Shown: piece after piece, positions 1 through 64,000 of the stretch
Position numbering within the stretch: the first letter of the stretch is position 1
Layout: every line of letters begins with the position of its first letter
DNA from: Agromyces marinus
GTDB lineage: Bacteria > Actinomycetota > Actinomycetes > Actinomycetales > Microbacteriaceae
Length of the DNA stretch: 64,000 nt
Direction: 5' to 3'
NCBI RefSeq assembly: GCF_021442325.1
Contig: NZ_CP087879.1
Coordinates: 1,178,001 to 1,242,000, forward strand
Made by a program: the position numbers and the translations under genes
The notes under the pieces: model-generated
Database searches by the model: none
What the model saw: the letters and a program-made list of their open reading frames with translations, nothing else
What the model was told of the DNA's origin: nothing

Positions 1-36
1 CGTGAGGTCGCCCGTGACCAGCTCGATCCGCGGCAT
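1..36 (-). CDS. 5' end of an unidentified gene, cut by the window edge
   Basis: The reverse strand carries an ATG at 36-34 that opens 12 codons (MPRIELVTGDLT) before the window ends. It lies 7 nt downstream of the stop codon of the CsoR-type repressor, with a GGGCGG tract before the ATG that could act as a weak ribosome site. CsoR-family genes are often followed by a metal exporter or metallochaperone, but twelve residues are too few to assign a family, so function is unknown. The start could equally be spurious. Confidence 0.4.
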   Translation of the reverse strand, partial: MPRIELVTGDLT

Positions 37-43
37 CCGCCCG

Positions 44-322
44 TCAGCCCCGGTTGTTGGAGAGCTCGAAGATGCGCACGAGCTCGGCGACGGCCGCCTC
101 GCGCTCGTCGCCGCCCGCCTCGTACATGTGCGACACGTGGGTGCGCAGGTGGTTCTCGACGAGGAGCTTGTTCAGCGAGCCGAGCGACTTCTGCACCGCC
201 AGGGAGAGCGTGACGATGTCGACGCAGTAGTCCTCGTTCTCGATCATCTTCTCGATGCCGCGCAACTGACCCTCGATGATCTTCGTGCGGTGGAGCGCGC
301 GCTTCTTGATGTCCTCGATCAC
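44..322 (-). CDS. CsoR/RcnR-family metal-sensing transcriptional repressor
   Basis: A 92-residue all-helical protein of the metal-responsive DUF156 family (CsoR, RcnR, FrmR), which binds DNA as a tetramer and releases it when metal or another inducer binds. Visible family features are the helix with KIIEGQLRGIEKMIE, Cys in EDYCVDI, and the ligand helix NHLRTHVSH. The fourth-ligand position that is Cys in CsoR is His here, giving Cys-His-His with a further His three residues on, closer to the RcnR pattern than to copper CsoR. The start is taken as GTG at 322 because a TATCCT box lies exactly 6 nt upstream and family homology begins there; longer readings extend into the divergent promoter. It is divergent from the DUF2207 gene. 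Which metal it senses is an inference that the sequence alone does not settle. Confidence 0.85.
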   Translation of the reverse strand: MIEDIKKRALHRTKIIEGQLRGIEKMIENEDYCVDIVTLSLAVQKSLGSLNKLLVENHLRTHVSHMYEAGGDEREAAVAELVRIFELSNNRG

Positions 323-328
323 CTCGTC

Positions 329-334
329 AGGATA
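329..334 (-). promoter_or_regulatory. -10 box of a leaderless promoter (CsoR-type gene)
   Basis: TATCCT on the reverse strand, 6 nt before the GTG start, with no Shine-Dalgarno sequence between. It sits back to back with the -10 box of the DUF2207 gene only 14 bp away, so one bound repressor could cover both. Confidence 0.6.
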
Positions 335-348
335 CGCCCGACGTTCGC

Positions 349-354
349 TAGCGT
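349..354 (+). promoter_or_regulatory. -10 box of a leaderless promoter (DUF2207 gene)
   Basis: TAGCGT, then 6 nt (gaacgc), then the ATG at 361. No ribosome-binding site is present, so the mRNA probably starts at the initiation codon. Confidence 0.6.
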
Positions 355-360
355 GAACGC

Positions 361-2214
361 ATGCGCCGCGTCCTCCTGAGCTCGATGATCGTGCTGCTCG
401 CGTTCGGCGCCGGGGCACCCGTGGCGGCGGCGGCGCCGGCGGACGCGGTGCCCGCGGCGGCGCCGATCGCCGGGGCGCCGGTCGCCGCGGTGCGGGCCGA
501 TGTCGACGACTTCACGTTCGCGAGCCTCGACGCGGTGTACGAACTCGGCAGGGACGACGGCGGACGCTCGACGCTGCGCACGACGGAGACGCTCGTGGCC
601 GTCTTCCCCGAGTTCGACCAGAACCGCGGCATCCGCCGCGCGATCCCGCGCTGGTACGACGGCCACCCCACCGACATCCGGGTCGTCTCCGTCCACGACG
701 ACACGGGGGCCGAGCGCGGCTTCGAGACCGAGCGCAGCGAGGACGACGAATTCGAACTGGTCACGATCGCGGCCGACGACTTCGTGCACGGCGAGCAGAC
801 CTACGTGATCACCTACGACCAGCGGAACGTGACCTTCGACCCCGACGACCTCGACGTCCAGGAGTTCTACTGGGACGTCAACGGCACGGGGTGGGCGCAG
901 CCGTTCGGCAGGGTCCGGGCCGAGGTCCGGCTCGAACCCGACCTCGCCGCGGCGTTCACCGGGGATGCCGCCTGCTACCGCGGCTTCGAGGGCTCGAACA
1001 CGCCGTGCGAACGCCTGGACGTGACCCCCGGCGGCGATCCCGTCGCGGTCGCCCGCGCCGAGGCCCTCGGCCCGCACCAGAACCTCACGATCGCGCTCGC
1101 CTTCGCACCGGGGACCTTCGAGCCCCGCGACGAGCGGTTCACCTCGTCGCCGGTCGCGATGGCGTCGCTGTTCGGGGCGGTGGCCGCGGTGCTCCTCGCG
1201 ATCGCCGCGGCCGTGATGCGGCTGACCCGCTGGCGGGACCACCCCGGGCGCGGCATCGTCGTGGCCGAGTACGAACCGCCCGCCGACCTGACGCTCATGG
1301 AGGCCGCCGACCTCGTCGGCGCCGCGCCCAAGGGCGTCACGGCGACGCTCCTGGCCGAGGCGGTGTGCCGCCGCGTGCGGGTGGTCGAGAGCCGCCCGAA
1401 GCGCTACGCGGTCGTGCTCGAGGCACCGGTCGACGGGGCCGATCGCGACGCCGTGCGCGTCCTGCGGGCGCTGTTCGGCGCCGGTGCCGCGCCGGGGGCG
1501 CGCAGGGACCTGCGTACGCGCGACACCGCGGTGGGCACGCGGTTGGCGAGCCTGCGCCGCTCGGTGCACGCGCGTGTGGAGCGCGAGGGGCTGCGCCGCA
1601 AGCCCGACCGCGGGTTCCGCGCGGTGTTCGCCGTGCTCGGGCTCGCGGCCGGGCTGTCGGCCGTCGTGTTCGGCTTCGGCGCGCTGGATGCGCGCATGGG
1701 CGGCGCATGGCCGTGGCTGACGATCCTCACCGGGGTGATCGCGGCGGCCGCGACGCTCGGCGTGGTCGCGGTCGTGCGTCCCCTCACCGAACGGGGTCGG
1801 GCCGGGCGCGACCACCTCGACGGGCTGCGCGAGTTCATCCGCCTCGCCGAGGCCGACCGGATCCGGGTCCTGCAGTCGCCGAGCGGTGCGGAGCGGCGCC
1901 CGTTCGCGGGCGAGGACCCAGAGCAGGTGCTCCGCCTGAACGAGCGACTGCTGCCGTACGCGGTGCTGTTCGGGCTCGAACGCGAATGGAGCCGGGTGCT
2001 CGCGGCCCTCTACGCCGAGCAGGGTCGCGAGCCGGACTGGTATTCGGGGCGCACCGCCTTCAACGCCGCGGTCTTCGCGGTCGGCGTCAGCTCGTTCGCG
2101 AGCGCCTCGAGTGCGAGCTGGTCGGGGTCGTCGTCGAGCTCGTCCTCTGGCGGGTCCGGCGGCGGCGGCTCGTCGGGCGGCGGCGGCGGGGGAGGAGGAG
2201 GCGGCGGCGTCTGA
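361..2214 (+). CDS. DUF2207 domain membrane protein with Gly/Ser-rich tail
   Basis: A 617-residue exported membrane protein. Residues 1-25 form a signal peptide ending in an Ala-rich stretch; about 35-255 is the extracytoplasmic DUF2207 region (aromatic and Asp/Glu-rich beta strands such as YVITYDQRNV). One membrane helix lies near 265-288 and two more near 420-443 and 450-472. The last 40 residues are almost pure Ser and Gly, a low-complexity tail common in this family. The start is fixed by a TAGCGT box 6 nt upstream. The family has no firmly established biochemical role. Sharing a 38-bp divergent promoter region with a metal sensor suggests, but does not prove, co-regulation by that sensor. 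Confidence 0.85.
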   Translation: MRRVLLSSMIVLLAFGAGAPVAAAAPADAVPAAAPIAGAPVAAVRADVDDFTFASLDAVYELGRDDGGRSTLRTTETLVAVFPEFDQNRGIRRAIPRWYDGHPTDIRVVSVHDDTGAERGFETERSEDDEFELVTIAADDFVHGEQTYVITYDQRNVTFDPDDLDVQEFYWDVNGTGWAQPFGRVRAEVRLEPDLAAAFTGDAACYRGFEGSNTPCERLDVTPGGDPVAVARAEALGPHQNLTIALAFAPGTFEPRDERFTSSPVAMASLFGAVAAVLLAIAAAVMRLTRWRDHPGRGIVVAEYEPPADLTLMEAADLVGAAPKGVTATLLAEAVCRRVRVVESRPKRYAVVLEAPVDGADRDAVRVLRALFGAGAAPGARRDLRTRDTAVGTRLASLRRSVHARVEREGLRRKPDRGFRAVFAVLGLAAGLSAVVFGFGALDARMGGAWPWLTILTGVIAAAATLGVVAVVRPLTERGRAGRDHLDGLREFIRLAEADRIRVLQSPSGAERRPFAGEDPEQVLRLNERLLPYAVLFGLEREWSRVLAALYAEQGREPDWYSGRTAFNAAVFAVGVSSFASASSASWSGSSSSSSSGGSGGGGSSGGGGGGGGGGGV

Positions 2215-2225
2215 GGCGCGTCGCG

Positions 2226-2429
2226 TCAGTCCTCGTCGCCGGCCGTGCGCTCGGGGAGGACGACGCGTCGCTCGGCATCGATGCCGACGACCTCGTCGGG
2301 CTCGTCGTCGTCGGTGGTGCGGGCGTCGTCGTCCGCGCCGTCGGGCTCGGGCGGGAGTTCGCCGTCCTGTGCCACCTGGAACTCGTGATCGTCGGCGATG
2401 CCTCCGCCGACCTCCGTCGACACGTCCAT
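2226..2429 (-). CDS. small acidic hypothetical protein
   Basis: A 67-residue protein, strongly acidic in the middle (repeated Asp/Glu around ADDDARTTDDDEPDE), with no membrane segment, signal peptide or recognisable domain. The argument for a real gene is its promoter: on the reverse strand TAGTCT stands exactly 6 nt before the ATG, the same leaderless arrangement as at many well-supported genes in this window. It is convergent with DUF2207 (11 bp between the stops) and divergent from the ZIP transporter. Function unknown. Confidence 0.6.
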   Translation of the reverse strand: MDVSTEVGGGIADDHEFQVAQDGELPPEPDGADDDARTTDDDEPDEVVGIDAERRVVLPERTAGDED

Positions 2430-2435
2430 GCCACG

Positions 2436-2441
2436 AGACTA
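2436..2441 (-). promoter_or_regulatory. -10 box of a leaderless promoter (small acidic protein)
   Basis: Reverse-strand TAGTCT followed by 6 nt (cgtggc) and the ATG at 2429; no ribosome site. Confidence 0.5.
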
Positions 2442-2500
2442 ACCCCGCGCGGCCCCGCCCGACAGGGGCGCGTCGCATCCGGCGGCCGAGGCCGCGGAAG

Positions 2501-2506
2501 TATGCT
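2501..2506 (+). promoter_or_regulatory. -10 box of a leaderless promoter (ZIP transporter)
   Basis: TATGCT, 6 nt (ccgggc), then ATG at 2513. Confidence 0.6.
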
Positions 2507-2512
2507 CCGGGC

Positions 2513-3244
2513 ATGCCCGAGTGGATGCTCGCCGCGCTCGCGGGGCTCGCCGCGGGCGGGGCGCTGCTCGCGGGTGCGATCATCGCGTGGTTCGTGCGCA
2601 TTCCGCGGAAGGCGGTCGCCGCGACCATGGCGTTCGGCGCCGGCGTGCTCGTCTCGGCGCTCGCGTTCGACCTCGTCCTCGAGGCGGAGGAGGTCGGCGG
2701 GTTCTGGCCGACGGTCGTCGGGTTCGCCGTCGGCGCCGTCGTCTACGTCGTCGCCGACGGACTGCTCGACCGCACCGGGCACCGGAACCGTCGCGGCAGC
2801 GACGCCGGTCCGGGCTCGGGCACGGGCATCGCGGTCGGTGCGCTCATCGACGGCATCCCGGAGAGCGCCGTGCTCGGCGTCGGCATGCACGGCGGTGCCG
2901 GCGTGAGCGTGCCCGTGCTGGTCGCGATCATCATCTCCAATGTCCCGGAGGGGCTGAGCTCGACCGCCGACCTCAAGGCCTCGGGGCGCAGCGCCCTTCA
3001 GGTCATGCTGCTGTGGGGCGGGATCGCGCTCGCGTGCGCGCTCGCGGCGCTCGGCGGCTACGCGCTGCTCGCCGACGCGGGCGGTCAGGTCGCCGCGGTC
3101 GTCACGGCGCTCGCCGCCGGCGCCATCCTGGCGATGATCTGCGACACGATGATCCCCGAGGCGTTCGCGACGGAGCGGCGACTCACCGGGCTGCTCGCGA
3201 CGTTCGGGTTCCTGCTGAGCTTCGCGCTGCACCGGGCGGCCTGA
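2513..3244 (+). CDS. ZIP-family divalent metal transporter
   Basis: A 243-residue inner-membrane protein with about eight hydrophobic helices and the paired ZIP signatures: DGIPE near residue 112 and NVPEG near 143, the helix-4 and helix-5 metal-site motifs. The usual His before the first motif is not present (AVGALIDGIPE), a known variation in this subfamily. ZIP proteins move Zn(II), Fe(II) or similar ions into the cytoplasm; the exact substrate cannot be read from sequence. The start is ATG 2513, preceded by TATGCT-N6. A metal-sensor gene lies 2 kb upstream but is transcribed the other way, so a regulatory link is only a possibility. Confidence 0.9.
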   Translation: MPEWMLAALAGLAAGGALLAGAIIAWFVRIPRKAVAATMAFGAGVLVSALAFDLVLEAEEVGGFWPTVVGFAVGAVVYVVADGLLDRTGHRNRRGSDAGPGSGTGIAVGALIDGIPESAVLGVGMHGGAGVSVPVLVAIIISNVPEGLSSTADLKASGRSALQVMLLWGGIALACALAALGGYALLADAGGQVAAVVTALAAGAILAMICDTMIPEAFATERRLTGLLATFGFLLSFALHRAA

Positions 3245-3306
3245 CCGGGCGGCCCGTCGGGCGGCCCGGCCGGGCGGCCTGGCCAGGCGGCCCGGCCGGA
3301 CGGCGG
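3236..3306 (+). repeat. GC-rich degenerate repeat after the ZIP gene
   Basis: About five imperfect copies of a CGGGCGGCC-like unit, 11-13 bp apart, begin in the last codons of the ZIP gene and run into the intergenic region. The unit is partly self-complementary (GGCCG/CGGCC), so the RNA could form alternative hairpins and may terminate transcription, though no T-run follows. Confidence 0.55.
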
Positions 3307-3342
3307 AGCACGGCGTGTTGGCATCCGGCCCGCGACCGCGCG

Positions 3343-3348
3343 TAGAAT
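3343..3348 (+). promoter_or_regulatory. probable -10 box of the SNF2 helicase gene, with a ~230-nt leader
   Basis: TAGAAT at 3343, with TTGGCA 19 bp upstream as a possible -35. The mRNA would have an unusually long leader (about 3355-3582). It can fold locally: a GGCCAC/GTGGCC hairpin with a 4-nt loop lies in it near 3476-3491. No known riboswitch class was recognised. The gene-free stretch 3245-3582 holds only this leader and the repeat before it. Confidence 0.45.
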
Positions 3349-3582
3349 GACCTGCGGCGCTCGACGGATCCATTCGCGAAGCCGACGGCTGGGGGAACTC
3401 GCTCCGCCATGCTCGGCCGCTCCCGGATCCGGCGCACCCCGACGGGACCGCACGCAGCGGCCCGTCGACGGCGCGGGCCACGTGCGTGGCCACGATCGCC
3501 GGATCGCATCGGCCGGCAGGCGTGGTCACGCAGCAGGGCATCGGGTGCAGAGGGGCTTCGAGCCCGGACAGGGGAGGACCAC

Positions 3583-5727
3583 TTGGCGCAGAGCAGGCAG
3601 CAGACGCAGTCGAGGCAGCGGCAGCGAACGCGCTCGCGCGACGACGACGCGCCCATCATCCCGATCCTCGCGCGCAAGGTGCGCGAGGTCGAGCAGAAGG
3701 CGCAGAAGAACAAGCTGGGCCCGACCAACCGGACGAAGTTCCAGGTCATCGCACTGCTCATGCGCGAGGAGCGCGCGCGCGTCAAGGGCGACACCGAGAT
3801 CGGCGACGCCGCCCGCGCGGAGCTGCTCAAGCGACTCGACGGCATCGCGCAGATCCTCGCGAAGACCGCCGCACGCGACACGAGCCTGATCACCCTGCTC
3901 GAACCGGATGCCTCGATCTCGACGGTCGCGCAGCGATTCCGCCGCGACTGGCTGCTCGAGTCCGGCGCCGACCTCAGCGAGGACGAACTGATCATCGTGC
4001 GCGAGCCCGAGGCGCGCCCGGTGGTGCTCTCCGAGAACCAGGTGATCCCGCGGTCGGTGCGTTCGCGGCAACTCGCGAACCCGTTCCTCGCGCCCGACTT
4101 CGCCGCCTCCGCGCAGCCCGCAGTCCCCGTTCGGCGCCTCGCGAACTGGGAACTGCTCGGACCGCTGTTCAAGTCGTTCGAATCCGGCTCCGGCGGCCAG
4201 GCCGCGTCGATGGAGCTCCCCGCGGCGCCGAAGGCCGATCGGCTCTCGCCCCGCGGGCTCGAGCTCATGCCCCACCAGGCCCGATTCATCGAATCGGCCA
4301 GGCAGGGCCATCGGCGGTTCCTCCTCGCCGACGAGCCGGGACTCGGCAAGACCGCGCAGTCGGTGCTCGCGGCATCCGTCTCAGGCGCCTATCCGCTGCT
4401 CGCGGTCGTTCCGAACGTGGTCAAGATGAACTGGGCCCGCGAGGTCGAGCGCTGGACCCCGCACCGCCGCGCGACCGTCATCCACGGCGACGGCGACACC
4501 GTCGACGCCTTCGCCGACGTCGTCGTCGTCAACTACGACGTCCTCGACCGGCACCTGGCCTGGCTGTCGACGCTCGGGTTCCGCGGGATGGTGGTCGACG
4601 AGGCGCACTTCATCAAGAACCTGCAGTCGCAGCGGTCGCGCAACGTGCTCGCGCTCGCCGAGCGCATCCGGGCGAACACGCCCGGCGGCGACCCGCTGCT
4701 GCTCGCGCTGACGGGCACCCCGCTCATCAACGACGTCGACGACTTCCGAGCCATCTGGCAGTTCCTCGGCTGGATCGACGGCGACCGGCCCTCCCCGGAA
4801 CTTCTGGGCAGGCTCGAGGAGACTGGGCTCACCCCAGCCGACCCCGGGTTCTACCCCGAGGCCAGGCAGTCGGTCATCGACCTCGGCATCGTCCGACGCC
4901 GCAAGAAGGACGTCGCGGCCGACCTGCCCGACAAGCGCATCGCCGATCTCCCCGTGGAGCTCGACGACGAACTCGGCCGGTCGATCCGCGCGGCCGAGCG
5001 AGAGCTCGGCAACCGGCTCGCGACGCGCTTCCGATCCCTCGTGGAGTCGCGCAGGCTCCGAGTGGGCGACCTCGACGAGCTCGAGCGCGACCAGTTCATC
5101 CGCGCCGTCGCGCTGTCCGAGCTCGAGGAGTCGAAGTCCTCGAAGTCCGGCGAGAACGTCTTCACGATGGTTCGGCGCATCGGCCAGGCGAAGGCGGGCC
5201 TCGCGGCCGATTACGCGGCCCAGCTGGCCCGATCGGCCGGCAAGGTCGTGTTCTTCGCCAAGCACATCGACGTCATGGACCAGGCTGAGGCCTCCTTCGC
5301 GGCGCGCGAGCTGCGGTCGGTGTCGATCCGTGGCGACCAGAGCGCGATCGCCCGCCAGCAGGCGATCGATGCGTTCAACACCGACCCCGAGGTCTCGGTC
5401 GCGGTGTGCTCGCTCACCGCCGCCGGCGTCGGCGTGAACCTGCAGTCCGCCTCGAACGTCGTGCTCGCCGAGCTCAGCTGGACCGCGGCCGAGCAGACCC
5501 AGGCGATCGACCGCGTGCACCGCATCGGCCAGGACGAGCCGGTGACGGCGTGGCGCATCATCGCCGCGCACACCGTCGACGCCCGCATCGCCGAGCTCAT
5601 CGACCAGAAGCAGGGCCTCGCGCTGCGAGCCCTCGACGGCAGCGACGTCGAACCCGGTTCGGCCGACTCGGTGCAGCTCGACGCCCTCCAGCACCTGCTG
5701 CGGCAGGCGCTCGACGGCGCGCTGTAG
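3583..5727 (+). CDS. SNF2/Rad54-family DEAD-like helicase
   Basis: A 714-residue ATP-dependent DNA translocase of the SNF2 family. Motif I (DEPGLGKT) is at about 250-257, the Walker B DEAH at 339-342, motif III in LTGTP, and the C-terminal RecA lobe ends with the SNF2 hallmark QAIDRVHRIGQ. The first 220 residues are basic and have no recognised domain. The start is taken as TTG 3583, five bases after GGGGAGG, the strongest ribosome site in the region; an earlier in-frame ATG at 3409 would add 58 low-complexity Arg-rich residues with no ribosome site. SNF2 proteins remodel protein-DNA complexes or act in repair; the specific role here is unknown. No methylase or nuclease gene sits beside it, so it does not look like part of a defence island. 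Confidence 0.9.
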   Translation: MAQSRQQTQSRQRQRTRSRDDDAPIIPILARKVREVEQKAQKNKLGPTNRTKFQVIALLMREERARVKGDTEIGDAARAELLKRLDGIAQILAKTAARDTSLITLLEPDASISTVAQRFRRDWLLESGADLSEDELIIVREPEARPVVLSENQVIPRSVRSRQLANPFLAPDFAASAQPAVPVRRLANWELLGPLFKSFESGSGGQAASMELPAAPKADRLSPRGLELMPHQARFIESARQGHRRFLLADEPGLGKTAQSVLAASVSGAYPLLAVVPNVVKMNWAREVERWTPHRRATVIHGDGDTVDAFADVVVVNYDVLDRHLAWLSTLGFRGMVVDEAHFIKNLQSQRSRNVLALAERIRANTPGGDPLLLALTGTPLINDVDDFRAIWQFLGWIDGDRPSPELLGRLEETGLTPADPGFYPEARQSVIDLGIVRRRKKDVAADLPDKRIADLPVELDDELGRSIRAAERELGNRLATRFRSLVESRRLRVGDLDELERDQFIRAVALSELEESKSSKSGENVFTMVRRIGQAKAGLAADYAAQLARSAGKVVFFAKHIDVMDQAEASFAARELRSVSIRGDQSAIARQQAIDAFNTDPEVSVAVCSLTAAGVGVNLQSASNVVLAELSWTAAEQTQAIDRVHRIGQDEPVTAWRIIAAHTVDARIAELIDQKQGLALRALDGSDVEPGSADSVQLDALQHLLRQALDGAL

Positions 5728-5791
5728 GCGGCGGGGCAGCACCGCCGACGGGCCCGACGTCACGGAATCGAACGGACCCCGCGCTCGACGC

Positions 5792-5797
5792 TAGACT
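5792..5797 (+). promoter_or_regulatory. -10 box upstream of phosphofructokinase
   Basis: TAGACT about 70 nt before the ATG; the mRNA leader would carry the AGGAG ribosome site at 5851-5855. Confidence 0.4.
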
Positions 5798-5866
5798 CCC
5801 TCACGTTCGCGCCTCGACGCAGCGGCTCTCTGCGGACGTCCCCCTTCACGAGGAGTCAACACAGGC

Positions 5867-6898
5867 ATGAAGATCGGCATTCTGACCAGCGGCGGCGACT
5901 GCCCCGGACTGAACTCCGTCATCCGAGGCGCGGTGCTCAAGGGCGTCATCTCGCACGACGCCGAGTTCGTCGGGTTCCGCTGGGGCTGGCGGGGCGTCGT
6001 CGAGGGCGACATCGTGCCGATCGTCCGCCACGACGTCCGCGGCCTGTCGAAGCAGGGCGGCACGATCCTCGGTTCGAGCCGCACCAACCCGTTCGAGGGC
6101 GAGCACGCCGGTCCCGACAACATCCGTCGGATGCTCGACGAGCACGACATCGACGCGATCATCGCGATCGGCGGCGAGGGCACGCTCACCGCGGCGCGCC
6201 GGCTCGTCGACGAGGGCGGCCTGCCCGTGATCGGCGTGCCGAAGACGATCGACAACGACCTCGCCGCGACCGACTACTCGTTCGGATTCGACACGGCCGT
6301 CGAGATCGCGACCGAGGCGATCGACCGGCTCCGCACCACGGCGGACTCGCACGAGCGGTGCATGGTGCTCGAGGTCATGGGTCGGCACGTGGGCTGGATC
6401 GCCCTGCACTCCGGCATGGCCGGCGGCGCGCACGCCATCCTGATCCCCGAGCAGCCGATGAGCATCGAGGAGATCTGCGAGTACGTCGAGTCGGTGCGCG
6501 ACCGCGGCCGTGCCCCGCTCGTGGTCGTCGCCGAGGGCTTCAAGCTCGACACCATGGACGAGGCGCACTCGCACCTCGGCCTCGACGCGTTCGACCGGCC
6601 GCGCCTCGGCGGCATCGCCGAGAAGCTCGCGCCCATGATCGAGGCGCGCACGGGCATCGAGTCGCGCCACACGGTCCTCGGCCACATCCAGCGCGGCGGT
6701 GCGCCCTCGGCGTACGACCGCGTGCTCGCGACGCGCCTCGGCATGGCGGCGGTCGACGCGGCCGTCGACCGGGCGTGGGGCAGCATGGTCACGCTGCGCG
6801 GCACCGACATCGAGCGCGTCACGATCGCCGAGGCGACGGGCGGCCTGAACCGCGTTCCGCAGGCGCGCTACGACGAGGCGAAGATCCTGTTCGGCTGA
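5867..6898 (+). CDS. pfkA: 6-phosphofructokinase
   Basis: A 343-residue cytoplasmic enzyme that phosphorylates fructose 6-phosphate in glycolysis. The nucleotide site GGEGT is at 102-106 and the catalytic PKTIDND at 125-131. In this family Gly after the acidic residue (GGEG) marks ATP use, whereas Asp there marks pyrophosphate use; Lys in PKTIDND occurs in both PPi enzymes and the actinobacterial group III ATP enzymes. The combination therefore predicts an ATP-dependent group III enzyme. The start is ATG 5867 after AGGAG, with a rather long 11-nt spacer. The Nudix gene starts on the last base of the stop codon, so the two are probably co-transcribed. Confidence 0.95.
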   Translation: MKIGILTSGGDCPGLNSVIRGAVLKGVISHDAEFVGFRWGWRGVVEGDIVPIVRHDVRGLSKQGGTILGSSRTNPFEGEHAGPDNIRRMLDEHDIDAIIAIGGEGTLTAARRLVDEGGLPVIGVPKTIDNDLAATDYSFGFDTAVEIATEAIDRLRTTADSHERCMVLEVMGRHVGWIALHSGMAGGAHAILIPEQPMSIEEICEYVESVRDRGRAPLVVVAEGFKLDTMDEAHSHLGLDAFDRPRLGGIAEKLAPMIEARTGIESRHTVLGHIQRGGAPSAYDRVLATRLGMAAVDAAVDRAWGSMVTLRGTDIERVTIAEATGGLNRVPQARYDEAKILFG

Positions 6899-7413
6899 TG
6901 GCGACCTCCGCGGGCGGGGCCGGTGAGCGGATGCCGCTTCCGGAGGTCTGCGTCTGCTACGTGCTCCGCGAATGGGAGGGGCGCACCGAGGTGCTGCTGG
7001 GGCGGAAGAAGCACGGCCTCGGGAAGGGGTACTTCGTCGGGCTCGGCGGCAAGCTCGAACCGGGGGAGACCGCCGTCGAGGCGGCGGTGCGCGAGGTGCA
7101 CGAGGAATCCGGCCTCGTCGTGGCATCCGCCGACCTCGACGCGCGCGGCCGCCTGCGGTACCTGTTCCCGTACCGGACGGCGTGGAGCCAGGTCTCGAAC
7201 GTGTTCGTCGTGCGCGAGTTCGCCGGCGCGCCGGCGCCGTCGGACGAGCTGGATCCGGAGTGGTTCCCACTCGATGCGGTTCCGCTCGCGCACATGTGGG
7301 ACGACGCGAAGCACTGGCTGCCGGGCGTGCTCGCTGGCGGTCGGGTGGAGCGCACGTACGTGTTCGGCGAGGACCTCGCGACCGTGGTGGAGGCCCGGGA
7401 TCACGTCGCGTAG
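6898..7413 (+). CDS. Nudix hydrolase, MutT/MTH1-like
   Basis: A 171-residue Nudix pyrophosphohydrolase. The Nudix box runs GGKLEPGETAVEAAVREVHE-ESG at about residues 48-70, with the REVHEE metal-binding core intact. The residues around it (VGLGGKLEPGE, then a DELDPEWF segment and MWDDAKHWLPG near the C-terminus) resemble MTH1-type 8-oxo-dGTPases, which cleanse oxidised nucleotides; substrate is inferred, not shown. ATG overlaps the pfkA TGA by one base, indicating translational coupling. Its TAG stop is also the first half of the TAGTAT box that appears to drive the phosphate transporter. Confidence 0.85.
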   Translation: MATSAGGAGERMPLPEVCVCYVLREWEGRTEVLLGRKKHGLGKGYFVGLGGKLEPGETAVEAAVREVHEESGLVVASADLDARGRLRYLFPYRTAWSQVSNVFVVREFAGAPAPSDELDPEWFPLDAVPLAHMWDDAKHWLPGVLAGGRVERTYVFGEDLATVVEARDHVA

Positions 7414-7416
7414 TAT
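7411..7416 (+). promoter_or_regulatory. -10 box of the phosphate transporter, overlapping a stop codon
   Basis: TAGTAT; its first three bases are the stop codon of the Nudix gene. Transcription would start near 7423 and run through the PHO-box-like repeat. Confidence 0.5.
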
Positions 7417-7456
7417 CGACGGGGCTCGGCGCTCGCCGAGGTCGCAACCACCTTTC

Positions 7457-7474
7457 CGTGAACACTCGGTGAAC
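7457..7474 (-). promoter_or_regulatory. PHO-box-like PhoP operator
   Basis: Read on the reverse strand this is GTTCACC-gagt-GTTCACG: two 7-bp direct repeats on an exact 11-bp period, matching the PHO box of actinobacterial PhoP regulators. It lies about 35 bp downstream of the -10 box and 28 bp before the GTG of the phosphate transporter. In Streptomyces coelicolor PhoP represses the low-affinity transporter gene pitH2, so a repressive site here is expected. Binding is inferred from pattern only. Confidence 0.7.
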
Positions 7475-7502
7475 CCGTTCGCCGACGGACAGAAAGACGC
7501 CG

Positions 7503-8681
7503 GTGGATCTCACCCTCATCGTCGTGCTGGTCATCGCGCTGGCGCTCTTCTTCGACTTCACGAACGGCTTCCACGACACGGCGAACGCGATGGCGACGCC
7601 CATCGCGACCGGCGCGCTCAAGCCCAAGATGGCCGTCACGCTCGCCGCGATCCTCAACCTGATCGGGGCCTTCCTGTCCACCGAGGTTGCGAAGACCATC
7701 TCGGGCGGCCTGATCCGGGAAGGCGAGGACGGCGTGTTCATCACGCCCGAGCTCATCTTCGCGGGTCTCATCGGAGCCATCACCTGGAACATGGTGACCT
7801 GGCTGCTCGGCCTGCCCTCGTCCTCGAGCCACGCGCTCTTCGGCGGGCTCATCGGAGCGGCCCTCGTCGGCTTCGGCGTCCAGTCGATCGACGGCGCGGT
7901 CCTGATGTCGAAGATCATCCTGCCCGCGCTGCTGGCCCCGGTGACGGCCGGGCTCGTCGCGTTCGCCGCGACCAAGCTCGCCTACGCGATCACGCGGCGA
8001 TACGACGGCAAGCCCGACGGGCGCGACGGCTTCCGGTACGCGCAGATCTTCTCGAGTTCGCTGGTCGCGCTCGCCCACGGCACGAACGACGCGCAGAAGA
8101 CGATGGGCGTGATCACGCTGACGCTCATCGCCGCGGGGATGCAGACGGCGGGCACGGGACCGGAGTCCTGGGTCGTCGTCACGTGCGCGATCGCGATCGC
8201 ACTCGGCACCTACATGGGCGGATGGCGCATCATCAAGACCCTCGGCACGGGACTGACCGACGTCAAGCCCGCCCAGGGGTTCGCGGCCGAGACCGCCACG
8301 GCCGCCACGATCCTCGCCTCCAGCCACCTCGGGTTCGCGCTCTCGACCACGCAGGTGGCCTCCGGCTCCGTGATCGGCTCGGGTCTCGGCCGCCGCGGGT
8401 CGAAGGTGCGCTGGCGCACCGCGGGGCGCATCGGCATCGGCTGGCTGCTGACCCTGCCCGCTGCGGGCGGCGTCGGGGCATTGGCCGCGGTCGTCGCGCT
8501 GATGGGCCCGATGGGCGTCATCATCGACGCGATCGCCGCTGCGGCGATCATCGGCGGCATCTTCCTGTGGTCGCGGCGTGACGAGGTCTCGCACCGCAAC
8601 GTGCTGAGCGAGGTCGCCGACTCGGGTCGCGCGGTCAGGATCAAGCGCAACCCGAAGCCGAAGAAGAAGGTGTCCTCGTGA
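7503..8681 (+). CDS. pit: PiT-family inorganic phosphate transporter
   Basis: A 392-residue inner-membrane phosphate permease with about ten hydrophobic helices. Both PiT signature copies are visible: GFHDTANAMATPIATGALKP at about 22-41 and ALAHGTNDAQKTMGV near 190-205, the inverted-repeat phosphate sites. PiT carriers take up metal-phosphate with protons at low affinity when phosphate is plentiful. The start is GTG 7503; no strong ribosome site precedes it (AGAAAGACG only). A PHO-box-like repeat lies in the leader. The next gene overlaps the stop by four bases (GTGA). Confidence 0.93.
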   Translation: MDLTLIVVLVIALALFFDFTNGFHDTANAMATPIATGALKPKMAVTLAAILNLIGAFLSTEVAKTISGGLIREGEDGVFITPELIFAGLIGAITWNMVTWLLGLPSSSSHALFGGLIGAALVGFGVQSIDGAVLMSKIILPALLAPVTAGLVAFAATKLAYAITRRYDGKPDGRDGFRYAQIFSSSLVALAHGTNDAQKTMGVITLTLIAAGMQTAGTGPESWVVVTCAIAIALGTYMGGWRIIKTLGTGLTDVKPAQGFAAETATAATILASSHLGFALSTTQVASGSVIGSGLGRRGSKVRWRTAGRIGIGWLLTLPAAGGVGALAAVVALMGPMGVIIDAIAAAAIIGGIFLWSRRDEVSHRNVLSEVADSGRAVRIKRNPKPKKKVSS

Positions 8682-9010
8682 TCGACTGGATCGCGTTCGT
8701 GATCGTGTTCGTCGCCTCGCTCGTCGGCGCGGCCGTCGTCGTGAGCGCCTACGCGCTCGGCCTGCGACTGCTCACCGTCGGGGGGCGCACGCCGGTGGTC
8801 GCGCCCGCCGACTTCACCGACGCGATCACGACGATCTCGCCCGAGGAGGCGAAGCGGGCCGCCAGGCGCGCCGAGAAGGCCGCGAAGAAGAGCCCGCTGA
8901 CCGACGCGCAGAAGCGTCTGGCCGTCGTCGGCGCGTGGGCCTGCTTCGCGCTCAGCGGCGCTGCGGTGCTGTACGGGATCTACCTCATCGTGCCCGCGCT
9001 CAGCGGCTGA
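8678..9010 (+). CDS. small two-helix membrane protein coupled to pit
   Basis: A 110-residue protein with a membrane helix at each end (about 5-30 and 80-107) joined by a charged, Ala/Lys/Glu-rich cytoplasmic helix (EEAKRAARRAEKAAKK). The GTG start overlaps the stop of pit in a GTGA, so translation is coupled. No known family was recognised; position suggests an accessory subunit or regulator of the phosphate carrier, which is inference from gene order. Confidence 0.75.
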   Translation: MIDWIAFVIVFVASLVGAAVVVSAYALGLRLLTVGGRTPVVAPADFTDAITTISPEEAKRAARRAEKAAKKSPLTDAQKRLAVVGAWACFALSGAAVLYGIYLIVPALSG

Positions 9011-9051
9011 CCCGCAGCAGGCGCTTCCCCTCCCGACCCCGACTGGATGCC

Positions 9052-10518
9052 ATGAACACCCGACCCGACACCGAGACCGCCGGCGAACCCGCACCGAGGA
9101 ACGCGATCGACCGCTTCTTCGAGATCACCGAGCGGGGTTCGAGCGTGCCCGCCGAGATCCGCGGCGGCATCGTGACCTTCGTCACGATGGCCTACATCGT
9201 GATCCTCAACCCGATCATCCTCTCCGGCGGAACGGATGTCGCGGGCGAGAACCTCGGCTTCGCGCAGGTCGCCGCGGTCACCGCGCTGACCGCCGGCGTC
9301 ATGACGATCCTGTTCGGCGTCGTCGCCCGGCTCCCGTTCGCGTTCGCGGCCGGGCTCGGCATCAACTCCTTCCTCGCGGTCTCGGTCGTCGGCCAGGTCA
9401 CGTGGGCCGAGGCGATGGGACTCGTGCTCATCAACGGCCTCATCATCGTCGTGCTCGCGGCGACGGGCCTGCGGCGCCTCATCTTCGAGGCCGTGCCGAT
9501 GCCGCTCAAGCTCGCGATCACGGTCGGCATCGGCGTGTTCATCGCGTTCATCGGATTCGTCGACGCCGGATTCGTGACCGCGACCGGCGCGTCGTCGCCG
9601 CCCGTGGGCCTCGGCGTCGACGGCTCGGTCACGACGGTGCCGACGCTCGTCTTCGTGATCACGCTGCTGGTCACGGGCGTACTCGTCGCACGCAGGGTCA
9701 AGGGCGGAATCCTCGTCGGCCTGCTCTCCGGCACGGTGCTCGCGCTCGTCCTCGAGGCCGTCCTCGACCTCGGTCCGAGATTCGGCGCCGACGGGTCGGT
9801 GAACCCGCAGGGCTGGGGGCTGTCCGTTCCCGAGCTGCCCTCGCAGTGGGTGAGCGTGCCCGACCTGTCGCTCATCGGCCAGGTGAGCTTCGGCTCGTTC
9901 GAGCGCATCGGCGTCCTCGCCGCGCTCATGCTCGTCTTCACGCTCGTCTTCACCAACTTCTTCGACGCGCTCGGCACCATGACGGGCCTCTCGAAGGAGG
10001 CCGGCGTCGCCGACGCGAAGGGCGAGTTCCCGCGCCTGCGCTCGGCGCTCGTCGTCGAGGGCGTCGGCGCCGTCGCGGGCGGCTTCACGTCGAGCTCGTC
10101 GAACACGGTGTTCATCGAGTCGGGCTCCGGCATCGGCGAGGGCGCCCGCACGGGCCTCGCGAACCTCGTCACCGGCGCGCTGTTCCTCATCGCCATGTTC
10201 CTCACGCCGTTGACCTCGATCGTGCCCTCCGAGGTGGCCGCGGCCGCGCTCGTCATCGTCGGCGCGCTCATGATGGCGCAGATCCGCGAGATCGACTTCT
10301 CCGACTTCAGCGTGCTGCTGCCCGTGTTCCTGACGGTCACGGTCATGCCGCTGACGTACTCGATCGCCAACGGCATCGGCGCGGGGTTCATCGCGTGGGT
10401 CGTCGTCCGCGCCTTCGCGGGCAAGGCGAAGGAGATCAGCCCGCTGCTGTGGGTCGTCGCCGCCGGCTTCCTGGTGTACTTCGCCCGCGGCCCCGTCGAG
10501 GCGCTGCTCGCAGGCTGA
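9052..10518 (+). CDS. NCS2-family purine permease (AzgA/GhxP-like)
   Basis: A 488-residue membrane protein with 12-14 hydrophobic helices. AzgA-like features are the N-terminal EIRGGIVTFVTMAYIVILNP, GLGINSFLA, and the substrate-site helix NFFDALGTMTGLSKEAG with Asp and Gly-rich turn; this branch imports adenine, guanine or hypoxanthine with protons. The start is ATG 9052, the first Met before the conserved region; no good ribosome site is visible. It is 41 bp behind the pit accessory gene and could share its transcript. It converges with a UraA-type permease with only 3 bp between the stops. Confidence 0.92.
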   Translation: MNTRPDTETAGEPAPRNAIDRFFEITERGSSVPAEIRGGIVTFVTMAYIVILNPIILSGGTDVAGENLGFAQVAAVTALTAGVMTILFGVVARLPFAFAAGLGINSFLAVSVVGQVTWAEAMGLVLINGLIIVVLAATGLRRLIFEAVPMPLKLAITVGIGVFIAFIGFVDAGFVTATGASSPPVGLGVDGSVTTVPTLVFVITLLVTGVLVARRVKGGILVGLLSGTVLALVLEAVLDLGPRFGADGSVNPQGWGLSVPELPSQWVSVPDLSLIGQVSFGSFERIGVLAALMLVFTLVFTNFFDALGTMTGLSKEAGVADAKGEFPRLRSALVVEGVGAVAGGFTSSSSNTVFIESGSGIGEGARTGLANLVTGALFLIAMFLTPLTSIVPSEVAAAALVIVGALMMAQIREIDFSDFSVLLPVFLTVTVMPLTYSIANGIGAGFIAWVVVRAFAGKAKEISPLLWVVAAGFLVYFARGPVEALLAG

Positions 10519-10521
10519 CGC

Positions 10522-11838
10522 TCACGAGCTCTCGACCCGATCGTCCGCGACGATCGCGGTGCCGCGCCAGCGCGCGATGCCGTTCATGAGGTGGTAGACC
10601 ACGATCGCCGCGATCGTGCCGAGTGCGATGCCGTTGAAGACGACGTCGCCCGCCATGAAGGTGAAGTCGGCGACGCCGATGACCAGCGCCGTCGCCGCCG
10701 TGAACTGGTTCACGGGGCTGCGGAAGTCGACCCGGTTGTCGACCCAGATCTTCACGCCGATGATGCCGATGAGGCCGTACAGCGCGGTCGTCACCCCGCC
10801 GAGCACCCCGGGCGGGATCGTGTTGATGAGCGCGCCGACCTTGGGCGACAGGCCGAGCAGCAGTGCGAACGCGCCCGCGACCCAGTACGCGGCGGTCGAG
10901 TACACGCGCGTGGCGGCCATGACGCCGATGTTCTCGCCGTACGTCGTCGTGCCGGACCCGCCGAAGAAGCCCGCCAGGGTGGTCGCGAGGCCGTCGGCGA
11001 ACAGGGCGCGGCCCGTGGACCGGTTGATCGAGGCATCCGTCATCTGGGCGACGCCGCGGATGTGCCCCACGTTCTCGGCCACGAGCACGAGCACGACCGG
11101 GAGGAACGCCGGGAGCAGGCCCCAGACGGCCGCGTCGGCGATCGGGTTCGCCGGGAGGTGGAAACTCGGAAGGCCGACCCAGGCCGCGTCGGCGACGGCG
11201 CCGAAGTCGACCTCGCCCTGCGCGACCGCGGCGAGATAGCCGACGACGACGCCGAGCAGGATCGACATCCGCCCGAGCAGACCGCGGAACAGCACGCTCG
11301 CGACGATGACCGCGCCGAGCGTGATGAGCGCCGTCAGGGGCGCCGCCTCGAAGTTCGTGCGGGCCACGGGCGCCAGGTTCAGGCCGATGAGCGCGACGAT
11401 CGCGCCCGCGACGACGGGGGGCATGAGCGCGTCGATCCAGCGCGAGCCGGCGAACTGGACCACGAGGCCGACGACCGCGAGCAGGATGCCGACGACGACG
11501 ATGCCGAACAGCGCCGCGCCCATGGGGTCGGCCACGCCCTCGGCGGCGGTCGCGGCCGTGATCGGCGCGATGAACGCGAACGACGAGCCGAGGTAGCTCG
11601 GGACGCGGTTGCGCGTGATCAGCAGGAAGAGGATCGTGCCGACGCCCGAGAAGAACAGCGTCGTCGCGGGCGGGAAGCCGGTGAGCACGGGCACGAGGAA
11701 GGTCGCGCCGAACATGGCGACGACGTGCTGTGCGCCCAGGCCGATGGTGCGCGGCCAGGAGAGCCGTTCGCCGGGCCCGACGACGTCGCCGGGGGCGACG
11801 TGCGCGCCGTCGCCGTGGACGGTCCAGGGGAGGTTCAT
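10522..11838 (-). CDS. NCS2-family uracil/xanthine permease (UraA-like)
   Basis: A 438-residue transporter of the UraA branch of NCS2. Typical motifs are GLGAQHVVAMFGATFLVPVL at about 32-51, the core NVGHIRGVAQMT, and GTTTYGENIGVMAATRVYS, containing the Glu and Asn that line the nucleobase site. It imports uracil or xanthine by proton symport. The ATG at 11838 gives the usual N-terminus (MNLPWTVHGDG); an open frame continues upstream but is Pro/Arg-rich and not family-like. Having two NCS2 branches tail to tail, one AzgA-like and one UraA-like, suggests broad nucleobase scavenging. Confidence 0.92.
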   Translation of the reverse strand: MNLPWTVHGDGAHVAPGDVVGPGERLSWPRTIGLGAQHVVAMFGATFLVPVLTGFPPATTLFFSGVGTILFLLITRNRVPSYLGSSFAFIAPITAATAAEGVADPMGAALFGIVVVGILLAVVGLVVQFAGSRWIDALMPPVVAGAIVALIGLNLAPVARTNFEAAPLTALITLGAVIVASVLFRGLLGRMSILLGVVVGYLAAVAQGEVDFGAVADAAWVGLPSFHLPANPIADAAVWGLLPAFLPVVLVLVAENVGHIRGVAQMTDASINRSTGRALFADGLATTLAGFFGGSGTTTYGENIGVMAATRVYSTAAYWVAGAFALLLGLSPKVGALINTIPPGVLGGVTTALYGLIGIIGVKIWVDNRVDFRSPVNQFTAATALVIGVADFTFMAGDVVFNGIALGTIAAIVVYHLMNGIARWRGTAIVADDRVESS

Positions 11839-11980
11839 GTGATTCCGATCGGGTCGAGGGGGAGCTGGCCTCAGGGGTCCGGACGGGATGCTACCGGGTG
11901 CGCGCCCCTCGGCCGGCGCGGGTGCCCGCCGCACGCAGGTTCCGGGGGTCAGCCCCATGTCGCGGCGTTCGGCCCGCGCC

Positions 11981-11986
11981 TAGCGT
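11981..11986 (+). promoter_or_regulatory. -10 box upstream of the DUF4190 gene
   Basis: TAGCGT about 47 nt before the ATG, with a GAGGAG ribosome site in the leader. Confidence 0.35.
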
Positions 11987-12032
11987 GGAGGCGTACTCGG
12001 AACCGGGTACCCGAAGACGAGGAGACCATCGC

Positions 12033-12326
12033 ATGACCACCATCGCGCCCGCCCCGACGAGCACCGACGTCGAGACGCGCGGGTTCGCCGTCTCGAGCCT
12101 CGTGCTCGGCATCGTCTCGTTCGTCGCGGGGTTCACGTTCGTGGTGCCCGTCGCGGGCCTCGTGCTCGGCATCCTCGCGCTGCGTCGCGAACGGTCGGCT
12201 CGCACCATGGCCGTCTGGGGCGTCGTGCTGAACGCCGTGATGCTCGCCGGCGCCGTCGTCGGCACGCTCGCCTTCCTCGTGTTCGGGCTGCTCCTGCTGC
12301 CGTTCGCCCCGCTCGCCTTCATCTGA
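12033..12326 (+). CDS. DUF4190 small membrane protein
   Basis: A 97-residue protein with a short polar N-terminus and two membrane helices in the DUF4190 arrangement (SSLVLGIVSFVAGF, then VAGLVLGILALRRERSARTMAVWGVVLNAV), plus a third hydrophobic stretch at the C-terminus. The start is ATG 12033, 8 nt after CGAGGAG. The family is widespread in actinobacteria and has no established function. Confidence 0.8.
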   Translation: MTTIAPAPTSTDVETRGFAVSSLVLGIVSFVAGFTFVVPVAGLVLGILALRRERSARTMAVWGVVLNAVMLAGAVVGTLAFLVFGLLLLPFAPLAFI

Positions 12327-12357
12327 GCCGGCAGGTGCCGATCCCGCCCCCTCCCGC

Positions 12358-12363
12358 TAGCCT
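12358..12363 (+). promoter_or_regulatory. -10 box of the hydrolase-cyclase gene
   Basis: TAGCCT; start near 12370 would put the GAGGGGG ribosome site at the very 5' end of the mRNA. Confidence 0.45.
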
Positions 12364-12383
12364 GACCGCGAGGGGGCGGCGGC

Positions 12384-13763
12384 ATGGACGCTGAACGGGC
12401 GACTCGGATCTCGACGTGGGGTTCCGGCGCGCCGGAACCCCGGTACGCCGAGAGCGAGGACGGCTCGGTCGCCTACCAGGTGTTCGGGGACGGACCGCGC
12501 GACCTGCTGCTCATCGGCAACTGGGCGAGCAACATCGAGGTGATGTGGGAGCACCCGTCGATGGTGCGCTACCTCGACCGGCTCTCGAGGTTCGCCCGCG
12601 TCATCTGCTTCGACAAGCGGGGTGCCGGGCTCTCGGATCCCGTCCCGATGGCCGCGCTGCCCACGCTCGAGCACTGGATGGACGACGCCCGTGCGGTGCT
12701 CGACGCCGCAGGCTCCGACTGCGCGGCGCTGCTCGGCGACGCCGAGGGCGGCCCGATGGCGATGCTCTTCGCCGCGAGCCACCCCCAGCGCACGACCTCG
12801 CTCGTGCTCACGAACACCTTCGCGCGCATGCTCCGCGCGCCCGACTACCCGATCGGGATGCCGGAGGCCTCCGCCGAGCGCCTGCTCGTGCAGTGGCGTG
12901 CCGCATGGGGGACGGGCGACGTGCTGGCGCTGTCGGCGCCGAGCGTCGCGGACGACCCGCAGATGCGCCGCTGGATCAGCAGGTACATGCGGCTGTCGAT
13001 GACCCCCGCGACATCCACGCGCATGTACCGCTGGGTGCTGCAACTCGACGTGCGCTCGGTGCTGCCGAGCATCCCCGTGCCGACGCTCGTGCTGCACAAG
13101 GCCGACAACCTGCACTACCGGCTGCCGTTCGGACGCTACCTCGCCGAGCACATCCCGGGCGCGAAGCTGGTCGAGCTGGCCGGTGCCGACTGGTACCCGC
13201 CGTTCGTCGGCACCGACCAGTTGCTCGACGAGGTCGAGGAGTTCCTCACGGGCGACCGCGCCGCGCCCGTGGACGACCGCGTGCTCGCGACCGTGCTCTT
13301 CACCGACATCGTCGGCTCGACGGACCTCGCCGCCCGGCTCGGCGACCAGCGATGGCTCGACCTCAAGCTCGCCCACGACGAACTCGTCCGGGCGCGCATC
13401 GCGCGGCATCGCGGCACGCACGTGTCCTCGACCGGGGACGGGTTCCTCGCCCTGTTCGACGGGCCCGCCCGCGCCGTGCGCTGCGCGTGGGAGATCGCGA
13501 CCGCGGTGCGCGGGCTCGGGATCGAGATCCGTGCGGGCCTGCACAGCGGCGAGGTCGAGCTCCAGGGCGAGGATGTCGCCGGGATCGCGGTCCACCTCGC
13601 GTCGCGCGTGATCGCGCTCGCGGGTGCGGGGGAGGTGCTCGCCTCGGGCACCGTCAAGGACCTCGTCGTGGGGTCCGGGATCGCGTTCGAGGATCGCGGC
13701 GAGCACGAACTGCGCGGCGTTCCGGACCGATGGCGGCTGTTCCGCGTGGCCGGGCTCGGGTGA
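12384..13763 (+). CDS. alpha/beta-hydrolase-class III adenylate cyclase fusion with a degenerate hydrolase
   Basis: A 459-residue soluble protein: alpha/beta-hydrolase fold at about 25-290, class III nucleotide cyclase at about 300-455. The cyclase keeps both metal Asp residues (FTDIVGS, D308; STGDGF, D352) and the transition-state Arg in AVHLASR, so cAMP or cGMP synthesis is plausible; the usual Lys of purine recognition is Ser. The hydrolase looks dead: the nucleophile elbow normally GxSxGG is GDAEGG (Ala120), and the catalytic-His position in the GADH-type motif is Trp270 (GADWY). It may serve as a ligand-binding sensor controlling the cyclase. ATG 12384 follows GAGGGGG by 7 nt. Architecture is known in mycobacteria; the double loss of hydrolase residues is my reading. 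Confidence 0.88.
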   Translation: MDAERATRISTWGSGAPEPRYAESEDGSVAYQVFGDGPRDLLLIGNWASNIEVMWEHPSMVRYLDRLSRFARVICFDKRGAGLSDPVPMAALPTLEHWMDDARAVLDAAGSDCAALLGDAEGGPMAMLFAASHPQRTTSLVLTNTFARMLRAPDYPIGMPEASAERLLVQWRAAWGTGDVLALSAPSVADDPQMRRWISRYMRLSMTPATSTRMYRWVLQLDVRSVLPSIPVPTLVLHKADNLHYRLPFGRYLAEHIPGAKLVELAGADWYPPFVGTDQLLDEVEEFLTGDRAAPVDDRVLATVLFTDIVGSTDLAARLGDQRWLDLKLAHDELVRARIARHRGTHVSSTGDGFLALFDGPARAVRCAWEIATAVRGLGIEIRAGLHSGEVELQGEDVAGIAVHLASRVIALAGAGEVLASGTVKDLVVGSGIAFEDRGEHELRGVPDRWRLFRVAGLG

Positions 13764-13851
13764 GCGTTCCGCATCGCCCGACCCGGACGCTGTGTACAGC
13801 CAGGTGCCGCACACCGGACGCCCGGGATAGGACCGGGGGCGGGTGCGCGAG

Positions 13852-13857
13852 TAGGCT
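13852..13857 (+). promoter_or_regulatory. -10 box upstream of aspartase
   Basis: TAGGCT about 55 nt before the start codon of the aspartase gene. Confidence 0.4.
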
Positions 13858-13912
13858 CGGGGGAGATCAGGCGCGGTGATCCCGCGCATCCCTGCGAGGC
13901 GATGGAGCCAGT

Positions 13913-15391
13913 GTGTCGATGACCCGACCGAATCCGAGCACCCATGAGCACGCGACCCGGACCGAGACCGATTCGCTCGGGAGCGTCGAGGTTCCCGCGG
14001 ACGCCTACTGGGGCGTCCACACGATGCGCGCGCTCGAGAACTTCCCGATCTCGAAGCGCCCGATCTCGGTCTACCCCGAGCTGATCGCTGCGCTCGCCCA
14101 GGTCAAGCAGGCCGCGTCCCGCGCCAACAAGGAACTCGGCGTGCTCGACCCGCGCAAGCAGGCGTGGATCGACGAGGCGTGCCAGCGCATCATCGACGGC
14201 GAGTTCCACGACCAGTTCGTGGTCGGCGTCATCCAGGGCGGCGCGGGCACGTCGACGAACATGAACGCGAACGAGGTCATCGCCAACGTCGCGCTCGAGA
14301 TCGCCGGCCAGCCGAAGGGGCGCTACGACCTCATCCACCCGATCGACGACGTCAACCGCAGCCAGTCGACGAACGACACGTACCCGACGGCGCTGAAGCT
14401 CGCGATGACCGCGTCGCTGACGACGATGCTGCTCGAGCTCGACGCGCTGCGCATCGCGTTCGGCCGGAAGGGCCGCGAGTTCCACGACGTGCTCAAGGTC
14501 GGCCGCACGCAGCTGCAGGACGCCGTGCCGATGACGCTCGGCCAGGAGTTCCACGGGTTCGCCACGACCCTCGGCGAGGACATCGCGCGCCTGCGCGAGA
14601 CGATCAAGCTGCTCTCCGAGGTCAACCTGGGCGGCACCGCGGTCGGCACCGGCATCACGGCGGACCCGGGCTACGCCGCCTCGGTCGTGCGCCACCTCAG
14701 CGAGATCGCGGGCAACCCGCTCGAGACCGCGCCCGACCTCGTCGAGGCGACCAGCGACACCGGCGTGTTCATGACGTTCTCGAGCGCGCTCAAGCGCAGC
14801 GCGATCAAGCTGTCGAAGATCTGCAACGACCTGCGCCTGCTCTCCTCCGGCCCGCAGGCGGGTTTCGGCGAGATCAACCTGCCGCCCAAGCAGGCCGGCT
14901 CGAGCATCATGCCGGGCAAGGTCAACCCGGTGATCCCCGAGGCCGTCAGCCAGGTGGCGTACGCGGTGGCCGGTGCGGATGTCACGGTCATGATGGCCGC
15001 CGAGAACGGGCAGTTGCAGCTGAACGCGTTCGAACCGGTCATCGCGCACTCGCTGCTGCAGTCGATCACGTGGATGCGCCAGGCGTGCTGGACCCTGCGG
15101 GTCAACTGCGTGGACGGCATCACCGCGAACACCGAGTTCCTCGATGCGCAGGTCGCGTCGAGCGTCGGGGTCATCACCGCGCTCATCCCGTTCATCGGGT
15201 ACGGCGAGGCGGCGAAGCTCGCGAAGGCGGCGCTCGCGACGGGGCGTCCGGTCGCCGACCTGGTCGTGGAGGCCGGCCTGATGACGCGCGAGGACGTCAC
15301 GCGCCAGCTGCTGCCGTCGCGCCTGTCGGGAGTGCACCCGATCACGCAGGCGATCCCCGTCGCCGACCTCAAGGCCGAGGCGAGCGACTGA
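13913..15391 (+). CDS. aspA: aspartate ammonia-lyase
   Basis: A 492-residue cytoplasmic lyase that converts L-aspartate to fumarate and ammonia. Assignment to aspartase rather than fumarase rests on PADAYWGVHTMRALENFPIS near residue 25 and on QGGAGTSTNMNANEVIAN near 103; the flexible catalytic SS loop is GSSIMPGKVNPV near 328. Length is normal. GTG 13913 is preferred because GGAG ends 5 nt before it; ATG 13919 is possible and would drop two residues. A 16-bp tandem duplication spans its stop codon. It stands alone between a cyclase and a convergent FAH gene. Confidence 0.95.
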   Translation: MSMTRPNPSTHEHATRTETDSLGSVEVPADAYWGVHTMRALENFPISKRPISVYPELIAALAQVKQAASRANKELGVLDPRKQAWIDEACQRIIDGEFHDQFVVGVIQGGAGTSTNMNANEVIANVALEIAGQPKGRYDLIHPIDDVNRSQSTNDTYPTALKLAMTASLTTMLLELDALRIAFGRKGREFHDVLKVGRTQLQDAVPMTLGQEFHGFATTLGEDIARLRETIKLLSEVNLGGTAVGTGITADPGYAASVVRHLSEIAGNPLETAPDLVEATSDTGVFMTFSSALKRSAIKLSKICNDLRLLSSGPQAGFGEINLPPKQAGSSIMPGKVNPVIPEAVSQVAYAVAGADVTVMMAAENGQLQLNAFEPVIAHSLLQSITWMRQACWTLRVNCVDGITANTEFLDAQVASSVGVITALIPFIGYGEAAKLAKAALATGRPVADLVVEAGLMTREDVTRQLLPSRLSGVHPITQAIPVADLKAEASD

Positions 15392-15411
15392 CTCGGCGAG
15401 CGACTGACTCG
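15380..15411 (+). repeat. 16-bp tandem duplication across the aspA stop codon
   Basis: Two perfect adjacent copies of gcgagcgactgactcg (15380-15395 and 15396-15411). The first includes the last codons and TGA of aspA; the second repeats the same stop-containing sequence outside the gene. Confidence 0.9.
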
Positions 15412-15441
15412 GGCGCGCGGCCGGCCTGCGCGCGCCGCGCT

Positions 15442-16317
15442 TCAGACCACGCGGCAGTGCGTGGTCAGCGAGCCGATGCCCTCGATGGTGACGGTGACGG
15501 TCGAGCCGTCGTGCATGAACACCTGCGGGTTGCGCGAGTAGCCCGCGCCGCCCGGGCTGCCGGTCGAGATCAGCGTTCCCGGCGGGACCGTGGCGGTCTT
15601 CGACAGGTACGAGATGATCTCGGCGACGCTGCGCACCATCTCGTTGGTCGAGGCGTCCTGCATGACGTGGCCGTCGAGGTTGGTGGTCAGCCAGAGGTCC
15701 TGGGGGTCGGCGATCTCGTCGGCGGTGACGACGACGGGACCGGTCGGCGTGAAGCCGTCGAACGACTTGCACCGCGACCACTGCGCTTCGCTGAACTGGA
15801 TGTTGCGGGCCGTGATGTCGTTGACGACGGTGTAGCCGAAGACGTGGTCGAGCGCGTCCTGCGGCGAGACGTTGCGGGCGGGCGTGCCGATGATGACGCC
15901 GAGCTCGGCCTCGTAGTCCACCTGGGGCGCGACGTCGTCGGCCCAGGTGGTCGTCCCGCCGTGCGCGGCGAGCGAGTTCGGCCAGAGCGAGAAGATCGTC
16001 ATGGTCGACTCGGAGCGGAGCTTGAGCTCGGAGGCGTGCGCGGCGTAGTTCGCGCCGATCGCGAGCACCTGCGCGGGGCGCAGCACCGCGGAGTCGTGGC
16101 GCAGTTCGGCCACCGGCATCGTCGGCGCGCCCGCGGCGGTCGCCGCGTCGACGGCGGCGCGCACCTCGGCGAGCGCGTCGGGTCCGCGTTCGATGAGGTC
16201 CTGCAGGTCGCGGGGGGCGGATGCCATCGCCTCGTCCAGGAAGAGCGCCTGATCGTCGCGGACCACCGCGAGTCGGGGGGTGTCCTGGCCTTCGACTCGG
16301 AGATGCGCGAACTTCAC
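15442..16317 (-). CDS. fumarylacetoacetate hydrolase (FAH) family enzyme
   Basis: A 291-residue cytoplasmic enzyme of the FAH superfamily, which includes fumarylacetoacetases, acylpyruvases, oxaloacetate decarboxylases and aromatic-ring meta-cleavage hydrolases. The divalent-metal site is visible as VDYEAELGVIIG near 130 with the partner Asp in VVNDITARN near 162; the helix-rich N-terminus and the GSPGGAGYSRNP loop near 255 fit the family. The exact substrate is not resolved. GTG 16317 is the start, 6 nt after a TAGCCT box. No catabolic cluster surrounds it. Confidence 0.85.
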   Translation of the reverse strand: MKFAHLRVEGQDTPRLAVVRDDQALFLDEAMASAPRDLQDLIERGPDALAEVRAAVDAATAAGAPTMPVAELRHDSAVLRPAQVLAIGANYAAHASELKLRSESTMTIFSLWPNSLAAHGGTTTWADDVAPQVDYEAELGVIIGTPARNVSPQDALDHVFGYTVVNDITARNIQFSEAQWSRCKSFDGFTPTGPVVVTADEIADPQDLWLTTNLDGHVMQDASTNEMVRSVAEIISYLSKTATVPPGTLISTGSPGGAGYSRNPQVFMHDGSTVTVTIEGIGSLTTHCRVV

Positions 16318-16323
16318 CGTTTC

Positions 16324-16329
16324 AGGCTA
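16324..16329 (-). promoter_or_regulatory. -10 box of a leaderless promoter (FAH gene)
   Basis: Reverse-strand TAGCCT, 6 nt (gaaacg), GTG. Confidence 0.6.
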
Positions 16330-16388
16330 TCGGGCGATCCTGCCTTCCGTCTGTGCGGAATGTACAACGATCGGGTCCGGATGCGCCC

Positions 16389-17981
16389 TCACGGCGACAA
16401 CGCGGCCGCCCGCCACAGGTGCATCGACGCGTAACTGCGCCACGGCGCCCATGCGGTGCCCCGTGCGGTGAGCGCACGGGCATCGGGCGGGAGTCCGAGT
16501 CGCTCGGCTCCGGTGCGCAGTGCGAGGTCGGAGACGAGCAGTTCGTCGGGTTCGCGGGTGACGCGCATCGCGACGTATCCGGCGGTCCACGGCCCGATGC
16601 CGGGGATCGCGAGGAGTTCGGCGCGCAGGTCGGCGCGCTCGCGCTCGGGTGCCACGACGAGCGCTCCGCCCGCGAGCCGGGCGGTCACGTCGAGGATGGT
16701 CCGGATCCGCGCGGCCGGGCCGCGCAGCACCTGTTCGCCGTGCTCGGCGATGGCTTCGGCGGTCGGGAACAGGGTGCGGGTCGTCCCCGCGATCTCCACG
16801 CGCTCACCGAGGTCGGCGGCGAGTCGGGTCAGCGCCGTCCGTGCCGCGGCGACCGAGACCTGCTGGCCGACGAGCGCGCGCACGACCAGCTCGTGCGGGT
16901 CGAGGGCGCCGGGCATCCTGATCCCGGGGACGGCCGCGACCGACGGCGCGAGCGCCGGGTCGGTGCCGAGCGCGGCGTCGATCGCCTCGGCGTCGGCGTC
17001 GAGGTCGAACAGGCGCCGTACGCGCGCGACGAGCGGGGCGAGGTCGGTGAGGTCGGTCAGGTGGGCTTCGACCTCGAGCGATGGCGAAGCGGATGCCGAG
17101 CCCGTAGCGGATGCCGAGCCCGTAGCGGATGCCGGTGCCGCGAGCCGCACGAGGGCCGGCCCGGCCGGGAGTGCGAGCGCGCGCTCGTAGCGATCGGGCG
17201 CCGCGTCCTCGACGCCGTCGAGGGCTCGTGCGGCCAGCCACGCGAAGACCCCGGCGGAATCGAAGGGCGCCCTCGCGGGCAGCCGCAGGCGCACCACGCC
17301 GGGTTCGACGGGCGCTGAGACGGATGGCGCGGCATCCGCTCGCCCCCGGCGTCGCCCGTTCGCGCGCTGCCCGTTCGCGCGCTGCCCGATCTCGCGGAGT
17401 TCGAGCGGGCTGCGCTCGTACACGGCGCGGACGGTGTCGTTGAACTGGCGGATGCTGCCGAAGCCGGACGCGAACGCGACGTCCGAGACGCGCATCGAGG
17501 TCGAGGTCAGCAGGGCCCGCGCGGTCTGCGCGCGGTGCGCGCGGGCGAGCGCGAGGGGGCCCGCGCCGAGTTCCGCCGAGAGCACGCGTGTGAGGTGGCG
17601 CGGCGTGTAGCCGAGGCGGGCGGCGAGTCCGGGCACGCCCTCTCGTTCGACGACCCCGTCGGTGATGAGCCGCATGGCGCGCGCGGCGAGGTCGTCGCCG
17701 AGGTCCCATTCGGGTGAGCCGGGAACGGCGTCGGGCAGGCAGCGCTTGCACGCCCGGAGGCCGGCCTCGTGTGCGGCCGCGGCCGTGCGGTAGAAGGTCA
17801 CGTTGCGGGGTTTCGGCGGTGCGGCCGGGCAGCTGGGCCGGCAGTAGATGCCGGTCGAGTGGACGCCCGTGATGAACTGGCCGTCGAACCGGGCGTCGCG
17901 TGCGAGCATGGCGCGGTAGCGCTCGGCGAAGGCTGCGTCCTCGAGAGCCGGGTCGGCGTGCCCGGTTGCGTTCGTGTCCAC
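16389..17981 (-). CDS. AdaA-AraC-AlkA fusion: alkylation-response regulator and 3-methyladenine glycosylase
   Basis: A 530-residue DNA-repair fusion. Residues 30-80 are the Ada zinc domain (YCRPSCP and ACKRCLPD supply four Cys, one of which in Ada accepts methyl groups from phosphotriesters); about 90-190 is an AraC-type DNA-binding domain; about 225-520 is AlkA, with the helix-hairpin-helix [12 protein letters not shown] near 470 and catalytic Asp in LLVSDLALR. It would sense alkyl damage, regulate its own promoter and excise 3-methyladenine. No O6-methyltransferase domain is present. The linkers contain tandem-repeat expansions (RANGQRANG, and [11 protein letters not shown]). Start GTG 17981 is uncertain; the ribosome site GAGG is too close, and the mRNA may be leaderless or begin further in. 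Confidence 0.92.
17090..17136 (+). repeat. 18-bp tandem repeat in the AdaA-AlkA linker
   Basis: Two and a half copies of cggatgccgagcccgtag (17090, 17108, partial at 17126). In the gene (reverse strand) it encodes a repeated Ala-Thr-Gly-Ser-Ala-Ser segment. Each copy contains GGATGCC. Confidence 0.85.
17354..17383 (+). repeat. 15-bp tandem repeat in the AdaA-AlkA linker
   Basis: Two perfect copies of gcccgttcgcgcgct, encoding a repeated Gly-Gln-Arg-Ala-Asn between the AraC and AlkA domains. Confidence 0.85.
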
Positions 17982-18042
17982 CCCTCAAGCGTGGCATCCG
18001 TCGGCGCCCTCGACCAGCGGGAATCGGACATCGCCGCGACGG

Positions 18043-18048
18043 TACGCT
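18043..18048 (+). promoter_or_regulatory. -10 box of a leaderless promoter (GlcD-like gene)
   Basis: TACGCT, 7 nt (gggccgc), ATG 18056. Confidence 0.55.
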
Positions 18049-18055
18049 GGGCCGC

Positions 18056-19450
18056 ATGCCCGAAGCCCTCCGCGACCGACTCCGATCCGCATTCGGCGAC
18101 CGTGCCATCCTCGGCGGGCCCCGGCTCGAGGCGGTCCGGGAGGATCGCTCCGGCCAGCGCAGCGACGCACCGCCGCTCGCGGTCGTCGAGGCGACCACGA
18201 CCCGCGAGGTGCAGGCGCTCATGCGCCTGGCCACCGAGACCCGGACGCCGGTCGTGCCGCGCGGCGCGGGCACCGGGCTCGCGGGCGGGGCGATGTCGAG
18301 CCGCGGCTCCATCGTGCTCGACCTCTCGCGCATGAACCGCATCCTCGAGCTCGACGGAACCGACGAACTCGCCGTCGTCGAACCCGGCGTGCTCAACGGC
18401 GACCTCGACCGGGCCGCTCGCGAGCACGGGCTCTGGTACGCGCCCGACCCCGCGAGCCGGGCGATCAGCTCGATCGGCGGCAACATCGCGACCAACGCCG
18501 GCGGCCTGCTGTGCGCCAAGTACGGCGTGACGCGCGAGAGCGTGCTCGGTCTCGCCGTCGTGCTCGCCGACGGAACCCTGCTGCGCACGGGCCACCGCAC
18601 GGTCAAGGGCGTGACGGGCTACGACCTCACCGCGCTCATGACCGGCTCCGAGGGCACGCTCGGCGTCATCGTCGAGGCGACGCTGCGGCTGCGCCCGGTC
18701 GTGGCCGGGCCCGTCGAGACCGTGGCGGCGGCCTTCCCCGACGTCGAATCCGCGGGCGCGGCGGTCGTCGGCGTCGCGGGCGCCCGCGTCAGGCCCGCGA
18801 TCCTGGAGCTCATCGACCCGGTCGGTCTCGCCCGCGTGCGCGAGCACCTCGGCGTCGACGGCATCGCGGGCACGCCGCTCGAGGGCTTCGCGCCGGGCGA
18901 GACCTTCCTGCTCGCGCAGTTCGATGCGGGGGATGCCGCGGCCGAGGCATCCGTCATCGACCGCGTGTTCACCGAGGCCGGCGGGCGGGTCGTCCGCTCG
19001 ACCGACCCGGCGACGGGCGAGCGGCTCCTCGGCATCCGCCGCGCCATGCATCCCGCGCTCGCCTCGCGCGGCAGCGTGCTCATCGAGGACGTCGCGGTGC
19101 CGCGCTCGAGGTTGCCCGAGATGTTCCGCGCCATCGCCGAGATCGGGCGGCGCCACGGCGTCGAGATCCCGACGCTCGCCCACGCGGGCGACGGCAACCT
19201 GCACCCGAACTTCGTGTTCGAGGGCGACGAGGTTCCCGAGCGCATCTGGGCCGCGGCCGACGACCTGTTCCGTGCCGCGATCCGGCTCGGCGGCACGCTC
19301 ACCGGCGAGCACGGCGTCGGCATCCTCAAGCGCCGCTGGCTCGCCGACGAGCTCGGCGACACGTCGGTCGGCCTCCAGCGGCGCATCAAGGAGGTCTTCG
19401 ACCCCGCAGGCATCCTCAACCCGGGCGTGATGTTCGTCGACGAGACGTGA
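18056..19450 (+). CDS. FAD-linked 2-hydroxyacid oxidase/dehydrogenase (GlcD/D-lactate type)
   Basis: A 464-residue flavoprotein of the VAO/PCMH family. The FAD PP-loop is visible in VPRGAGTGLAGGA near 68-80 and ISSIGGNIATNAGGL near 140-155; the C-terminal half has the FAD-oxidase_C motifs LAHAGDGNLHPNF and LGGTLTGEHGVGILK. Such enzymes oxidise glycolate, D-lactate or D-2-hydroxyacids and pass electrons to the membrane or an iron-sulfur partner; no GlcE/GlcF partner is nearby, so a stand-alone D-lactate or 2-hydroxyglutarate type is more likely than GlcD itself. The start is set by TACGCT-N7-ATG. The next gene begins 26 bp on with its own promoter. Confidence 0.88.
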   Translation: MPEALRDRLRSAFGDRAILGGPRLEAVREDRSGQRSDAPPLAVVEATTTREVQALMRLATETRTPVVPRGAGTGLAGGAMSSRGSIVLDLSRMNRILELDGTDELAVVEPGVLNGDLDRAAREHGLWYAPDPASRAISSIGGNIATNAGGLLCAKYGVTRESVLGLAVVLADGTLLRTGHRTVKGVTGYDLTALMTGSEGTLGVIVEATLRLRPVVAGPVETVAAAFPDVESAGAAVVGVAGARVRPAILELIDPVGLARVREHLGVDGIAGTPLEGFAPGETFLLAQFDAGDAAAEASVIDRVFTEAGGRVVRSTDPATGERLLGIRRAMHPALASRGSVLIEDVAVPRSRLPEMFRAIAEIGRRHGVEIPTLAHAGDGNLHPNFVFEGDEVPERIWAAADDLFRAAIRLGGTLTGEHGVGILKRRWLADELGDTSVGLQRRIKEVFDPAGILNPGVMFVDET

Positions 19451-19464
19451 TCTCCGACGACGAA

Positions 19465-19470
19465 TAGGAT
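19465..19470 (+). promoter_or_regulatory. -10 box of a leaderless promoter (PrsW gene)
   Basis: TAGGAT, 6 nt (tcccgc), GTG 19477. Confidence 0.6.
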
Positions 19471-19476
19471 TCCCGC

Positions 19477-20631
19477 GTGACCCTCCCCACCGACGCTCCC
19501 TTCCCGCACCGGACCGCACGCCGTCGCGGTGCACGGGCGGGGGCGGGCATCGCGGTCGTCGTCCTCATCGCGATCGCCGGGCTCGTCGCGCTCGTCGTGG
19601 CCGCCTACCTGGCCGTCGGGCTCGGCGTCTCGGTGCTCGCGGTCGGCACGCTCGCGGCACTCGTGCCGCTCGCGATCGTGCTGCTCGCGGTCGCCTGGAT
19701 CGACCGGTGGGAACCCGAACCGCGCTGGGCGCTGTGGCTGGCCTTCCTCTGGGGTGCCGCGGTGTCGGTCGCGATCGCGCTGCTCGTCGACCTCGGCGTG
19801 CAGCTGTTCGCGGCCGCAGCGGCCGCGGGCGAGCCGACGGGCTCGCAGGCGATGCAGGCGGTCGTGCAGGCCCCGCTGGTGGAGGAGATCGCCAAGGGCC
19901 TCGGCGTGCTGCTGCTGTACGCGCTCGCGCGGTCGCACCTGGACGGGCCCGTGGACGGGCTCGTGTACGCCGCGACCATCGCGGCGGGCTTCGCGTTCAC
20001 CGAGAACATCCTCTACTTCGGCGCCGCGCTCATCGAGGGCGGGGCCGATGAGCTCGGCATGACGTTCGTGGTCCGCGGCCTGTTCTCGCCGTTCGCGCAC
20101 GTGCTCTTCACGGCGTGCATCGGCATCGCGGTCGGCATCGCGGCACGGCGAGGCCACGGCGCGAACGTCTTCGGCTGGTTCGCCGCCGGGCTGGTGTGCG
20201 CCATCGCGCTGCACGCGTTCTGGAACGGCTCGCTCGCCTTCGCCGACGCGTTCGCCCTCTACTTCACGGTGCAGGTGCCGATCTTCGTCGGCGCGGTCGT
20301 CCTGACCGTCGTGCTGCGGCGCGAGGAGCAGCGCGTCACGCGGACCAGGCTGGCCGAGTACGCCGCCGCGGGCTGGTTCAGCCGCGACGAGGTCGACGGG
20401 CTCTCGACGTGGGCGGGCCGGCGGGCGGCGCTCGGGTGGGCGCGTGCGCAGCATCCGCCGCGCACCGATGCGGTGCGGCGATTCATCGCGGATGCCACGA
20501 GGCTCGCGTTCACCCGCAACGCCATCGCGACCGGGCGTGCCGACGTGCGACGCTTCGAGGACGAGCAGGATCTCCTCGGTGCCGTCTCGCGCGACCGCGC
20601 GGCGATCTCGGGGGCACCGGGTCATGGGTGA
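19477..20631 (+). CDS. PrsW-family intramembrane metalloprotease
   Basis: A 384-residue polytopic membrane protease. The glutamate-type metal motifs of the PrsW/CPBP clan are in order: EEIAKG near 135, the FTEN motif near 172, PFAHVLFTA near 205, and ALHAFWNGS near 248. In Bacillus PrsW performs the first cut of an anti-sigma factor under envelope stress; here an ECF sigma/anti-sigma pair lies 4 kb downstream, which is suggestive but unproven as a target. The C-terminal 90 residues are a soluble helical domain. The start GTG follows TAGGAT-N6. The arr gene begins 8 nt inside its 3' end. Confidence 0.88.
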   Translation: MTLPTDAPFPHRTARRRGARAGAGIAVVVLIAIAGLVALVVAAYLAVGLGVSVLAVGTLAALVPLAIVLLAVAWIDRWEPEPRWALWLAFLWGAAVSVAIALLVDLGVQLFAAAAAAGEPTGSQAMQAVVQAPLVEEIAKGLGVLLLYALARSHLDGPVDGLVYAATIAAGFAFTENILYFGAALIEGGADELGMTFVVRGLFSPFAHVLFTACIGIAVGIAARRGHGANVFGWFAAGLVCAIALHAFWNGSLAFADAFALYFTVQVPIFVGAVVLTVVLRREEQRVTRTRLAEYAAAGWFSRDEVDGLSTWAGRRAALGWARAQHPPRTDAVRRFIADATRLAFTRNAIATGRADVRRFEDEQDLLGAVSRDRAAISGAPGHG

Positions 20632-21115
20632 GCCGAAACCGTTCCAGGTGCATGAGTCGGGTGCGCTGCTGCACGGCACCCGGGCCGACCTCGCGCCGGG
20701 CGATCTCATCGTCCCCGGCCGACCCTCGAACTTCGGCGGTGGCCGCACGGCGAACCACGTGTACGTCACCGAGACGCTGGATGCCGCGGTCTGGGGCGCG
20801 GAACTCGCGGCCGGCGACGGACCCGGACGCATCTACCTCGTGGAGGCCACCGGCGCCATCGAGGACGACCCGAACCTCACCGACAAGCGGTTCCCGGGCA
20901 ACCCGACCCGCTCGTACCGCACGCGCGAGCCGGTGCGCGTGATCGGGGAACTGCGCGACTGGACCGGGCACTCGCCCGAGCAGGTGCAGGCGATGCGCGA
21001 GGGTCTCGCCGACCTCGAGCGCCGGGGTGCGAACGTCATCTACGACGAGGTCGATCCCACCGAGCCGTCGCCCGAGGGCGGCGATCGGCCCCAGAGCGGC
21101 GATCGGCAAGGGTGA
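20624..21115 (+). CDS. arr: rifamycin ADP-ribosyltransferase
   Basis: A 163-residue enzyme that inactivates rifampicin by ADP-ribosylation from NAD+. It closely follows mycobacterial Arr: KPFQVHESGALLHGTRADL at 5-23 with His17, then RTANHVYVTETLDAAVWGAE and the DKRFPGNPTRSYRT loop near 95-108. The C-terminal 20 residues, including a repeated GDRPQSGDRQ, exceed the usual length. ATG 20624 overlaps the end of prsW by 8 nt, so it has no promoter of its own and is probably translated by coupling. Chromosomal arr is common in soil actinobacteria, so this is likely intrinsic rather than acquired resistance; codon use matches its neighbours. Confidence 0.93.
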   Translation: MGEPKPFQVHESGALLHGTRADLAPGDLIVPGRPSNFGGGRTANHVYVTETLDAAVWGAELAAGDGPGRIYLVEATGAIEDDPNLTDKRFPGNPTRSYRTREPVRVIGELRDWTGHSPEQVQAMREGLADLERRGANVIYDEVDPTEPSPEGGDRPQSGDRQG

Positions 21116-21155
21116 CGCGCTCCGGTGCGGGGCGACCGGCACCGGAACAGTGAAA

Positions 21156-21205
21156 CTCGCCGCCCCGTGGTGTGGCCTCAGCCGACAGCTCTCCGGGGCG
21201 GCGAG
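21156..21205. terminator. inverted repeat between arr and the FKBP gene
   Basis: A perfect 12-bp stem, CTCGCCGCCCCG at 21156-21167 with its complement at 21194-21205, and a 26-nt loop. No T-run follows, but its place just after arr suggests a terminator; a structured RNA cannot be excluded. Confidence 0.55.
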
Positions 21206-21308
21206 CTCTTAGGGGACCAGCGTGCAACGTGTTCGCCATCCGCGCAAGTGGTGGGTGGACGGGCGTCCGCGATTGTGATCGGGCCGCGGCATCCGTTTGG
21301 ATGGGTGC

Positions 21309-21677
21309 ATGACTGATACGAACAGCAAGCCCGAGATCGAGGCCCCCGAGGGGCCGGCTCCCGTGGAGCTCGTGATCGAGGAGATCGTCGTCGGCGAGGG
21401 TGCGGAGGCCGCGCCCGGTTCGACGGTCGACGTGCACTACCTCGGCGTCGAGTACGACTCGGGCGAGGAGTTCGACTCGTCGTGGAGCCGCGGCCAGTCG
21501 ATCAACTTCCCGCTGCAGGCGCTCATCGCCGGCTGGCAGGAGGGCATCCCCGGCATGAAGGTCGGCGGGCGCCGCAAGCTCGTCGTCCCGCCCGCGAAGG
21601 CCTACGGCACCGCGGGCGGCCACCCGCTCTCGGGCAAGACCCTGATCTTCGTCATCGACCTGCTCGGCGTGAGCTGA
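21309..21677 (+). CDS. FKBP-type peptidyl-prolyl cis-trans isomerase
   Basis: A 122-residue single-domain FKBP that speeds proline isomerisation during folding. Active-site features are EEFDSSW near 55, the FPLQALIAGWQEGIPGMKVGG core near 68-88, and RRKLVVPPAKAYG near 90-102. No signal peptide, so cytoplasmic. The preferred ATG has TTGGAT 6 nt upstream and TTGTGA 18 bp before that, consistent with a leaderless start; TTG 21297 would add four residues. A strong terminator follows. Confidence 0.92.
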   Translation: MTDTNSKPEIEAPEGPAPVELVIEEIVVGEGAEAAPGSTVDVHYLGVEYDSGEEFDSSWSRGQSINFPLQALIAGWQEGIPGMKVGGRRKLVVPPAKAYGTAGGHPLSGKTLIFVIDLLGVS

Positions 21678-21699
21678 GCCGGGCAGCCTGAACGGCAGG

Positions 21700-21730
21700 A
21701 GGCCGGCGCACCGAACGGTGCGCCGGCCTT
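21700..21730 (+). terminator. intrinsic terminator of the FKBP gene
   Basis: Perfect 12-bp stem GGCCGGCGCACC / GGTGCGCCGGCC, GAAC tetraloop, flanked by A and TT. Confidence 0.85.
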
Positions 21731-21853
21731 CGTCGTGCCGCGGGATGGCGAGAATCTTCCATGCATGTGCATCCGATCGGCCCGTTCATCCGGAAGGAAG
21801 TGGTGTCAGGCAAGATCCGCCCCGCGAACCGCGGGACAGACCAGGAGGACACC

Positions 21854-22687
21854 ATGAAGAAGTTCATCGCCGCAGGCATCGGCGCCGGAGCGCTCGTCGC
21901 GCTCAGCGGACTCGCGCCGGCCAACGCCGCCGAGGATGCGGCCATGCTCTCCGTGCTGCACGGGGTCCCCGGCCTCACCGTCGACGTGTACGTGAACGAC
22001 GAGCTCACGCTCGACGATTTCGAGCCCGGCGACCTCGCCGGCCCGCTCGAGCTCGCCGCGGGCACGTACTCGGTCGCGATCACCGCGTCCGACGCGGCGG
22101 ATGCCTCGGAGCCCGTGATCGGACCCGTCGACCTGCCGCTCGAGGCAGGCGGGAACTACACGGCCGTTGCGAACCTCGACGCCGACGGCAACCCGACCGC
22201 CAACCTGTTCACCAACGACGTCTCGGAGATCGCCGCCGGAGAGGGCCGGCTGACCGTGCGCCACGTCGCTGCGGCACCCGCCGTCGACGTGCTCGCGGGC
22301 GGCGAGGCCGTGATCACGGGTCTCGCGAACCCCGACGAGCAGTCGCTCGACCTGCCCGCGGGCACGGTCGAGGCCTCCGTGGCCGCCGCGGGCACGACCG
22401 ACCCGGTGCTCGGGCCGGCACCCGTCGACGTCGCCGAGGGCACGCTGACGATCGCCTACGCGTGGGGCAGCCTCGAGGACGACACGCTCGCGCTCGCCGT
22501 GCAGACGGTGACGGGCATGCACTCGAGCCCCGACGGCGTCCCCGCGGGCGCTGCAGGTCTCGTCGCGACGAACGCGCCGGAGCGCGTCGTCGGACTCTGG
22601 GCCGCCGCGGCCATCGCGGCGCTCTCGGTGATCGCGATCGCAGCCGGAGCGGCCCGCAAGGCCGTCTCGGCGAGGACCGAGCGCTGA
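21854..22687 (+). CDS. secreted/surface DUF4397 protein
   Basis: A 277-residue exported protein: signal peptide 1-26 (MKKFIAAG...ANA), two DUF4397 beta-sandwich repeats (about 28-125 and 130-220, each starting with an LSVLHGVPG- or LTVRHVAAAP-like strand and a VDVYV or VDVLA motif), then a C-terminal hydrophobic helix and a short basic tail (RKAVSARTER). The hydrophobic-helix-plus-positive-tail resembles a sorting signal, but no LPxTG-like motif precedes it. AGGAGG sits 5 nt before ATG 21854. The next gene is a class F sortase and the pair is followed by an ECF sigma/anti-sigma pair; joint function on the cell surface is inferred. Confidence 0.87.
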   Translation: MKKFIAAGIGAGALVALSGLAPANAAEDAAMLSVLHGVPGLTVDVYVNDELTLDDFEPGDLAGPLELAAGTYSVAITASDAADASEPVIGPVDLPLEAGGNYTAVANLDADGNPTANLFTNDVSEIAAGEGRLTVRHVAAAPAVDVLAGGEAVITGLANPDEQSLDLPAGTVEASVAAAGTTDPVLGPAPVDVAEGTLTIAYAWGSLEDDTLALAVQTVTGMHSSPDGVPAGAAGLVATNAPERVVGLWAAAAIAALSVIAIAAGAARKAVSARTER

Positions 22688-22692
22688 TCACC

Positions 22693-23388
22693 GTGCGGGG
22701 GGAGGCGGTCGCGGCCGGGGCGTGGGGGTCCTCGGTCGCGGCCGTCGCCGCGCTGGCGCTGCTGGTCGGCTGCGCCGCCATGCCAGGCGGAGGAGGCGGA
22801 GCCGGCGGAGGAGGCGGGCCAGGCGGAGACGACCGACCCGCTGCCGCGGCGCCGGCCGCCCGGGATGCCGCGCGCGCGCAGCAGACCGTGCCCGAGGTCC
22901 CGCGCCGCTCCTCGGCGCCCGAGGCGAATCGTGCGGCGTCGCCGCCCGCGCCGGTCCGGGTCGAGCTGCCCGACCTCGGCATCGACGTCGCGGTCCGCCC
23001 GGTGGGCGTCGACTCCGGCGGAGGCATGGAGCTCTTCGACGACCCGTCGCTCGCGGCCTGGTACCGATGGGGGCCGGCTCCGGGTTCGGGCGCCGGCTCG
23101 ACCGTCATCGCAGCCCACGTCGACTCCCTCGAGTACGACGTCCTGCCGTTCGCCCGGTTGAAGGATGCGGCGCCCGGCACCGCCGTGATCGTGACGGATG
23201 CCGCGGGCACCCGCCACACGTACGCCGTCGAGTCGCTCGAGGTGGTCGAGAAGACGGCCGTGGACTGGGATGCCGCGTTCGATCGTTCCGGGTCGCCGCG
23301 GTTGACGCTCGTGACGTGCGGGGGAGCGTTCGACTACGACGCGCGAACCTACCTCAGCAACGTCGTCGCGATCGCCGTGCCGACCTGA
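22693..23388 (+). CDS. class F sortase
   Basis: A 231-residue sortase-fold protein. The catalytic triad is His142 (IAAHVDS), Cys209 (LVTCGG) and Arg218 (DARTYLSNV). The N-terminus is hydrophobic and ends in LLVGC (Cys27), which reads as a lipobox, followed by a Gly-rich linker; the enzyme may be a lipoprotein rather than membrane-helix anchored. Sortases cut and transpeptidate surface proteins; class F members often lie beside substrates in actinobacteria, and the DUF4397 protein directly upstream is the natural candidate, although it lacks an obvious sorting motif. GTG 22693, 5 bp after the previous stop, is the most likely start. Confidence 0.87.
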   Translation: MRGEAVAAGAWGSSVAAVAALALLVGCAAMPGGGGGAGGGGGPGGDDRPAAAAPAARDAARAQQTVPEVPRRSSAPEANRAASPPAPVRVELPDLGIDVAVRPVGVDSGGGMELFDDPSLAAWYRWGPAPGSGAGSTVIAAHVDSLEYDVLPFARLKDAAPGTAVIVTDAAGTRHTYAVESLEVVEKTAVDWDAAFDRSGSPRLTLVTCGGAFDYDARTYLSNVVAIAVPT

Positions 23389-23523
23389 CCGTGGAGACCG
23401 AAGGGCAGGGTGGGGATGCTCGATATGCTGATGGCTGCGCCGCAGTCGACGACCGCGGTGCAGCCGCGCGTCACGGCCGACGCGCGGACCGGTCCGAGCC
23501 GACGAAGGGATGAGCGCCCCACG

Positions 23524-24093
23524 GTGAGCCCGATCGCCTTCGACACCCTCGACGACCGAGCCCTCGCGGAGCAGTTCTCCGCGGGCGATGAACGCGCCCT
23601 CCGAGAGGCGTACGCGCGCTGGTCGCCGCTGGTCTTCCGCCTCGCGCTGCGCTCGCTCGGTGATCGGACCGACGCGGAGGACGTCACCCAGCAGGTCTAC
23701 CTCGCCGCCTGGCGCGGACGCGGCACCTTCGACGTCTCCCGTTCGACGCTCAGCGCGTGGATCGTGGGCATCACCAAGCACCGCATCGCCGACGCGCACG
23801 AAGCGCGGGCGCGCTCGCGTCGCCTGGAGGAGAGCCTCGTCGCCGAGGCATCCGTCGCGGTGGCCGCAGCCGACGACGACTTCGCCGAGCGCGCGATGGT
23901 CGCCGAGGAACTGGGGCGACTCGAGCCGGTGCCGCGTCGCGTGATGCAGCTCGCGTTCTACGACCAGCTCAGCCACTCGCAGATCGCCGAGGCCATGGGC
24001 CTGCCGATCGGGACGGTGAAGAGCCATGTCCGACGCAGCCTGAGTCGGCTGAGATCACGATGGGAGGTGGAGGATGGACCACGTCGAGCCTGA
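23524..24093 (+). CDS. ECF-type RNA polymerase sigma factor
   Basis: A 189-residue extracytoplasmic-function sigma factor: region 2 at about 15-85 (DAEDVTQQVYLAAWR) and region 4 at about 125-185 with the HTH SHSQIAEAMGLPIGTVKSHVRR. The layout with a RskA-type anti-sigma resembles SigK/SigL systems. GTG 23524 gives the usual length; in-frame starts further up (ATG 23431) exist. A five-codon mini-ORF (ATG 23510) ends in a GTGA overlapping the chosen GTG, which could couple translation. A TATGCT box at 23424-23429 is a likely promoter. Overlap by 20 nt with the anti-sigma gene. Confidence 0.9.
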   Translation: MSPIAFDTLDDRALAEQFSAGDERALREAYARWSPLVFRLALRSLGDRTDAEDVTQQVYLAAWRGRGTFDVSRSTLSAWIVGITKHRIADAHEARARSRRLEESLVAEASVAVAAADDDFAERAMVAEELGRLEPVPRRVMQLAFYDQLSHSQIAEAMGLPIGTVKSHVRRSLSRLRSRWEVEDGPRRA

Positions 24094-24892
24094 CGAGCTG
24101 GCCGTGCTGGCCCTCGACGGCCGCGAGCCCGATGCCGCGGTCCGCGCCCACCTCGACGCCTGCGACGCGTGTGCGGCCGAGTACGCTGCGCTCGCGCGGA
24201 CGGTCGACCTCGGACGCGAGTCGCCGTCCGAGGGGTTGGAGGCTCCGCCCGCGTCGGTCTGGGCGGCCATCCACGGCGAGCTCGGGCTCGCGGCCGATCT
24301 CGCCGACGACCCGCTCGCCGACGACCCGCTCGCCGACGACCCGCTCGCCGAGACGGATGCCGGCGCGCGGCGCCACGTGCCACGTGCCCGACCACGCGTC
24401 CCGTCGGCGGTCGAGCCGGCCGCTCGGGCGCGCCCGGGGCGTTCGCGCCGGTGGTTGCCGGTCGCGGCCGCCGCGGCGGTGGTGGGTCTGCTCGCGGGCA
24501 TCGGAATCGGCTTCGGCTTCGCCGGCACGGGCGGCGGCGGCGGCGCCGACCCGGCGACCGTGATCGCCACCGCCGAGCTCGACGCCTTCCCCGGGTGGGA
24601 TTCCACGGGGACCGCGACGGTCGAGGCGGATGCCGCAGGCGAGCGCACGATCGTGGTCGACCTGGCCGCAGAGGTGGCGTCGGGGGAGGTCCGCGAGGTG
24701 TGGCTCATCCGGTCCGACGCATCCGGGCTCGTCAGCCTCGGCCTGATGGACGGCGACTCCGCGCGCTTCGCGGTGCCGGCGGGCATCGACCTCGACGAGT
24801 ACCCGCTCGTGGACGTCTCGGCCGAGCCGGTCGACGGCGATCCCGCGCACTCGGGCGACTCGATCGTGCGGGGCGAGCTCCGCGCCGCCTGA
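24074..24892 (+). CDS. transmembrane zinc-finger anti-sigma factor (RskA-like)
   Basis: A 272-residue membrane anti-sigma factor. The cytoplasmic N-terminus carries the zinc anti-sigma motif His26-x3-Cys30-x2-Cys33 (HLDACDAC); a single membrane helix spans about 128-150; the outer domain (about 160-270) is of the RskA type. Its cytoplasmic linker contains three copies of ADDPL from a 15-bp DNA repeat. It should hold the adjacent sigma factor inactive until proteolysis. Start ATG lies inside the sigma gene (20-nt overlap), giving fixed stoichiometry. Confidence 0.9.
   Translation: MDHVEPDELAVLALDGREPDAAVRAHLDACDACAAEYAALARTVDLGRESPSEGLEAPPASVWAAIHGELGLAADLADDPLADDPLADDPLAETDAGARRHVPRARPRVPSAVEPAARARPGRSRRWLPVAAAAAVVGLLAGIGIGFGFAGTGGGGGADPATVIATAELDAFPGWDSTGTATVEADAAGERTIVVDLAAEVASGEVREVWLIRSDASGLVSLGLMDGDSARFAVPAGIDLDEYPLVDVSAEPVDGDPAHSGDSIVRGELRAA
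24302..24346 (+). repeat. three-copy 15-bp tandem repeat in the anti-sigma gene
   Basis: Three perfect in-frame copies of gccgacgacccgctc (24302, 24317, 24332) encoding Ala-Asp-Asp-Pro-Leu. Copy-number change would alter the linker length without shifting the frame. Confidence 0.95.
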
Positions 24893-24942
24893 TCGGTCGC
24901 GTGCCGCCGGGTGCGTGCCGCCGGTCGCGCGCGTCGCGCAGC

Positions 24943-25287
24943 TCAGGCCTCGGTCGGCGTCCGCCGCCGCTCGGGTTCCGCGGTCTCGGTGACGCGGTCG
25001 ACGAGCTCGCGCCACGGGCCCGTCACCTGGCGCTCGGCGAGCGTCGCCTCGCGCTCGGGTTGCGTCGCCGCGCGCTCGGGCGGCGCCGCCGCGCTCGCCG
25101 TCTCGCCGGTGCACCGGATGCGGTACTCGAACCGGTCGGGTTCCGCGGGCACGGGCGGCGTCCGGCCCCAGGGCAGGCGTTCGACGAGCAGCACCCATTC
25201 CTCCGGGTCGGGCTGGTCCTCGACCTGAACGGTCCACGTCAGTCGCAGCCCGGCGAACCCGCCGCTGCGGGTGACCTCGACCTCCAT
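24943..25287 (-). CDS. protealysin-inhibitor-like protein (emfourin family)
   Basis: A 114-residue soluble protein whose N-terminus, MEVEVTRSGGFAGLRLTW, carries the SGGFAGL signature of emfourins, cytoplasmic inhibitors of M4 proteases of the protealysin group. The tail is Glu/Arg-rich and probably flexible. It lies 10 nt downstream of the M4 protease gene on the same strand, the usual pairing. Start ATG 25287 is fixed by TAGCAT-N7, and that -10 box overlaps the protease stop codon. Inhibition of the neighbour is inferred from the known pair. Confidence 0.85.
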   Translation of the reverse strand: MEVEVTRSGGFAGLRLTWTVQVEDQPDPEEWVLLVERLPWGRTPPVPAEPDRFEYRIRCTGETASAAAPPERAATQPEREATLAERQVTGPWRELVDRVTETAEPERRRTPTEA

Positions 25288-25294
25288 GGTGCGG

Positions 25295-25300
25295 ATGCTA
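25295..25300 (-). promoter_or_regulatory. -10 box of the emfourin gene, overlapping the protease stop
   Basis: Reverse-strand TAGCAT whose TAG is the protease stop codon; 7 nt later comes the inhibitor ATG. This would let the inhibitor be made independently of the protease. Confidence 0.6.
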
Positions 25301-26362
25301 CCCGGCGCGCCTCTCGGTTTCGACCCCGACCGCCGCCCAGCCCGACTCGATGGCCCGTGCCTCGCGCGATTCCGGGCCGAAACGAGCGGATGCCGCGGCG
25401 AGCGTCGCCGCGCGGAACGCCGTGAACCCGCTGTCGGGGTCGAGCGAACCACCTGTGAGCGTGTCGTACCAGACGCGCCCGACGTGCTCCCACACGAACC
25501 CGCCGACCTCGATCGCCGCGAGTGCGAATGCGCGGTTGGGGATGCCCGAGTTCAGGTGCACCCCGCCGTGGTCGGCTTCGGTGACGACGAAGTCGCTCAG
25601 GTGCGCGGGCTGCGGGTCGCGGCCGAGGAGGTCGTCGTCGTACGCCGTTCCGGGCTCGAGCATCGAACGCAGCGCCCGGCCCTCGATGTGCTCGGTGAAC
25701 ACCCCGGAGCCGATGAGCCAGGTGGCGGCATCGGCGTCCTGTCCGAGCGAGTACTGCTCGACGAGCGCTCCGATGACGTCGGCGACGTGCTCGTTGAGGG
25801 CGCCGGACTGGTCCTGGTAGCGCAGTCTCGCCGTCTGCTCGACGACGCCGTGCGCGAGTTCGTGTCCGATGACGCTGAGGGACTGCGTGAACCCGCTGAA
25901 GATCTCGCCGTCGCCGTCGCCGAACACCATGCGCTCGCCGTCCCAGAAGGCGTTGTCGTAGCGGTGGCCGAAGTGCACGGTCGCCTCGAGCGTTCCGCCG
26001 CGGCCGTCGATGCCGTCGCGACCGAAGACGCGGACGAGGAGCCGGTGGGTGTCGCCGAGGCCGTCGTAGGCGTCGTCGACGGATTCGTCACCGGTGGCGC
26101 GTTCGCCTTCGCTGCGCACCAGCCGGCCGGGCAGCTTCTCGTACCCTTCCGCGTCGGAGATGCGGCGGTCGGGCTCGGAGGGGACGTCGGGAAGCACCGA
26201 GGGCAGTTCTGGAAGCTCGCGCTGTTCCGGCGCCTCACGCCCGAGCAGCGCGGCCGGTTCCCGCAGGAGCGTGCGCCGGGCGGCATCCGCTGCCAGGGGG
26301 AACCTGGGCGCTGCGAGGCTCGCGATGCGGTCGAGCAGGTAGGGCGGCACGATTCCGGGCAT
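25298..26362 (-). CDS. M4-family metallopeptidase, protealysin-like
   Basis: A 354-residue thermolysin-fold zinc protease. HELAH at 167-171 and Glu191 (NEHVAD) bind zinc; the HLNSGIPNRAF segment supplies the active-site His. There is no signal peptide and only a short propeptide beginning MPGIVPPYLLDRIA, the protealysin-type arrangement, so the enzyme is expected to fold in the cytoplasm and need an inhibitor, which the next gene appears to supply. The start ATG 26362 matches the family N-terminus. It is divergent from a CPBP membrane protein across 54 bp. Confidence 0.92.
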   Translation of the reverse strand: MPGIVPPYLLDRIASLAAPRFPLAADAARRTLLREPAALLGREAPEQRELPELPSVLPDVPSEPDRRISDAEGYEKLPGRLVRSEGERATGDESVDDAYDGLGDTHRLLVRVFGRDGIDGRGGTLEATVHFGHRYDNAFWDGERMVFGDGDGEIFSGFTQSLSVIGHELAHGVVEQTARLRYQDQSGALNEHVADVIGALVEQYSLGQDADAATWLIGSGVFTEHIEGRALRSMLEPGTAYDDDLLGRDPQPAHLSDFVVTEADHGGVHLNSGIPNRAFALAAIEVGGFVWEHVGRVWYDTLTGGSLDPDSGFTAFRAATLAAASARFGPESREARAIESGWAAVGVETERRAG

Positions 26363-26416
26363 GGTCTGATCGTGGCATCCGCTCCCGACAACGATGCACA
26401 TGGCACGCTGGGAACC

Positions 26417-27256
26417 GTGACCCCATCCGCTCCCGCCGCGCTCCGCACGCACCCGATCGCACTCGTGCCCGCCGCACTCGTGTGCGGCGCCGCCATCCTG
26501 CTCTTCGGAGTCCAGGAGCGCCTGCCGGGCTACGCGATGCTCCTCGTCGGGCTCGCCGTGGCGTGGGCGACCGACCGGGCCGGGCGCACCGAGCGGCTCG
26601 CGCCCGACCTGGCGCTCATCGCGATCGGGCAGGCGATCATCTCGACGATGTCGCTGAAAGCCGACCTGTCGAACGAGGCGATGCTGCGGTTCACGGTCGT
26701 GCTCGGTGCGGCGGTCGTCGTGCCGTTCCTCATCTCGCGGCTGGTGTACCGCGAGCGGACGATCCGCTTCCCGTGGCGGACGGGTCGGCGGTGGACGCGC
26801 ACGCAGTGGTTCTACCTGATCTTCGTGACCGTCGCGGGGTGGCTCATCCTGCCGTTCTACTTCATCACGTCGGGGGTGTACGAGAACTGGCCGACGGTGA
26901 CCGAGCCCGGCGAGGTCGCGCGCCTGTTCGTGGGCGTGAACGCGGTCGGCACGTGGGATGAGCTGTTCTTCATCTGCACGGTCTTCGCCCTGCTGCGTCG
27001 GCACTTCCCCACGTGGCAGGCGAACCTGTTGCAGGCGGTCGTGTTCGTGTCGTTCCTGTGGGAACTCGGGTACCGCGAGTGGGGCCCGCTGCTGACGATC
27101 CCGTTCGCGCTCATCCAGGGCTACACGTTCAAGCTCACGAAGTCGCTGACGTACGTGCTCATCGTGCACCTCATCTTCGACGCGGTCGTGTTCTGCGTGA
27201 TCGTGTACGCCCACAACGGGTGGCCGGCGATCTTCCCGTTCGTGCCGGGAGGATAG
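26417..27256 (+). CDS. CPBP-like (CAAX protease/bacteriocin-processing) membrane protein
   Basis: A 279-residue membrane protein with about eight helices. Near 185 it has WDELFFICTVFALLRR, similar to the EExxxR motif of the CPBP clan but with Asp-Glu in place of Glu-Glu, then FLWELGYREWG near 217 and HLIFDAVVF near 252 giving the other expected polar positions. Activity is therefore plausible but not certain. GTG 26417 is preceded by a CACGCT box 7 nt upstream, a weak form of the local leaderless pattern. Its 3' end overlaps the next, convergent gene by 86 bp. Confidence 0.7.
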   Translation: MTPSAPAALRTHPIALVPAALVCGAAILLFGVQERLPGYAMLLVGLAVAWATDRAGRTERLAPDLALIAIGQAIISTMSLKADLSNEAMLRFTVVLGAAVVVPFLISRLVYRERTIRFPWRTGRRWTRTQWFYLIFVTVAGWLILPFYFITSGVYENWPTVTEPGEVARLFVGVNAVGTWDELFFICTVFALLRRHFPTWQANLLQAVVFVSFLWELGYREWGPLLTIPFALIQGYTFKLTKSLTYVLIVHLIFDAVVFCVIVYAHNGWPAIFPFVPGG

Positions 27257-27695
27257 TGCGGACCGATGCGACTGCCAGCGCGAGCGCGCCGAGCACGGCA
27301 CCCGCGCACACCGCCCATTCGAGCGGGCCGGGCGGGTCGGGGATCGTCGCGGCGATCGTGCCCCCGGTGCTGCGGTACACGGTCGCACGCTCGCCGACGG
27401 CGAGGTCGTCGCTCCGGATCTCAGCGCGGGTCCCGTCGGCGAGCTCGACGCTCACGACCCGGTACTGTGCCTGCCTGCTGCCGCGCCGGTCGGCGACGAG
27501 CTGTTGCTCGGAGCCCTCGTCGACGATGCTCGCCACGACCGCTTCGTACGAGGCGGACGCTCGTGCGGAGACCTCCGCGATCCCGACGACGGCCGCCGAC
27601 CCGAGCAGGATCGCGCCGAGTGCGAGCACGGCGGCGGTGAGACCGAGCGGCGGATAGCCGGGGCGGTCCTCGGTTCGTCGTCGGGCGTCGGCCAT
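27171..27695 (-). CDS. membrane protein of unknown function
   Basis: A 174-residue protein with one membrane helix near 20-45, an outer or periplasmic beta-rich segment (about 50-125, with VSVELADGTRAEIRSDDLAVGERATVY), a second helix near 125-148 and a very basic tail. The family was not recognised; the middle segment looks like a small barrel that could bind ligand or protein. ATG 27695 is chosen because GGGAG lies 6 nt before it. The final 28 residues are encoded antisense to the CPBP gene, a rather long convergent overlap. Confidence 0.65.
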   Translation of the reverse strand: MADARRRTEDRPGYPPLGLTAAVLALGAILLGSAAVVGIAEVSARASASYEAVVASIVDEGSEQQLVADRRGSRQAQYRVVSVELADGTRAEIRSDDLAVGERATVYRSTGGTIAATIPDPPGPLEWAVCAGAVLGALALAVASVRTILPARTGRSPATRCGRTRSRRTRPRRR

Positions 27696-27733
27696 GGGGT
27701 CTCCCGCTTCCATCGTCGCACTCGCGGTGCGGA

Positions 27734-27739
27734 TATGCT
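27734..27739 (+). promoter_or_regulatory. -10 box of a leaderless promoter (quinone oxidoreductase)
   Basis: TATGCT, 6 nt (ccccgc), ATG 27746. Confidence 0.6.
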
Positions 27740-27745
27740 CCCCGC

Positions 27746-28723
27746 ATGCGCGCCCTGCGGTACGACCGCTACGGAGGTCCGTCGCGGCTCCGCATCGTCG
27801 AAGCGCCGATCCCGGTCCCCGCCGCCGGGCAGGTGCTCGTGCGCGTGGCCGCGTCGTCGGTCAACTCGTGGGACTGGGACCTGCTGCGCGGAACCCTGCT
27901 CGCGCGGTTCGGCGGGCCGTGGCGTCCCGAGCACCCGGTCCTGGGGGCGGATGTCTCGGGTGAGGTCGTCGCGGTCGGTGCCGGCGTCGCGGAATTCGCG
28001 GTAGGCGACGCCGTGTGGGCCGATCTGTCGGATGCCGGGTGGGGGTGCTTCGCCGAGTTCGTCGCAGCGGATGCCGCGGCGCTGCGTCGTCGCCCGGCCG
28101 GCGTCGACCCGGTCACCGCTGCCGCGGTGCCGCAGGCGGGCGGGCTGGCCTGGCAGGCGCTCGTCGGGGTCGCGGGGCTGGCAGCGGGTGAGCACGTGCT
28201 CGTCGTCGGTGCCGGCGGGGGAGCGGGCACGTTCGCGGTGCAACTCGCGCGGCATCTCGGTGCGGGCGAGGTCGTGGGCGTCGATCGCGCCGAGAAGCTG
28301 GGTCCGGTCCGCGAACTGGGTGCGACCGAGATGATCACAGCGGATGCCGGCGCGGCGCTGTTCGCAGCGCGGAGCGCACCCGGTTCCCCGCGATTCGACG
28401 TGATCGTCGACCTCGTCGCGCGGCATCCGCTCGCCGCCTACCGTCGGCTGCTGCGCCCGGGAGGCCGTCTGGTCGTCGTCGGCGGATCGCTGCGCACGAT
28501 CGCCGCGGTCGCGGCGACGCAGGGGCGGCCGGATGGCGACGGGCGCGAGCTGCGCCTGCTCGCGGCGCAGCCGAACGGCGGGCTCGACGAACTCGGTGGG
28601 CTCGTGGCATCCGCTGCACTGACGCCGGTCGTCGACGCGGTCGTCGGACTCGAGGGCGTGGCCGGCGCGCTCGCGCGGATCGGGGCGGGAGCGGTGGTGG
28701 GCAAGGTCGTCGTGGTTCCGTAG
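27746..28723 (+). CDS. zinc-independent quinone oxidoreductase (MDR superfamily)
   Basis: A 325-residue NADPH-dependent enzyme of the medium-chain reductase superfamily. The GroES-like domain is about 25-110 (VLGADVSGEVVAVGAGV) and the Rossmann fold 125-260 (VLVVGAGGGAGTFAVQLARHLGA). The Cys and His zinc ligands of alcohol dehydrogenases are missing, so a quinone or enone reductase is likeliest. Start set by TATGCT-N6-ATG. It is divergent from the preceding unknown membrane gene with 50 bp between. Confidence 0.88.
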   Translation: MRALRYDRYGGPSRLRIVEAPIPVPAAGQVLVRVAASSVNSWDWDLLRGTLLARFGGPWRPEHPVLGADVSGEVVAVGAGVAEFAVGDAVWADLSDAGWGCFAEFVAADAAALRRRPAGVDPVTAAAVPQAGGLAWQALVGVAGLAAGEHVLVVGAGGGAGTFAVQLARHLGAGEVVGVDRAEKLGPVRELGATEMITADAGAALFAARSAPGSPRFDVIVDLVARHPLAAYRRLLRPGGRLVVVGGSLRTIAAVAATQGRPDGDGRELRLLAAQPNGGLDELGGLVASAALTPVVDAVVGLEGVAGALARIGAGAVVGKVVVVP

Positions 28724-28777
28724 CGGTTCGGCGCGTACGGGGACGGCTGCCCATTCACCCCTGAGGCGGGCTCTGAA

Positions 28778-28783
28778 TAGGCT
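28778..28783 (+). promoter_or_regulatory. -10 box upstream of the peptidoglycan-binding protein
   Basis: TAGGCT, 13 nt before the GTG; predicted leader of only about 7 nt. Confidence 0.4.
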
Positions 28784-28796
28784 CGCGCTGCGCAGG

Positions 28797-29294
28797 GTGC
28801 GCCGGGGGTCGGGCCGAGACGGGGCTCGTGTCGCCGGGGGGCTGCTGGCGATCGCCATCGCCGGATTCGGTGTCGTCGTGCCGGCGACGGCGGCGCACGC
28901 GGGAACCGGGTCGACGGGCAAGGGGTGCACGGCGCACCAGTACGCGTACGGCGGGTACGCGTCGTGCATCGGGAACATCCAGAAGATGCTGAACGGCATC
29001 AGCCACGTTCGGGGCAAGACGTACGGCGGGTACACGCTCACCGTCGACAACCAGTTCGGCGCGAACACCAAGACGAACGTGCGTCGGTTCCAGAGCTACG
29101 TCGGACTGGTCTCGGACGGCATCGTCGGGCCGAAGACGTGGCACCAGCTGTGCCGGTATGCGGGGACCCGCTCGTTCGCGGAGCACAACGCGTCCGCCGC
29201 GCAGAAGACCGCATGGAACGCCGCGTACCACGCCGGGTGCTGGGTCGACAAGCCCGGTCCGGGGGCGAGCATCATCCCGATCAAGAAGTACTAG
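28797..29294 (+). CDS. secreted peptidoglycan-binding-like protein
   Basis: A 165-residue exported protein. Residues 1-36 are a signal peptide (basic start, then LLAIAIAGFGVVVPATAAHA). Residues 55-120 form a peptidoglycan-binding-1-like three-helix unit (IQKMLNG, then LTVDNQFGANTKTNVRRFQSY and DGIVGPKTWHQLC). Several Cys may form disulfides. There is no catalytic domain, so it may be a wall-anchored adaptor. Start GTG 28797 is tentative; TAGGCT lies close upstream. Confidence 0.78.
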   Translation: MRRGSGRDGARVAGGLLAIAIAGFGVVVPATAAHAGTGSTGKGCTAHQYAYGGYASCIGNIQKMLNGISHVRGKTYGGYTLTVDNQFGANTKTNVRRFQSYVGLVSDGIVGPKTWHQLCRYAGTRSFAEHNASAAQKTAWNAAYHAGCWVDKPGPGASIIPIKKY

Positions 29295-29308
29295 GGACCC
29301 AGGGGGAG

Positions 29309-29360
29309 CGAACCCCGGGTGCGGCGATCCGTCTGGTATCTGTGCCGTGCCCGGGGTTCG
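29309..29360. terminator. inverted repeat after the peptidoglycan-binding protein gene
   Basis: CGAACCCCGGG at 29309-29319 pairs perfectly with CCCGGGGTTCG at 29350-29360 around a 30-nt loop. Probably the terminator of the upstream gene; the rest of 29361-29555 holds no gene I can support and is somewhat less GC-rich. Confidence 0.55.
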
Positions 29361-29555
29361 TTCATGCCCGGGGTGTCAGGGCTGCGCCGCCGTCGGGGCA
29401 TCTGCCAGACTTGCCTGCCTCGGGCGACGCCGGTGAATGCGACGGCGGATCGCGCGAATACTGCACGCGACGCCCTGAAAATGTTCCCGCACGCTCCAGG
29501 GGTCAACTTCGTCCTGATCATTGGCATCGAGGCCGGGTCTCACTAAATCCTGAGC

Positions 29556-30734
29556 ATGTCTGAGCAAAATGCGGTGCCGCACATCGACGAATCGGCGTGG
29601 GCGTTTCCCCGGTTCGACTTCGATTCACCGTTGGCCGCGTCGGTCGTCGATCTCGAACGCCTGCGCGGTGAGATCGGCGTCGGCACGACCCCCGCTCGAG
29701 TGTTCTCCGAACTCCACAGGCTGTTCCAGTTTCTTTCGAGCATGGTGTCGGCACGCATCGAGGGCAACCGCACCGCGATGCTCGACGCGATCGCCGGAGC
29801 GCAGGAAGCCGAACGCGACGCAGCCGGGGTGCCCGAGGCGATCCAGGAGATCCTCAACGTCGAGGCGGCGATGGAGTTCGTGGACACGGTCGATCGCTCG
29901 CGTCCGGTCACGCATGCGTTCGTGCGCGACCTGCACCGCCGTGCCGTCGACTCGCTCGTGAGAGAGGGCGACTCGCGACCTGGTGCGTACCGGGTCCGCG
30001 ATGTCGCCATTCAAGGCGCTGCGCATCGCCCGCCGCTCGCGCAGTCGCTCCAGGCAGAGATGGACCGGTTCCTCGAGTTCGTGAATCTCCCGGTGCCGAC
30101 CCACCGTCAGCTCCTGCACGTCGCGATCGCGCACCATCGCTTCCGCTGGATCCATCCGTTCCAGAACGGCAACGGGCGCGTCTCCAGGCTGCTGAGCTAC
30201 GCCATGCTCGGCCGCCATGGGTTCGTGAGCCCTGTCGGGCTCCGAACGGTCAACCCGACCGCGGTCTTCGGCGTGTCGCGGAGCGACTACTACGACGCCC
30301 TCGCAGCTGCCGACGACTTGAGCAACGCCGGCACGATCGCGTGGTGCGAGTTCTTCATCGAGGGGTTGCTGGCAGACCTGCGGCGACTGCACCAGCTGCA
30401 AGACAACGCTGTGGTGCGCGGCACACTGGTCGTGCCGGCACTCGACCGATTCACCAGGTCGGGTGGCATCACCGCGCTCGAGCGAGACGTGGTGCAGTTC
30501 GCATTCGATCACGAGGTGATCCGCGCCGGGCAGCTCGAGCACCTGATTCCGGGCAGCCCCTCGACGCGGAGCCATGCGCTGCGGCCGTTGCTCGACCGCG
30601 GTCTGCTCAAGCCGGATCATGCCGGCGGGCGCTCCTACAGCGTCTCGTTCGGCCCGAACGAGCTGACCCCGTTCCTGATCAGGGAACTCGACCGATCCGG
30701 GTTCCTGCCTCCGCTGCTGAGAGACGGCGAATAG
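29556..30734 (+). CDS. Fic-family protein (AMP-transferase), self-inhibited type
   Basis: A 392-residue Fic enzyme, which transfers AMP (or reverses this) on target proteins. The catalytic loop HPFQNGNGRVSR is at 200-211 and complete. An N-terminal inhibitory helix, SARIEGN at 65-71, fits the class II (S/T)xxxE(G/N) pattern, so the enzyme is probably auto-inhibited rather than controlled by a separate antitoxin. The C-terminal 100 residues look like a winged-helix domain (LERDVVQFAFDHEVIRAGQLEHL). Codon use and base composition are slightly less GC-biased than in neighbours, hinting at later acquisition. No strong ribosome site precedes the ATG. Confidence 0.9.
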   Translation: MSEQNAVPHIDESAWAFPRFDFDSPLAASVVDLERLRGEIGVGTTPARVFSELHRLFQFLSSMVSARIEGNRTAMLDAIAGAQEAERDAAGVPEAIQEILNVEAAMEFVDTVDRSRPVTHAFVRDLHRRAVDSLVREGDSRPGAYRVRDVAIQGAAHRPPLAQSLQAEMDRFLEFVNLPVPTHRQLLHVAIAHHRFRWIHPFQNGNGRVSRLLSYAMLGRHGFVSPVGLRTVNPTAVFGVSRSDYYDALAAADDLSNAGTIAWCEFFIEGLLADLRRLHQLQDNAVVRGTLVVPALDRFTRSGGITALERDVVQFAFDHEVIRAGQLEHLIPGSPSTRSHALRPLLDRGLLKPDHAGGRSYSVSFGPNELTPFLIRELDRSGFLPPLLRDGE

Positions 30735-30758
30735 CTGACAGCTTCGGCGCACGCGAGA

Positions 30759-32180
30759 TCAGAACGGCACAGCCTCGAACTCGGGGTCGAGCAGTTCTCT
30801 GACCGCGCCGTCCACGAACGCGGAGCCGACGGGCACGGACGGCACCGGCGCGTTCGCCGCGCCAGGCGGCCGCGAGCCCGCACCGACCGCCTCACCGATC
30901 CCGACTGCTTCCCCAGCCCCGACCCCCTCGAACCTCCGCTCCGGATGCGTGCGCAGGACATGCCCCGCGGGGGAGGTCCAGCGCATGACGCCGCCGCCCT
31001 CCTGCACCACTCGCCACGCGCTCTCGTGCTTGAGGCGGTGATGATGTCGACACAGTGCGGCGAGGTTCGACGCGTCGGAACGACCGCCGTGCTGCCAGGC
31101 GATCGTGTGGTCGAGGTCGGCACGCTCGGCACGACGCGTGCAGCCGGGGAAGCGGCACTGCCCGTCGCGCACTCGCACGAACCCGTCGAGGTCGGCCGGC
31201 GCACGGTAGGTCTCGCGGCCGTAGCTGAGGGTGGCGCCCGTCTCGGGGTGCACGAGGATCCGCCGCATCGACGGCGCGTGCGCCGCGAGGCGGCGGGCGG
31301 TCTCGGCGTCGATCGGGCCGTAACCCTCGAGGTCGGCCGGCTCGTCGTCGAGACCCAACAGGGTCAGCACGGGCACGGTCACGTTGATGCGCGGTTGCAC
31401 CGCCCCGGTCGGGCCGGCGGCCGCCTCACGGGTGCGCGCATCGCCCGCGATGACGCCTGAGAGCAGCAGGTCGGCGGCGAGGTCGGCCGCGCGCTGCGTG
31501 CGCGTGCGCCGATCGTCGGCTTCGGCCGGACGCGCGGCGAGCGCACCCAGGCGGCGCTCGATCGCGAACGCCCGCTCGGCCTCGAGGAACACGCTCAGCC
31601 ACGCCATGCCGTCGGGCGCAGCCTCGACGCACACGCGACGATCGGCAGCCGCGCGCGCACGCCGATCGACGAGCGGCTCGGGATGCAACCGCTCGCGCAC
31701 CCGCCGCATGCGTCGGCGCACGTCGGCATTCGTCGACACGACCCCGTCGGCCACGGCGGAGGCGGCCGCCTCGAGCGCCACACCCTCGACCGCTTCGGCG
31801 ACCTCGGCCGGTACGTCGCGCGTGAGCTCGAGCACCGACCGCACCTGGGTCGGTGCGATCAGCCCCGCCTCGAGCGCGTCGAGCGTCGCGCTCCGCGGCC
31901 CGGTCAGGCGCTCGGCCTCGGCGACCAGCCGGGCAGCGGATGCCTCGTGCTGCCCGAGCGTCGTCGCGAGTTCGGCCACGAACGACCGCGTCGCCAGATC
32001 GCGCTCGCCTGCGGCGCTCGACTCGGTGACGCCGTCGGCCTCGGCGGCGAGTTCACGGGCGCGTTGCACGGCCCGGTAGCGCTCAGCGTGGAGCTGTCGG
32101 ATGAGCTGCTCGTAGACCGTGATCGACGCCAACTCGAGTTCCAGCGCCGCTTCGGCGGGGAGATCGAGGGTGGCTGGCAT
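30759..32180 (-). CDS. DUF222-HNH endonuclease domain protein
   Basis: A 473-residue protein of the abundant actinobacterial DUF222-HNH group. The long helical DUF222 region covers about 20-310; the HNH nuclease fold is near 345-395 (CRFPGCTRRAERADLDHTI...LCRHHHRLKH), with paired Cys for zinc and the catalytic His. The family is multicopy in these genomes and is sometimes linked to introns or mobile DNA, but the biological role is unclear. A Gly/Ala/Glu repeat (GVGAGEAVGIGEAVGAG) lies near 420. ATG 32180 is preferred to an upstream TTG. Confidence 0.85.
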   Translation of the reverse strand: MPATLDLPAEAALELELASITVYEQLIRQLHAERYRAVQRARELAAEADGVTESSAAGERDLATRSFVAELATTLGQHEASAARLVAEAERLTGPRSATLDALEAGLIAPTQVRSVLELTRDVPAEVAEAVEGVALEAAASAVADGVVSTNADVRRRMRRVRERLHPEPLVDRRARAAADRRVCVEAAPDGMAWLSVFLEAERAFAIERRLGALAARPAEADDRRTRTQRAADLAADLLLSGVIAGDARTREAAAGPTGAVQPRINVTVPVLTLLGLDDEPADLEGYGPIDAETARRLAAHAPSMRRILVHPETGATLSYGRETYRAPADLDGFVRVRDGQCRFPGCTRRAERADLDHTIAWQHGGRSDASNLAALCRHHHRLKHESAWRVVQEGGGVMRWTSPAGHVLRTHPERRFEGVGAGEAVGIGEAVGAGSRPPGAANAPVPSVPVGSAFVDGAVRELLDPEFEAVPF

Positions 32181-32279
32181 GAGGCCAGTCAACCAGCGAC
32201 CACCGACATTCGACGGGGTCTCGAGACGGCGCCGGCGCGCCTCCTCGATCCGCGGGCGTGCGGCGCCGCGCCGCCTGCG

Positions 32280-32720
32280 TCACCGCCCCGGTCGACCGGG
32301 CAGCACGAGTTCGCGCAGCGGATCCCCGCCGTCGATGAACAGGCGGCCATCGGGGGCGAGTGCGTCCGCGATCCGGCGCAGCGCGCGCTCCCCGGCCGCC
32401 GGGTGCCGGCCGTCGAGGGCGCCGACCCGGCACGCGAACGCCAGGTCGTAGGGGCGCTCGCCGGGGTCGAGCTCGAAGTCCTCCACCGCGACCTGCCTCA
32501 CGCTGAGAACGCCCGCCTCGATCTCGTCGGCCGCCGTGCGCCTGGTGAGCGCGACGCCCTTCGCCGAGCGGTCGACGACCAGGATGTGACCGTCGCCGAT
32601 CCGAGCCGCGACGGCTCTGGCCGCGGTGCCCGGCGCGCCGCCGATCTCGAGTACCCGCATGCCGGGCCGCAGCGGAAGAGCGTCGACGACCGCGGCCAGT
32701 CGTGGAGAGATCACGCTCAT
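32280..32720 (-). CDS. SAM-dependent methyltransferase
   Basis: A 146-residue class I methyltransferase core. Motif I is VLEIGGAPGTAARAVA near 22-37, the acidic end of strand 2 is VVDRS near 48, and YDLAFACRVGAL near 95 is the motif IV region. It is short for the family and lacks obvious substrate domains, so the substrate is unknown. ATG 32720 lies 8 nt behind GAGGAGG. It stands alone between the HNH gene and the DUF488 gene. Confidence 0.8.
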   Translation of the reverse strand: MSVISPRLAAVVDALPLRPGMRVLEIGGAPGTAARAVAARIGDGHILVVDRSAKGVALTRRTAADEIEAGVLSVRQVAVEDFELDPGERPYDLAFACRVGALDGRHPAAGERALRRIADALAPDGRLFIDGGDPLRELVLPGRPGR

Positions 32721-32837
32721 CGCCCCAGCCTCCTCGGCGGCGGCGTGCACGGCAAGAGCGGTGCTGACAGACCTCGACGCGACCGCCGACCCGATCGGCG
32801 AGGCACGCAGCGCCTGAGCCGCACCGGGGTCACCGCA

Positions 32838-33209
32838 CTACCCCGTCTCCGCCCCGTGCGCCGCCAGCCACTCGAGCAGCACCCGCGCGTGGTTCTGCGT
32901 TTCATCCCTCGCCCCGTACACGAGCGTCACCCGCTCGTGCGTGCCCGCGACCTCGAGCAGCGCGGCCGCGGCCGCGCTGCCGTCGAGCTCGGCACGGTAC
33001 CGCGCCGCGAACCCGTCGAAGGTGCCTGCACGGTCGGCTGCGTGGTGCCACTCGGCACGCAGTTCCGGGGAGGGCGCGGCATCCTTCGCCCACTCGTCGA
33101 GTTCGGCGCGCTCCTTCGAGATCCCCCGCGGCCAGAGCCGGTCGACGAGCACCCGGTATCCGTCGGATGCCTCGGGGGCGTCGTACACGCGCTTGATCAC
33201 GACCACCAT
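32838..33209 (-). CDS. DUF488-family protein (YeaO-like)
   Basis: A 123-residue protein of the DUF488 family with the signature GYRVLVDRLWPRGISKERAELDEWAKD at about 20-46 and a terminal LVYGARDETQNHARVL segment. The family is widely conserved and has no confirmed enzymatic role. ATG 33209 is preferred over ATG 33218 since CAGGA is properly spaced for the former and abuts the latter. Divergent from rpsO. Confidence 0.85.
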   Translation of the reverse strand: MVVVIKRVYDAPEASDGYRVLVDRLWPRGISKERAELDEWAKDAAPSPELRAEWHHAADRAGTFDGFAARYRAELDGSAAAAALLEVAGTHERVTLVYGARDETQNHARVLLEWLAAHGAETG

Positions 33210-33248
33210 GCGCTTCATCCTGCGGCAACCCCGCGGCATCCGCTCTGG

Positions 33249-33254
33249 TAGAGT
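33249..33254 (+). promoter_or_regulatory. probable -10 box of rpsO
   Basis: TAGAGT about 90 nt before the rpsO ATG; the leader carries AGAAGG before the start and would be the site of S15 autoregulation if present. Confidence 0.4.
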
Positions 33255-33342
33255 ATGGAGGTTGCCGTGAATCGGCCGCGCATCAAGAGAGCCCAGGCAC
33301 CCAGCCCCGGGCAGCGCGCAACGAGAAGAAGGGATCCCGTCT

Positions 33343-33612
33343 ATGGCACTGGATGCGAACATCAAGAAGGCGATCATCGACGAGTACGCGACTCACCCCG
33401 GTGACACTGGATCCCCCGAGGTCCAGATCGCGATCCTCACCAAGCGCATCAAGGACCTCACCGAGCACCTGAAGGAGCACAAGCACGACCACCACTCGCG
33501 TCGTGGCCTGCTGCTCCTCGTCGGTCAGCGTCGTCGTCTGCTCGGCTACCTCGCCGACGTCGACATCAGCCGCTACCGTGCGCTCATCGAGCGTCTCGGG
33601 CTGCGTCGCTGA
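33343..33612 (+). CDS. rpsO: 30S ribosomal protein S15
   Basis: An 89-residue primary 16S rRNA-binding protein of the small subunit. The whole length matches S15, including [19 protein letters not shown], the [12 protein letters not shown] rRNA contact and the terminal [12 protein letters not shown]. Start ATG follows AGAAGG. A strong hairpin terminator lies 20 nt downstream. In many bacteria pnp follows immediately; here it is 15.3 kb away with 18 predicted genes between. Confidence 0.98.
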
Positions 33613-33632
33613 GCGCGCGAATCGTCTCCCCG

Positions 33633-33672
33633 AAGGCCCCGGCTCCTCCTGCACGAGGAGGCCGGGGCCTTT
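33633..33672 (+). terminator. intrinsic terminator of rpsO
   Basis: A 15-16 bp stem (AAGGCCCCGG... / ...CCGGGGCCTTT) with one bulge, a short loop and a TTT end. Confidence 0.85.
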
Positions 33673-33701
33673 CGGCAGGTACGGGGGAGCGTGCGAACGG
33701 C

Positions 33702-33707
33702 TAGCCT
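33702..33707 (+). promoter_or_regulatory. -10 box of a leaderless promoter (M24 peptidase)
   Basis: TAGCCT, 6 nt (ccggcc), ATG 33714. Confidence 0.6.
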
Positions 33708-33713
33708 CCGGCC

Positions 33714-34826
33714 ATGACCGCCGCGTTCACCGCCGACGACCACATCGCCCGCATGCACCGCGCCGCGCGGCAGGCCGCAGACGCGGGCCTCGCGGGCCTG
33801 GTCGTCACGCCCGGCCCGGACCTGCGCTACCTCACCGGCTACCTTCCGGTCGCGATCACCGAGCGGCTCACGATGCTCGTGATCCCCGCCGAGGGCGACC
33901 CGTCGCTCGTCGTGCCGAGACTCGAACGGCCCGACGCGGAACGCGCGGAGGCGGCATCCGCCCTCGCCATGCTCGACTGGCGCGACGGCGACGACCCGTA
34001 CGCGACCGCCGCACCCCTGCTCGGCCCGGGTCGCTACGCGATGTCGGATTCCGCGTGGGCCATGCACCTGCTCGGGCTGCAGGCCCGGCTGCCGGGCACG
34101 ACCTACGTGTCGATGACCGAGGCGCTGCCCATGCTGCGCGCCGTCAAGGACGCCGACGAACTCGAACGCCTTGCGGCGGCGGGTGCGGCAGCGGATGCCA
34201 CGTACCGCGAGATCCTCGGGGTGCGCTTCGCGGGCCGCACCGAGCGCGAGGTCGCGGCCGACCTCGCGGCCGGGCTCACCGCGCACGGCCACTCGCAGGT
34301 CGATTTCACGGTCGTCGGGTCCGGCCCGAACGGCGCGAACCCGCACCACGAACAGGGCGATCGGGTCATCGAGGACGGCGACATGGTCGTGCTCGACTTC
34401 GGCGGGCTCAAGCACGGCTACGGCTCCGACACGACCCGCACGGTGCACGTCGGCGAGCCGACGGACGAGGAACGAGCGGTGCACGACCTCGTCGTCCGCG
34501 CCCAGCAGGCCGGATTCGAGGCGGTGCGTCCGGGAGTTCCGTGCCAGGAGATCGACCGCGTCGCGAGGGCCGTGATCACGGATGCCGGCTACGGCGAGTA
34601 CTTCATCCACCGGGTGGGGCACGGCATCGGGTTGACCACGCACGAACCGCCCTACATGGTCGAGGGCGAGACCACGCCGCTCGAGCCGGGAATGTGCTTC
34701 TCGATCGAACCCGGCGTCTACCTTCCCGGCAGGTTCGGCGTGCGCATCGAGGACATCGTCACGGTCACCGCCGACGGCGGGAAGCGCTTCAACGAGACGC
34801 CGCACGAGATGGCGATCGTGCAGTAG
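33714..34826 (+). CDS. M24-family Xaa-Pro aminopeptidase-like enzyme
   Basis: A 370-residue creatinase/prolidase-fold metallopeptidase. The N-terminal domain is about 1-130; the pita-bread catalytic domain has the five metal ligands in order: Asp in VVLDFGG near 227, Asp in GSDTTRT near 238, His in RVGHGIGL near 304, Glu in SIEPGVY near 336 and Glu in RIEDIV near 350. It should remove N-terminal residues before proline or cleave Xaa-Pro dipeptides. The start is fixed by TAGCCT-N6-ATG. A 17-bp tandem duplication spans the stop codon. Confidence 0.93.
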   Translation: MTAAFTADDHIARMHRAARQAADAGLAGLVVTPGPDLRYLTGYLPVAITERLTMLVIPAEGDPSLVVPRLERPDAERAEAASALAMLDWRDGDDPYATAAPLLGPGRYAMSDSAWAMHLLGLQARLPGTTYVSMTEALPMLRAVKDADELERLAAAGAAADATYREILGVRFAGRTEREVAADLAAGLTAHGHSQVDFTVVGSGPNGANPHHEQGDRVIEDGDMVVLDFGGLKHGYGSDTTRTVHVGEPTDEERAVHDLVVRAQQAGFEAVRPGVPCQEIDRVARAVITDAGYGEYFIHRVGHGIGLTTHEPPYMVEGETTPLEPGMCFSIEPGVYLPGRFGVRIEDIVTVTADGGKRFNETPHEMAIVQ

Positions 34827-34851
34827 GCCGGCGCGTGCAGTAGGCCGGCGC
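34818..34851 (+). repeat. 17-bp tandem duplication across the M24 stop codon
   Basis: Two perfect adjacent copies of gtgcagtaggccggcgc (34818-34834, 34835-34851). The first contains the last codons and the TAG. Confidence 0.9.
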
Positions 34852-34853
34852 GG

Positions 34854-35402
34854 TCAGTCCGCCGTGCGCGCCCGGTACGCGCGCGTGGCCATCCGGTTGC
34901 CGCAGCGGACGCTGCAGAAGCGCTTCGAGGCGTTCTTCGACAGGTCGACGAACACGCCCGTGCAGTCGTCGGCCTCGCAGCGCGCGAGGCGGTCGACCTG
35001 GTCGGCGCGGATCACGTCGACCAGCGCCATGGCGGCCTCGACGAGCATGCGCTCGGCGAGCGGGGACTCCTGCGAGACGGCGTGGATGTGCCAGTCGAGA
35101 TCGTCGTGCCGGACGAGCCGCGGGATCGCGTGGGCCTCGTCGAGGATGACGTTCACCTCGTGGGCCAGGTGGTCGCGATCGAGGGTCCAGACGGCGCGCA
35201 GGCGGTCGCGCACCGCGCGCACCTCGGCCAGTTCCCGCGTGTCGCCGTCGCGACGGCCCGAGAAGGCCCACTCGTCGAGCAGGGCCGCGAGCTGCGCCGC
35301 GTCGGCGAGTTCGTCCGTCCCGGATTCCGACGCGCCGGGGACCGTGTCGGCGACCGCGGCCATGAAGCCGAGCGCCGACACCGTGTCATCGGTGAAAATC
35401 AT
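34854..35402 (-). CDS. CGNR zinc-finger (ABATE domain) regulator
   Basis: A 182-residue protein with the ABATE-like helical ligand domain at about 10-130 and a CGNR zinc finger near 138-175 (CEADDCTGVFVDLSKNASKRFCSVRCGNR). Such proteins are thought to be stress- or ligand-responsive transcription regulators. CAGGAG lies 5 nt before the ATG. It is divergent from an EamA exporter over 69 bp containing an inverted repeat that overlaps its own TATGCT box, so it probably controls both genes; that is inference. Confidence 0.88.
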   Translation of the reverse strand: MIFTDDTVSALGFMAAVADTVPGASESGTDELADAAQLAALLDEWAFSGRRDGDTRELAEVRAVRDRLRAVWTLDRDHLAHEVNVILDEAHAIPRLVRHDDLDWHIHAVSQESPLAERMLVEAAMALVDVIRADQVDRLARCEADDCTGVFVDLSKNASKRFCSVRCGNRMATRAYRARTAD

Positions 35403-35429
35403 TTGACTCCTGACATCCGTTCGGCTAAC

Positions 35430-35459
35430 GTCACGAGCATAACCAAGTTGGCTCATGAC
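35430..35459. promoter_or_regulatory. candidate operator between the CGNR regulator and EamA exporter
   Basis: GTCACGAGC at 35430-35438 and GCTCATGAC at 35451-35459 form an inverted repeat (8 of 9 bases) around 12 bp that include a second palindrome, CCAAGTTGG. A reverse-strand TATGCT (-10 of the regulator) at 35436-35441 lies within it. Confidence 0.6.
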
Positions 35460-35471
35460 ATAGGGGTGGCA

Positions 35472-36476
35472 ATGCGCGCATCGCGGGGCATCGTCGGCAT
35501 CGTGATCGGGCTCGCGGCCGGGCTCGCCTTCGGCGCCGGCGGCGTGTTCGTCAAGCCGCTGCTCGAGCACGGCTGGTCGCCCGGCGCCGCGGTGCTCGCG
35601 CGCATCAGCATCGCCGCGGCCCTGCTCGTCGTGCCCGCGCTCATCGTGCTCCGATTCGACCTCAGACCGCTCTGGCGCGCCCGCTGGACGATCCTGCTCT
35701 ACGGCGTCGTCGCGGTCGCGGCCGTGCAACTGGCCTTCTACGCGTCGATCGAGCGCATCCCCGTCTCGATGACGCTCCTGATCGAGTACCTCGCGCCCAT
35801 CGCGCTCGTGCTGTTCGCCTGGGTGCGCACCAGGCGGGTTCCGCAGCTCATCGTCATCGGGGGCTCCGTGCTCGCGGCCGCGGGCCTCTGGCTCGTCATC
35901 GGGCCGGGCGGCGGCGACCTCGACCCCCTCGGCCTGGCCCTCGCGGCCATCGCGATGCTCGGCGTCTGCGTGTACTACGGCATGGGGGAGCGCGCGACCG
36001 AACAGCTCCCGCCCGTCGCGCTGCTCGCCGCGGGCTTCGTCGTTGGGGCGATCGCCCTCGCCCTCGCCGGGCTCGTCGGGCTCGTGCCGATGGAGGTCAG
36101 GTTCGGCGAGGTCCCCTTCCTCGCCGGCACCGCGCCGTGGTGGGTGCCGCTGCTGACCGTCGGCGCCGTCTCGACCGCGTTCGCCTACACCGCAGGCGTC
36201 GCCTCCATCCGGTTGCTCGGAACCCGGCTGGCGTCCTTCCTCGGGCTCTCCGAGGTGGTCTTCGCCGGGATCGTCGGCTGGATCCTCATCGGCGAGGCCC
36301 TCGGGGCCCTGCAGATCCTCGGCGGCGTGCTCATCCTCGGCGGCATCGTGCTCGTCAAGCTCGAACGCACCCCGGCCGACGAGGCATCCGTCGCGCTCGA
36401 CGCGGACCTCGTGCCGGTACCCGCGGACCTGACGCCGACCGCGCCGCCCACCGCGCCGGTCCGGACCTCCGCGTAG
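35472..36476 (+). CDS. EamA/DMT-family exporter
   Basis: A 334-residue drug/metabolite transporter with ten hydrophobic helices in two EamA repeats (about 5-140 and 155-300). It probably exports an amino acid, vitamin or toxic metabolite; the substrate is unknown. ATG 35472 is 5 nt after GGGG. A divergent CGNR regulator suggests ligand-controlled expression. Its TAG stop forms the first half of the TAGGCT box of the next gene. Confidence 0.88.
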   Translation: MRASRGIVGIVIGLAAGLAFGAGGVFVKPLLEHGWSPGAAVLARISIAAALLVVPALIVLRFDLRPLWRARWTILLYGVVAVAAVQLAFYASIERIPVSMTLLIEYLAPIALVLFAWVRTRRVPQLIVIGGSVLAAAGLWLVIGPGGGDLDPLGLALAAIAMLGVCVYYGMGERATEQLPPVALLAAGFVVGAIALALAGLVGLVPMEVRFGEVPFLAGTAPWWVPLLTVGAVSTAFAYTAGVASIRLLGTRLASFLGLSEVVFAGIVGWILIGEALGALQILGGVLILGGIVLVKLERTPADEASVALDADLVPVPADLTPTAPPTAPVRTSA

Positions 36477-36479
36477 GCT
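36474..36479 (+). promoter_or_regulatory. -10 box of a leaderless promoter overlapping the EamA stop
   Basis: TAGGCT; the TAG is the stop codon of the exporter. Six nt later (cggccc) is the ATG of the LLM gene. Confidence 0.6.
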
Positions 36480-36485
36480 CGGCCC

Positions 36486-37373
36486 ATGCGCTTCGGCCTC
36501 GTCATCCTGCCCCAGTACGACCGCGCGGAGACCGAGCGCCGGTGGCGCCGGGCCGAGGAACTCGGCTTCGACCACGCCTGGACCTACGACCACCTGTCGT
36601 GGCGCGGGCTCGCGGGCGAGCCCTGGCACGCCACCGTGCCGACGCTCACGCTCGCGGCCACGGTCACCGAACGGATCCGGCTCGGCACGTTCGTCGCGAG
36701 CCCGAACTACCGCCACCCCGTGCCCTTCGCGAAGGACGTCGCGACGCTCGACGCGATCTCGGGCGGACGCCTCGTGCTCGGGCTGGGGTCGGGCGGCACC
36801 GGGTTCGACGCGCACGTGCTCGGCATCCCGCCGCTGTCGGCGAGGGAACGGTACGAGCGGTTCCGCGAGTTCACCGAGGCGCTCGACGTGCTGCTGCGCT
36901 TCGAGCGCGGGTCGGGCGAGGGCATCTCGCACCGCGGCGCCCACTACGTCGCCGACGCCGCACGCATGGTCGGCGAACCCGCGCAGGCGCCGCGCATGCC
37001 CTTCCTCATGGCCGCGAACGGTCCGCGGGCCATGCGCCTGGCCGCCCGATACGGCTCCGGGTGGGTCACCACGGGCGGCGAGCACGAAGCGGATGCCGCG
37101 TGGTGGGCCGACCTGGCCGACCTCGCCGCGCGCGTCGACGAGGCCTGCGCAGCCGAGGGGCGTGATCCCGCGGGCTTCGACCGCGTGCTCTCGCTCGACG
37201 CCGAGTCCCGCTACTCGATGCGGAGCGTCGATGCGTTCGAGGACGCCGTGCTCCGTGCCCGCGAACTGGGCTTCACCGACGTGATCGCGCACCGCCCCCG
37301 CGAGCACGGCCTCTACGCGGGCGACGAGCGCGTGTTCGAGGAGATCGCCGGAATCCTCCCGACGCTTCGCTGA
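36486..37373 (+). CDS. LLM-class (F420 or flavin-dependent) oxidoreductase
   Basis: A 295-residue TIM-barrel enzyme of the luciferase-like superfamily. Conserved parts are WTYDHLSWRG near 31-40, LGTFVASPNYRHPV near 60-73, the cofactor loop GLGSGG near 99 and FLMAANGPRAMRLAARY near 175. Actinobacterial members commonly use F420; the sequence alone does not exclude FMN. Start by TAGGCT-N6-ATG. The reaction and substrate are unknown. Confidence 0.85.
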   Translation: MRFGLVILPQYDRAETERRWRRAEELGFDHAWTYDHLSWRGLAGEPWHATVPTLTLAATVTERIRLGTFVASPNYRHPVPFAKDVATLDAISGGRLVLGLGSGGTGFDAHVLGIPPLSARERYERFREFTEALDVLLRFERGSGEGISHRGAHYVADAARMVGEPAQAPRMPFLMAANGPRAMRLAARYGSGWVTTGGEHEADAAWWADLADLAARVDEACAAEGRDPAGFDRVLSLDAESRYSMRSVDAFEDAVLRARELGFTDVIAHRPREHGLYAGDERVFEEIAGILPTLR

Positions 37374-37397
37374 ACCTCGGCGGCACCTGCCCGGCGG

Positions 37398-37403
37398 TAG
37401 CCT
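37398..37403 (+). promoter_or_regulatory. -10 box of a leaderless promoter (unknown membrane protein)
   Basis: TAGCCT, 6 nt (gtcgtg), GTG 37410. Confidence 0.6.
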
Positions 37404-37409
37404 GTCGTG

Positions 37410-38045
37410 GTGTCCGCGCCCCGCTACGTCCCCGTGCTCCACTGGGAACCCCTGCCCTATCTCGTGATCGTGTTCCTGCTCGTCCTGACCGGGGCGATCC
37501 GGCCCGAGCACGGCGGATGGTACGTGCTCCTCCTCTTCGCCATCGCGCTCACGGCCGGATGGGGCGTGATCGCGTTCATGCGCGAGCGACGCACGCGCAA
37601 CCCCGACCCGATGGGCGGCCTCACCGGCCTCGACGGGCTCGCGATCGTCGACGCCCCGGCCCTGGCGGCATCCGTTCGCGCCGTCGTGCCGGTCGCCGAC
37701 ACGCATCGCCACCAGTCCGCGATCGAGATCGCGCGCGTGCACGGCGGACCCGACCTGCACGCCGTGCTCGTGCCGCGCGCCAGGCGCTGGCTCTCGCCCA
37801 GGTACCGCGTCGGGGTGCAGCTGATCGCGGCCGGCACCGGCGACGCCAGGCCCAGGCACGCCGGATTCCTGCGCGAGGACGCCGATGCCCGGTGGCGCGA
37901 CCGGCTCGACGCGCTGCGCGTCGACGGACGCTACGTCAGGGTTCCGGCGCGCATCACGGGCGCCGCGCAGCCGCGCGGGGTCGAACTCGACGTCAGCGGA
38001 CTCGAGTCGGTGGTCGGACCGGAGCCCGGGAACCGCCCCCAATAG
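37410..38045 (+). CDS. two-helix membrane protein of unknown function
   Basis: A 211-residue protein with membrane helices at about 14-30 and 37-55 followed by a basic soluble domain of about 150 residues with alternating beta strands (HAVLVPRARRWLSPRYRVGVQLI). No family recognised. GTG 37410, rather than GTG 37407, lies at the 6-nt distance from TAGCCT seen at other leaderless genes here. Confidence 0.7.
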   Translation: MSAPRYVPVLHWEPLPYLVIVFLLVLTGAIRPEHGGWYVLLLFAIALTAGWGVIAFMRERRTRNPDPMGGLTGLDGLAIVDAPALAASVRAVVPVADTHRHQSAIEIARVHGGPDLHAVLVPRARRWLSPRYRVGVQLIAAGTGDARPRHAGFLREDADARWRDRLDALRVDGRYVRVPARITGAAQPRGVELDVSGLESVVGPEPGNRPQ

Positions 38046-38078
38046 GCGTCCATCTGGCCATTGTCAAGCCTGTTGAGG

Positions 38079-38099
38079 GGACCTCAGGTCCAGTAGTGT
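38079..38099 (+). promoter_or_regulatory. promoter of the M28 peptidase with a small palindrome
   Basis: TAGTGT at 38094-38099 is the likely -10; directly upstream is GGACC-TCA-GGTCC (38079-38091), a perfect 5-bp inverted repeat with a 3-bp centre, placed where a repressor could block RNA polymerase. Confidence 0.45.
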
Positions 38100-38144
38100 C
38101 TCGCATCGAGGGCGTCGACGAAGACGCCTCGAGAAGGAGAGACG

Positions 38145-39788
38145 ATGTATCACACGAAACGGCTTTCCCGCCGCGCCGCGGTGCTCGCGACCAGTGCAAC
38201 CACGGTCGCAGCCCTGGCGTTGGTCCCCGCAGGAGCCGCGTTCGCCGCACCCGGCGGCAACTCCTGCGACACCCGGAACAACAACACCGTCCAGAAGCTC
38301 CTCGAATGCGTCGACGCCGACGGCGCGATGGAGCACCTGCAGGCCCTGCAGTCCATCGCGGATGCCAACGACGACAACCGCGCCGCCGGCACGAGCGGCT
38401 ACGAGGCGAGCGTCGACTACGTCGTCGACGTGCTCGAGGACGCCGGATGGGACGTCTCGACCGAGTCGTTCCCGTACACCTACGTCGGACCGTCGACGCT
38501 GACGCAGCTGGCGCCGATCACCGCCGAGTACGAGACCGGGCCGTTCACCGGCAGCGGTGCGGGCGACGTCACGGGCACGGTCATCCCGGTCGACGTGATG
38601 CTCGGGCTCGGCAACACGAGCACGAGCGGCTGCGATGTCGCCGACTTCGCGGGCCTCGACTTCTCCGGCCAGGCCGACATCGCGCTCGTCCAGCGCGGCA
38701 CGTGCCCGTTCGCCGACAAGGCGCTGAACGCCGAGGCCGCAGGCGCCGAGGCCGTGATCATCTTCAACCAGGGCAACACGACCGGCGACGACCGCAACGG
38801 GCTCATCGTCGGCACCCTCGGCGGGTCCTCGGTCGTCGGCATCCCGGTCGTCGGCGCGAGCTACGAGCAGGGCGTCGCGCTCAGCCAGGCCGGCTCGATC
38901 GCGAACGTCTTCGTGCCCGCGCCCGAGGAGCGCCCGCAGAAGAACGTGATCGCCGAGAAGAAGGGCGTCAACGACGACAACGTGGTCATGGCGGGCGCGC
39001 ACCTCGACTCGGTGCAGGCCGGCCCCGGCATCAACGACAACGGCAGCGGCTCGGCCGCACTGCTCGAACTCGCGCAGAGCATCGAGAAGCTGAAGCCCCA
39101 GAACACCATCCGCCTCGCGTGGTGGGGCGCCGAGGAGTCGGGTCTCATCGGCTCCGAGGAGTACGTCGCCGGCCTCAGCCAGGAGGAACAGGACCGCATC
39201 GCGCTGTACCTGAACTTCGACATGGTCGCCTCGCCCAACTACATCTTCATGGTGTACGACGGCGACGAGTCCGGCTGGCTCGCACCGACCGGCGTGCCGA
39301 TCCCCGACGGCTCGACCGCCATCGAGAAGCTGTTCGAGAGCTACTACACCTCGGTCGGCGAACCGTACGACGACGCGCAGTTCAGCGGTCGCAGCGACTA
39401 CGACGCGTTCATCCGCGTCGGCATCCCCGCGGGCGGTCTGTTCACCGGTGCCGAGGTCGTCAAGACCGCGGAGCAGGAGAGCATCTGGGGCGGTGTCGCC
39501 GGTGAGTCGTACGACCAGTGCTACCACCAGGCCTGCGACACGATCGACAACGTCAACGCGCACGCGCTCGGCGTCAACGCCGACGCGGTCGCACTCGCCG
39601 TGCTCGCCTACTCCTACTCGACCGAGTCGGTCAACGGCGTCAAGGGCACGGCCGTGCCCGGCGGGCTGAACCTCCCGGCACCGGCTGGGCCCGAGGGCAC
39701 CATCGGCGGCAACGCCGGCGGCCTCGACCCCGACCTCGTTGATGAGGACGGCCACGGCCACCACCACGGACCGCACGAGACCGAGTAG
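38145..39788 (+). CDS. secreted M28-family metallo-aminopeptidase
   Basis: A 547-residue exported zinc aminopeptidase. Signal peptide 1-34 (ending GAAFA-AP). A protease-associated (PA) domain is inserted at about 135-255. The M28 zinc ligands are in AGAHLDSV near 282, GINDNGSG near 292, WWGAEESG near 327, NFDMVASPN near 362, and the final His in CYHQACDT near 448. Two Cys pairs may form disulfides. The C-terminus is His-rich (GHGHHHGPHE), perhaps storing metal. AAGGAG precedes the ATG and a strong terminator follows. It would release N-terminal amino acids from extracellular peptides. Confidence 0.93.
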   Translation: MYHTKRLSRRAAVLATSATTVAALALVPAGAAFAAPGGNSCDTRNNNTVQKLLECVDADGAMEHLQALQSIADANDDNRAAGTSGYEASVDYVVDVLEDAGWDVSTESFPYTYVGPSTLTQLAPITAEYETGPFTGSGAGDVTGTVIPVDVMLGLGNTSTSGCDVADFAGLDFSGQADIALVQRGTCPFADKALNAEAAGAEAVIIFNQGNTTGDDRNGLIVGTLGGSSVVGIPVVGASYEQGVALSQAGSIANVFVPAPEERPQKNVIAEKKGVNDDNVVMAGAHLDSVQAGPGINDNGSGSAALLELAQSIEKLKPQNTIRLAWWGAEESGLIGSEEYVAGLSQEEQDRIALYLNFDMVASPNYIFMVYDGDESGWLAPTGVPIPDGSTAIEKLFESYYTSVGEPYDDAQFSGRSDYDAFIRVGIPAGGLFTGAEVVKTAEQESIWGGVAGESYDQCYHQACDTIDNVNAHALGVNADAVALAVLAYSYSTESVNGVKGTAVPGGLNLPAPAGPEGTIGGNAGGLDPDLVDEDGHGHHHGPHETE

Positions 39789-39807
39789 TCCGACCGATCC
39801 GAGCCAG

Positions 39808-39838
39808 CGGGGCCCGTCGCGATTCGCGACGGGCCCCG
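39808..39838 (+). terminator. terminator of the M28 peptidase gene
   Basis: Perfect 14-bp stem CGGGGCCCGTCGCG with a 3-nt ATT loop. Confidence 0.8.
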
Positions 39839-39925
39839 TCGGTGTGCGGGAATAGTGCGGGCGCGGCATCCGTTGTCGACCATTGCATGCAGAAGCATGG
39901 AACACGGAAGGCCCAGGAGGGCGAC

Positions 39926-41086
39926 ATGCAGTTCGGAATCTTCTCCGTCAGCGACATCACGCAGGACCCGACCACCGGTCGGACTCCGAGTGAGGCCGAG
40001 CGGATCCAGGCGACGCTGACCATCGCCGAGCACGCCGAGGCCGTCGGCCTCGACGTCTTCGCGCTCGGCGAGCACCACAACCCGCCGTTCTGGTCCTCCT
40101 CGCCCACGACCACGCTCGCGTACATCGCCGCGAAGACCTCCACCCTGCAGCTCTCCACCGCGACGACCCTCATCACCACCAACGACCCGGTGAAGATCGC
40201 CGAGGACTACGCGATGCTGCAGCACGTCTCGGGCGGCCGCACCGACCTCATGCTCGGCCGCGGCAACACCGGGCCGGTCTACCCATGGTTCGGCAAGGAC
40301 ATCCGCCAGGGCCTTCCCATCGCGGTCGAGAGCTACGAACTGCTGCACCGCCTCTGGCGCGAAGACGTCGTCGACTGGGAAGGGAAGTTCCGCACCCCGC
40401 TGCAGAGCTTCACCTCGACCCCGCGGCCCCTCGACGGCGTGCCGCCCTTCGTCTGGCACGGATCGATCCGCACCCCCGAGATCGCCGAGCAGGCCGCGTA
40501 CTACGGCGACGGATTCTTCGCCAACCACATCTTCTGGCCCGCCAGCCACACCCAGCGCATGATCGCGCTCTACCGGCAGCGCTTCGAGCACCACGGCCAC
40601 GGCACCGCCGCGCAGGCGATCGTCGGACTCGGCGGCCAGGTCTTCATGCGCGCGAACTCGCAGGACGCGGTGAACGAGTTCCGCCCGTACTTCGACAACG
40701 CACCCGTGTACGGGCACGGCCCGAGCATGGAGGACTTCACGCAGCAGACGCCGCTCACCGTCGGCAGCCCCCAGGAGGTCATCGACAAGACGCTCGGCTT
40801 CCGCGACTACGTCGGCGACTACCAGCGCCAGCTGTGGCTCGTCGACCACGCCGGCCTGCCGCTGAAGACCGTGCTCGAACAGCTCGACCTGCTCGGCGGC
40901 GAGGTCGTCCCCGTCCTGCGCCGCGAGTTCGCGAAGGACCGCCCCGCCGACGTGCCGGACGCGCCGACCCACGCCTCGATCGTGCGCGCCGCGTACGGAG
41001 ACGCGGCGCCCCCGCAGGCGACCCCGAACGCCAACCGCGGCGACAACCTCACGCTCGGCTCGCCCTACCTGGAGGCCGCACGATGA
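39926..41086 (+). CDS. LLM flavin-dependent monooxygenase-like enzyme (CE1758 family)
   Basis: A 386-residue TIM-barrel protein of the luciferase superfamily. FGIFSVSDI at the start, LGEHHNPPFWSSSP near 48-61, MLGRGNTGPVYPWFGKDI near 112-129 and FFANHIFW near 195 fit the CE1758 subfamily, which is always found with a small FMN reductase (CE1759), here the next gene. AGGAGG lies 5 nt before ATG 39926. Four-base overlap with the reductase gene (ATGA). The pair is inferred to be a two-component flavin monooxygenase; substrate unknown. Confidence 0.9.
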   Translation: MQFGIFSVSDITQDPTTGRTPSEAERIQATLTIAEHAEAVGLDVFALGEHHNPPFWSSSPTTTLAYIAAKTSTLQLSTATTLITTNDPVKIAEDYAMLQHVSGGRTDLMLGRGNTGPVYPWFGKDIRQGLPIAVESYELLHRLWREDVVDWEGKFRTPLQSFTSTPRPLDGVPPFVWHGSIRTPEIAEQAAYYGDGFFANHIFWPASHTQRMIALYRQRFEHHGHGTAAQAIVGLGGQVFMRANSQDAVNEFRPYFDNAPVYGHGPSMEDFTQQTPLTVGSPQEVIDKTLGFRDYVGDYQRQLWLVDHAGLPLKTVLEQLDLLGGEVVPVLRREFAKDRPADVPDAPTHASIVRAAYGDAAPPQATPNANRGDNLTLGSPYLEAAR

Positions 41087-41727
41087 CCGCCGAACCGTCG
41101 ACCGTGCGCAGGATCGTCGTCGTCTCGTCGGGCCTGTCCACGCCGAGTTCGACCCGGCAGCTCGCCGACCGGCTCCTCGCCGACAGCTCCGGGCTCCTCG
41201 GCGAACGCGGCGTCGAGGTCGAGGCACGCGTGTTCGAGTTGCGCGACCTCGCCCACGACATCGCCAACCACCTGCTCATGGGCTTCGCGCCACCGTCCCT
41301 CGAGGAGGCGCTCGACGCGGTCGCCGGGGCCGACGGGCTCATCGCCGTGACCCCGATCTTCACGACGAGCTATGCGGGCCTGTTCAAGTCGTTCGTCGAC
41401 GTCATCGAGCCCGACGCGCTCACCGACCTGCCCGTGCTCATCGGCGCGACCGGCGGCACCCCGCGGCACTCGCTCGCGATCGACTACGCGATTCGCCCGC
41501 TGTTCACCTACCTGCACGCGATCCCGGTCACGACCGGTGTCTTCGCCGCCACGGGCGACTGGGGCGGCGGCGGAGACGGCGTGCGCTCGCTTCCCGACCG
41601 GATCATGCGCGGCGCCACCGAGTTCGCCGACCTCGTCGAGCGCACCGACCGTTCGACGCGCGTGCGGGATCCGTTCTCGCTCGATCGGCCCATGGGCCAC
41701 CTGCTCGGCGGGCTCACGGGCCAGTAG
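41083..41727 (+). CDS. FMN reductase partner of the LLM enzyme (CE1759 family)
   Basis: A 214-residue flavodoxin-fold NAD(P)H:FMN reductase. The flavin P-loop region is VVVSSGLSTPSSTRQLADRL near 13-32; TPIFTTSYAGLFKSFVDV near 88-105 and GATGGTPRHSL near 120 complete the binding site. It would supply reduced FMN to the LLM monooxygenase encoded just upstream; starts overlap in ATGA so the two are made together. Confidence 0.9.
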   Translation: MTAEPSTVRRIVVVSSGLSTPSSTRQLADRLLADSSGLLGERGVEVEARVFELRDLAHDIANHLLMGFAPPSLEEALDAVAGADGLIAVTPIFTTSYAGLFKSFVDVIEPDALTDLPVLIGATGGTPRHSLAIDYAIRPLFTYLHAIPVTTGVFAATGDWGGGGDGVRSLPDRIMRGATEFADLVERTDRSTRVRDPFSLDRPMGHLLGGLTGQ

Positions 41728-41754
41728 CGGCGCGCCACGGCATCCGCTCTCGCC

Positions 41755-42072
41755 TCACATCCCGGGCACCGAGAGCTGTTCGAGGATCTCGATCGTGCCG
41801 AGCTCCAGGTGCGGATGGCCGTCCATCAGGGCGGCCGCGGCATCCGCGTCGGGCGCCTCGATGATCGAGAAGCCGGCGATGGTCGACGCGGTGCCCTCGG
41901 CGCCGACGTGGCGGGCGGCGCCGAGCGGCGTGCCGAAATCGACCAGCGCGTCGCCCGCCTGCCCCGCCCAGGCCATCCAGGCCTGCATCGCGGCCTGCCC
42001 CTCGGACTCCGACTGCTGCATCTGCTCCTCGGCGCTGACGTCCGCGTGGTAGAGCACCAGGTACGTGGTCAT
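41755..42072 (-). CDS. YCII-related (DGPF) domain protein
   Basis: A 105-residue small alpha-beta barrel of the YCII family: N-terminal strand TYLVLYHADVS, conserved Asp/His around GFSIIEAPDADAAAALMDGHPHL. Members are often next to sigma factors or degradative enzymes and have no confirmed activity here. GAGGGGG lies 6 nt before the ATG. Confidence 0.82.
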   Translation of the reverse strand: MTTYLVLYHADVSAEEQMQQSESEGQAAMQAWMAWAGQAGDALVDFGTPLGAARHVGAEGTASTIAGFSIIEAPDADAAAALMDGHPHLELGTIEILEQLSVPGM

Positions 42073-42177
42073 GGTCGACCCCCTCAGGTGCGGCTGCGCC
42101 CGTCGCGCCCCGCCCGAGGCTCACGATACGCCCGCGCCGCGCGCGCCGACAGGTGCGATCCGTGTGCGGAGGAGCGT

Positions 42178-42223
42178 GCAAGCGGATGCCACGGAGGAAG
42201 GTCCTCGCGCGGCATCCGCTTGC
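42178..42223 (-). terminator. terminator of the 54-residue membrane protein gene
   Basis: GCAAGCGGATGCC (42178-42190) and its exact complement (42211-42223) form a 13-bp stem, extended inside by GAGGA/TCCTC. It lies just past the stop of the minus-strand gene. Confidence 0.7.
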
Positions 42224-42237
42224 TCAGGCTCCGAGGC

Positions 42238-42402
42238 TCAGACTCGGTTCCGCCCGCTCATCGATCTGATCAGCCAGGCGATCGCGGCGAGGACGAGCAG
42301 GACGAGACCCACCCAGAGCAGGAAGTTCAGTGACTCGACCAAGCCGCCCGTGATCGCGAGGACCACCGCGACGACGATGATGATGATGAAGAGGATGCTC
42401 AT
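42238..42402 (-). CDS. small hydrophobic two-helix membrane protein
   Basis: A 54-residue protein read directly from the sequence: MSILFIIIIVVAVVLAITGG, a short LVESLNFL loop, then a second helix (LWVGLVLLVLAAIAWLI) and a charged tail RSMSGRNRV. Strong features support it: GGGAG 8 nt before the ATG, a TAGCAT -10 candidate at 42440-42445 and a hairpin after the stop. Similar 50-60-residue membrane proteins are frequent in actinobacteria; function unknown. Confidence 0.75.
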   Translation of the reverse strand: MSILFIIIIVVAVVLAITGGLVESLNFLLWVGLVLLVLAAIAWLIRSMSGRNRV

Positions 42403-42521
42403 GCAGAATGCTCCCGTCGCTCCTGTTCGGATGCGCTGAATGCTACGGGCGGACCGGGCACGGCAGAAAGGGGGTTGACAACGAATCCGCGCCCGATGCC
42501 CCGTTGCGGCGGGCGGCGGCG

Positions 42522-42527
42522 TATCGT
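42522..42527 (+). promoter_or_regulatory. -10 box of a leaderless promoter (DUF7882-like copy 1)
   Basis: TATCGT, 6 nt (tgccct), GTG 42534. Confidence 0.55.
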
Positions 42528-42533
42528 TGCCCT

Positions 42534-42923
42534 GTGGGCACCCTGTACTACGGCGACTCAGGCACGCCGATCGGGATCGAGGACCGGGCGCTGGCCCACC
42601 TTCAGGTCGCGCTGGTCACCAAACTCCGCCGCAACGAGAGCTTCACGCTGTCGTGGCCGCACTCCGAGGACCAGGAACGCGGGCGGACCGCGCTCTGGCT
42701 CCACCCGGCGATCCCGCTGCGGTTCGTGTTCGACGAGTCCGAGCGGATCGAACTCAGCCGGGAATGGGTCGAACGACTGATGCGCTCGGCGAACAGCACG
42801 AGCGGCATCGAACTCGTCCCGGAGCAACTCGACTCGGAGCCGATCCGAACCGACGCCGAGCAGCCGATCCAGGTGGGCGTCGACGTGCAGCCGGTCGAGG
42901 GGGAGCCGGCCGAGGCGTCGTAG
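42534..42923 (+). CDS. DUF7882-like small protein, copy 1
   Basis: A 129-residue protein of a family typical of Microbacteriaceae, often labelled 'ATP-dependent DNA ligase' in databases although no ligase motif (KxDG) is present. Shared core: IEDRALAHLQVALVTKLRRNE near 16-36, RTALWLHPAIPLRFVF near 54-69 and a final WVERLMRSANSTSGIELVPE. It lacks membrane or signal segments; the basic centre and small size suggest a nucleic-acid or protein adaptor, function unknown. Leaderless TATCGT-N6-GTG. It converges with a paralogue, 6 bp apart. Confidence 0.82.
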   Translation: MGTLYYGDSGTPIGIEDRALAHLQVALVTKLRRNESFTLSWPHSEDQERGRTALWLHPAIPLRFVFDESERIELSREWVERLMRSANSTSGIELVPEQLDSEPIRTDAEQPIQVGVDVQPVEGEPAEAS

Positions 42924-42929
42924 CGACGC

Positions 42930-43250
42930 TCAGGTCTCGAACGGCGCCGTCTCGGATGGCTCGGGCAGCACGTGGAGACCGTGCGTGCTCCCGGCGCTCA
43001 GGGCGAGCTCCTCGACCCAGAAGCGGTTCAACGCCGGCCGCCGGTTGCCGCTGAACACGAACTGCAGCGGGATCGACTCGTGCAACCAGAGCGTCGTCCG
43101 GCCACTGCCGCGGTCGACGCCGTGCTCGAGCGTGAGTGCGAAGCTCTCGGAGCGCCTGAGCTTGTTGATGATCACCACGCGAAGATGCGCGAGGGCACGG
43201 TCGTCGATGTCGAACTCGCGCGACGACGCGCCGTAGATCAGTTTTCCCAT
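42930..43250 (-). CDS. DUF7882-like small protein, copy 2
   Basis: A 106-residue paralogue of the neighbouring gene: IDDRALAHLRVVIINKLRRSE and RTTLWLHESIPLQFVF align with the other copy without gaps. It lacks the extra acidic tail of copy 1. Leaderless, TACAGT-N6-ATG. Tail-to-tail duplicates with independent leaderless promoters suggest divergence after an inverted duplication. Function unknown. Confidence 0.82.
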   Translation of the reverse strand: MGKLIYGASSREFDIDDRALAHLRVVIINKLRRSESFALTLEHGVDRGSGRTTLWLHESIPLQFVFSGNRRPALNRFWVEELALSAGSTHGLHVLPEPSETAPFET

Positions 43251-43256
43251 GTCCGC

Positions 43257-43262
43257 ACTGTA
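43257..43262 (-). promoter_or_regulatory. -10 box of a leaderless promoter (DUF7882-like copy 2)
   Basis: Reverse-strand TACAGT, 6 nt (gcggac), ATG 43250. Confidence 0.55.
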
Positions 43263-43365
43263 TCGCCGGCCCGCAGCCTTAGCGCGCACCGTGTGCGTTC
43301 GCAAGCCCCTTCCGTTCGCGCCGCGGGCGGCGTTCACTGGAAGCGAGCGAACGGAGGTGCGCACG

Positions 43366-43539
43366 ATGGGCGCAAGCGACAAGATCAAGCACACGGCTGA
43401 GAAGGTGTCCGGGCAGGCGAAGGAGGCGGTCGGCAAGGCCACCGACGACGAGCAGAAGGTCGCCGAGGGCAAGGCCGAGCAGAGCGGCGCCGACCTGAAG
43501 CAGGCGGCGGAGAACGTCAAGGACGCCTTCAAGAACTGA
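43366..43539 (+). CDS. CsbD-family stress protein
   Basis: A 57-residue hydrophilic helical protein with the CsbD pattern (DKIKHTAEKVSGQAKEAVGKATDDEQKVAEGKAEQ). CsbD-like proteins are part of general stress responses in many bacteria; molecular role unclear. GGAGG lies 8 nt before ATG 43366. Convergent with dodecin. Confidence 0.9.
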   Translation: MGASDKIKHTAEKVSGQAKEAVGKATDDEQKVAEGKAEQSGADLKQAAENVKDAFKN

Positions 43540-43575
43540 CCGCAGGACCGGGGGACAGCACGACCCGGGGGGGCA

Positions 43576-43606
43576 CGGGGCCGGAGCGGATGCCGCTCCG
43601 GCCCCG
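43576..43606. terminator. bidirectional terminator between csbD-like and dodecin genes
   Basis: Perfect 13-bp stem CGGGGCCGGAGCG with a 5-nt loop (GATGC), in the short gap between two convergent genes. Confidence 0.8.
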
Positions 43607-43647
43607 GTGCGTCCGCAGGTCTTCGACGGCCGCAGCTCTCGACGGCC

Positions 43648-43854
43648 TCAGCCCTCGAGCACGAACGTGACCTCGAGGGTCACGGACCACTCGATGACGC
43701 TCCCGCCCTCGACCTTGACCTTCTGCTCCTTCACCCAGGCGCCCTTGACGTTCCGCAACGTCTCGGCGGCGCGCGCGATGCCGATGGAGACCGCGTCGTC
43801 GAAGCCCGACTCCGAGAACGCGGTGATGGTGGTGACCCGTGCGACCGATGACAT
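43648..43854 (-). CDS. dodecin (flavin-storage protein)
   Basis: A 68-residue dodecin: beta-alpha-beta-beta fold that assembles into 12-mers which bind flavins. Family residues include ITAFSESGFDDAVSIGIARA near 9-28, ETLRNVKGAWVKEQ near 31-44 and a final strand EVTFVLEG. GAGGGGGAA is 5-8 nt before the ATG. A flavin store fits with the several flavin enzymes in this region, though no link is shown. Confidence 0.92.
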   Translation of the reverse strand: MSSVARVTTITAFSESGFDDAVSIGIARAAETLRNVKGAWVKEQKVKVEGGSVIEWSVTLEVTFVLEG

Positions 43855-44057
43855 GTCGTTCCCCCTCGAACGTATCCGGACACGTCGGGCGACGCGCCCT
43901 GCACCCCATGTAACTCCTCCGAGCGGGAATCCGCGACCGCCGGGCGTTGCCCGTACCCGGACGGGATGCGACGCGCGAGCGTCGAACCGGTGAACCCTGG
44001 GCGACCACCGGCGTCGCGGTGCGGTCCGTGCGAGGACGGCCCGCCATGCTGGGCCGC

Positions 44058-46208
44058 GTGAGAGTCGCACTGCTCGCCGAGTCGTTCCTCCCGCACATGA
44101 ACGGGGTCACCCACTCGCTCCTGCAGGTGCTCCGGCACCTCGAACGGCGCGGGCACGACGCGCTCGTCCTCGCACCGCGCTCGGGGCCCGTCGAGCACGG
44201 GATGCACGGCGCCCGCGCCGAGTTCCTGCGGTCGATCCCGATGCCCGGGTACCCCGAGGTCCGCGTCACGATCGCGAGCACCCGTCGCCTCGCGGGCCTG
44301 CTCGCGGACTTCGAGCCGGACGTCGTGCACCTCGCGTCCCCGTTCGTGCTCGGCTGGCAGGGCGTCCTCGCGGCCGAACGGCTCGGCGTGCCGAGCGTCG
44401 CCGTCTACCAGACCGATGTGCCGGCCTACGCCGAGCGCTACCGGCTCCCCGGCGCCGCGCCGATGCTCGCCGACCACGTCGGCCGGTTGCACCGCCGTGC
44501 GACGCTGAACCTGGCTCCGTCGACGGCCGCGATCGCGCAGCTCGAGTCGTACGGCGTCGATCCGGTACGGCGGTGGGCGCGCGGGGTCGACACCGACCGG
44601 TTCCGGCCCGGCCGCCGCTCCGACCGGTGGCGGCGACGGCACGCGCCCGACGGCGAGGTGCTCGTCGGCTACGTCGGCCGGCTCGCACCCGAGAAGCAGG
44701 TCGAGGACCTCGCGGCGCTCGCCGCGATCGACGGGGTCCGCCTCGTCGTGATCGGCGACGGCCCCTCCCGCGCCGCGCTCGAGGCGATGATGCCGGATGC
44801 CGCGTTCACGGGCTTCCTCGGCGGCGACGCGCTCGCCGAGGCGATGGCGAGCCTGGACGTGTTCGTGCACCCCGGCGAGAGCGAGACCTTCTGCCAGACC
44901 GTGCAGGAGGCGCTCGCGAGCGGCGTGCCCGTGGTCGCGACCGGACGCGGCGGCCCGCTCGACCTGGTCACGTCGAGCCGGGACGGCTGGCTGTACCGGC
45001 CTGGCGACCTCGGCGATCTCGTCGCGCGCGTGCGCGACCTCGCGGGCGACCTCGCGAAGCGGCGGGCGTTCGGTCGTGCGGCGCGCGACGGCGTGGCGGG
45101 GCGAAGCTGGGAGCGCCTCGGCGACGAACTGCTCGCGCACTATGCGGAGGCGGGCGCGTTGCGGCGCGGCACGGCCGCGCGCTCGGCGCCGTCTGCGCTC
45201 GCGACGCCCGCGATGACGACGCCCCGAGCAGACCCGGTGCGTCCGGCGGCCATCGACGGCGAAGAGCGGATGGCGCTGCCGCCGCCCGGTTCGTCCGCGC
45301 CGCGCCCCGCGTGGCGTCGGTACGTGGCCGTCGGCGACTCGATCACCGAGGGGCTCTGCGACTCGTCGCGCATGGCCGCGGGGGAGTACCGGGGGTGGGC
45401 CGATCGCCTCGCGATGCTGCTCGCGCAGAGCGGTGACGGCATCGGCTACGCGAACCTCGCGGTTCGGAGCCGTCGCATCGCGGATGCGGTCGACACGCAG
45501 GTGCCGCGCGCGGCCGAGCTCGACGCCGACCTGGTGACGGTGCTCATCGGCGGCAACGACCTGGTCCGGATCGACGCGAGGCCCGAGGCGCTCGCCGCGC
45601 GCCTCGGCGACGCGGTCGACGCGCTCCGCGGCCGCGGCGCCGACGTGCTCGTGGTCACCCCGTTCCTTCCCGCCCATGCGCGTCTCGGCACGGTGCGGGG
45701 GCGGTTCGAGCGGTTCGCCGGACTCGTCGCGGCGCGCGCGGAGGCGTCCGGGGCCCGGGTGCTCGACGCGTCCCGGCACACCGGGCTCACGGCGCGCGGC
45801 GTCTGGGCCGAGGATCGCGTGCACCTGAACTCGTCCGGGCACCGTGCGCTCGCGTACGCCGCGGCGGGGGCGCTCGGCGTTCGGGATGCCGCGGCGCTCG
45901 CGGGTCTCGACGCGGCCCTGCACGGCGACGCCGAGGATCCCGATGCCTCGCCGCTGCCGAACGCGGAGTGGTTGCGCAGGCATGCCGTCCCGTGGATCGG
46001 GCGGCGCATGCTCGGCCGGACCGCGGGCGACGGTCGCGTGCCCAAGCACGACGCGCTCGTGCGGGTGCCGGCTTCAGCGCGGGACGTCTCGACGGCGCAT
46101 GCCGATGAAGCCCGTGAGGGCGAGCGCCGCGCCGATGCCGCCGAGCAGCCACTGGGTCGCGGGGACCACGTCATCGACGGGGAGGTTGCCGACCAGGTGG
46201 ACCGGTGA
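44058..46208 (+). CDS. glycosyltransferase (GT4)-SGNH hydrolase fusion
   Basis: A 716-residue two-domain protein. Residues 1-375 are a retaining GT4 (mannosyltransferase-like) enzyme: RVALLAESFLPHMNGVTHS at the start, GYVGRLAPEKQVEDL near 205, and the EX7E-type motif GESETFCQTVQEAL near 274. After a Pro/Ala-rich linker, residues 415-640 are an SGNH/GDSL hydrolase: GDSITEG near 424, the GGND block near 500, DRVHLNSSGH near 585. No stop separates them, so this is a genuine fusion unless a base is missing. It likely builds and trims an envelope glycolipid or polysaccharide. GTG 44058, 7 nt after CATGCT, is preferred; ATG 44046 possible. The last 45 residues lie antisense to the ABC permease. Confidence 0.82.
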   Translation: MRVALLAESFLPHMNGVTHSLLQVLRHLERRGHDALVLAPRSGPVEHGMHGARAEFLRSIPMPGYPEVRVTIASTRRLAGLLADFEPDVVHLASPFVLGWQGVLAAERLGVPSVAVYQTDVPAYAERYRLPGAAPMLADHVGRLHRRATLNLAPSTAAIAQLESYGVDPVRRWARGVDTDRFRPGRRSDRWRRRHAPDGEVLVGYVGRLAPEKQVEDLAALAAIDGVRLVVIGDGPSRAALEAMMPDAAFTGFLGGDALAEAMASLDVFVHPGESETFCQTVQEALASGVPVVATGRGGPLDLVTSSRDGWLYRPGDLGDLVARVRDLAGDLAKRRAFGRAARDGVAGRSWERLGDELLAHYAEAGALRRGTAARSAPSALATPAMTTPRADPVRPAAIDGEERMALPPPGSSAPRPAWRRYVAVGDSITEGLCDSSRMAAGEYRGWADRLAMLLAQSGDGIGYANLAVRSRRIADAVDTQVPRAAELDADLVTVLIGGNDLVRIDARPEALAARLGDAVDALRGRGADVLVVTPFLPAHARLGTVRGRFERFAGLVAARAEASGARVLDASRHTGLTARGVWAEDRVHLNSSGHRALAYAAAGALGVRDAAALAGLDAALHGDAEDPDASPLPNAEWLRRHAVPWIGRRMLGRTAGDGRVPKHDALVRVPASARDVSTAHADEAREGERRADAAEQPLGRGDHVIDGEVADQVDR

Positions 46209-47660
46209 GAGGTCGAGCGCCCAGTCGGGCAGGTCGAGCGTGTTCCCGAGGACGGCGACGAACGCGATGTACCCGAGCGCGATCCAGACCCCCCAGGTCG
46301 CGCGGGGGAAGGCGCCGAGCAGGAGGACCCCGAGCCCGACGACGACGGCCACCGCCGGAAGGTACGCCACTGCGGCCGCGAGGATGCCGTCGACCTCGCC
46401 GTTCGCGGTCAGGCCGAGCCCGGCCGCGCCGATGAGCAGCGTCGCGGCGGCGAACACCGCCGACCACGCGGCGTGCGCACCGAGCCAGCTCGCCCGCGCG
46501 ATCGCCCGCGCGAGCGTCGGTTCGAGCGTGCCCGACGTCTCTTCGTCGCGCGCCCGTCCGACGCCCTGCCCGAGGCATCCGATCGCCATCACGACGATGA
46601 TCGCCAGCGTGATGGCGACGTAGCCCTCGGTCGCCTCGCCGTCGCCCATGACCGCGGCCAGCGCCGGGTTGGCGGCGATCGCGTCGGCGATGTCATCGGT
46701 GAACGCGCCGAACACGGCGCCGACGGCGAAGGCGCCCGCGATCCAGGCGAGCCCGGCAGGCGTCTGCAATCGCAGCGCGAGTCCCCACGTCGAACGCGTG
46801 ATCCGGCCGGCCCGGGCGGGCCCCGGCCGTGACGGCACGAGTGCCGCGCCCAGGTCGCGCCGCCCGACGAGCGAGATCCCGGCGAGGATCAGCACGGCGG
46901 CGACCCCGATCGCGAGCGCGAGCGGCCAGAGACGCTGGTCGTCGGTGAACGGCCGGGTCTCCTGCTGCCAGGCCAGCGGCGAGAGCCACTTCCATCCGTT
47001 CTCTCGCACGTCGCCGACCGCGCGGGCGGCATACGAGAGCCCGAGCACGAGGATGCCGAGACCCGTGACCGCGCCGGCACGGCGGAGCAACTGGCCCGCG
47101 AAGGTCGCGAATCCGGCGAACACGGCGCCGAGCGCGGCGATCGACCCGCCGTAGAGCATCGCGGCATCGGCCGGCTCGCCGTAGGCGATGAGCACGGTCG
47201 CGAACCCGGCTCCGACCACGACGAGCGCGCACACGGTGGTGAGCACGGCCGCGATCCACGGGTCACGTGCGCCGACGCCGCGCGAGCGCAGCAGTTCGAG
47301 CATTCCCCGTTCCTCCTGCGCGCGCGTCTGCCGCACGACGAGCAGGAGTCCCATGAGCGGGATCGCGATCCCCGAGATGAACCCGAACTCGTTCGAGACG
47401 ACGCCGCCGAGCGTGTCCGCACCGTATGGCGTGCCGTTGATCGCCGCCATCGCGGGGTCGCTCGCGACGGTGTCGTCGTAGCCCTGCAACTGCTCGGGCG
47501 TTCCGTAGAGCCCGTCGACGGCGGCGACCGTCGCGAGGTAGACGCCGATCAGGGCGAGAGTCCAGACGACCAGTGGAATCCACCCGGTGCGCAGCTGGAT
47601 GCGAGTGATCGCGGCGAGCCCGCCGGTCGCCGCGCGCGGCGACGCCACCGCGGCGCTCAT
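46074..47660 (-). CDS. ABC-2-type exporter permease
   Basis: A 528-residue permease with about twelve membrane helices in two halves; the polar segment near 110-125 (VRQTRAQEERGMLELLRSRGV) and its repeat near 370 (RARDEETSGTLEPTLARA) are the coupling helices typical of tetronasin/antibiotic-type exporters. It pairs with the ATPase gene upstream (ATGA overlap) to make one transporter. Exported compound unknown. Its 3' end overlaps the fusion gene on the other strand by 135 bp. Confidence 0.88.
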   Translation of the reverse strand: MSAAVASPRAATGGLAAITRIQLRTGWIPLVVWTLALIGVYLATVAAVDGLYGTPEQLQGYDDTVASDPAMAAINGTPYGADTLGGVVSNEFGFISGIAIPLMGLLLVVRQTRAQEERGMLELLRSRGVGARDPWIAAVLTTVCALVVVGAGFATVLIAYGEPADAAMLYGGSIAALGAVFAGFATFAGQLLRRAGAVTGLGILVLGLSYAARAVGDVRENGWKWLSPLAWQQETRPFTDDQRLWPLALAIGVAAVLILAGISLVGRRDLGAALVPSRPGPARAGRITRSTWGLALRLQTPAGLAWIAGAFAVGAVFGAFTDDIADAIAANPALAAVMGDGEATEGYVAITLAIIVVMAIGCLGQGVGRARDEETSGTLEPTLARAIARASWLGAHAAWSAVFAAATLLIGAAGLGLTANGEVDGILAAAVAYLPAVAVVVGLGVLLLGAFPRATWGVWIALGYIAFVAVLGNTLDLPDWALDLSPVHLVGNLPVDDVVPATQWLLGGIGAALALTGFIGMRRRDVPR

Positions 47661-48559
47661 CGCCCGCCCTGGTAGGCGGTGAGGAAGAGCTCGTCGAGGC
47701 TGGGTGGGCGCACCGTGAGCGCTTCCACGCCCGCTGCGAGCAACGGCGGAAGCACATCGTCGAGCGCTGCCGGGTCGATGGTGAACTCGAGTTCCACGCC
47801 GTCGCCGGCCGGCCGCCGTTCGAGGCCGGCGACCGACGGGTGCCTCGGCTCAGCGACCGGCCCGCGCGTGACCGCGTGGATCGTCGTGCGCGAGAGTCGT
47901 CGCAACTCGGCCACGCTGCCGGATTCGACCACCTTGCCGTGCCGGATGATCGTCACGTTCTCGCACAGTGCATCGACCTCGCCGAGGATGTGACTCGAGA
48001 GCAGCACGCTCGCCCCTTCTGCGGCGCGTTCGCGCACGCACTCGCGGAACACCTCCTCCATGAGCGGATCGAGCCCCGATGTCGGCTCGTCGAGGATCAG
48101 CAGGTCGGCACGGGCCGCGAACGCCGCGACGAGGGCGACCTTCTGGCGGTTGCCCTTGGAGTAGTCGCGGACGCGCTTGGAGGGGTCGAGGTCGAATCGC
48201 TCGAGCAGTTCCGCCCTGCGGCCCTCGTCGAGCGGGGCGCCCGAGGAGCCGAGCACGTCGATGCACTGACCGCCGGTCAGGCGCGGCCAGAGGGCGACGT
48301 CGCCCGGCACGTAGGTGAGGCGTCGATGCAACGACACCGCGTGCGCCCAGGGGTCCGAGCCGAACAGCCGCACGTTCCCGCTCGTCCGGCGCACGAGTCC
48401 GAGGAGGATCCGGATCGTCGTCGACTTGCCCGCGCCGTTCGGCCCGAGGAAGCCCAGCACCTCACCCTGCCGGAGCTCGAGGTCGAGCCCGTCGAGGGCG
48501 ACGACCCTGCCGAAGTGCTTGACCAGCCCGTCGATCTCGATGATCCTGTCGGTCTCCAT
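47657..48559 (-). CDS. ABC transporter ATP-binding subunit
   Basis: A 300-residue ATPase: Walker A GPNGAGKST near 39, signature YSKGNRQKV (variant of LSGGQ) near 137, Walker B LLILDEPTSGLDP near 156, H-loop SSHIL. The C-terminal domain (about 230-300) is the extra region of antibiotic-type exporters. ATG 48559 follows GGAGGCGG. Paired with the overlapping permease gene; likely efflux. Confidence 0.9.
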   Translation of the reverse strand: METDRIIEIDGLVKHFGRVVALDGLDLELRQGEVLGFLGPNGAGKSTTIRILLGLVRRTSGNVRLFGSDPWAHAVSLHRRLTYVPGDVALWPRLTGGQCIDVLGSSGAPLDEGRRAELLERFDLDPSKRVRDYSKGNRQKVALVAAFAARADLLILDEPTSGLDPLMEEVFRECVRERAAEGASVLLSSHILGEVDALCENVTIIRHGKVVESGSVAELRRLSRTTIHAVTRGPVAEPRHPSVAGLERRPAGDGVELEFTIDPAALDDVLPPLLAAGVEALTVRPPSLDELFLTAYQGGR

Positions 48560-48640
48560 ACCCGCCTCCACCCGCGTCTCGTTCCCACGCAGGGTATCGG
48601 CGTGCGGCGCCGCTCACTAGGTCCCGACACGCCGGACTGA

Positions 48641-48671
48641 TAGGCTCTGGAAGGATGCCCGCGTGGCATCC
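48641..48671 (+). promoter_or_regulatory. pnp promoter and 5'-terminal hairpin
   Basis: TAGGCT (48641-48646) predicts a start near 48653, which is exactly where GGATGCC-CGCGT-GGCATCC begins, so the mRNA would start with a perfect 7-bp hairpin. The leader then runs about 220 nt (48672-48892) with further possible stems (ACCAA/TTGGT). pnp leaders are known sites of autoregulation. No gene is visible in 48560-48892. Confidence 0.5.
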
Positions 48672-48892
48672 GCTCAATTCAACATGAGCACGCGCCCTGC
48701 CAAGGGCGTTCCGGAGCAGGCCGGCAGGAAGCTGGTCCCCTGTGGTGGTGTACCAATCGCGAGCTTGGTGGACTTCTACTGGTGGCCAGCGTGAACGCGT
48801 CGGCATCGATGCGATTCGTATTGCCTGTTCCTGCTCCTGCGTTCGAGTCGTGCCCACACGGGGTGCGACGATAAACAAAGGAGAGAGACCTC

Positions 48893-51175
48893 TTGGAAGG
48901 TCCTGAAATCACGTTCGCCGAAACCGTCATCGACAACGGTCGGTTCGGCAGCCGCACCATCCGCTTCGAGACCGGCCGACTCGCGCAGCAGGCGCAGGGT
49001 TCGGCGGTCGCCTACCTCGACGACGAGACGATGCTGCTCTCGGCCACCTCGGTGTCGAAGCAGCCGAAGGAGCACTTCGACTTCTTCCCGCTCACGATCG
49101 ACGTCGAGGAGCGCATGTACGCCGCGGGCCGCATCCCCGGCTCGTTCTTCCGCCGCGAGGGTCGCCCCTCGACCGAGGCGATCCTCACGTGCCGCCTCAT
49201 CGACCGCCCGCTGCGCCCGTCGTTCGTCGACGGCCTCCGCAACGAGGTCCAGGTCGTCGTGACGGTGCTCGCCATCGAGCCCGACGAGCTGTACGACGTG
49301 CTCGCCATCAACAGCGCGTCGCTCTCGACGCAGCTCTCGGGCCTGCCCTTCTCCGGCCCGATCGGCGGCGTGCGCGTCGCCCTCATCGACGGCCAGTGGG
49401 TCGCCTTCCCGAAGCACTCGCAGCTCGAGGAGGCCGTGTTCAGCATGGTCGTCGCGGGCCGCGTCGTGACCGAGGCCGACGGCTCCGAAGACGTCGCGAT
49501 CATGATGATCGAGGCCGAGGCCACCGACAACGCGTGGAACCTCATCCAGGCCGGCGCCGTCAAGCCCGACGAGACCGTCATCGCCCAGGGCATCGAGGCG
49601 TCCAAGCCGTTCATCAAGCAGCTCGTCGTCGCGCAGCAGCAGGTCGCGGCCACCGCGGCCAAGCCGACCGCCGACTACCCGACCTTCCCGCCCTACCAGG
49701 ACGCGACGAAGGCCGCGGTCGAGGCGCTCGCCCTCGACGAGCTCGAGCGCGTCTACCAGATCGCCGGCAAGGTCGAGCGCCAGGACGCCGACGACGCGCT
49801 CAAGGCGCGCGTCAAGGAGGCCATCGCAGCCAAGGTCGAGGCGGGCGAACTGCCCGAGTCGGCGAACGCCGAGGTCTCCGCGGCGTACAAGTCGGTCACC
49901 AAGCACGTCGTCCGCTCGCGCGTCCTCACCGACGGCGTCCGCATCGACGGGCGCGGCCTCGCCGACATCCGCCCGCTCGACGCCGAGGTGCAGGTCATCC
50001 CGCGCGTGCACGGTTCCGCGATCTTCCAGCGCGGCGAGACCCAGATCATGGGCGTCACCACGCTGAACATGCTCAAGATGGAGCAGCAGATCGACTCGCT
50101 GAGCCCGGTCACCAAGAAGCGCTACATGCACAACTACAACTTCCCGCCCTACTCGACGGGTGAGACGGGTCGTGTGGGTTCGCCCAAGCGCCGCGAGATC
50201 GGCCACGGTGCACTCGCCGAGCGTGCGCTCATGCCGGTGCTGCCGACGCGCGAGGAGTTCCCCTACGCCATCCGCCAGGTCTCCGAGGCGCTCGGCTCGA
50301 ACGGCTCGACCTCGATGGGCTCGGTCTGCGCGTCCACGCTGTCGCTGCTGAACGCGGGCGTGCCGCTCAAGGCGCCCGTCGCGGGCATCGCGATGGGCCT
50401 CATCTCCGACACCGTCGACGGTGAGACCCGCTACGCGGCGCTCACCGACATCCTCGGTGCCGAGGATGCACTCGGCGACATGGACTTCAAGGTCGCCGGC
50501 ACCTCGGAGTTCGTCACGGCGATCCAGCTCGACACCAAGCTCGACGGCATCCCCGCCTCGGTGCTCGCGGGCGCGCTGACCCAGGCGAAGGAGGCGCGCA
50601 CCACGATCCTGCAGGTGCTGAACGCCGCGATCGACAGCCCCGACGAGATGGCCCCGACCGCGCCGCGTGTGATCAGCGTCCAGATCCCGGTCGACAAGAT
50701 CGGCGAGCTCATCGGCCCCAAGGGCAAGACGATCAACGGCATCCAGGACGACACCGGCGCCGACATCTCGATCGAGGAGGACGGCACCGTCTACATCGGC
50801 GCGACCGACGGCCCCTCGGCCGAAGCGGCCCGCGCAGCGGTGAACGCGATCGCCAACCCGACCAACCCCGAGATCGGCGAGCAGTTCCTCGGCACCGTCG
50901 TGAAGATCGCCGCGTTCGGCGCCTTCATCTCGCTGCTGCCCGGCAAGGACGGCCTGCTGCACATCTCGGAGGTGCGCAAGCTCGCCGGCGGCAAGCGCGT
51001 CGAGAACGTCGACGACGTCCTCGGCGTCGGCCAGAAGATCCTCGTCGAGATCACCAAGATCGACGACCGCGGCAAGCTCTCGCTCGCTCCCGTCATCGCG
51101 GAGGAGGCCGACACCAACGGCCGCGGCGCGACCGGCGAGCACGCCGACGCTCCCGCCGAGGGCGTCGACGCGTAA
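48893..51175 (+). CDS. pnp: polyribonucleotide nucleotidyltransferase (PNPase)
   Basis: A 760-residue phosphorolytic 3'-5' exoribonuclease that degrades mRNA and can add tails. Two RNase PH-like domains lie at about 15-240 and 330-555 (the second with [22 protein letters not shown] and the catalytic [19 protein letters not shown]), then a KH domain near 595-650 ([11 protein letters not shown]) and an S1 domain near 665-735. The start is TTG 48893, unusual for this gene, with AAAGGAGAGAG before it. The terminator downstream has a UUCG loop. Confidence 0.97.
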
Positions 51176-51192
51176 GCGCGCGATCCCGTCAC

Positions 51193-51228
51193 CGGATGCC
51201 CGTCCCGATTCGTCGGGGCGGGCATCCG
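51193..51228. terminator. bidirectional terminator after pnp
   Basis: A 16-bp stem (one G-T pair) capped by a TTCG loop: CGGATGCCCG... / ...CGGGCATCCG. It lies between convergent pnp and the SDR gene. Confidence 0.85.
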
Positions 51229-51259
51229 TCGTTCTCGGCTCGCCGGCCGCCGGGCGCCG

Positions 51260-52108
51260 CTAGCCGCGGGTGTCGGCGGCCGCCGCGACGATGCCGCGCA
51301 TGACGTTCCAGTAGCCGACGGGCGCGACGCGCGTGACCAGGTCGCTCAGCCGCGAGTCGCGGCCGATGAACACGCGCGGGCGGCGCCGCACGATGCCGTC
51401 GACGATGCGCTCGGCGGCCTGGGCGGGCGTCGTGCGGTAGAGGGCGGCCTGCGCGTCGGCGGCGCGCGCGGCCGCGCCGGGTGCGACGGCGGCCGCGACG
51501 CGGGCGTGGTGGATGATGCCGGTCTGCACGCCGCCAGGGTAGACCGCCGACACCGAGACATCCGTCGCCTCGAGCTCATGACGCAGCGCGTCGGTGAACC
51601 CGCGGACGGCGAACTTCGACGTGACGTAGGGGACCCGCCCAGCGGGCGCGGCGAGGCCGTACAGGCTCGACACGTTGGCGATGTGCGCGTCGCCCGCGGC
51701 GATGAGCGACGGCAGGAACGCCTTCGTCATCGCGACCGTTCCCCAGAGGTTGATGTCGACGACCCAGCGGAACTCCTCGAGCGTGGCCTGCTCGAAGCTG
51801 CCGAGCATCGACACGCCGGCGCAGTTGAGCAGGATGCTCGGTGTGCGCCCGTGCCCCGCTTCGACCGCGTCGGGGAGCGCGGCGACCGCGGCGAGGTCGG
51901 CGAGGTCGATCACGTGGGTGCTGACGATCGCGCCGCCGGCGCGCAGCCCGCCCGCGAGCGCCTCGAGGGCTGCAGCGTCGCGGTCGACCAGCGCGAGCGC
52001 GCACCCTCGGGCGGCGAGCAGTTCGGCCGAGGCCCGACCCATGCCGCTGCCGGCTCCGGTGACGACGGCGAGTCGGCCGTCGAGTCGCAGGGCGGGTCGG
52101 CGGGCCAT
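51260..52108 (-). CDS. short-chain dehydrogenase/reductase
   Basis: A 282-residue NAD(P)-dependent SDR. Cofactor motif TGAGSGMG near 17-24, NCAGVS near 95, catalytic Ser in NVSSLYG near 146 and YVTSK near 160-164. The C-terminal extension (RRRPRVFIGRDSRLSDLVTRVAP) resembles mycobacterial-type SDRs acting on lipids or steroids; substrate unknown. AAGGAG is 5 nt before the ATG. Confidence 0.9.
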   Translation of the reverse strand: MARRPALRLDGRLAVVTGAGSGMGRASAELLAARGCALALVDRDAAALEALAGGLRAGGAIVSTHVIDLADLAAVAALPDAVEAGHGRTPSILLNCAGVSMLGSFEQATLEEFRWVVDINLWGTVAMTKAFLPSLIAAGDAHIANVSSLYGLAAPAGRVPYVTSKFAVRGFTDALRHELEATDVSVSAVYPGGVQTGIIHHARVAAAVAPGAAARAADAQAALYRTTPAQAAERIVDGIVRRRPRVFIGRDSRLSDLVTRVAPVGYWNVMRGIVAAAADTRG

Positions 52109-52173
52109 GGCGCTCCTTCGCGGCGGTGGATCGGGCAGTACACCCTGACACGACGGCGCCGCCGGACCAAACC

Positions 52174-52202
52174 CGGGCGGTGCGCGGGTCGCGCACCGCC
52201 CG
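52174..52202 (-). terminator. terminator of the ArsR-type operon
   Basis: Perfect 12-bp stem CGGGCGGTGCGC with a 5-nt loop, 16 bp past the stop of the small basic protein. Confidence 0.75.
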
Positions 52203-52217
52203 GTCCGGATGGGGTCG

Positions 52218-52430
52218 CTACCCGAGCATCAGGCGTGCGGCGGCGTGGGTGCGCGCGTTGGCTTCGGCCGCTTCGCGTGCCGCCGATCGCTCGGCGAGGA
52301 CCCGAAGGATCCGCTCGCGATCGGTGCGGCGCACGGCGCGCCGGCGGCCCCATCTCGCGAGGGCGAGCCCCGCGCGGACGGCCAGGCCTGAGACCCGGGT
52401 CGACGCGGGGGAGACGGTGAGCGTGTTCAT
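52218..52430 (-). CDS. small basic protein coupled to the ArsR-type regulator
   Basis: A 70-residue Arg/Ala-rich helical protein with no domain recognised. Its ATG overlaps the regulator stop codon (ATGA), so it is translated with the regulator. It might be an accessory factor of the regulator or a peptide; function unknown. Confidence 0.6.
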   Translation of the reverse strand: MNTLTVSPASTRVSGLAVRAGLALARWGRRRAVRRTDRERILRVLAERSAAREAAEANARTHAAARLMLG

Positions 52431-53083
52431 GGCTGCTCCGTTTCGGCGGGGTCGGCTGCCTGCCCGCGAACCAGCGGGAAGGCGTTGACGTGGATCTGCA
52501 CGGGGCGCGATCCGGGCGACGGCGTGCGCTTGTACGCGTCGATGTACTTCTTCAGCACGGCGTCGATGTCGGTCACGAGCCCGTGCAGCTGGTCGGGGGT
52601 CAGCGTGAGGTTGATCGTGTCGGAGGTCGCGACGTCGAGCCAGTCGCTGCCGAACACCTCTTCGCCCGTGGTCACGAACTCGCGGAAGTTCTGGTCGCGC
52701 GAGCGGAACCACTCGTCTTCGACGAGCCGCACCGCGAGCCGCTCGGCGCTGCCCTGCGGCAGGCTTCGCGCGTCGGGGATCGCGATCGAGCCCGGCCGGC
52801 GCTCCCACCAGCGCTCGCGACCCGTGCCGCGGCCCGTGACCTCCTGCACGAGACCGGCCTTCGCGAGCTGCCTGAGGTGGTAGCTCGTCGCCCCGCTCGA
52901 CTCGCTGAGCCGCTCGGCGAGGCCGCTCGCGGTGGAGGGGCCGTACGTCGAGAGCTCGTCGTAGATCTGCACCCGCAGCGGGTGCGCGAGGCTCTTCAGG
53001 CTCTCGCTGGAGAGCACGTGGTCGATGCCCGGGTGGCGGGTGCTGCTCGGCCAGGTCTCGGGGTCGTTCGTCTGCTCGTCCAT
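52427..53083 (-). CDS. ArsR/HTH_20-type transcriptional regulator
   Basis: A 218-residue winged-helix regulator. The HTH (LAHPLRVQIYDELSTYGPSTASGLAERLSESSGATSYHLRQLAKAGLV) is near 30-77; the C-terminal 120 residues form a ligand-binding domain of unknown specificity (no Cys metal site). The start ATG is 6 nt after TACCTT, which with a TTGCAA -35 at 17 bp makes a clear leaderless promoter lying inside an array of five TTTGCA half-sites, indicating autoregulation. Ligand unknown. Confidence 0.85.
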   Translation of the reverse strand: MDEQTNDPETWPSSTRHPGIDHVLSSESLKSLAHPLRVQIYDELSTYGPSTASGLAERLSESSGATSYHLRQLAKAGLVQEVTGRGTGRERWWERRPGSIAIPDARSLPQGSAERLAVRLVEDEWFRSRDQNFREFVTTGEEVFGSDWLDVATSDTINLTLTPDQLHGLVTDIDAVLKKYIDAYKRTPSPGSRPVQIHVNAFPLVRGQAADPAETEQP

Positions 53084-53085
53084 GG

Positions 53086-53145
53086 TGCAAAGGTACCTCT
53101 GCAAAGAAAACTTTGCAAGGGTTTGTTTGCAACGATGTGTTTGCA
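53086..53145. promoter_or_regulatory. 14-bp-phased operator array and promoter of the ArsR-type gene
   Basis: Half-sites TGCAAAG at 53086 and 53100, CTTTGCA at 53111, GTTTGCA at 53125 and 53139. Same-direction copies are exactly 14 bp apart; the two sets face each other across 4 bp (TGCAAAG-aaaa-CTTTGCA). The regulator's -35 (TTGCAA, 53113-53118), 17-bp spacer and -10 (TACCTT, 53090-53095) lie in the array. The AT-rich block stands out in this genome. Confidence 0.75.
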
Positions 53146-53187
53146 GCAGGTTCGCCGCATCGCCTCAGGACGCCTCGCGGCGGATGA

Positions 53188-53652
53188 TCAACCGGATCGA
53201 TCGAGCAACGGGCCGAGCCGGTAGGGGATGAGCTCGCCCATCGCGAGCGAGGTCTCGGTGCGCTCGACGCCCTCGATCGCGAGGATCTCCTCGTCGATCC
53301 GGAACAGGTCGTGCGCGTCGCGGCACACGACCCGGACGAGGAGGTCGATCTGGCCCGAGAGCCCGTGCGCCTGGATCACCTCGGGGATCGCGGCGAGGGC
53401 GACGACGACCTCGGAGAGCACCTTCTGTCGTGCGTGCACGGCGACGAACGCCTCGAGCGGGTAGCCGAGCGGGCTCGGATCGATGCTCCGCTCGAACGAG
53501 AGGAAGGCGCCGGATGCCTCGAGCCTCGCCATCCGCGCCTGCACCGTGTTCCGGCTCATCCGCAGCCGCTCGGCGAGGGCCACGACGGTCGCACGCGGAT
53601 CGGCTGCGAGTGCGCTGAGCAGTGCACGGTCGACGTGGTCGTAGCCGGTCAT
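53188..53652 (-). CDS. Lrp/AsnC-family regulator next to the bkd operon
   Basis: A 154-residue Lrp/AsnC regulator: AsnC-type HTH near 6-55 (DRALLSALAADPRATVVALAERLRMSRNTVQARM) and a RAM effector domain near 70-145. Being divergent from branched-chain ketoacid dehydrogenase genes, it is likely a BkdR-like regulator responding to leucine or related amino acids. Reverse-strand TATCGT is 8 nt before the ATG. A palindrome (GCTCAAGC/GCTTGAGC) lies between the genes. Confidence 0.9.
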   Translation of the reverse strand: MTGYDHVDRALLSALAADPRATVVALAERLRMSRNTVQARMARLEASGAFLSFERSIDPSPLGYPLEAFVAVHARQKVLSEVVVALAAIPEVIQAHGLSGQIDLLVRVVCRDAHDLFRIDEEILAIEGVERTETSLAMGELIPYRLGPLLDRSG

Positions 53653-53698
53653 AGTGCTTCACGATAGCACCGGCGTTCCCCTCTCGACCATGCAACAT

Positions 53699-53748
53699 GC
53701 TCAAGCGGATCGCCGATGCTTGAGCCGATTGCCAGTTCGTCGTAGCCT
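53699..53748 (+). promoter_or_regulatory. bkd operon promoter with candidate Lrp-family operator
   Basis: GCTCAAGC (53699-53706) and GCTTGAGC (53718-53725) form a perfect 8-bp inverted repeat with an 11-bp centre. The right arm contains TTGAGC, which is 17 bp from TAGCCT (53743-53748): together a good -35/-10. A bound regulator would cover the -35. Confidence 0.65.
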
Positions 53749-53818
53749 TCGGGTATCCGGCATCGGCGCCGGATGCCGGGCTGCCCACAAGGCGGCCGGC
53801 CGACACGGAGGTTCGACG

Positions 53819-54946
53819 ATGACCCCTAGCGACCGAGAGGCGACCGGGCTGCTCACCCGCCCCGACGACCTCGTCCGACTCCTCGACCAGTCCGGCGTGC
53901 GTCACGCCAGCCCCGAGTTCGACCCGTGGGTCGCCGATGTCGACCTCGACGCGCTCATCCGCCTCCACCGCGACATGGTGGTCGTGCGCCGCCTCGACTC
54001 CGAGGCCACCGCGCTCCAGCGTCAGGGCGAACTCGGCCTGTGGCCGCCGCTGGCCGGGCAGGAGGCCGCGCAGATCGGCTCCGCCCGGGCCCTGCACGAT
54101 GACGACTTCGTCTTCTCGAGCTACCGCGAGCACGCCATCGCCTGGATGCGCGGCGTCCGCCCCGACGAACTGCTGAGCGTGTGGCGCGGCTCCGCGGCAT
54201 CCGGATGGGATCCGTACGCCAGGCGCATGGCGATCCCGCAGATCATCATCGGCGCCCAGACCCTGCACGCCGTCGGCTGGGCCATGGGCGCCCGGTGGGA
54301 GGGCACGACGTCGGCGTCGATCGCGTACTTCGGCGACGGGGCGACGAGCGAGGGCGACGTGAACGAAGCGCTCGTGTTCGCCTCGAGTTTCGACGCGCCC
54401 GTCGTGTTCTTCTGCCAGAACAACGGCTGGGCGATCTCCGAACCGGTCGGCCTGCAGTCCAAGCAGCCGCTCGCGCGCCGGGCCGACGGCTTCGGCATGC
54501 CCGGCATCCGCGTCGACGGCAACGACGTGCTCGCGGTGCTCGCCGTCACCCGCTGGGCGCTCGAGCGCGCCCGCCGCGGCGAGGGGCCGACCTTCATCGA
54601 AGCCGTCACGTACCGCATGGGACCGCACACCACGGCCGACGACCCCAAGCGATACCGCTCCGACGACGACCTCGCGGCGTGGCGCGAGCGCGACCCGATC
54701 ACGAGGCTCCACGCGCACCTCGCGGCATCCGGTGCCGACATCGACGCGGTCGACGCCGACGTCAAGGAGGCCGCCGACCGCGCCGCGGCCGAACTCCGGG
54801 CGGGCCTCACCGCGATCGCCGACCCCGAACCGATGAGCGTGTTCGAGCACGTCTACGCCGAACCCAACAGCCACGTCGAACGGCAGAAGGAGCGCTTCGC
54901 GCGCTACCTCGCGATGTTCGGCGACGAGGACGGAGGCACCGCATGA
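53819..54946 (+). CDS. bkdA: branched-chain 2-oxoacid dehydrogenase E1 alpha
   Basis: A 375-residue thiamine-diphosphate E1 alpha subunit. TPP-binding GDGATSEG... ending CQNN spans about 175-205 (FGDGATSEGDVNEAL, then FCQNN); phosphorylation-loop-like YRMGPHTTADDPKRYR lies near 265-280. With E1 beta and a single-lipoyl E2 following in one operon it fits Bkd (BCAA catabolism) rather than pyruvate dehydrogenase, which in actinobacteria uses AceE. GGAGG precedes ATG 53819. Regulated probably by the divergent Lrp-type gene. Confidence 0.9.
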   Translation: MTPSDREATGLLTRPDDLVRLLDQSGVRHASPEFDPWVADVDLDALIRLHRDMVVVRRLDSEATALQRQGELGLWPPLAGQEAAQIGSARALHDDDFVFSSYREHAIAWMRGVRPDELLSVWRGSAASGWDPYARRMAIPQIIIGAQTLHAVGWAMGARWEGTTSASIAYFGDGATSEGDVNEALVFASSFDAPVVFFCQNNGWAISEPVGLQSKQPLARRADGFGMPGIRVDGNDVLAVLAVTRWALERARRGEGPTFIEAVTYRMGPHTTADDPKRYRSDDDLAAWRERDPITRLHAHLAASGADIDAVDADVKEAADRAAAELRAGLTAIADPEPMSVFEHVYAEPNSHVERQKERFARYLAMFGDEDGGTA

Positions 54947-55953
54947 GCACCATCACCTTCGGCAAGGCCATCAACGAGGGCCTGCGCCGCGCGCTCGCCG
55001 ACGACGACAAGGTCGTCCTGCTCGGCGAGGACATCGGCACCCTCGGCGGGGTCTTCCGCATCACCGACGGGCTCAAGGCCGAGTTCGGCGAGCACCGCGT
55101 CGTCGACACGCCGCTCTCGGAGGCGGGCATCATGGGCACCGCAGTGGGTCTGGCGTACCGCGGGTTCCGTCCGGTCGTCGAGATCCAGTTCGACGGATTC
55201 GTCTACCCGTCGTTCGACCAGATCGTCACCCAGGTCGCCAAGCTCCACTACCGTTCGCGAGGGACGGTGCGGATGCCGCTGGTCATCCGGATCCCGTTCG
55301 GCGGCGGCATCGGCGCGGCCGAGCACCACTCCGAATCGCCCGAGGCGTACTTCACGCACACCGCGGGCCTGCGGGTCGTCGCGTGCTCGAACCCCGCGGA
55401 TGCCTACGTCATGATCCGCCAGGCGATCGCGAGCGACGACCCCGTCGTCTTCCTCGAGCCCAAGCGCCGGTACCACGTCAAGGGCGAGGTCGACCTCGAC
55501 GCGAGCCTCGCCGACGCGCGCCCGATGGGCGTCGCGACGACCGTGGCGTCCGGCGGCGACGTCACGCTCGTCACCTACGGTGCGCTCGTGCAGACCGCGA
55601 GGGATGCCGCGACCGCCGCCGCAGAAGACGGCGTGTCGATCGAGGTCATCGACCTGCGTTCGCTCGCGCCCGTCGACTACGCCACGATCGAGGCATCCGT
55701 GCGCCGCACCGGCCGGCTCGTCGTCGCCCACGAGGCCGGCGAACAGGGCGGCGTCGGCGCAGAGATCGCCGCGTCGATCACCGAACGCTGCTTCGACTGG
55801 CTCGAGGTCGCGCCCGTTCGGGTGACCGGCCACGACATCCCGTACCCGCCCGCGAAGCTCGAGCAGTACCACCTGCCCGACCTCGACCGGATCCTCGACG
55901 GCGTCGACCGCGCGCTCGGGCGGCCGAACTCGCTGAGCGAGGTGGAGGCGTGA
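54943..55953 (+). CDS. bkdB: branched-chain 2-oxoacid dehydrogenase E1 beta
   Basis: A 336-residue E1 beta subunit (transketolase pyrimidine-binding fold). Typical residues: LLGEDIGTLGGVFRITDGL near 27-45, DTPLSEAGIMGTAVGLAYRG near 56-75, HHSESPEAYF near 128-137. ATG overlaps the E1 alpha stop (ATGA). It forms the active E1 heterotetramer with the upstream product. Confidence 0.92.
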   Translation: MSTITFGKAINEGLRRALADDDKVVLLGEDIGTLGGVFRITDGLKAEFGEHRVVDTPLSEAGIMGTAVGLAYRGFRPVVEIQFDGFVYPSFDQIVTQVAKLHYRSRGTVRMPLVIRIPFGGGIGAAEHHSESPEAYFTHTAGLRVVACSNPADAYVMIRQAIASDDPVVFLEPKRRYHVKGEVDLDASLADARPMGVATTVASGGDVTLVTYGALVQTARDAATAAAEDGVSIEVIDLRSLAPVDYATIEASVRRTGRLVVAHEAGEQGGVGAEIAASITERCFDWLEVAPVRVTGHDIPYPPAKLEQYHLPDLDRILDGVDRALGRPNSLSEVEA

Positions 55954-55955
55954 GC

Positions 55956-57344
55956 ATGATCCGCGACTTCGCACTGCCCGACCTCGGCGAGGGGCTCACC
56001 GAGTCCGAGATCGTCGCCTGGCGCGTCAAGGTCGGCGACCACGTCGAACTGAACCAGATCATCGCCGACGTCGAGACCGCCAAGGCCGTCGTCGAACTTC
56101 CGTCGCCCTTCGAGGGCACCGTCACGGCCCTGCACGCGGCCGAGGGCGAGACCGTCAACGTGGGCGAGAAGCTCTTCTCGTGCGACACCGGCGGGGGAGC
56201 GGATGCCTCGGCAGCGGATGCCGCAGCACCTGAGGCCCCCGCGGAGGTCGCTGCCCCGGAGGCCGCCGAGGTGCGCGAGCCCACGCTCGTGGGGTACGGC
56301 GCGAGCGCCGACCGCGGACCCAAGCGCCGCCCGAGACGGCTCGGCGCAGCGGCACTCGCCGAGGACCTCGTGCCCGAGCCGCCGGAGCACGAACGCGCCG
56401 TGACGGCCGGCACCGGCGCGGCCGGCACCGGCGCGGCCGAGCACCCGGACCGGGGCGAGCGGCCGCGTTCGACCCCGCCCGTGCGCAAGCTCGCGCGCGA
56501 TCTCGGCGTCGACCTCGAACAGGTCGAGGGCACTGGCGAACGGGGCCTCATCACGCGGGCCGACGTCGAGGCCGCGGCATCCGCCGCCCCCGCGGCATCC
56601 GCTGCCGGCACGGCATCCGCTGCCGTCGCCGAACCGGCAGCACCGGGCGAGACCCGCATCCCGATCCGCGGCGTCCGCAAGCACACCGCGGCGGCCATGG
56701 TCCGCAGCGCCTTCACCGCGCCGCATGTGACCGAGTTCCTCACGGTCGACGTGACGGCGACCATGGCGCTGCTCGAGGGCATCCGCTCGGATCGCGCCTT
56801 CGCCGGTCACAAGGTGACCCCGCTCGCGATCGTCGCGAAGGCGCTGTGCATCGCCGCCGCCCGCACGCCCGAGGTCAACTCGCGCTGGGACGAGGACGCG
56901 CAGGAGATCGTGCGCTTCGGTCACGTCAACCTCGGCATCGCCGCCGCGACCGAGCGCGGTCTCGTGGTGCCGAACATCCGCGGCGCCGAGCGGATGACGC
57001 TCATCGAACTCGCCGACGCGATCGTGGCCCTCGCCGAGACCGCTCGTGCCGGGAAGACGCCGCCTGCCGATCTCATGGGCGGCACGATCTCGATCACGAA
57101 CATCGGCGTGTTCGGGATCGACGCGGGCACGCCCATCCTGAATCCGGGGGAGGCGGCGATCCTCGCGATGGGTGCGGTGCGGCGGGAGCCCCGCGAGCAT
57201 CGCGGCGAGATCGCGCTGCGCGAGGTCATGACGCTCTCGCTCTCGTTCGACCATCGACTGGTCGACGGCGAGCAGGGTTCGCGCTTCCTGGCCGACATCG
57301 GCCGGATCCTGCGCGACCCCGGGCTGGCGCTGACCATGATGTAG
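55956..57344 (+). CDS. bkdC: branched-chain dihydrolipoamide acyltransferase E2
   Basis: A 462-residue E2: one lipoyl domain (Lys in DVETAKAVVELP near 43), an Ala/Pro-rich linker, the peripheral-subunit-binding domain near 170-205 (PPVRKLARDLGVDLEQVEGT), and the catalytic acyltransferase domain ending in DHRLVDGEQ near 431-439. ATG 55956 is 7 nt after GGTGGAGG; GTG 55950 overlaps the previous stop but is too close to that site. Linkers carry a 15-bp tandem repeat. No lpd (E3) gene is in the window, so E3 is encoded elsewhere. Confidence 0.92.
   Translation: MIRDFALPDLGEGLTESEIVAWRVKVGDHVELNQIIADVETAKAVVELPSPFEGTVTALHAAEGETVNVGEKLFSCDTGGGADASAADAAAPEAPAEVAAPEAAEVREPTLVGYGASADRGPKRRPRRLGAAALAEDLVPEPPEHERAVTAGTGAAGTGAAEHPDRGERPRSTPPVRKLARDLGVDLEQVEGTGERGLITRADVEAAASAAPAASAAGTASAAVAEPAAPGETRIPIRGVRKHTAAAMVRSAFTAPHVTEFLTVDVTATMALLEGIRSDRAFAGHKVTPLAIVAKALCIAAARTPEVNSRWDEDAQEIVRFGHVNLGIAAATERGLVVPNIRGAERMTLIELADAIVALAETARAGKTPPADLMGGTISITNIGVFGIDAGTPILNPGEAAILAMGAVRREPREHRGEIALREVMTLSLSFDHRLVDGEQGSRFLADIGRILRDPGLALTMM
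56406..56435 (+). repeat. 15-bp tandem repeat in the E2 linker
   Basis: Two perfect copies of gccggcaccggcgcg (56406, 56421), encoding a repeated Ala-Gly-Thr-Gly-Ala segment. Confidence 0.85.
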
Positions 57345-57351
57345 GGGCAGC

Positions 57352-57669
57352 ATGGGCGGCATGGACGCGCACACCCCGCTCGCGCGGGAGGAGGTCGAGG
57401 CCGACCTCGCAGGCACCGGATTCCGGCACGACGGCGAGCGGCTGACCGCGGAATTCCGCACCAGGGATTTCGCGGGCTCCGTTCGCCTGCTCGATGCCGT
57501 CGCGATCGAGGCGGATGCCGCGAACCACCATCCCGACGTCAGGCTCGGTTGGGGGCGGATCGAATTCGATCTCGTCTCCCACGACGTCGGGGCGGTGACC
57601 GCACGGGATGTCGCGCTCGCCCGCGTCATCGGCGGCATCGCGGAGGCGCAGGGCATTCTCCCGGCGTGA
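57352..57669 (+). CDS. pterin-4a-carbinolamine dehydratase
   Basis: A 105-residue DCoH/PhhB-type enzyme that recycles the hydroxylated pterin cofactor of aromatic amino acid hydroxylases. The active-site cluster is EADAANHHPDVRLGWGRIEF near 50-69 with the paired His and a later His in LVSHDVGAVT. It begins 7 bp after E2 and may share the bkd transcript. The 3' end and following DNA are rich in GAATTC sites. Confidence 0.9.
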   Translation: MGGMDAHTPLAREEVEADLAGTGFRHDGERLTAEFRTRDFAGSVRLLDAVAIEADAANHHPDVRLGWGRIEFDLVSHDVGAVTARDVALARVIGGIAEAQGILPA

Positions 57670-57815
57670 ATTCATCGTGAATTCCGCGGCGATCGAATTC
57701 TCCACATGCGATGGAATTCAGTGCTGTATCTCGAATCGGTTCCCTATGCTCGGAAGCGATATCCGAATCGGTTCTCGAGTTGTGCGGTGAATTGCCGCAG
57801 TGAGGGATGTGGAAC
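57668..57815 (+). promoter_or_regulatory. AT-richer lsr2 promoter region with GAATTC cluster and direct repeats
   Basis: GAATTC at 57668, 57679, 57695 and 57714 (four in 52 bp) and an 11-bp direct repeat CGAATCGGTTC at 57732 and 57764. TATGCT at 57745-57750 is a likely -10, giving a leader near 57757-57815. Lsr2 prefers AT-rich DNA, so autorepression is plausible. Confidence 0.6.
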
Positions 57816-58142
57816 ATGGCCAAGCGCGTGATCGAGACGCTCATCGACGATCTCGACGGGAGCGACGCCGATCGCACCGTCTCGTTCGCCCTCGACGGCG
57901 ACCAGTACGCGATCGACCTGTCGGATGAGAACATCGCCAAGCTCGGCGCGGCGCTCGCGCCCTTCATCGGCGCGGCGCGCAAGACCGCGGCGCGCGGCGG
58001 CGGCCCTCGGCGTCGCAGCAGCGGCGGCGGGGCGGGCAGCGAGACGAAGGATGCGCGCGAATGGCTCCGTGCCAACGGGCACGAGGTCTCCGACCGCGGT
58101 CGGATCCCCGCGAACCTGATGGAGCTCTACCGCAACCGGTGA
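57816..58142 (+). CDS. lsr2: Lsr2-family nucleoid-associated protein
   Basis: A 108-residue DNA-bridging xenogeneic silencer, the actinobacterial H-NS counterpart. The N-terminal oligomerisation domain is about 1-58 (RVIETLIDDLDGSDADRTVSFALDG); a basic linker follows; the C-terminal DNA-binding domain (REWLRANGHEVSDRGRIPANLMELY) has the RGR motif that inserts in the minor groove. ATG 57816 (family start MAKRV) is chosen over ATG 57807. Silencing targets are AT-rich or acquired genes. Confidence 0.95.
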   Translation: MAKRVIETLIDDLDGSDADRTVSFALDGDQYAIDLSDENIAKLGAALAPFIGAARKTAARGGGPRRRSSGGGAGSETKDAREWLRANGHEVSDRGRIPANLMELYRNR

Positions 58143-58143
58143 T

Positions 58144-58629
58144 TCAGCGCAGGACGAACTCGATCTCCTCGATCTCCTCGCCGCGCGCGTTGGCGTAGTC
58201 GCGGTCGCGGCCGACCTCGACGAACCCGAGCTTGCCGAGCACCGCGACGGATGCCGCGTTGTCGGCCGCGGCGCGTGCGCGCAGGGGGCGCGGCTGCGTG
58301 TCGAGGAACAGTCGCAGCGCGCGAGTGGCGATGCCGCGGCCCCAGTGCGCCCGGTCGATCCAGTAGGTGATCTCGGGCATCCCGGTCTCGGGGTCGACCC
58401 AGCGGGCGACGCTGCCGACGATCCGTCCGTCGCACCGCACCGTGCGCGCGTCGTAGTCCTCCCGCTCGGCGAATCGGGCGCAGTGCGCGTCGTACGCGGC
58501 GCGATCGGTCGGATCGGATGCCGTGAACGCGGCCACGCGATTGGCCTCGGGATCGAGTTGGATGCGGAACAGCTCGTCGCGGTCTTCTGCGCGGGTCGCG
58601 CGCAGGGTCACGACGTGAGGCTCGACCAT
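58144..58629 (-). CDS. GNAT-family N-acetyltransferase
   Basis: A 161-residue GNAT (RimJ/RimL-like) enzyme: acetyl-CoA motif HWGRGIATRALRLFL near 93-107, and ADNAASVAVLGKLGFVEVGRDR near 121-142. Could acetylate a protein terminus or small amine; substrate unknown. GGAGG is 7 nt before ATG 58629, which lies inside the TetR gene (22-nt overlap), so it is translated with the regulator. It ends 1 bp from lsr2, convergent. Confidence 0.9.
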   Translation of the reverse strand: MVEPHVVTLRATRAEDRDELFRIQLDPEANRVAAFTASDPTDRAAYDAHCARFAEREDYDARTVRCDGRIVGSVARWVDPETGMPEITYWIDRAHWGRGIATRALRLFLDTQPRPLRARAAADNAASVAVLGKLGFVEVGRDRDYANARGEEIEEIEFVLR

Positions 58630-59204
58630 GCCATGTCCTCCAGGATGCTGCGGACGACTCTGTCCGCGGGTCGGCGCCCATGGATGCGGGCGCTGTGGGG
58701 GGTCGAGTTGATCAGTCCGAAGGCGGCGTGTGCCCGGATGCGCAACTCGGATTCGGCCCGGTCGGGCCGAAGTCTGGTGAGCACGTCGACCCAGAGCTCG
58801 ACGTACTCGCGTTGCAGGCGGCGGACCTCGTGCGTGTCGGTGCCGTCGAGGCTGTCGAGGTCGCGGTCCTGGACGCGGATGACGTCGGCGTTCGCGAGGG
58901 CGAAGTCGACGTGGAAGCGGATGAGCGCGTGCAGCGCGGCCGAGGGGTCGGCGATCTCGTGCGCGGTGCGTCGCCCTCCGTCGAGGAGCCCACGGCTCGC
59001 GTCGGCGAGGATCGCGGCGAGCACCGCGGCCTTGCCCGGGAAGTGGCGGTACACGGCGGGGCCGGACACGCCCGCGGCCTGCCCGAGTTCCTCGAGGGTG
59101 ACTCCCGCGTACCCGCGGTCGGCGAAGAGCCGTGCGGCGGCAGCGAGCAGCGCGGCGCGACGGTCGGCCTTGGCTCGGCCGCGTTCGGTGAGCGTCTCGG
59201 TCAG
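58608..59204 (-). CDS. TetR-family regulator of the liu-type operon
   Basis: A 198-residue TetR repressor: HTH near 20-55 (GYAGVTLEELGQAAGVSGPAVYRHFPGKAAVL), then a helical ligand domain. The likely start is CTG 59204, 5 nt after GGAGG; the only in-frame ATG (59273) would place the operator inside the coding region. Comparable to the regulator next to M. tuberculosis accD1-accA1-fadE19 (Rv2506); it probably senses an acyl-CoA of leucine breakdown. Three operator copies lie in the divergent region. Confidence 0.88.
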   Translation of the reverse strand: MTETLTERGRAKADRRAALLAAAARLFADRGYAGVTLEELGQAAGVSGPAVYRHFPGKAAVLAAILADASRGLLDGGRRTAHEIADPSAALHALIRFHVDFALANADVIRVQDRDLDSLDGTDTHEVRRLQREYVELWVDVLTRLRPDRAESELRIRAHAAFGLINSTPHSARIHGRRPADRVVRSILEDMAWSSLTS

Positions 59205-59233
59205 GGGTGCCTCCGGGGGATCCCGCGGGTCAT

Positions 59234-59255
59234 TCGGTGAATGAACACTAACCGA
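59234..59255 (-). promoter_or_regulatory. TetR operator O1 (regulator side)
   Basis: A 22-bp imperfect palindrome, TCGGTGA...TAACCGA arms, 16 of 22 bases symmetric. It covers a reverse-strand TAGTGT that is the probable -10 of the TetR gene, so autorepression is likely. Confidence 0.65.
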
Positions 59256-59301
59256 CCTCCGCGCCCACGGCAAGGCTTCGCCCGGTCGTGCCCATCGGTG
59301 C

Positions 59302-59331
59302 TTGCGGAACTCGGTGAATGCTCGCTAACAT
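59302..59331 (+). promoter_or_regulatory. promoter of the liu-type operon
   Basis: TTGCGG (59302-59307), 18-bp spacer, TAACAT (59326-59331). The spacer is TetR operator O2. Confidence 0.65.
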
Positions 59332-59358
59332 GAATCCCGGTTAGCGAGCGTTCACCGA
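59311..59358 (+). promoter_or_regulatory. TetR operators O2 and O3
   Basis: TCGGTGAATGCTCGCTAAC (59311-59329) and its inverted copy ending 59358 form a 19-bp inverted repeat with one mismatch and a 10-bp centre. Each arm is itself a quasi-palindrome related to O1. O2 covers the promoter and O3 the transcription start. Confidence 0.75.
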
Positions 59359-59402
59359 AGCGCTCGCCTGAACGCCACGACGGAGAGGCGGAACGGGAGC
59401 GG

Positions 59403-61010
59403 ATGCACACCATCACGAGCGCGATCGATGCGGCGTCCGACGCCGCGCGCGCCAACGCCGACGCCCATGCCGTGCTGGCCGACGAACTGCGCGAGAAGCT
59501 CGCGACCGCAGCGCTCGGCGGGCCGGAGGGCTCACGCGAGCGCCACGTCGCGCGCGGCAAGCTGCTGCCGCGCGACCGGGTCCGGCGCCTGCTCGACGAG
59601 GGCAGCCCGTTCCTCGAGCTCAGCCCCCTCGCCGCGGGCGACCTCTACGACGACGACACGCCCGCCGCGGGGGTCATCGCGGGTGTCGGCCTCGTGCACG
59701 GCCGGCCGGTCATGGTGGTCTGCAACGACGCGACCGTCAAGGGCGGCACCTACTACCCGATGACGGTGAAGAAGCACCTCCGCGCTCAAGAGGTCGCCCT
59801 CGAGAACCGGCTCCCGTGCATCTACCTCGTCGACTCGGGCGGCGCGTTCCTGCCCAAGCAGGACGAGGTGTTCCCCGACCGCGACCACTTCGGCCGCATC
59901 TTCTACAACCAGGCGAACCTCTCGGCGCGGCGCATCCCGCAGGTCGCCGCCGTCATGGGCTCGTGCACCGCCGGCGGCGCCTACGTCCCGGCGATGAGCG
60001 ACGAGACCGTGATCGTGCGCGACCAGGGCACGATCTTCCTCGGCGGCCCGCCGCTGGTGAAGGCCGCGATCGGCGAGGTCGTCACGCCCGAGGAGCTCGG
60101 CGGCGGCGAGCTGCACGCCCGCACCTCCGGCGTCACCGACCACCTCGCGGAAGACGACGAGCACGCACTCGAGATCGTCCGCGACATCCTCACGACCCTT
60201 CCCGCCCCGCCCGAGCGGGCGTGGGCCGTGCGCGAGCCGCGCGAACCCGCGGTCGACCCCGCGAGCCTCACCGCGGCCGTCCCCGTCGACGTGCAGCAGC
60301 CCTACGACGTGCGCGAGGTCATCGCGCGCCTCGTCGACGGCAGCGAGTTCCACGAGTTCAAGCGCGAGTACGGCGACACGCTCGTCACCGGCTTCGCCTG
60401 GATCGACGGGCACCCCGTCGGCATCGTCGCGAACAACGGCGTGCTCTTCAGCGAGTCCGCCATGAAGGGCGCGCACTTCATCGAGCTCTGCGACCAGCGC
60501 GGCATCCCGCTCGTGTTCCTCCAGAACATCTCCGGCTTCATGGTCGGCCGCGACGCCGAGGCGGGCGGCATCGCCAAGCACGGCGCCAAGATGGTCACCG
60601 CCGTCGCCACGACCCGGGTGCCGAAGTTCACGGTCGTCATAGGCGGCTCGTTCGGCGCCGGCAACTACTCGATGTGCGGCCGGGCGTACTCGCCGCGCTT
60701 CCTCTGGATGTGGCCGAACGCGCGCATCTCCGTGATGGGCGGCGAGCAGGCGGCATCCGTGCTCTCGACGGTCAAGCGCGACCAGCTGGCCGTGCGCGGC
60801 GAGCAGTGGTCCGCCGAGGACGAGGAGGCGTTCAAGGCGCCCGTGCGCGAGCAGTACGAGGCGCAGGGCAGCCCTTACCACTCGACCTCGCGGCTGTGGG
60901 ACGACGGCGTCATCGCGCCCGGCGACACCCGCACGGTGCTCGCCCTCGCCCTCGAGCTCGCGAGCCGCACCCCGCTGCCCGAGCCCCGCTTCGGCCTGTT
61001 CAGGATGTGA
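59403..61010 (+). CDS. accD1: acyl-CoA carboxylase beta chain (methylcrotonyl-CoA carboxylase type)
   Basis: A 535-residue carboxyltransferase that moves CO2 from biotin to 3-methylcrotonyl-CoA (or a related acyl-CoA). Motifs: [21 protein letters not shown] near 139-160, the oxyanion loops [16 protein letters not shown] near 183-198 and [16 protein letters not shown] near 415-430. The match to MCC-type rather than propionyl-CoA carboxylase rests on these segments and on gene order (accD1-accA1-fadE19-like). GGGAG is close before ATG 59403. Confidence 0.9.
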
Positions 61011-63022
61011 TGGGAATGTTCGAACGTGTCCTGGTGGCCAACCGCGGCGAGATCGCGGTGCGCGTCATCCGCACCCTCAAGCGACTCGGCATCCGCTCGA
61101 TCGCGGTGTACTCCGACGCCGACGCCGGCGCGCCCCACGTCGCGCTCGCCGACGAGGCCGTCCGGATCGGCCCGGCCGCGGCGTCCGAGAGCTACCTCGA
61201 CCCTGCGCGCATCGTGCGCGCCGCGCTCGAGACGGGCGCGCAGGCGATCCACCCCGGCTACGGCTTCCTCAGCGAGAACGCGGCATTCGGCCGTGCGTGC
61301 GCCGAGGCCGGCATCGTGTTCGTCGGGCCCGGAGCGCTGGCCCTCGAGGTCATGGGCGACAAGATCCGCGCCAAGCGGCACGTCGAGGCATCCGGCGTGC
61401 CCGTCGTGCCCGGCGTCAGCGAACCCGACGCGACCGACGTGACCCTCGCCGCGGCGGCGCCCGGGATCGGCTTCCCGATCCTCGTCAAGCCCTCCGCGGG
61501 CGGCGGCGGCAAGGGCATGCAGGTCGCGCGCGACCAGGCGGAGCTCGAGCAGGCACTGCCCGCCGCGCGCCGCGTCGCCCGTGCCGCGTTCGGCGACGAC
61601 ACGCTCCTGCTCGAGCGCTTCATCGAGCGCCCGCGCCACATCGAGGTGCAGGTCCTCGCCGACGCGCACGGCACCGTCATCCACCTCGGCGAGCGCGAGT
61701 GCTCGCTGCAGCGCCGCCACCAGAAGGTCGTCGAGGAGGCGCCCTCGCCGTTGCTCGACACCGCGACGCGCGCGCGCATCGGCGCGGCCGCATGCGAGGC
61801 CGCTCGCAGCGTCGAGTACCTCGGCGCGGGCACGGTCGAGTTCCTCGTCTCGGATGCCGCGCCCGACGAGTTCTTCTTCATCGAGATGAACACCCGGCTG
61901 CAGGTCGAGCATCCGGTCACCGAGCTCGTCACCGGCGTCGACCTCGTCGAGCAGCAGCTGCGCATCGCGGCGGGCGAGCCGCTCGCGATCGCGCAGGACG
62001 ACGTGCGGATGACCGGCCACGCGATCGAGGCGCGCGTCTACGCCGAGAGCCCCGAGCGCGGGTTCCTGCCGTCGACCGGCGACGTGCTCGCCTGGCGTGC
62101 GCCGACGGGCGAGGGCGTGCGCGTCGACGCGGGCATCAGCGAGCAGCAGCGGATCACCGCGGACTACGACCCGATGATCGCCAAGGTCATCGCGCACGGC
62201 GCCGATCGGGCGGAGGCGGTCGACCGGCTCGACGCGGCGCTCGCCGACACCGTGCTGCTCGGCGTCGAGACGAACGTCGCGTTCCTCCGGACCCTGCTCG
62301 CGCACCCCGACGTGCGCGCCGGACGGCTCGACACCGGGCTGATCGACCGGCTGCCGGCGGCAGCGGCGAGCGCGCCTGGCTCGGCGGCAGCGGATGCCCC
62401 GGCCGACCCGCTCGCGGGCGCGGCGCACGCCGAACGCGAGCGCATGGCGCGCGCAGCGGCCGACGGCGGGCACGCCTGGGCGCGCGAGCGCGGCTGGCGG
62501 ATCGGCGGCGAGCGCGATGGCGAGACGGATGCCGCGGCATCCGCTGCGGGCGACGCCGTCGTCGCGACCGCACCCGACGGCACCGTCTGGGTGCATGCCG
62601 ACGGCCGCACCGCGGCCTTCCCGCGGCCGGACCGCCGGGCGGCGCTCGAGGCTCGCCTCGCCCTGCTCGAGCGCGGCGGCAGTGCCGATCCCGACCTGCG
62701 CGCGCCCATGCCCGGCAGCGTCACGACGATCCTCGTCGCCGACGGCGACCGGGTCGAGGCCGGAGCACCCGTGCTCGCGATCGAGGCGATGAAGATGGAG
62801 CACCGCGTGACCGCGACCGTCGCCGGGCTCGCCCGCATCCGCGTCGCCGTGGGCGACCAGGTCGCCCGCGACCAGGTCGTCGCGCGCGTCGAGCCCGCGC
62901 CCGACGCCGCTGACGTCGCTGACGCCGCCGACGCCGCCGGCACCGGCCCCGCGACATCCGAGAACCGACCGCGGGCCGGCGCCCACGACGCCGCCGTCCC
63001 GAACGCATCCCACGAGGAATGA
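61010..63022 (+). CDS. accA1: acyl-CoA carboxylase alpha chain (biotin carboxylase/carrier)
   Basis: A 670-residue chain: biotin carboxylase N-domain ([19 protein letters not shown] near 4-22), ATP-grasp ([14 protein letters not shown] near 160-173, [19 protein letters not shown] near 226-244), and C-terminal biotin domain with EAMKMEH (Lys595). ATG 61010 overlaps the previous stop by one base; AGG is 5 nt before. Residues 635-670 form an Ala/Asp-rich tail beyond the carrier domain. Works with the upstream beta chain. Confidence 0.92.
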
Positions 63023-63030
63023 GGAGCACC

Positions 63031-64000
63031 ATGCACGACCTGACCGACGAGGAACAGCAGCTGTACGACATGGTCTGCGAGTTCGCCGACACCGTCGTCG
63101 CCCCGCAGGCCTACGAGGCCGACCGCACGCACGAGCTCTCGATGGACGTCGTGGCGCAGATGGGCGAGCTGGGCCTGTTCGGCCTGCCGTTCCCCGAGGA
63201 GGTCGGCGGCCAGGGCGGCGACTACCTGGCGCTGTGCCTCGCGATCGAGGCGCTCGCGCGCGTCGACCAGTCGATCGCGATCACGCTCGAGGCCGGCGTC
63301 GGCCTCGGGGCCATGCCGATCTACCGTCACGGCACCGACGAGCAGAAGGCCGAGTACCTGCCCGACCTCACGGCCGGCCGTGCCCTGGGCGGGTTCGGCC
63401 TCACCGAGCCCGAAGCAGGCTCCGACGCGGGCGCGACGCGCACGACGGCCGTGCTCGACGGCGACGAGTGGGTCGTGAACGGCTCGAAGCAGTTCATCAC
63501 CAACTCGGGCACGCCGATCACGAGGTTCGTCACGGTCACGGCGGTCACGGGCGAGCGCACGCGCCCGGATGGCTCCACCTCGAAGGAGCTCTCGACGATC
63601 ATCGTGCCGAACGGCACCCCCGGTTTCACCGTCGGTCCGGGCTACGACAAGTCCGGATGGCGTGCCTCCGACACCCACCCGCTCACCTTCGACGACGTCC
63701 GCGTCCCGGCTGCGAACCTGCTCGGGGAGCGCGGGCGGGGCTTCGCCAACTTCCTCCAGGCGCTCGACGAGGGCCGCATCGCGATCGCCGCCCTCGCGAC
63801 CGGCGCGGCGCAGGGGTGCCTCGACGAGGCCGTGGCCTACGCGAAGACCCGGAACGTGTTCGGCGTGCCCATCGCGAGCCACCAGTACATCGCGTTCACC
63901 ATCGCCGGCATGCAGGCCCGCGTGCACACCGCGCGCCTGGCATGGCACGACGCGGCGCGCCGTGCCGACGCGGGGCTGCCGTTCAAGAAGGAGGCCGCGA
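63031..64000 (+). CDS. acyl-CoA dehydrogenase (FadE19/isovaleryl-CoA type), cut by the window end
   Basis: 323 codons of a FAD acyl-CoA dehydrogenase, open to the window edge. The FAD/substrate segment GGFGLTEPEAGSDAGATRTT is near 125-144, KQFITNSGTPITRF near 156-169, RGFANFLQALDEGRIAIAAL near 238-257. In isovaleryl-CoA dehydrogenase the catalytic Glu sits in this last helix; here the aligned residue seems to be Gly (LDEGR), so the base is expected in the missing C-terminus. GAGGAG is 4 nt before ATG 63031. Fits the leucine or BCAA acyl-CoA oxidation step before the carboxylase. Confidence 0.9.
   Translation, partial: MHDLTDEEQQLYDMVCEFADTVVAPQAYEADRTHELSMDVVAQMGELGLFGLPFPEEVGGQGGDYLALCLAIEALARVDQSIAITLEAGVGLGAMPIYRHGTDEQKAEYLPDLTAGRALGGFGLTEPEAGSDAGATRTTAVLDGDEWVVNGSKQFITNSGTPITRFVTVTAVTGERTRPDGSTSKELSTIIVPNGTPGFTVGPGYDKSGWRASDTHPLTFDDVRVPAANLLGERGRGFANFLQALDEGRIAIAALATGAAQGCLDEAVAYAKTRNVFGVPIASHQYIAFTIAGMQARVHTARLAWHDAARRADAGLPFKKEAA

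Follow-up and report, generated by a model that had tools for sequence, protein, structure and literature searches.

Gapless arrays of short operator units are known for ribbon-helix-helix repressors, in the met boxes of MetJ and the heptads of CopG and omega, where the units are 7–8 bp long. The closest described systems among winged-helix proteins use a single palindrome. Rv2034 of Mycobacterium tuberculosis is an ArsR/SmtB-type autorepressor whose site, two 8-bp inverted repeats 4 bp apart, lies over the start of its own gene (PMC3338718). LugJ of Staphylococcus lugdunensis, dimeric in solution, represses an operon for export and immunity, and lugdunin releases it; its dimer has been modelled on Kfla_6221 (PDB 4G6Q), and a second shifted band is seen at high LugJ (PMC11980582). 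Single-palindrome ArsR-type autorepressors and gapless ribbon-helix-helix operator arrays are both known; an array of this kind for a winged-helix ArsR-type protein appears to be new, since no account of one was found in the open-access literature, where searches with the motif strings returned unrelated papers.

The locus described here, within a 64,000-nucleotide stretch of Agromyces marinus DNA (the window), resembles each of these systems in part. As with Rv2034, a winged-helix dimer would repress its own gene from a site over the gene start, and the dyad is of similar build. Whereas the Rv2034 site is one palindrome, the arrays considered here consist of three to six dyads that adjoin one another, at a fixed phase to a leaderless promoter. 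LugJ is likewise a winged-helix regulator with a helical C-terminal part, a likeness by structure that comes through the common template 4G6Q; unlike the present array, its operator is a single palindrome, its target is a divergent operon, and there is no 14-bp array. The resemblance to MetJ and CopG/omega is one of operation only: short tandem units without gaps, variable in number, on which dimers would sit side by side. The 14-bp dyads do abut at a fixed step, as contiguous units of the MetJ kind do, but the protein is of the winged-helix type, the unit is a 14-bp dyad, and the phase is locked to the promoter. A MetJ-type ribbon-helix-helix fold was not found in the regulator; profile and model both show a winged helix.

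The array (positions 53086 to 53145) has five TGCA cores on an exact 14-bp grid, at 53086, 53100, 53114, 53128 and 53142, 60 bp in all; its assignment draws on the sequence, a chance estimate and conservation in relatives. Because each core is itself palindromic and is used by both orientations, five cores make eight half-sites, or four complete abutting 14-bp dyads of the form CAAAG-N4-CTTTG, each enclosed by neighbouring cores. Dyad 1 (53088–53101, CAAAGGTACCTCTG) holds the minus-strand −10 element. Dyad 2 (53102–53115, CAAAGAAAACTTTG), in the promoter spacer, is perfect, with 0 mismatches to TGCAAAGNNNNCTTTGCA, and dyad 3 (53116–53129, CAAGGGTTTGTTTG) and the promoter-distal dyad 4 (53130–53143, CAACGATGTGTTTG) each depart from the dyad pattern at 2 positions. 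The minus-strand reading of the region is TGCAAACACATCGTTGCAAACAAACCCTTGCAAAGTTTTCTTTGCAGAGGTACCTTTGCACCATG. An earlier, sequence-only reading had described five TTTGCA-type half-sites in two facing sets, with a step of exactly 14 bp within each orientation. The half-sites exist and the step agrees with the sequence, but five is an undercount: the sequence holds four complete dyads, each of them a unit enclosed by two cores. The same reading was right that 14 bp is not one helical turn; at 10.5 bp per turn the step amounts to 480°, so that neighbouring units are turned by about 120°.

TGCA occurs 174 times in the 64-kb window, and at this density chance would be expected to place five cores on a 14-bp grid 1e-8 times in the window and 5e-7 times in a 3.2-Mb genome. 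The genome-wide search for single dyads that had been suggested was run with TGCAAAG-N4-CTTTGCA at up to two mismatches, and the only matches were the array's own four dyads. No second copy of the array was found in this genome, and a search of it with TTGCAA-N8-TTGCAA gave a few scattered single matches, not above the control level.

That the array extends over the −35 element, spacer, −10 element and leaderless start of the ArsR-type gene, as proposed from the window, is supported by the relatives. On the minus strand the −35 hexamer TTGCAA (53113–53118) is also the third operator core, and the −10 hexamer TACCTT (53090–53095) stands 6 nt before the ATG. Among 146 distinct arrays, with 3 to 7 cores each, 136 have TAnnnT in either of two places, separated by 14 bp, as measured from the last core. 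Of these 136, 127 have an exact TTGCAA 17 bp upstream of the TAnnnT, and between −10 and ATG there are 6 nt in 99 arrays and 7 nt in 25. It follows from these counts that one operator core is the −35 element and that the −10 element begins 4 nt after the next core. The arrays differ in core number, in the number of upstream units and in their extension across the −10 element and ATG; the promoter phase is constant in most of them. A last dyad with TATCTT or TACCTT, the counterpart of dyad 1, precedes the ATG in most Agromyces relatives. The transcript of the regulator gene is predicted to be leaderless.

The gene itself (52427–53083, minus strand, ATG at 53083) encodes an ArsR/HTH_20-type regulator of 218 amino acids with the recognition helix GATSYHLRQL. 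The protein scores above the curated cut-offs of Pfam HTH_20 (46.2 bits, cut-off 27) and HTH_5 (34.1 bits, cut-off 22), and at 43.9 bits falls under the cut-off of 55 for NCBIfam HTH_metalloreg. An alignment-based model (78 relatives, pLDDT 90.5) has a winged helix at the N-terminus and long helices in its C-terminal part. CzrA, CadC and ArsR are among its top structure matches. The best full-length match is 4G6Q, Kfla_6221 of Kribbella flavida, with 165 residues aligned, Z 10.8 and a Foldseek E of 3e-5, a match limited to 19–20% identity, an rmsd of 5–6 Å and a TM-score of 0.46–0.47 by query. The regulator lacks cysteine, as do 152 of 170 relatives, which makes a thiolate metal site unlikely. 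A metalloregulator assignment was rejected on the missing cysteines and the score below the NCBIfam cut-off, with cysteine-free metal sites still conceivable. The input is more likely a small-molecule ligand, which would be received by the C-terminal part.

The ATG of a 70-amino-acid ORF (52218–52430, minus strand) overlaps the regulator stop codon in the sequence ATGA, and this ORF is probably the second gene of the regulator operon. It has no match in Pfam or NCBIfam. The same small ORF is present in many Agromyces, often at the same −4 offset, and a relative that occupies the same place in many Agromyces has the pattern GLxLxxWGxRRAxRRTDR. At five loci (L058, L059, L107, L114 and L116) the regulator is followed by a gene for an MFS-type transporter, which replaces the small ORF or lies a little way from it; MFS transporter genes neighbour the regulator in Microbacterium and relatives.

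Absence of the array from relatives that have the gene had been named in the earlier reading as a finding that would refute it; in Agromyces, as among wider relatives, the array accompanies the gene in most cases. A regulator ortholog (at least 39% identity) was found in 51 of 60 Agromyces genomes. At least three exact cores on the grid occur in 48 of these 51 and in 0 of the 9 genomes that lack the ortholog (Fisher p 1.5e-8), counts that, like the other locus counts given here, come from relatives of common ancestry and are not independent events. The remaining three genomes with the ortholog have a shortened grid or cores with single substitutions, and a reversed-pattern control within the genus was nearly empty. 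The array does not belong to the AsnC-type gene upstream: the preceding gene is AsnC-like at 17 of 43 arrays and another gene at 26, and the array stays with the regulator either way.

The association extends well beyond the genus. A search by DNA pattern found four cores on the grid in 96 of 398 family genomes, representing 35 of 85 genera, as well as in further families of the order; in both cases the reversed-pattern control was nearly empty. At almost all inspected loci found by DNA pattern alone the regulator adjoins the array, the exceptions being repeats of other kinds. Conversely, 80 loci were picked by protein alone, from Agromyces, Microbacterium, Arthrobacter, Brevibacterium, Leifsonia, Cryobacterium, Kribbella, Cellulosimicrobium and others. 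In 70 of them three or more cores fall exactly on the grid, and in most of the others the grid is there with its outer cores mutated. More distantly related members of the class have versions with two or three dyads. Normally there is a single array per genome, located at the regulator gene. An unrelated 14-bp TGCA grid, TGCAACTCGAAGATTGCACTCTCGATGGTGCAACTCTAAGGTTGCA, lies between a Fic-like and a glyoxalase-like ORF in one genome (L100:1501-1546, G034), and also at G014:C8:1154408, without the regulator described here.

Paralogs offer a view of the same geometry with a different motif. In a sample of 20 related Agromyces regulators at about 30% identity, 19 have two abutting 14-bp dyads of the form ACAAGA-N2-TCTTGT, and 14 bp is the best of the spacings from 10 to 20. 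The recognition helix of these paralogs reads GSVSYHxxTL or similar, as against GATSYHLRQL in the ortholog; at residues 71–72 the ortholog has RQ and these paralogs xT. The odd paralog (L125, G040:C130:20600-23100) combines GATSYHLRRL as its helix with a run of four TGCA cores whose step is 13 bp. Paralogous HTH_20 regulators with ACAAGA-N2-TCTTGT dyads over their promoters include L123 (G000:C1:796421-796984, plus strand) and L124-L142. To judge from these comparisons, the subfamily has the 14-bp geometry in common, and its sequence recognition has shifted together with the helix. The covariation of motif and recognition helix points to the encoded protein as the one that binds, and we rate it the best evidence to that effect.

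In our view the array is very probably the operator of the regulator itself. It is also likely, if somewhat less assured, that this is an autoregulatory operator in the fuller sense, at which dimers of the protein encoded directly downstream would pack on abutting dyads and repress their own synthesis. One winged-helix dimer would most likely bind one 14-bp dyad, with the consensus CAAAGA-WW-TCTTTG between two TGCA cores; the half-site spacing of about 9 bp within the dyad is that expected if such a dimer reaches into two successive major grooves. Several dimers could then occupy neighbouring dyads, four here and two to six in relatives, each shifted by 14 bp and rotated with respect to the one before, and would in this way climb round the helix. 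Cooperative packing in a spiral that wraps the DNA is a part of the proposal for which we see slightly better than even chances. The array is locked to the promoter in phase: one core is also the −35 element (TTGCAA), the −10 element lies at a fixed distance past the next core, and the transcript is predicted to begin at or next to the ATG. Since the array is in phase with the promoter, bound protein would exclude RNA polymerase, and the regulator may repress its own gene and the overlapping small gene until a ligand releases it.

The choice of the dyad as the unit depends on the ends of the arrays. A dimer might instead be centred on the cores, at TTTGCAAA, a good palindrome that is also better conserved than any other string in the array. 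The outermost cores, however, retain their inward half only: outside the first core the CTT positions drop to 20–40%, and outside the last core the AAG positions drop to 10–28%, against 73–99% conservation on the inward sides. Because the outer flanking half-sites are unconserved and the inward ones conserved, the unit is taken to be the dyad between cores, and a core-centred dimer seems improbable. It could also be supposed that the array is a simple tandem repeat with no function, as slippage can create tandem arrays and the number of units varies. Yet the central bases of adjacent units are 39% alike, compared with 40% for unrelated arrays, so the units are not recent duplicates, and recent tandem duplication was rejected. 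Cores and promoter phase are, moreover, conserved across many genera, and reversed-pattern controls are nearly empty. This conservation refutes a functionless repeat in practice, and we give it almost no weight.

A more serious alternative retains the autoregulatory operator and dispenses with the chain of dimers: one or two promoter dyads would do the work, and the others would be spare or low-affinity sites that raise the local concentration of the protein. In the window, dyads 3 and 4 are degenerate and fit the consensus less well than do dyads 1 and 2, and some relatives have just two clear dyads, so that a long array is not essential; the variable number of units also fits this explanation. 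Against it, of about 340 pairs of adjacent cores counted around the arrays, 317 keep a step of exactly 14 bp, a regularity that separate sites would not need, and the same abutment returns in paralogs with another motif. Independent sites of this kind are therefore judged rather unlikely, though they deserve more consideration than any other alternative. It is a good deal harder to credit that the array is bound by some other factor, perhaps a nucleoid protein or an unrelated regulator, with the ArsR-type gene as no more than its target. The link between array and encoded protein is drawn from sequence, which leaves some room for such a binder. But array and gene share the same pattern of presence and absence, there is normally one array per genome and it lies at the regulator gene, and a different recognition helix in the encoded protein goes with a different motif; the chance that an unrelated protein is responsible is accordingly slight, a little below that of the core-centred dimer.

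Packed, autorepressing dimers thus remain the preferred explanation for the Agromyces array. Whether it can be extended to a large branch of ArsR/HTH_20 regulators in the Actinomycetes is, in our estimate, an even question. In such a branch a leaderless self-promoter would be repressed by a spiralling chain of dimers, one per 14 bp and three per four turns, its geometry fixed, its recognition rewritten between paralogs and its −35 element supplied by an operator core. If the dimers do pack as the sequence implies, this would be an ArsR-type operator design that is undescribed in the open-access literature, variable in length, rigid in step and promoter phase, and distributed over many genera. 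The natural series of operators with 2 to 6 units could be used to measure how the number of units affects the steepness of autorepression, and the two paralog groups, equal in geometry and different in motif, may provide a route to the recognition code of the winged helix. The array would also make it easy to pair many unstudied actinobacterial regulators with their operators.
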